DNA of 7,641 bases from Acidobacteriaceae bacterium (GTDB taxonomy: Bacteria > Acidobacteriota > Terriglobia > Terriglobales > Acidobacteriaceae): the NCBI GenBank assembly GCA_009781125.1, contig WQYS01000105.1:1-7641 (forward strand). Reading direction: 5' to 3'. This document shows, in pieces, positions 1 to 7,641 of the stretch (the first letter of the stretch is position 1; each line of letters begins with the position of its first letter). Below the pieces are notes generated by a model. It worked only from the letters and a program-made list of their open reading frames with translations, did no database searches and was not told the origin of the DNA. The position numbers were made by a program, and so were the translations under genes.

Positions 1-1
1 G

Positions 2-157
2 ACCGGCGCTCAGGAGTATGTTTTCAACGCGGCAGGGCAGCGGGTTTCGGTGTGGGACGGCTCGACCGGCGCGCAGCTACAGGGGCAGTACTACTGGGGC
101 GGGACTCCGGTGGCGTACTACGACACGAGCAGCCTGCACTTCCAGCATCAGGACTGG
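2..157 (+). pseudogene. RHS/YD-repeat protein fragment, cut off at both ends
   Basis: Frame 2 reads from the window edge as TGAQEYVFNAAGQRVSVWDG, then ...YYWGGTPVAYYD... and ...HFQHQDW. This is the style of the C-terminal part of RHS/YD-repeat proteins: a YD-type repeat followed by the FQHQDW core segment, which in acidobacterial members normally continues as LGTER-like sequence. RHS proteins are large secreted or surface shells that often carry a toxin tip. Here the similarity stops at the Trp codon 155-157. The frame stays open to a stop at 677-679, but the added ~170 residues are arginine-rich and are simply the antisense of the neighbouring NHL gene, so they are not a real RHS tip. The 5' part lies outside the window. 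I call it a broken gene remnant; a chimeric assembly join would look identical. RHS identity is recognised from memory of the family, not from a search. Confidence 0.72.
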
Positions 158-2089
158 CGGCAACTGGCTGTCATAAAGCGACCATGTATACGTTGCGCTC
201 GGATACGCCTCATCCGTCGCTGTCAACTGTTGCGACCATGGAGTTCCATTCGCAACCGTCCAGCCGTCTACGTCCGGCGTAATCACAGGCGTCGGCAAAA
301 TCCCCATACCGCTCAGCGAGATGAACTGGGCTCCATTCGGGGCATTACCGGTCAGGATGGCGTTATCGCTAAGCAAGCCCGTCGTCGTCGGAGCAAAGTC
401 GATCGCCACGTCGCAAGTCGCGCCAGGAGCCAGCGTCGACGCCGTTTCTCCGGCAGTTGCCTGCGGACATGTGCTACTGCTGTCCCATGCGAAGTACTCG
501 GGAACGAACGGATTCGTTCCAGAACCCGGGACGGAGATGGTCCAATCACTGGTACCGATATTCTCCAACCCTACATAGGACGGCACGCTGTTGCTTTGGC
601 TGGTCGAACCAATCAGCGTGTCCGGAAATGTCAGCTCAGCCGATGTGGCGCGCGCGATCTCTTTTATCGATTGGGCTAGTGACACGCCCGAACTGTTGTT
701 ATAGCCGCCAGTAAAATAGATGTTCCCGCTGCTATCCAACGCAAGGCCAGCAGGGGTCGCCAAAGGCGTATTAAACACTATATTTACACATCCGGTATTG
801 TTTGCATTGATACAACTGACCGGTATCTCCTCCACCCCATTGCTGCCGCTAAAGTAGACGCTCCCACTGGCATCCACTGCGATATCGTTGCCGTATACTG
901 TACCTAGCAGCTTTACACAAGTTGAGTCATTAGCGCCGTTGATACAATCAGCCGGTATCTCTTTCACCATACCGGTATCCACCGTGCTGGTATGATCGGC
1001 GACATAGACGTTTCCATATCCGTCTACTGCTATGCCGTAGGGAATGGTAAATCCGCCGCCTAGTGTTTTTACGCAGCTAAGGTCATTTGTGCCATTGATA
1101 CAATCGATCGGTACCTCGAACACCCCAAGGCGACCAGAAGGTGCCGCTCCTGTAAAATAGACGTTACCGCTGCCGTCCACAGCTACATGTACGGGGATGT
1201 TCTCACCATAACCACCAATAGGTACGACACATGCGGCGGTGTTTGCACCGTTAATACAGTTAACCGGAATCTCATGCAACCCAAGACCGTAGGGCGACCC
1301 ATTCAACGAGCCTGCAACAAAGACATTACCGGCTCCATCTACTGCTATGCCAAGGGGACGGCCCCAGGCGCCGCCCTGGTATCCACCGCCCAGCTGTTTC
1401 ATGCAAGTGATGGTCCCTACGCCGACTACTGCGCCGGTATAAACGCGGTCTGCGCTACATGAGGCTGGAATCTCGACCACCGTGCCGGTATCTGTGATGC
1501 CATTAGTATCATTTAATGAATCAATCGTATCGAGTATCGTAGCAAAGATGTTACCGGCACCATCTACTGCCAATCCATGCGTATTGCCCATTCCGCCCAA
1601 CCCATCTGCTAACAACTTCGTCGTCGTATTGCTAAACACCACCTGCGGACCGGTTCCGATACCCTGAATGTACGCCGTTGCAATAACATTACCGTCCGTG
1701 TCCGCCAGCACTACCGCGCCTTTGCGCGCTCCGGCATACAGTGGCGTGAGGGTAACATTCACCGTGCAGGTATCGCCCGTACTGTAGGTGCCTGCCGCGC
1801 AACTGCCGCCACCAGCGTCAGCGTAGTCCAGATTCGGGGCGCCCATAGTCAGAATCTGCGGAGCTCCGATAGTTCCCCCTGCAAGGAACTTAAACGTCGC
1901 TGCTTGAGGGACCGATGTCGTCCCTATCGGAACAGGGCCGAAATCCACCGTATTGTAGGCCTGCGCCGTCTGCGCCGAAGTTGATCTACTTAACACAAAT
2001 GTTAGTAACACAAGCGACGAAAACACCACAAAGTTTCTGACAAAAACGTTGCATACACAATTGAATCTCGAAAAATCTTGTGCGAACAT
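77..2089 (-). CDS. Secreted NHL-repeat protein with flanking ASH-like domains, 3'-truncated
   Basis: 670 residues from ATG 2089, chosen because GGAG lies 6 nt upstream and a signal peptide follows (hydrophobic stretch near residues 19-34, cleavage around STSA|QTA); the longer ATG at 2170 has no ribosome-binding site. Residues ~47-150 form a choice-of-anchor-D/ASH-like beta domain. Residues 171-462 hold six NHL repeats of the form G(I/L)AVDGxGNVY, predicted to build a beta-propeller. Residues ~485-597 form a second ASH-like domain, and ~600-645 start a putative-Ig domain ending TWSLYDSQLPP. All 14 mature cysteines fall into close pairs (97/108, 211/229, 278/287, 330/339, 382/391, 426/434, 541/559), which fits an exported, disulfide-stabilised protein. 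Residues 646-670 are the antisense of the RHS fragment, so the native C terminus is missing. The role is unknown; NHL propellers usually bind proteins, polymers or ligands. It may be independently transcribed, since 198 nt separate it from the upstream cluster. Confidence 0.85.
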   Translation of the reverse strand: MFAQDFSRFNCVCNVFVRNFVVFSSLVLLTFVLSRSTSAQTAQAYNTVDFGPVPIGTTSVPQAATFKFLAGGTIGAPQILTMGAPNLDYADAGGGSCAAGTYSTGDTCTVNVTLTPLYAGARKGAVVLADTDGNVIATAYIQGIGTGPQVVFSNTTTKLLADGLGGMGNTHGLAVDGAGNIFATILDTIDSLNDTNGITDTGTVVEIPASCSADRVYTGAVVGVGTITCMKQLGGGYQGGAWGRPLGIAVDGAGNVFVAGSLNGSPYGLGLHEIPVNCINGANTAACVVPIGGYGENIPVHVAVDGSGNVYFTGAAPSGRLGVFEVPIDCINGTNDLSCVKTLGGGFTIPYGIAVDGYGNVYVADHTSTVDTGMVKEIPADCINGANDSTCVKLLGTVYGNDIAVDASGSVYFSGSNGVEEIPVSCINANNTGCVNIVFNTPLATPAGLALDSSGNIYFTGGYNNSSGVSLAQSIKEIARATSAELTFPDTLIGSTSQSNSVPSYVGLENIGTSDWTISVPGSGTNPFVPEYFAWDSSSTCPQATAGETASTLAPGATCDVAIDFAPTTTGLLSDNAILTGNAPNGAQFISLSGMGILPTPVITPDVDGWTVANGTPWSQQLTATDEAYPSATYTWSLYDSQLPPVLMLEVQAARVVVRHRSPAPVVLPL
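704..1579 (-). repeat. Six degenerate NHL repeat units
   Basis: Within the NHL gene, units start with (G/A)xAVDGxGN(V/I)(Y/F) at residues 171, 246, 299, 351, 402 and 447. From the second unit on, the period is about 45-53 residues. Between units lies a conserved clasp, EIPxxCINGxNxxxCVK followed by a glycine run, visible in DNA as recurring ttgataca(a)...ccggtatctc copies (for example near 806, 940, 1096 and 1252 on the plus strand). These are diverged coding repeats, not a DNA-level array. Confidence 0.8.
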
Positions 2090-2095
2090 GTATTT

Positions 2096-2099
2096 CTCC
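2096..2099 (-). promoter_or_regulatory. Ribosome-binding site of the NHL gene
   Basis: GGAG on the minus strand, 6 nt before ATG 2089. It decides the start against the in-frame ATG at 2170, which would add 27 residues ahead of the signal peptide and has no purine-rich stretch before it. Confidence 0.7.
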
Positions 2100-2185
2100 A
2101 AGTACACAGCTGCACTGAAATGTATTGAATCGATCATTGCCCGGAAGAACAGGGAAGCACTACCATCCATAGCAGCGATCTCGGG

Positions 2186-2214
2186 ATAAAATCATCCATT
2201 ACAACTTACTCCAA
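2186..2214 (-). promoter_or_regulatory. Weak sigma-70-like promoter candidate for the NHL gene
   Basis: On the minus strand TTGGAG (2214-2209) and TTTTAT (2191-2186) are 17 nt apart, each matching four of six consensus positions. Initiation would fall near 2179, leaving a leader of about 90 nt. The rest of the 2090-2287 gap shows no gene, no strong hairpin and no T-run, so neither a terminator for the upstream cluster nor another element was found there. The match could be chance. Confidence 0.25.
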
Positions 2215-2287
2215 CGAGGTTTCATGCCTTCTTATGACAGACCTTATATCGTCATCTGCAACACGGCCTGAGACATGACTCCTGCTA

Positions 2288-2800
2288 TCAAAATGTTTCG
2301 ACCGTGATCCGTAATGTCGCCTGGAAAATAACTCCTGGCTGTATCGGCACGGTAGCATCTCTCAGGTTGACATAAATCGGCACGGAGATGGAGGTTGCAC
2401 CTGCAGGGCGCAGAACTACATTGTTGGCGATCGTAGCGCCGCAACCGTTGTTGGCCGGAGGAACGGCAGAGTTGAAAGGAACCGTCTCCCCTCCATTCAC
2501 CCGGGCTTCCACTATAGAAGCTGGAACGCCCGATGCCTCGCCTGAAGCAGGAGACAAGCCGCAGAACTGCGGAAAATCTGCATACACGGTGGCTCGTGTC
2601 GGGCAGGCATGCGCGCCAGGCACGCAACTTATGTTGATCTGTAGTATGCCCGCCGGGGAAAGCGTTCCCTGCCTCATATTAAAGCGCAGCGAGGAAGAGG
2701 TCGAAACGGTCATTGTCTGTGAATGTAACGGACGCCCTCCCCACGCCAGGGCAAAGGCGATCAGAAGCAAAACAAGCCGTCGTAGTTTTTTCATTCTCAT
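2288..2800 (-). CDS. Small secreted four-cysteine protein, likely minor or tip fimbrial subunit
   Basis: 170 residues from ATG 2800, supported by AGGA 8 nt upstream; the longer in-frame ATG at 2881 would overlap the previous gene by 77 nt and place charged sequence before the signal. Residues 1-28 are a signal peptide (MRMKKLRR, hydrophobic LVLLLIAFALAW, cleavage near LHS|Q). The mature part is Gly/Ala/Val/Thr-rich and beta-like, with four cysteines at 59, 66, 80 and 120, enough for two disulfides, and ends in the alternating strand FQATLRITVETF. Such a terminal strand and size recall spore-coat-U/Csu-type and other fimbrial subunits, but no diagnostic motif is visible. It starts only 4 nt after the stop of the outer-membrane barrel gene, so the two are almost certainly co-transcribed. 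As the last gene of a subunit-chaperone-barrel set it would be the tip or anchor subunit; that role is inferred from context. Confidence 0.8.
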   Translation of the reverse strand: MRMKKLRRLVLLLIAFALAWGGRPLHSQTMTVSTSSSLRFNMRQGTLSPAGILQINISCVPGAHACPTRATVYADFPQFCGLSPASGEASGVPASIVEARVNGGETVPFNSAVPPANNGCGATIANNVVLRPAGATSISVPIYVNLRDATVPIQPGVIFQATLRITVETF

Positions 2801-2804
2801 GGCG

Positions 2805-4712
2805 TCATTCCTGGCCGGAGGTTCCGGCGGAACTGGTATTGGATGCAGGTGTCGCAGGCGTATAAGGCGTATACGCTCCATACGTCACCGCGTCCGGCGG
2901 CGTAGTGCTGGTCGTGGAAGCAGGCGCTGGTTGTGAGTTCTTCGCCTGTCCTCCACCGATGGTTTGCAGATGCTTTTTGTAGAGTTGCGCCGCGCCATGC
3001 TTGGCACTGATCAGTTGCACAACGATCGTGATGCCAGGATCATCGCCCTGTACCGATTCCACGGTAGATGGAGCGCTCACCACCTCATAGCTCGCAACGT
3101 TTGTAGACAGAGACGGAACAACGGTAATCTGATGGCGCCTTTGCTTCTTTTCCCAAGCTTCAAAGTTCCCACTGAGGTCCGAATAGACAATAGCCTTGTC
3201 GATCATGATCGCTATCCCCTGCACGGACTCATTGTCGGGCGTGACGACATGGCCGCGAACAGCAAAGTCGCCAATGTTAATCGCCGGACGGTCCCCTGCA
3301 AAGTCTGAAGCGTAGGAGCTGTAGCCGGCGCTCCACATGTAGTAGCCAAGCCCGTAGGGATCGATGCTCTTGGAGAAGCTGGCGTTGAATCTTCGAGTTA
3401 TTTTTACCGATCCATTAAAGGAGTAGTTGGGCTGGAAGGGTCTGGCAATATTCGTGGGAATATAGGTCGTGTTGTAGTCCACCCCGGCGCTGAAACGGTT
3501 GGTAAAGTAAGAACCTCCAAAGGTTATAAAAGAGCTCTGGTTGGTATGCACGTAAGTTTCTTTTAAGTTCAGTTGCGGCCTGATTCGTTCCGTCAGAAAA
3601 ACCGTGCCCATCTTCTGATCCGGAGCCTGCCTGCTATGGGATATGCTGTAGTTCGCCCCCATCGACACGTAGCGTGTAATACCTCGGCCTACAGAGACTG
3701 ACTCTCCGTGGGACTTGTAGCCCTGATATTGGGAGTCATAGTAAGTGCCGGAAAGACTTGCTTTCAGAAGAAAGAGCGTAACTCCGCCCACATCGGTTGT
3801 ATTGATGTTCCCTAGTTGACCGGCATTCACATACCGATTGGGAAAGACGAGCATATTCTGCCGCGAGCCGTGAATTTTCAGAAATCGAAAAGGATAGTAA
3901 CTGAGTTGCGCATTTTCTTTTATCGCCTCGCCATACTGCATGTCGGGAAGGTTCAACAGCGGGGTAGAAGTTTTTGGGTAGCTGACATACTCCGCGCGCA
4001 GATCGAAGCTATGCCGTCTCAGGCGTGCGCTGACGGCTCCATAACGGTAATGCATGCCGACAAGGCCGCCGGAAGCAGCCAGCGTCACATAGTTGCGGCT
4101 ATTGTTCCGTTTGGAACTCCATTCCAGACCTTGCAGCAGGGTCGATCGCCGGGATATCAGCAGATGCGTCGTGTACTTCCAGTTGTTCTTTTCTCCAGTT
4201 ATCCCATGAAAGGCAAGCAGTCCGGCTGCCTGCCGGGGCTGGGCGCCGATAAAGAACTGGCTCTGGAGATTATCCGAAATTCCTCCTATATAGAGATGAA
4301 CGTCGGTCCTGTTATCCGGCAACACGCTATCAACGCCCAGGCCGGTAATAAAAACACTTCGTCCACCCATAAAAATATCCGTAGGCATATAGATGGTTTG
4401 GTCCGAGTCGCCCAGGCTATAGACGGTTTTCCGCACTGAATGATAGGCGATGCCTCCAAAGGCGAACTTATTGAAGACCGAGCCCCCACCAAGCGCTATG
4501 CTATAGTTTTTCGCCTGCATGGCGACCCATCCGCCGCTGGTCTGGGAGAACGTGGAAGCTCCGCCGTCTACGGTATACACGATCTGCGCGTGAGCTACGG
4601 AAACGAAAAGAAAAACAACCGTGCAGAACATCAGCGCCAATAATGACGAAAGAATATAATTCCAATTCTTTGGCGCTACACCCGTATTCCTGGCGTCGTT
4701 TTTCCTAACCAT
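2805..4712 (-). CDS. Outer-membrane beta-barrel, usher-like, with C-terminal beta-sandwich domain
   Basis: 635 residues from ATG 4712, with AGGA 6 nt upstream. Residues 1-42 form a long signal peptide (basic start, hydrophobic NYILSSLLALMFCTVVFLFV, cleavage AHA|Q). Residues ~60-475 are dense in alternating polar/aromatic strands and turns (FAFGGIAYHS, LSGTYYDSQYQGYKSHG, VSMGANYSISHS, FSAGVDYNTTYIP, MWSAGYSSYASD), typical of an outer-membrane barrel. Residues ~482-568 read FAVRGHVVTPDNESVQGI...SDLSGNF, like the carboxypeptidase-regulatory/CNA-B sandwich fold that also resembles usher C-terminal domains. Residues ~590-635 are a Pro/Ser/Thr-rich tail. Canonical ushers are about 800 residues or more, with an N-terminal periplasmic domain and a plug; neither is evident here. 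The gene lies 45 nt after the PapD-like chaperone gene and just before a putative subunit, so I infer secretion and assembly of subunits across the outer membrane. A porin or adhesin is the alternative. Confidence 0.82.
   Translation of the reverse strand: MVRKNDARNTGVAPKNWNYILSSLLALMFCTVVFLFVSVAHAQIVYTVDGGASTFSQTSGGWVAMQAKNYSIALGGGSVFNKFAFGGIAYHSVRKTVYSLGDSDQTIYMPTDIFMGGRSVFITGLGVDSVLPDNRTDVHLYIGGISDNLQSQFFIGAQPRQAAGLLAFHGITGEKNNWKYTTHLLISRRSTLLQGLEWSSKRNNSRNYVTLAASGGLVGMHYRYGAVSARLRRHSFDLRAEYVSYPKTSTPLLNLPDMQYGEAIKENAQLSYYPFRFLKIHGSRQNMLVFPNRYVNAGQLGNINTTDVGGVTLFLLKASLSGTYYDSQYQGYKSHGESVSVGRGITRYVSMGANYSISHSRQAPDQKMGTVFLTERIRPQLNLKETYVHTNQSSFITFGGSYFTNRFSAGVDYNTTYIPTNIARPFQPNYSFNGSVKITRRFNASFSKSIDPYGLGYYMWSAGYSSYASDFAGDRPAINIGDFAVRGHVVTPDNESVQGIAIMIDKAIVYSDLSGNFEAWEKKQRRHQITVVPSLSTNVASYEVVSAPSTVESVQGDDPGITIVVQLISAKHGAAQLYKKHLQTIGGGQAKNSQPAPASTTSTTPPDAVTYGAYTPYTPATPASNTSSAGTSGQE
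2809..2812 (-). promoter_or_regulatory. Ribosome-binding site of the four-cysteine subunit gene
   Basis: AGGA on the minus strand, 8 nt before ATG 2800 and 14 nt before the alternative ATG 2794. It lies inside the last codons of the preceding gene, consistent with translational coupling. Confidence 0.6.
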
Positions 4713-4718
4713 CTCTCT

Positions 4719-4722
4719 TCCT
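4719..4722 (-). promoter_or_regulatory. Ribosome-binding site of the outer-membrane barrel gene
   Basis: AGGA followed by AGAGAG and then ATG 4712, a 6-nt spacer. It lies in the 45-nt gap after the chaperone stop codon; that gap shows no hairpin, so read-through transcription is expected. Confidence 0.6.
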
Positions 4723-4757
4723 AACTTGGTTGGTAGCCACTAAGAGTTATGCGATGC

Positions 4758-5567
4758 TTATGGCTTCTGCGCTGATGCAGGCGGCGAGTGAGAGACGGTT
4801 GAACGGCCCGGAGATGCAGTAGTTGAGCCTGAGACAACGGCAGGCTCGCCTGGTTGCACGGATACAGGACTGGATAGCTTGAAACGTGGAAACTCTACAA
4901 GGATTGACGTGGGAATTTTGTCCTTCAGAACATCCACCAGGCTGAGGTCGAAGTATGTCGCCGTGGTTGTATGCGGAAATACCGGAAGAAGTCTCATCCG
5001 GAACTGGTTGTCATGAAGCTGAGGGAAACTCAAAAATGGACGCGACAGCTTACCGCCGCGATTTTCCATCGTGATCTTCAACTTATGCGTCACAGGATCG
5101 AAGACCGCCTCATGAATGGCCACTTCGCCTTGTGTGACACCTTCTTTCTGGTACATGTAAACCGGGTGGCCGAGTTGCATGCCAACATTAAGGCCGTCGC
5201 GATGTTCTGCCTGCTGAAAGGCGGCATAGATCATGAACCATGCAGGATAGGAGTCCGCCGAGGCATCAAAGAAAATATGGACACTGTCTTTGGGAGCAAT
5301 GCGTACGCCGCTCTTGGAGAACTTGACATGAATGTGCGGGCTCAACCCGGAAGGAGCAACCTGTTTATCGCCGCTGACTGCAAAATCCATTGCCTGCAAG
5401 GTCACAGACATAGGACTGAGTGAGTCGTTCGTAAGCGTAAGATCGCCTTTTCCTCCTCCTGTAAACACCGAGGACACAGGCGAAATTGTCTGGGATGCGG
5501 AAAAGACGCTCCCTCCAAAAACCAGTAGCAGAGCCGCTATCATTCCTTGAACATACTTATTCTTCAC
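4758..5567 (-). CDS. PapD-like periplasmic fimbrial chaperone
   Basis: 269 residues from GTG 5567, preferred because GAGGA stands 8 nt upstream and KNKYVQG then gives the basic head of a signal peptide (hydrophobic MIAALLLVFGG, cleavage near FSA|SQ); ATG 5612 would include the ribosome-binding site in the coding part. Residues ~27-120 look like the first PapD immunoglobulin domain: ISPVSSVFTGGGKGDLTLTN, then SPMSVTLQAMDF, then SKSGVRIAPKDSVHIFF and WFMIYAAF. Residues ~128-232 match the second domain in outline, with HKLKITMENRGGKLSRP as the central strand pair. Such chaperones bind unfolded subunits in the periplasm and deliver them to the usher. The classical Arg of strand A1 (as in a TRVI-type motif) is not apparent, and a Ser/Pro/Thr-rich tail of about 35 residues follows domain 2; both are unusual. 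The pilin-like gene lies upstream and the barrel gene downstream, which supports the role. Confidence 0.8.
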   Translation of the reverse strand: MKNKYVQGMIAALLLVFGGSVFSASQTISPVSSVFTGGGKGDLTLTNDSLSPMSVTLQAMDFAVSGDKQVAPSGLSPHIHVKFSKSGVRIAPKDSVHIFFDASADSYPAWFMIYAAFQQAEHRDGLNVGMQLGHPVYMYQKEGVTQGEVAIHEAVFDPVTHKLKITMENRGGKLSRPFLSFPQLHDNQFRMRLLPVFPHTTTATYFDLSLVDVLKDKIPTSILVEFPRFKLSSPVSVQPGEPAVVSGSTTASPGRSTVSHSPPASAQKP

Positions 5568-5575
5568 GTAACACT

Positions 5576-5580
5576 TCCTC
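5576..5580 (-). promoter_or_regulatory. Ribosome-binding site fixing a GTG start for the chaperone
   Basis: GAGGA on the minus strand, 8 nt before GTG 5567. The internal ATG at 5543 would remove the basic head of the signal peptide, so GTG is the best start. Confidence 0.62.
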
Positions 5581-5668
5581 GTCGTTGGTATCCCGCATCG
5601 AATCTGAACCACTACTGCCAGTTACTTCCCTGTTCCAGGCTCAACATCATTTCCTGCTGCTGGTAATT

Positions 5669-5699
5669 CTCTCTGCGGGAGTACCTCTCCCGCAGAGAG
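5669..5699 (-). promoter_or_regulatory. Perfect 13-bp intercistronic hairpin
   Basis: Arms 5669-5681 (CTCTCTGCGGGAG) and 5687-5699 (CTCCCGCAGAGAG) are exact reverse complements around a 5-nt loop. The hairpin lies 34 nt after the pilin-like stop codon and about 100 nt before the chaperone start. No T-run follows on the minus strand (AATTACCAGC), so it is not a textbook intrinsic terminator. It could attenuate transcription or block 3' exonucleases, favouring the subunit mRNA over the downstream genes, as known for pap-type pilus operons. The function is inferred; the structure is seen directly. Nothing else notable lies in the 5568-5733 gap. Confidence 0.75.
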
Positions 5700-5733
5700 C
5701 TTCAAGGCAAAACAAGTTACCGTCAACAAGGAA

Positions 5734-6417
5734 TTAGAGAGCGGTCGCCGTAACCCAGAGCGTGCCCTGGTAGGTAAACGCTCCAGATATAGGAGCAATC
5801 AACTGATCCGAGTCGTCGATGTAGAGGTTCATGTTATAGCTGACCGTGCCCGAAATACCGCCATCCTGGCTGCCGGTGGTGACGGGAACTTCGTACATCG
5901 GAACGCCATTGGCCAGCATGGCCGCGGTTACGTTCGCGTCGGGAACTAAGAAGTTCGTGGCGGAGCCATCAAACCTTACCTCAGAGCCACCGTCGAGCTT
6001 GCCGATGATTCTATCGGTAGTGATGACATTGCCGGAGCCATCATTGGACGTCAGGGCAGTGTCGCTAAGAAAATACGCCGTAACCGCGATATTGGTGTAG
6101 CCGGTGGCATTGGCGTTCGAGAGCACCCAGCTGGTGGTGGCGGTCAAAGGCTGGTTGCCCTGGTTGTACTTCTGCCCATTGGCGATCACAAAGCTGATCT
6201 CGTTGGGAATGATGAGCGTCAGACCTTCAACCTTGGTAGCTACCAGCGTGGTGTAACCCTGGACCGTACAATCGCTCGCAGTGCCTGCGGCCGGGGCTGC
6301 GGTGGTACACTCCTTCGACCAGGGAGTGGTTCCGCCGGTCGGCAGCAGGGGCGTCTGAGCAAAGGCTACGGTCGACAGAACAACTATGCCAATCAATGCA
6401 ATCAGTACTTTCTTCAT
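5734..6417 (-). CDS. Secreted pilin-like major subunit (putative)
   Basis: 227 residues from ATG 6417, with AGGAG 9 nt upstream. Residues 1-20 are a textbook signal peptide, MKKVLIALIGIVVLSTVAFA, cut before Gln21. The mature protein of about 207 residues has only two cysteines (37 and 50), close enough for one disulfide near the N terminus, many Thr/Gly/Asn/Ser, and strand-like alternations, ending in a beta strand, FTYQGTLWVTATAL. These traits match fimbrial or coat-type subunits in general; I recognise no named family. It is the first gene of the set, followed by the chaperone, the barrel and the four-cysteine protein, the place the main structural subunit usually holds. The hairpin directly after it fits high subunit expression. 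The role as a fibre subunit is inferred from context and composition; a stand-alone secreted beta protein cannot be ruled out. Confidence 0.8.
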   Translation of the reverse strand: MKKVLIALIGIVVLSTVAFAQTPLLPTGGTTPWSKECTTAAPAAGTASDCTVQGYTTLVATKVEGLTLIIPNEISFVIANGQKYNQGNQPLTATTSWVLSNANATGYTNIAVTAYFLSDTALTSNDGSGNVITTDRIIGKLDGGSEVRFDGSATNFLVPDANVTAAMLANGVPMYEVPVTTGSQDGGISGTVSYNMNLYIDDSDQLIAPISGAFTYQGTLWVTATAL

Positions 6418-6426
6418 AAATCAAAT

Positions 6427-6431
6427 CTCCT
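6427..6431 (-). promoter_or_regulatory. Ribosome-binding site of the pilin-like gene
   Basis: AGGAG on the minus strand with a 9-nt A/T-rich spacer to ATG 6417, the longest Shine-Dalgarno match in the cluster along with the chaperone's, in line with strong translation of a structural subunit. Confidence 0.65.
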
Positions 6432-6456
6432 GTTACTCTGTTGAGGTTAGAAGTTT

Positions 6457-6483
6457 GCGTTGCGTGAACTACGCTCGCAACGC
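6457..6483. promoter_or_regulatory. Inverted repeat in the leader of the pilin-like gene
   Basis: GCGTTGCG (6457-6464) and CGCAACGC (6476-6483) are exact reverse complements around 11 nt, ending 39 nt upstream of ATG 6417. It could be an operator or a leader hairpin. A second, shorter repeat, GCGGAA/TTCCGC with a 4-nt loop, sits at 6537-6552. No convincing -35/-10 pair was found in 6418-6605, so the cluster promoter remains unlocated. Confidence 0.4.
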
Positions 6484-6586
6484 GCTATCACTCGTCCTGG
6501 CATTGCAATCGCCAGTGCGAGTATTCCTCCCTACATGCGGAACGATTTCCGCCGCAGGAGAATACCTGAAAACCCTCCGGCACCCC

Positions 6587-6604
6587 GCCCGTGCCTCCAC
6601 GGGC
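6587..6604 (-). terminator. Possible terminator hairpin after the Ig-repeat gene
   Basis: GCCCGTG/CACGGGC, a 7-bp GC-rich stem with a 4-nt loop, begins one base after the TAA of the Ig-repeat gene. The following minus-strand sequence is GGGGTGCCGGAGGGTTTTC, so the only T-run is short and about 14 nt away. It may mark the 3' end of that transcript but is weak as an intrinsic terminator. Confidence 0.35.
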
Positions 6605-6605
6605 A

Positions 6606-7640
6606 TTACTGTGCCTTGACGGTCAACGACACAGTCTTCGTCACCGTGCTGTAGTCCGTCGTGTCCGCCGGCGTAAACGTCACGCTCAACGTCTGCGCTC
6701 CCGATGCATTCATCACCGTGCCCGCCGCCGGGGTATAGATGAACGTGCCATCTACATTGGCTGCCGCGTTCAACTGTGTCCCATCCAACACCGTCCCGGC
6801 TGTCACCGCCGCAGGCGTAGCCCACGTCACTACCGGAATTGCCTTGTTCACCGTCAGACCCATCACCTTCGTCACCGTGCTGTAGCTGGTTGGGTCGTCC
6901 GGCGTGAACGTCAGAGTGATTCTCTGGCTTCCCGCCGCGAACACCGTCCCCACCCCCGGCAAGTAGCTGAACGTGCCCGGTACATTGGCCGTCGCGCTCA
7001 ACTGCGTTGCGCTCAACGCCGTCCCATAAGTGATCGCCGCGGGTGCTACCCACGTTACTACCGGCGTCGTCACCGTCTTCGCCTTCACCGTCAGCGACAC
7101 CGACTTCGTCACGGTGTTGTAGGTGGCCGTGTCCGTCGGCGTAAACGTCACGCTCAGCGTCTGCGTTCCCACCGTACTCATCACCGTGCCTGCCGCGGGC
7201 ATGTAGGAGAACGTCCCCGCTACATTAGCAGTCGCGTTCAATTGCGTTGCGCTCAGCGCCGTTCCTGCCGTGATCGCCGCAGGCACGGCCCATGTAATCA
7301 CAGGGTCCGTCTTCCCGCCGTTGACGGCCACCGACACGGTCTTGGTCGCCGCGTTATAGTCCGTCGCGTCCGCCGGCGTAAACGTCACGCTCAACGTCTG
7401 CGCGCCCGACGTGTTCATCACCGTGCCCGCCGCCGGTGTATAGACGAACGTGCCGTCTACATTGGCCGTCGCGTTCAACTGCGTCGCGTCCAAAGCTGTA
7501 CCGGCTGTCATCGCCGCGGGCGCTGCCCACGTCACCACCGGCGCAGCCTTGTTCACCGTCAACCCCATCAGCTTCGTCACTGTGCTGTAGGTGGCCTGGT
7601 CCGTTGGCGTAAACGTCAGGTTCAGCCGTTGGCTCCCCGC
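6606..7640 (-). CDS. Ig-like repeat surface protein, C-terminal part
   Basis: The frame ends in TAA at 6608-6606 and stays open to the window edge, where it still reads repeat sequence (AGSQRLNLTFTPTDQATYST), so the start lies outside and the Met at 7580 is internal. At least 345 residues are visible: one partial and four full Ig-like domains of 76-80 residues. Each follows the plan (P)VVTWxxPAA(I/V)TxGTxLxxTQLNATANVxGTFxYxPxxGTV, then TLSVTFTPxDxxxYxxVTKxVxLTV. This resembles the bacterial Ig-like repeats (Big_3_5 type) seen in large secreted acidobacterial proteins. There are no cysteines, no transmembrane segment and no sorting motif; the protein simply stops after the last domain (LTVKAQ). 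It is probably the stalk of an extracellular protein or adhesin; the functional head would be upstream. It is 188 nt from the pilin-like gene on the same strand; a functional link is possible but unproven. Confidence 0.85.
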   Translation of the reverse strand, partial: AGSQRLNLTFTPTDQATYSTVTKLMGLTVNKAAPVVTWAAPAAMTAGTALDATQLNATANVDGTFVYTPAAGTVMNTSGAQTLSVTFTPADATDYNAATKTVSVAVNGGKTDPVITWAVPAAITAGTALSATQLNATANVAGTFSYMPAAGTVMSTVGTQTLSVTFTPTDTATYNTVTKSVSLTVKAKTVTTPVVTWVAPAAITYGTALSATQLSATANVPGTFSYLPGVGTVFAAGSQRITLTFTPDDPTSYSTVTKVMGLTVNKAIPVVTWATPAAVTAGTVLDGTQLNAAANVDGTFIYTPAAGTVMNASGAQTLSVTFTPADTTDYSTVTKTVSLTVKAQ

Positions 7641-7641
7641 C
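6609..7641 (-). repeat. Tandem Ig-domain repeats in a 705-bp higher-order unit
   Basis: Domain starts (PVVTW/PVITW) lie at 7541, 7304, 7064 and 6836, giving lengths of 237, 240 and 228 bp. The fourth domain is closest to the first (VDGTF...YTPAAGTVMN.SGAQTLSVTFTPAD in both), and the partial domain at the edge matches the third (AGSQR...LTFTP...MGLTVNKA). The like pairs are offset by exactly 705 bp, for example cacgctcaacgtctgcg at 6681 and 7386. Confidence 0.8.

Follow-up and report, generated by a model that had tools for sequence, protein, structure and literature searches.

A contig of 7,641 nt from an Acidobacteriaceae bacterium (WQYS01000105.1), referred to here as the window, carries four open reading frames, all on the minus strand and all at the positions claimed earlier. 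The features are as follows:

5734..6417, minus strand: S1, 227 aa, an exported, beta-rich protein and the presumed major fibre subunit (subunit HMM and C-terminal strand)
5669..5699, minus strand: a 13-bp perfect hairpin in the gap between the S1 and chaperone genes (RNA fold)
4758..5567, minus strand: a predicted PapD-type two-domain periplasmic chaperone, 269 aa, with a Ser/Pro-rich C-terminal tail (hhalign, AF2, Foldseek and VIA)
2805..4712, minus strand: a putative usher-like outer-membrane barrel, 635 aa, of about 24 strands in residues 45-437, with a C-terminal CarboxypepD_reg-like domain and a Pro-rich tail
2288..2800, minus strand: S2, 170 aa with four Cys, the presumed tip or minor subunit (hhalign to the subunit profile)

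The earlier note on this DNA had described four co-oriented genes in the order S1, chaperone, barrel and S2, separated by gaps of 166, 45 and 4 nt, and the ORF positions bear out every part of that description. The gap between the S1 and chaperone genes (5568-5733) folds as RNA at -64.5 kcal/mol (z -5.03; none of 200 shuffles equally stable), and its hairpin presumably shapes S1 mRNA levels. The closest relatives with a named source come from an Acidobacteriaceae MAG.

The same gene set recurs elsewhere. Family barrels were found in 41 genomes, and the 30 best loci from the barrel search all have S1, chaperone and barrel in identical order (30/30), with S2 recognisable by the subunit HMM at 23. 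Homologues keep their neighbours, as had been proposed; at five further loci (L001, L002, L018, L021 and L022) S2 was not detected by the HMM. Locus L022 is interrupted by a contig end. A barrel follows the chaperone at all 12 chaperone-bearing places, the window counted, and at these the subunit HMM finds S1 in 11 and S2 in 6. Since an HMM built from 14 relatives, with the window excluded, matches the window S1 at E 8e-7 and the loci recur, the gene set is more than chance. It occurs here and in related bacteria, and appears to build surface fibres with a stripped-down version of the chaperone and outer-membrane gate known from familiar bacterial pili.

Within one order, 39 of 298 genomes have full-length family barrels. 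The underlying search matched 58 genomes, from which 17 with the C-terminal domain only were dropped, leaving 39 with full-length barrels and 2 with barrels in pieces; one full-length barrel (genome G509) has a stop within the match. The family reaches beyond Acidobacteriota, its chaperone having turned up in a second phylum as well (3 of 47 genomes). In their first step the searches scored no more than six, four (the 58-match barrel search) or three candidates per genome, so misses are possible. The first scan of genome contigs with the barrel alignment confirmed none of 26 stretches, the scan with the chaperone confirmed 2 of 139, and two barrels queried against a plasmid collection gave no match. 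Among 396 genomes, 7 carriers and 10 genomes with canonical ushers did not overlap. Mutual exclusion is nevertheless not a rule, as it is refuted by genome G511, the one of 33 further carriers that has a canonical usher as well. Pfam Usher matches 1 of 43 carrier genomes, elsewhere in that genome than the family barrel, and PapD_N has no match in 10 carrier genomes.

The product of 4758..5567 had been expected to fold as two PapD-like domains, and prediction agrees. Its AF2 model (pLDDT 87.3 over 248 residues) was matched to CsuC, CfaA and Caf1M (Foldseek and VIA); the nine best PDB matches in Foldseek are chains of the pilus chaperones CsuC and CfaA, with CsuC first. The two-domain match spans residues 1-217 and is led by chaperone-usher chaperones. 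Profile comparison with known chaperones gave an hhalign probability of 97 (at most 1.24 in 20 shuffles), and a second pair of alignments gave 95.7. PapD_N (PF00345) matched none of 30 family chaperones at E up to 0.1, and PDB sequence searches with the single chaperone and then with the chaperone profile returned chance matches only. On the model and the profile comparison, the protein is predicted to be a two-domain PapD-type chaperone.

The residues of this chaperone are distinctive. Family chaperones carry an invariant Pro-x-Trp, and the commonest pattern of their G1 strand is V-R-I-x-L-P-H-T-V-Y-L-Y. PMC4654587 describes Arg89 in strand F1 as conserved in archaic and alternative chaperones, and a strand-D1 Pro as invariant across chaperones of the superfamily. 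The family column aligned to Arg89 is Trp in 62 of 62 sequences, and Arg is seen once among the five commonest residues of the 11 columns listed around it. The strand-D1 Pro is absent from the five commonest residues in 11 columns around its aligned site, in an alignment of about 10% identity whose register may shift there. The domain-2 Arg (CsuC Arg174, EcpB Arg148) is kept in 62 of 62 sequences and is R176 in the 269-aa window chaperone. The domain-2 Tyr (CsuC Tyr196, EcpB Tyr169) is absent, its column being Pro in 48, Ile in 9 and Leu in 5 of 62; the preceding column holds Phe in 55 sequences and Tyr in 3. The family lacks the classical Arg/Lys basic pair of domain 1, the columns aligned to its PapD and FimC positions being by eye mostly Ile/Val/Ser and Val; PMC4654587 gives the pair in Caf1M numbering. 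As aligned, the chaperone would keep a single Arg in domain 2 of all the residues known to anchor subunits.

Both subunit genes lie near the large barrel gene and encode alternating C-terminal strands, and signal peptides of S1 and S2 were read by eye from the sequence. The S1 strand, YQGTLWVTATAL, is like that of relatives. The window S2 was missed by the subunit HMM (cut-off E 1e-3) and aligns to the subunit profile with an hhalign probability of 91 over 169 columns (reversed control 0.63). S2 had been called Cys-rich, which describes the window protein and only part of its relatives: Cys beyond the first 25 residues is found in 12 of 23 S2 and in 7 of 36 S1 (window S1 counted). Among 19 subunits, Pfam gave no SCPU match and one weak SEF14_adhesin match (E 0.012). 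Similarity to archaic-type subunits lies in the C-terminal strand only (hhalign probability 37 for S1, 14 for S2). Weak PDB matches of the subunit profile to Nup98 were taken as chance.

The model of the barrel is poor (pLDDT 56). The usher pore in the outer membrane is 24-stranded, and this poor model has 24 strands in residues 45-437 with two weak extra ones after them. In Foldseek against the PDB, FimD and PapC ushers hold ranks 1-11; porins and siderophore receptors also match, but ushers align from first to last strand and with lower rmsd. The plug of FimD lies between strands 6 and 7, and there the poor model has a 5-residue loop, with no plug found. The strands begin shortly after the signal peptide, and no usher N-terminal domain was found. 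The barrel ends in a single carboxypeptidase-regulatory-like domain, and a second C-terminal usher domain was not seen. Ushers are described as having five domains: the pore, an N-terminal domain for recruitment, a plug and a pair of C-terminal domains (PMC3960871). The core measures 510-538 residues in 30 relatives. PF13620 matches the C-terminal domain in 18 of 20 family members, and the domain matches that of SusC in the PDB (E 3.8e-4); PDB sequence searches with the single barrel and then its profile otherwise gave chance matches.

Sequence comparison gives no clear verdict on the barrel. Pfam Usher (PF00577) found neither the window barrel, searched to E 1, nor any of 20 family barrels, searched to E 0.1, yet it does match canonical ushers of the same phylum; one of the 20 had a weak CooC_C match (E 0.063). 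An hhalign score of 99 between barrel and ushers, from an untrimmed alignment, was rejected as an artefact because ten shuffled controls and one reversed control gave 98. With trimming the score was 62 (reversed 6, five shuffles up to 0.2), and with 43 sequences and the barrel part only it was 17 (reversed 4). Single ushers scored 0.11-1.51 against the barrel profile (14 tested), and E. coli LptD, FepA, OmpF, FadL, BtuB and BamA 0.09-0.38. On these scores we make no claim that the barrel is homologous to ushers in sequence, and it is described as usher-like on the structural matches of a poor model. On whether it belongs instead to another known barrel family, a check proposed in the earlier note, the answer is partial: its poor model matches ushers best, and the sequence evidence is ambiguous. 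The description of the proteins as too divergent for a named clade holds for Pfam, where 30 chaperones and 20 barrels, searched to E 0.1, matched no main PapD or usher family.

Among named systems, the classical ones (type 1, P) supply FimD and PapC, which the poorly modelled barrel matches best in structure; the family differs from these systems in lacking the Arg/Lys anchor pair and, as seen, the N-terminal domain, plug and second C-terminal domain. Compared with alternative (alpha) systems such as ECP and CFA/I, equivalents of EcpB Arg89, Pro60 and Tyr169 are absent and usher domains are missing. The C-terminal domain of the barrel resembles CarboxypepD_reg-like domains (PF13620, PF13715) and the N-terminus of SusC, whereas it follows the barrel here. 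Archaic (sigma) systems (Csu of Acinetobacter, CupE) are also among the closest, and it is possible, though doubtful, that the family is a far-diverged archaic member with lost usher domains and not a separate lineage. The subunit-chaperone-usher-subunit order is common to both and resembles that of canonical systems in the phylum, CsuC is the top match of the shared two-domain chaperone, the invariant Arg lies opposite the one that archaic and alternative chaperones have in domain 2, and the subunit C-terminal strands are similar. Against such an origin, an invariant Trp within PxW aligns to the archaic/alternative Arg and the superfamily-wide Pro has no equivalent (PMC4654587), and PF00577 misses the family barrel and detects canonical ushers of the same phylum. 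The family also differs in its barrel core of 510-538 residues, in which neither N-terminal domain nor plug is seen, and in subunits that are not SCPU by Pfam.

It is unlikely that, with a genuine chaperone-like protein and genuine subunits, the barrel would be a convergently recruited outer-membrane channel unrelated to ushers, serving for instance to secrete or anchor S1 and S2 as non-fibre surface proteins. The unclear sequence signal, the matches to porins and siderophore receptors and the missing domains would fit such a channel; the leading ranks, full-length alignment and lower rmsd of ushers, and the strict linkage of the barrel to a PapD-type chaperone, speak against it. PapD-like folds also occur in other proteins, and CEP192, WxLIP and ciliary chains are among the structural matches of the chaperone model. 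A surface-layer or other envelope role with Ig-like proteins, and not fibre assembly, is nonetheless highly improbable given a two-domain match led by chaperone-usher chaperones and a pair of subunit genes, their products alternating in the C-terminal strand, beside a large barrel.

The operon is thus probably a reduced, divergent chaperone-usher-like system for fibre assembly, best read as an unnamed lineage; the earlier reading as a chaperone-usher-like fibre system is supported, with the fibres themselves something we infer. Among the literature matches listed, in a scope that mostly excluded subscription papers, no title or abstract concerned such a family. From the observed genes, their conserved order, the predicted fold and residue pattern of the chaperone, and a barrel domain inventory taken partly from a poor model, an assembly route can be proposed. 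S1 and S2 would be exported to the periplasm, where the chaperone would lend its G1 strand to each subunit and hold it, the subunit C-terminus seated in the inter-domain cleft near the invariant domain-2 Arg and Trp, which may anchor it. The complex would pass to the barrel, which with its 24 or so strands would serve both as pore and as platform for assembly. As the barrel shows no N-terminal recruitment domain or plug, recruitment and handover would probably go through its single C-terminal periplasmic domain. Donor-strand exchange would then link S1 into a surface fibre, of which S2 would be the tip or a minor subunit. There is an even chance that the family makes up a fourth chaperone-usher branch, next to the classical, alternative and archaic ones, whose usher, without plug and N-terminal domain, runs the whole cycle via one carboxypeptidase-regulatory-like C-terminal domain, and whose chaperone seats the subunit carboxylate by means of a Trp and a domain-2 Arg, in place of the Arg-based anchors known so far.

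The four-gene system could be the descendant of a simpler ancestral machine. A natural system of this kind, found in dozens of genomes, without the N-terminal domain and plug and with one C-terminal domain, would show which usher parts are essential, and would offer a minimal machine in which to test how subunits are handed over and how the pore is gated. The family escapes searches with the Pfam usher and PapD models, so counts of surface fibres in Acidobacteriota are probably too low.

The operon in the window consists of four open reading frames (ORFs) on the minus strand, and the earlier note was correct in describing them with intergenic gaps of 166, 45 and 4 nt.

Features of the window
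6417-5734, minus strand: ORF of the first exported subunit (S1)
5567-4758, minus strand: ORF of the PapD-type chaperone
4712-2805, minus strand: ORF of the usher-like outer-membrane barrel
2800-2288, minus strand: ORF of the second exported subunit (S2)
2170-77, flank of the operon: beta-propeller (SBBP) repeat protein, from the Pfam/NCBIfam search
6606-7641, other flank, continuing past the right edge: incomplete Ig-like repeat protein with CFAP65- and ASH-type Pfam matches

The chaperone and barrel of the window match no Pfam or NCBIfam family at E up to 1, and S1 and S2 give only sub-threshold matches. The barrel tail (2805-2990) is Pro/Thr/Ser-rich, with a YGxYxPYxP-like motif kept in close relatives P0001-P0005; the chaperone tail is likewise Ser/Pro-rich and ends in QKP. 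By eye, the Ig-like repeats at 6606-7641 span about 80 residues apiece, and positions 1-180 of the plus strand look like the terminal part of a repeat protein of the RHS type, antisense to the final residues of the beta-propeller ORF. The 60 amino acids of this stretch had no Pfam match, and the overlap is possibly a recombination or assembly junction.

Initial protein searches returned eight barrels and seven chaperones, the window's own (P0009) among the latter. Several of these relatives carry FWD64 locus tags and come from one Acidobacteriaceae MAG; paralogous copies therefore exist. A profile search with an 18-chaperone query gave 29 chaperones, including the earlier ones and P0009. Subunit, chaperone and barrel follow one another at two loci, L001 in a lichen MAG of the Acidobacteriaceae and L002 in a MAG of Candidatus Eisenbacteria. 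In Acidobacteriota, the phylum of the former, the chaperone (E up to 1e-3) was found in 7 of 396 genomes and the barrel (E up to 1e-10) in the same 7. The phylum of the latter has the chaperone in 3 of 47 genomes with the barrel next in all 3, so that occurrence in this second phylum does not depend on a single mis-binned contig. Within the order of the carrier genome G372, the barrel profile matches 58 of 298 genomes (39 full-length barrels, one with an internal stop; 2 in pieces; 17 with the C-terminal domain only).

The barrel follows the chaperone at all 12 chaperone-bearing places, the window counted, and the subunit HMM finds S1 at 11 of them (not at L018) and S2 at 6. The order S1-chaperone-barrel was present at 30/30 loci from the G372-order search, the best of 41 barrel genomes, six of the 30 genomes being also within the 12 places. 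A second subunit follows the barrel at 23 of these loci. At two of the remaining seven (L072, L074) its place is taken by a small exported protein with a different sequence, and the other five have within about 1.5 kb only genes that, by eye, seem unrelated. The L018 pair is a second, more distant chaperone-barrel pair of the lichen MAG (G001, contig 111), preceded by a 182-aa exported protein with no match to the subunit HMM; its chaperone group (P0017, P0024-P0036) is without the LPHTVYLY-type G1 motif. An exported protein of 341-378 aa adjoins the operon in three genomes (L012:9630-10766, L013:5539-6627, L014:8888-9913). Its C-terminus is VHL beta-domain-like, passing the cut-off in L013 (E 1.2e-5) and falling below it in L012 and L014 (E 0.0028 and 0.012 between them), whose copies are 41% identical. 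This neighbour may be accessory or unrelated.

A perfect 13-bp hairpin at 5669-5699 lies inside the S1-chaperone gap of the window, and the RNA fold of the entire gap has a z of -5.03. The hairpin is absent from the terminator scan output; from its position 3' of the first subunit gene, it could raise S1 levels. In relatives this gap is at most 63 nt at 24 of 30 loci.

The S1 and S2 families are homologous (probability 100, reversed 0.46), although both had been collected with a single HMM that was itself built from the two. The window's S2 groups with them at probability 91 versus 0.63 reversed. Similarity to archaic-type subunits reaches a probability of 37 with S1 and 14 with S2 (at most 0.43 in shuffles), and only the C-terminal strand is common to them, e.g. 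PAGTYTGTLTLQAQAL versus PAGSYSDTVLVTITF. This C-terminal pattern, in a strict form, is found in 23 of 36 S1 and 12 of 23 S2 sequences, one S2 being cut by a contig end.

Five columns are invariant across 62 family chaperones: P108, W110, N169, R176 and P198 in 269-aa numbering (101, 103, 162, 169 and 191 in the 262-residue piece used). These were compared with the alternative-clade chaperone EcpB, whose numbering was verified at five residues against PMC4654587; the mapping was read by eye from a profile alignment at about 10% identity, where single columns may shift. Arg89, singled out as the trait most typical of archaic and alternative chaperones (PMC4654587), aligns with the family's invariant Trp, and the superfamily Pro maps to a stretch without a conserved Pro. 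Among the five commonest residues in 11 columns per site, no conserved Arg was found near the former site and no conserved Pro near the latter. Tyr169 lies opposite a mostly-Pro column adjoining a mostly-Phe one, and Arg148, opposite invariant R176, is the only compared residue with a counterpart. The Arg/Lys pair of classical chaperones is also missing.

Canonical PF00577 ushers occur in 10 of the 396 Acidobacteriota genomes, and these 10 do not overlap with the 7 carriers. One of 43 carriers tested (G511) has a canonical usher, elsewhere in the genome than its family barrel, and PapD_N was found in 0 of 10 carriers searched. Several of ten canonical loci examined have SCPU-like subunits (by eye), chaperone and usher in similar order, one with an additional subunit between chaperone and usher. 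Their ushers are single ORFs of 761-1032 residues in nine loci and split in two in one, whereas family barrel cores have 510-538 residues.

The earlier reading of a divergent chaperone-usher-like lineage is supported, and the operon is best described as a reduced member of such a lineage. It may form a separate fourth branch, or may be a far-diverged archaic one. The lineage is frequent in one or more acidobacterial orders and also occurs in a second phylum.
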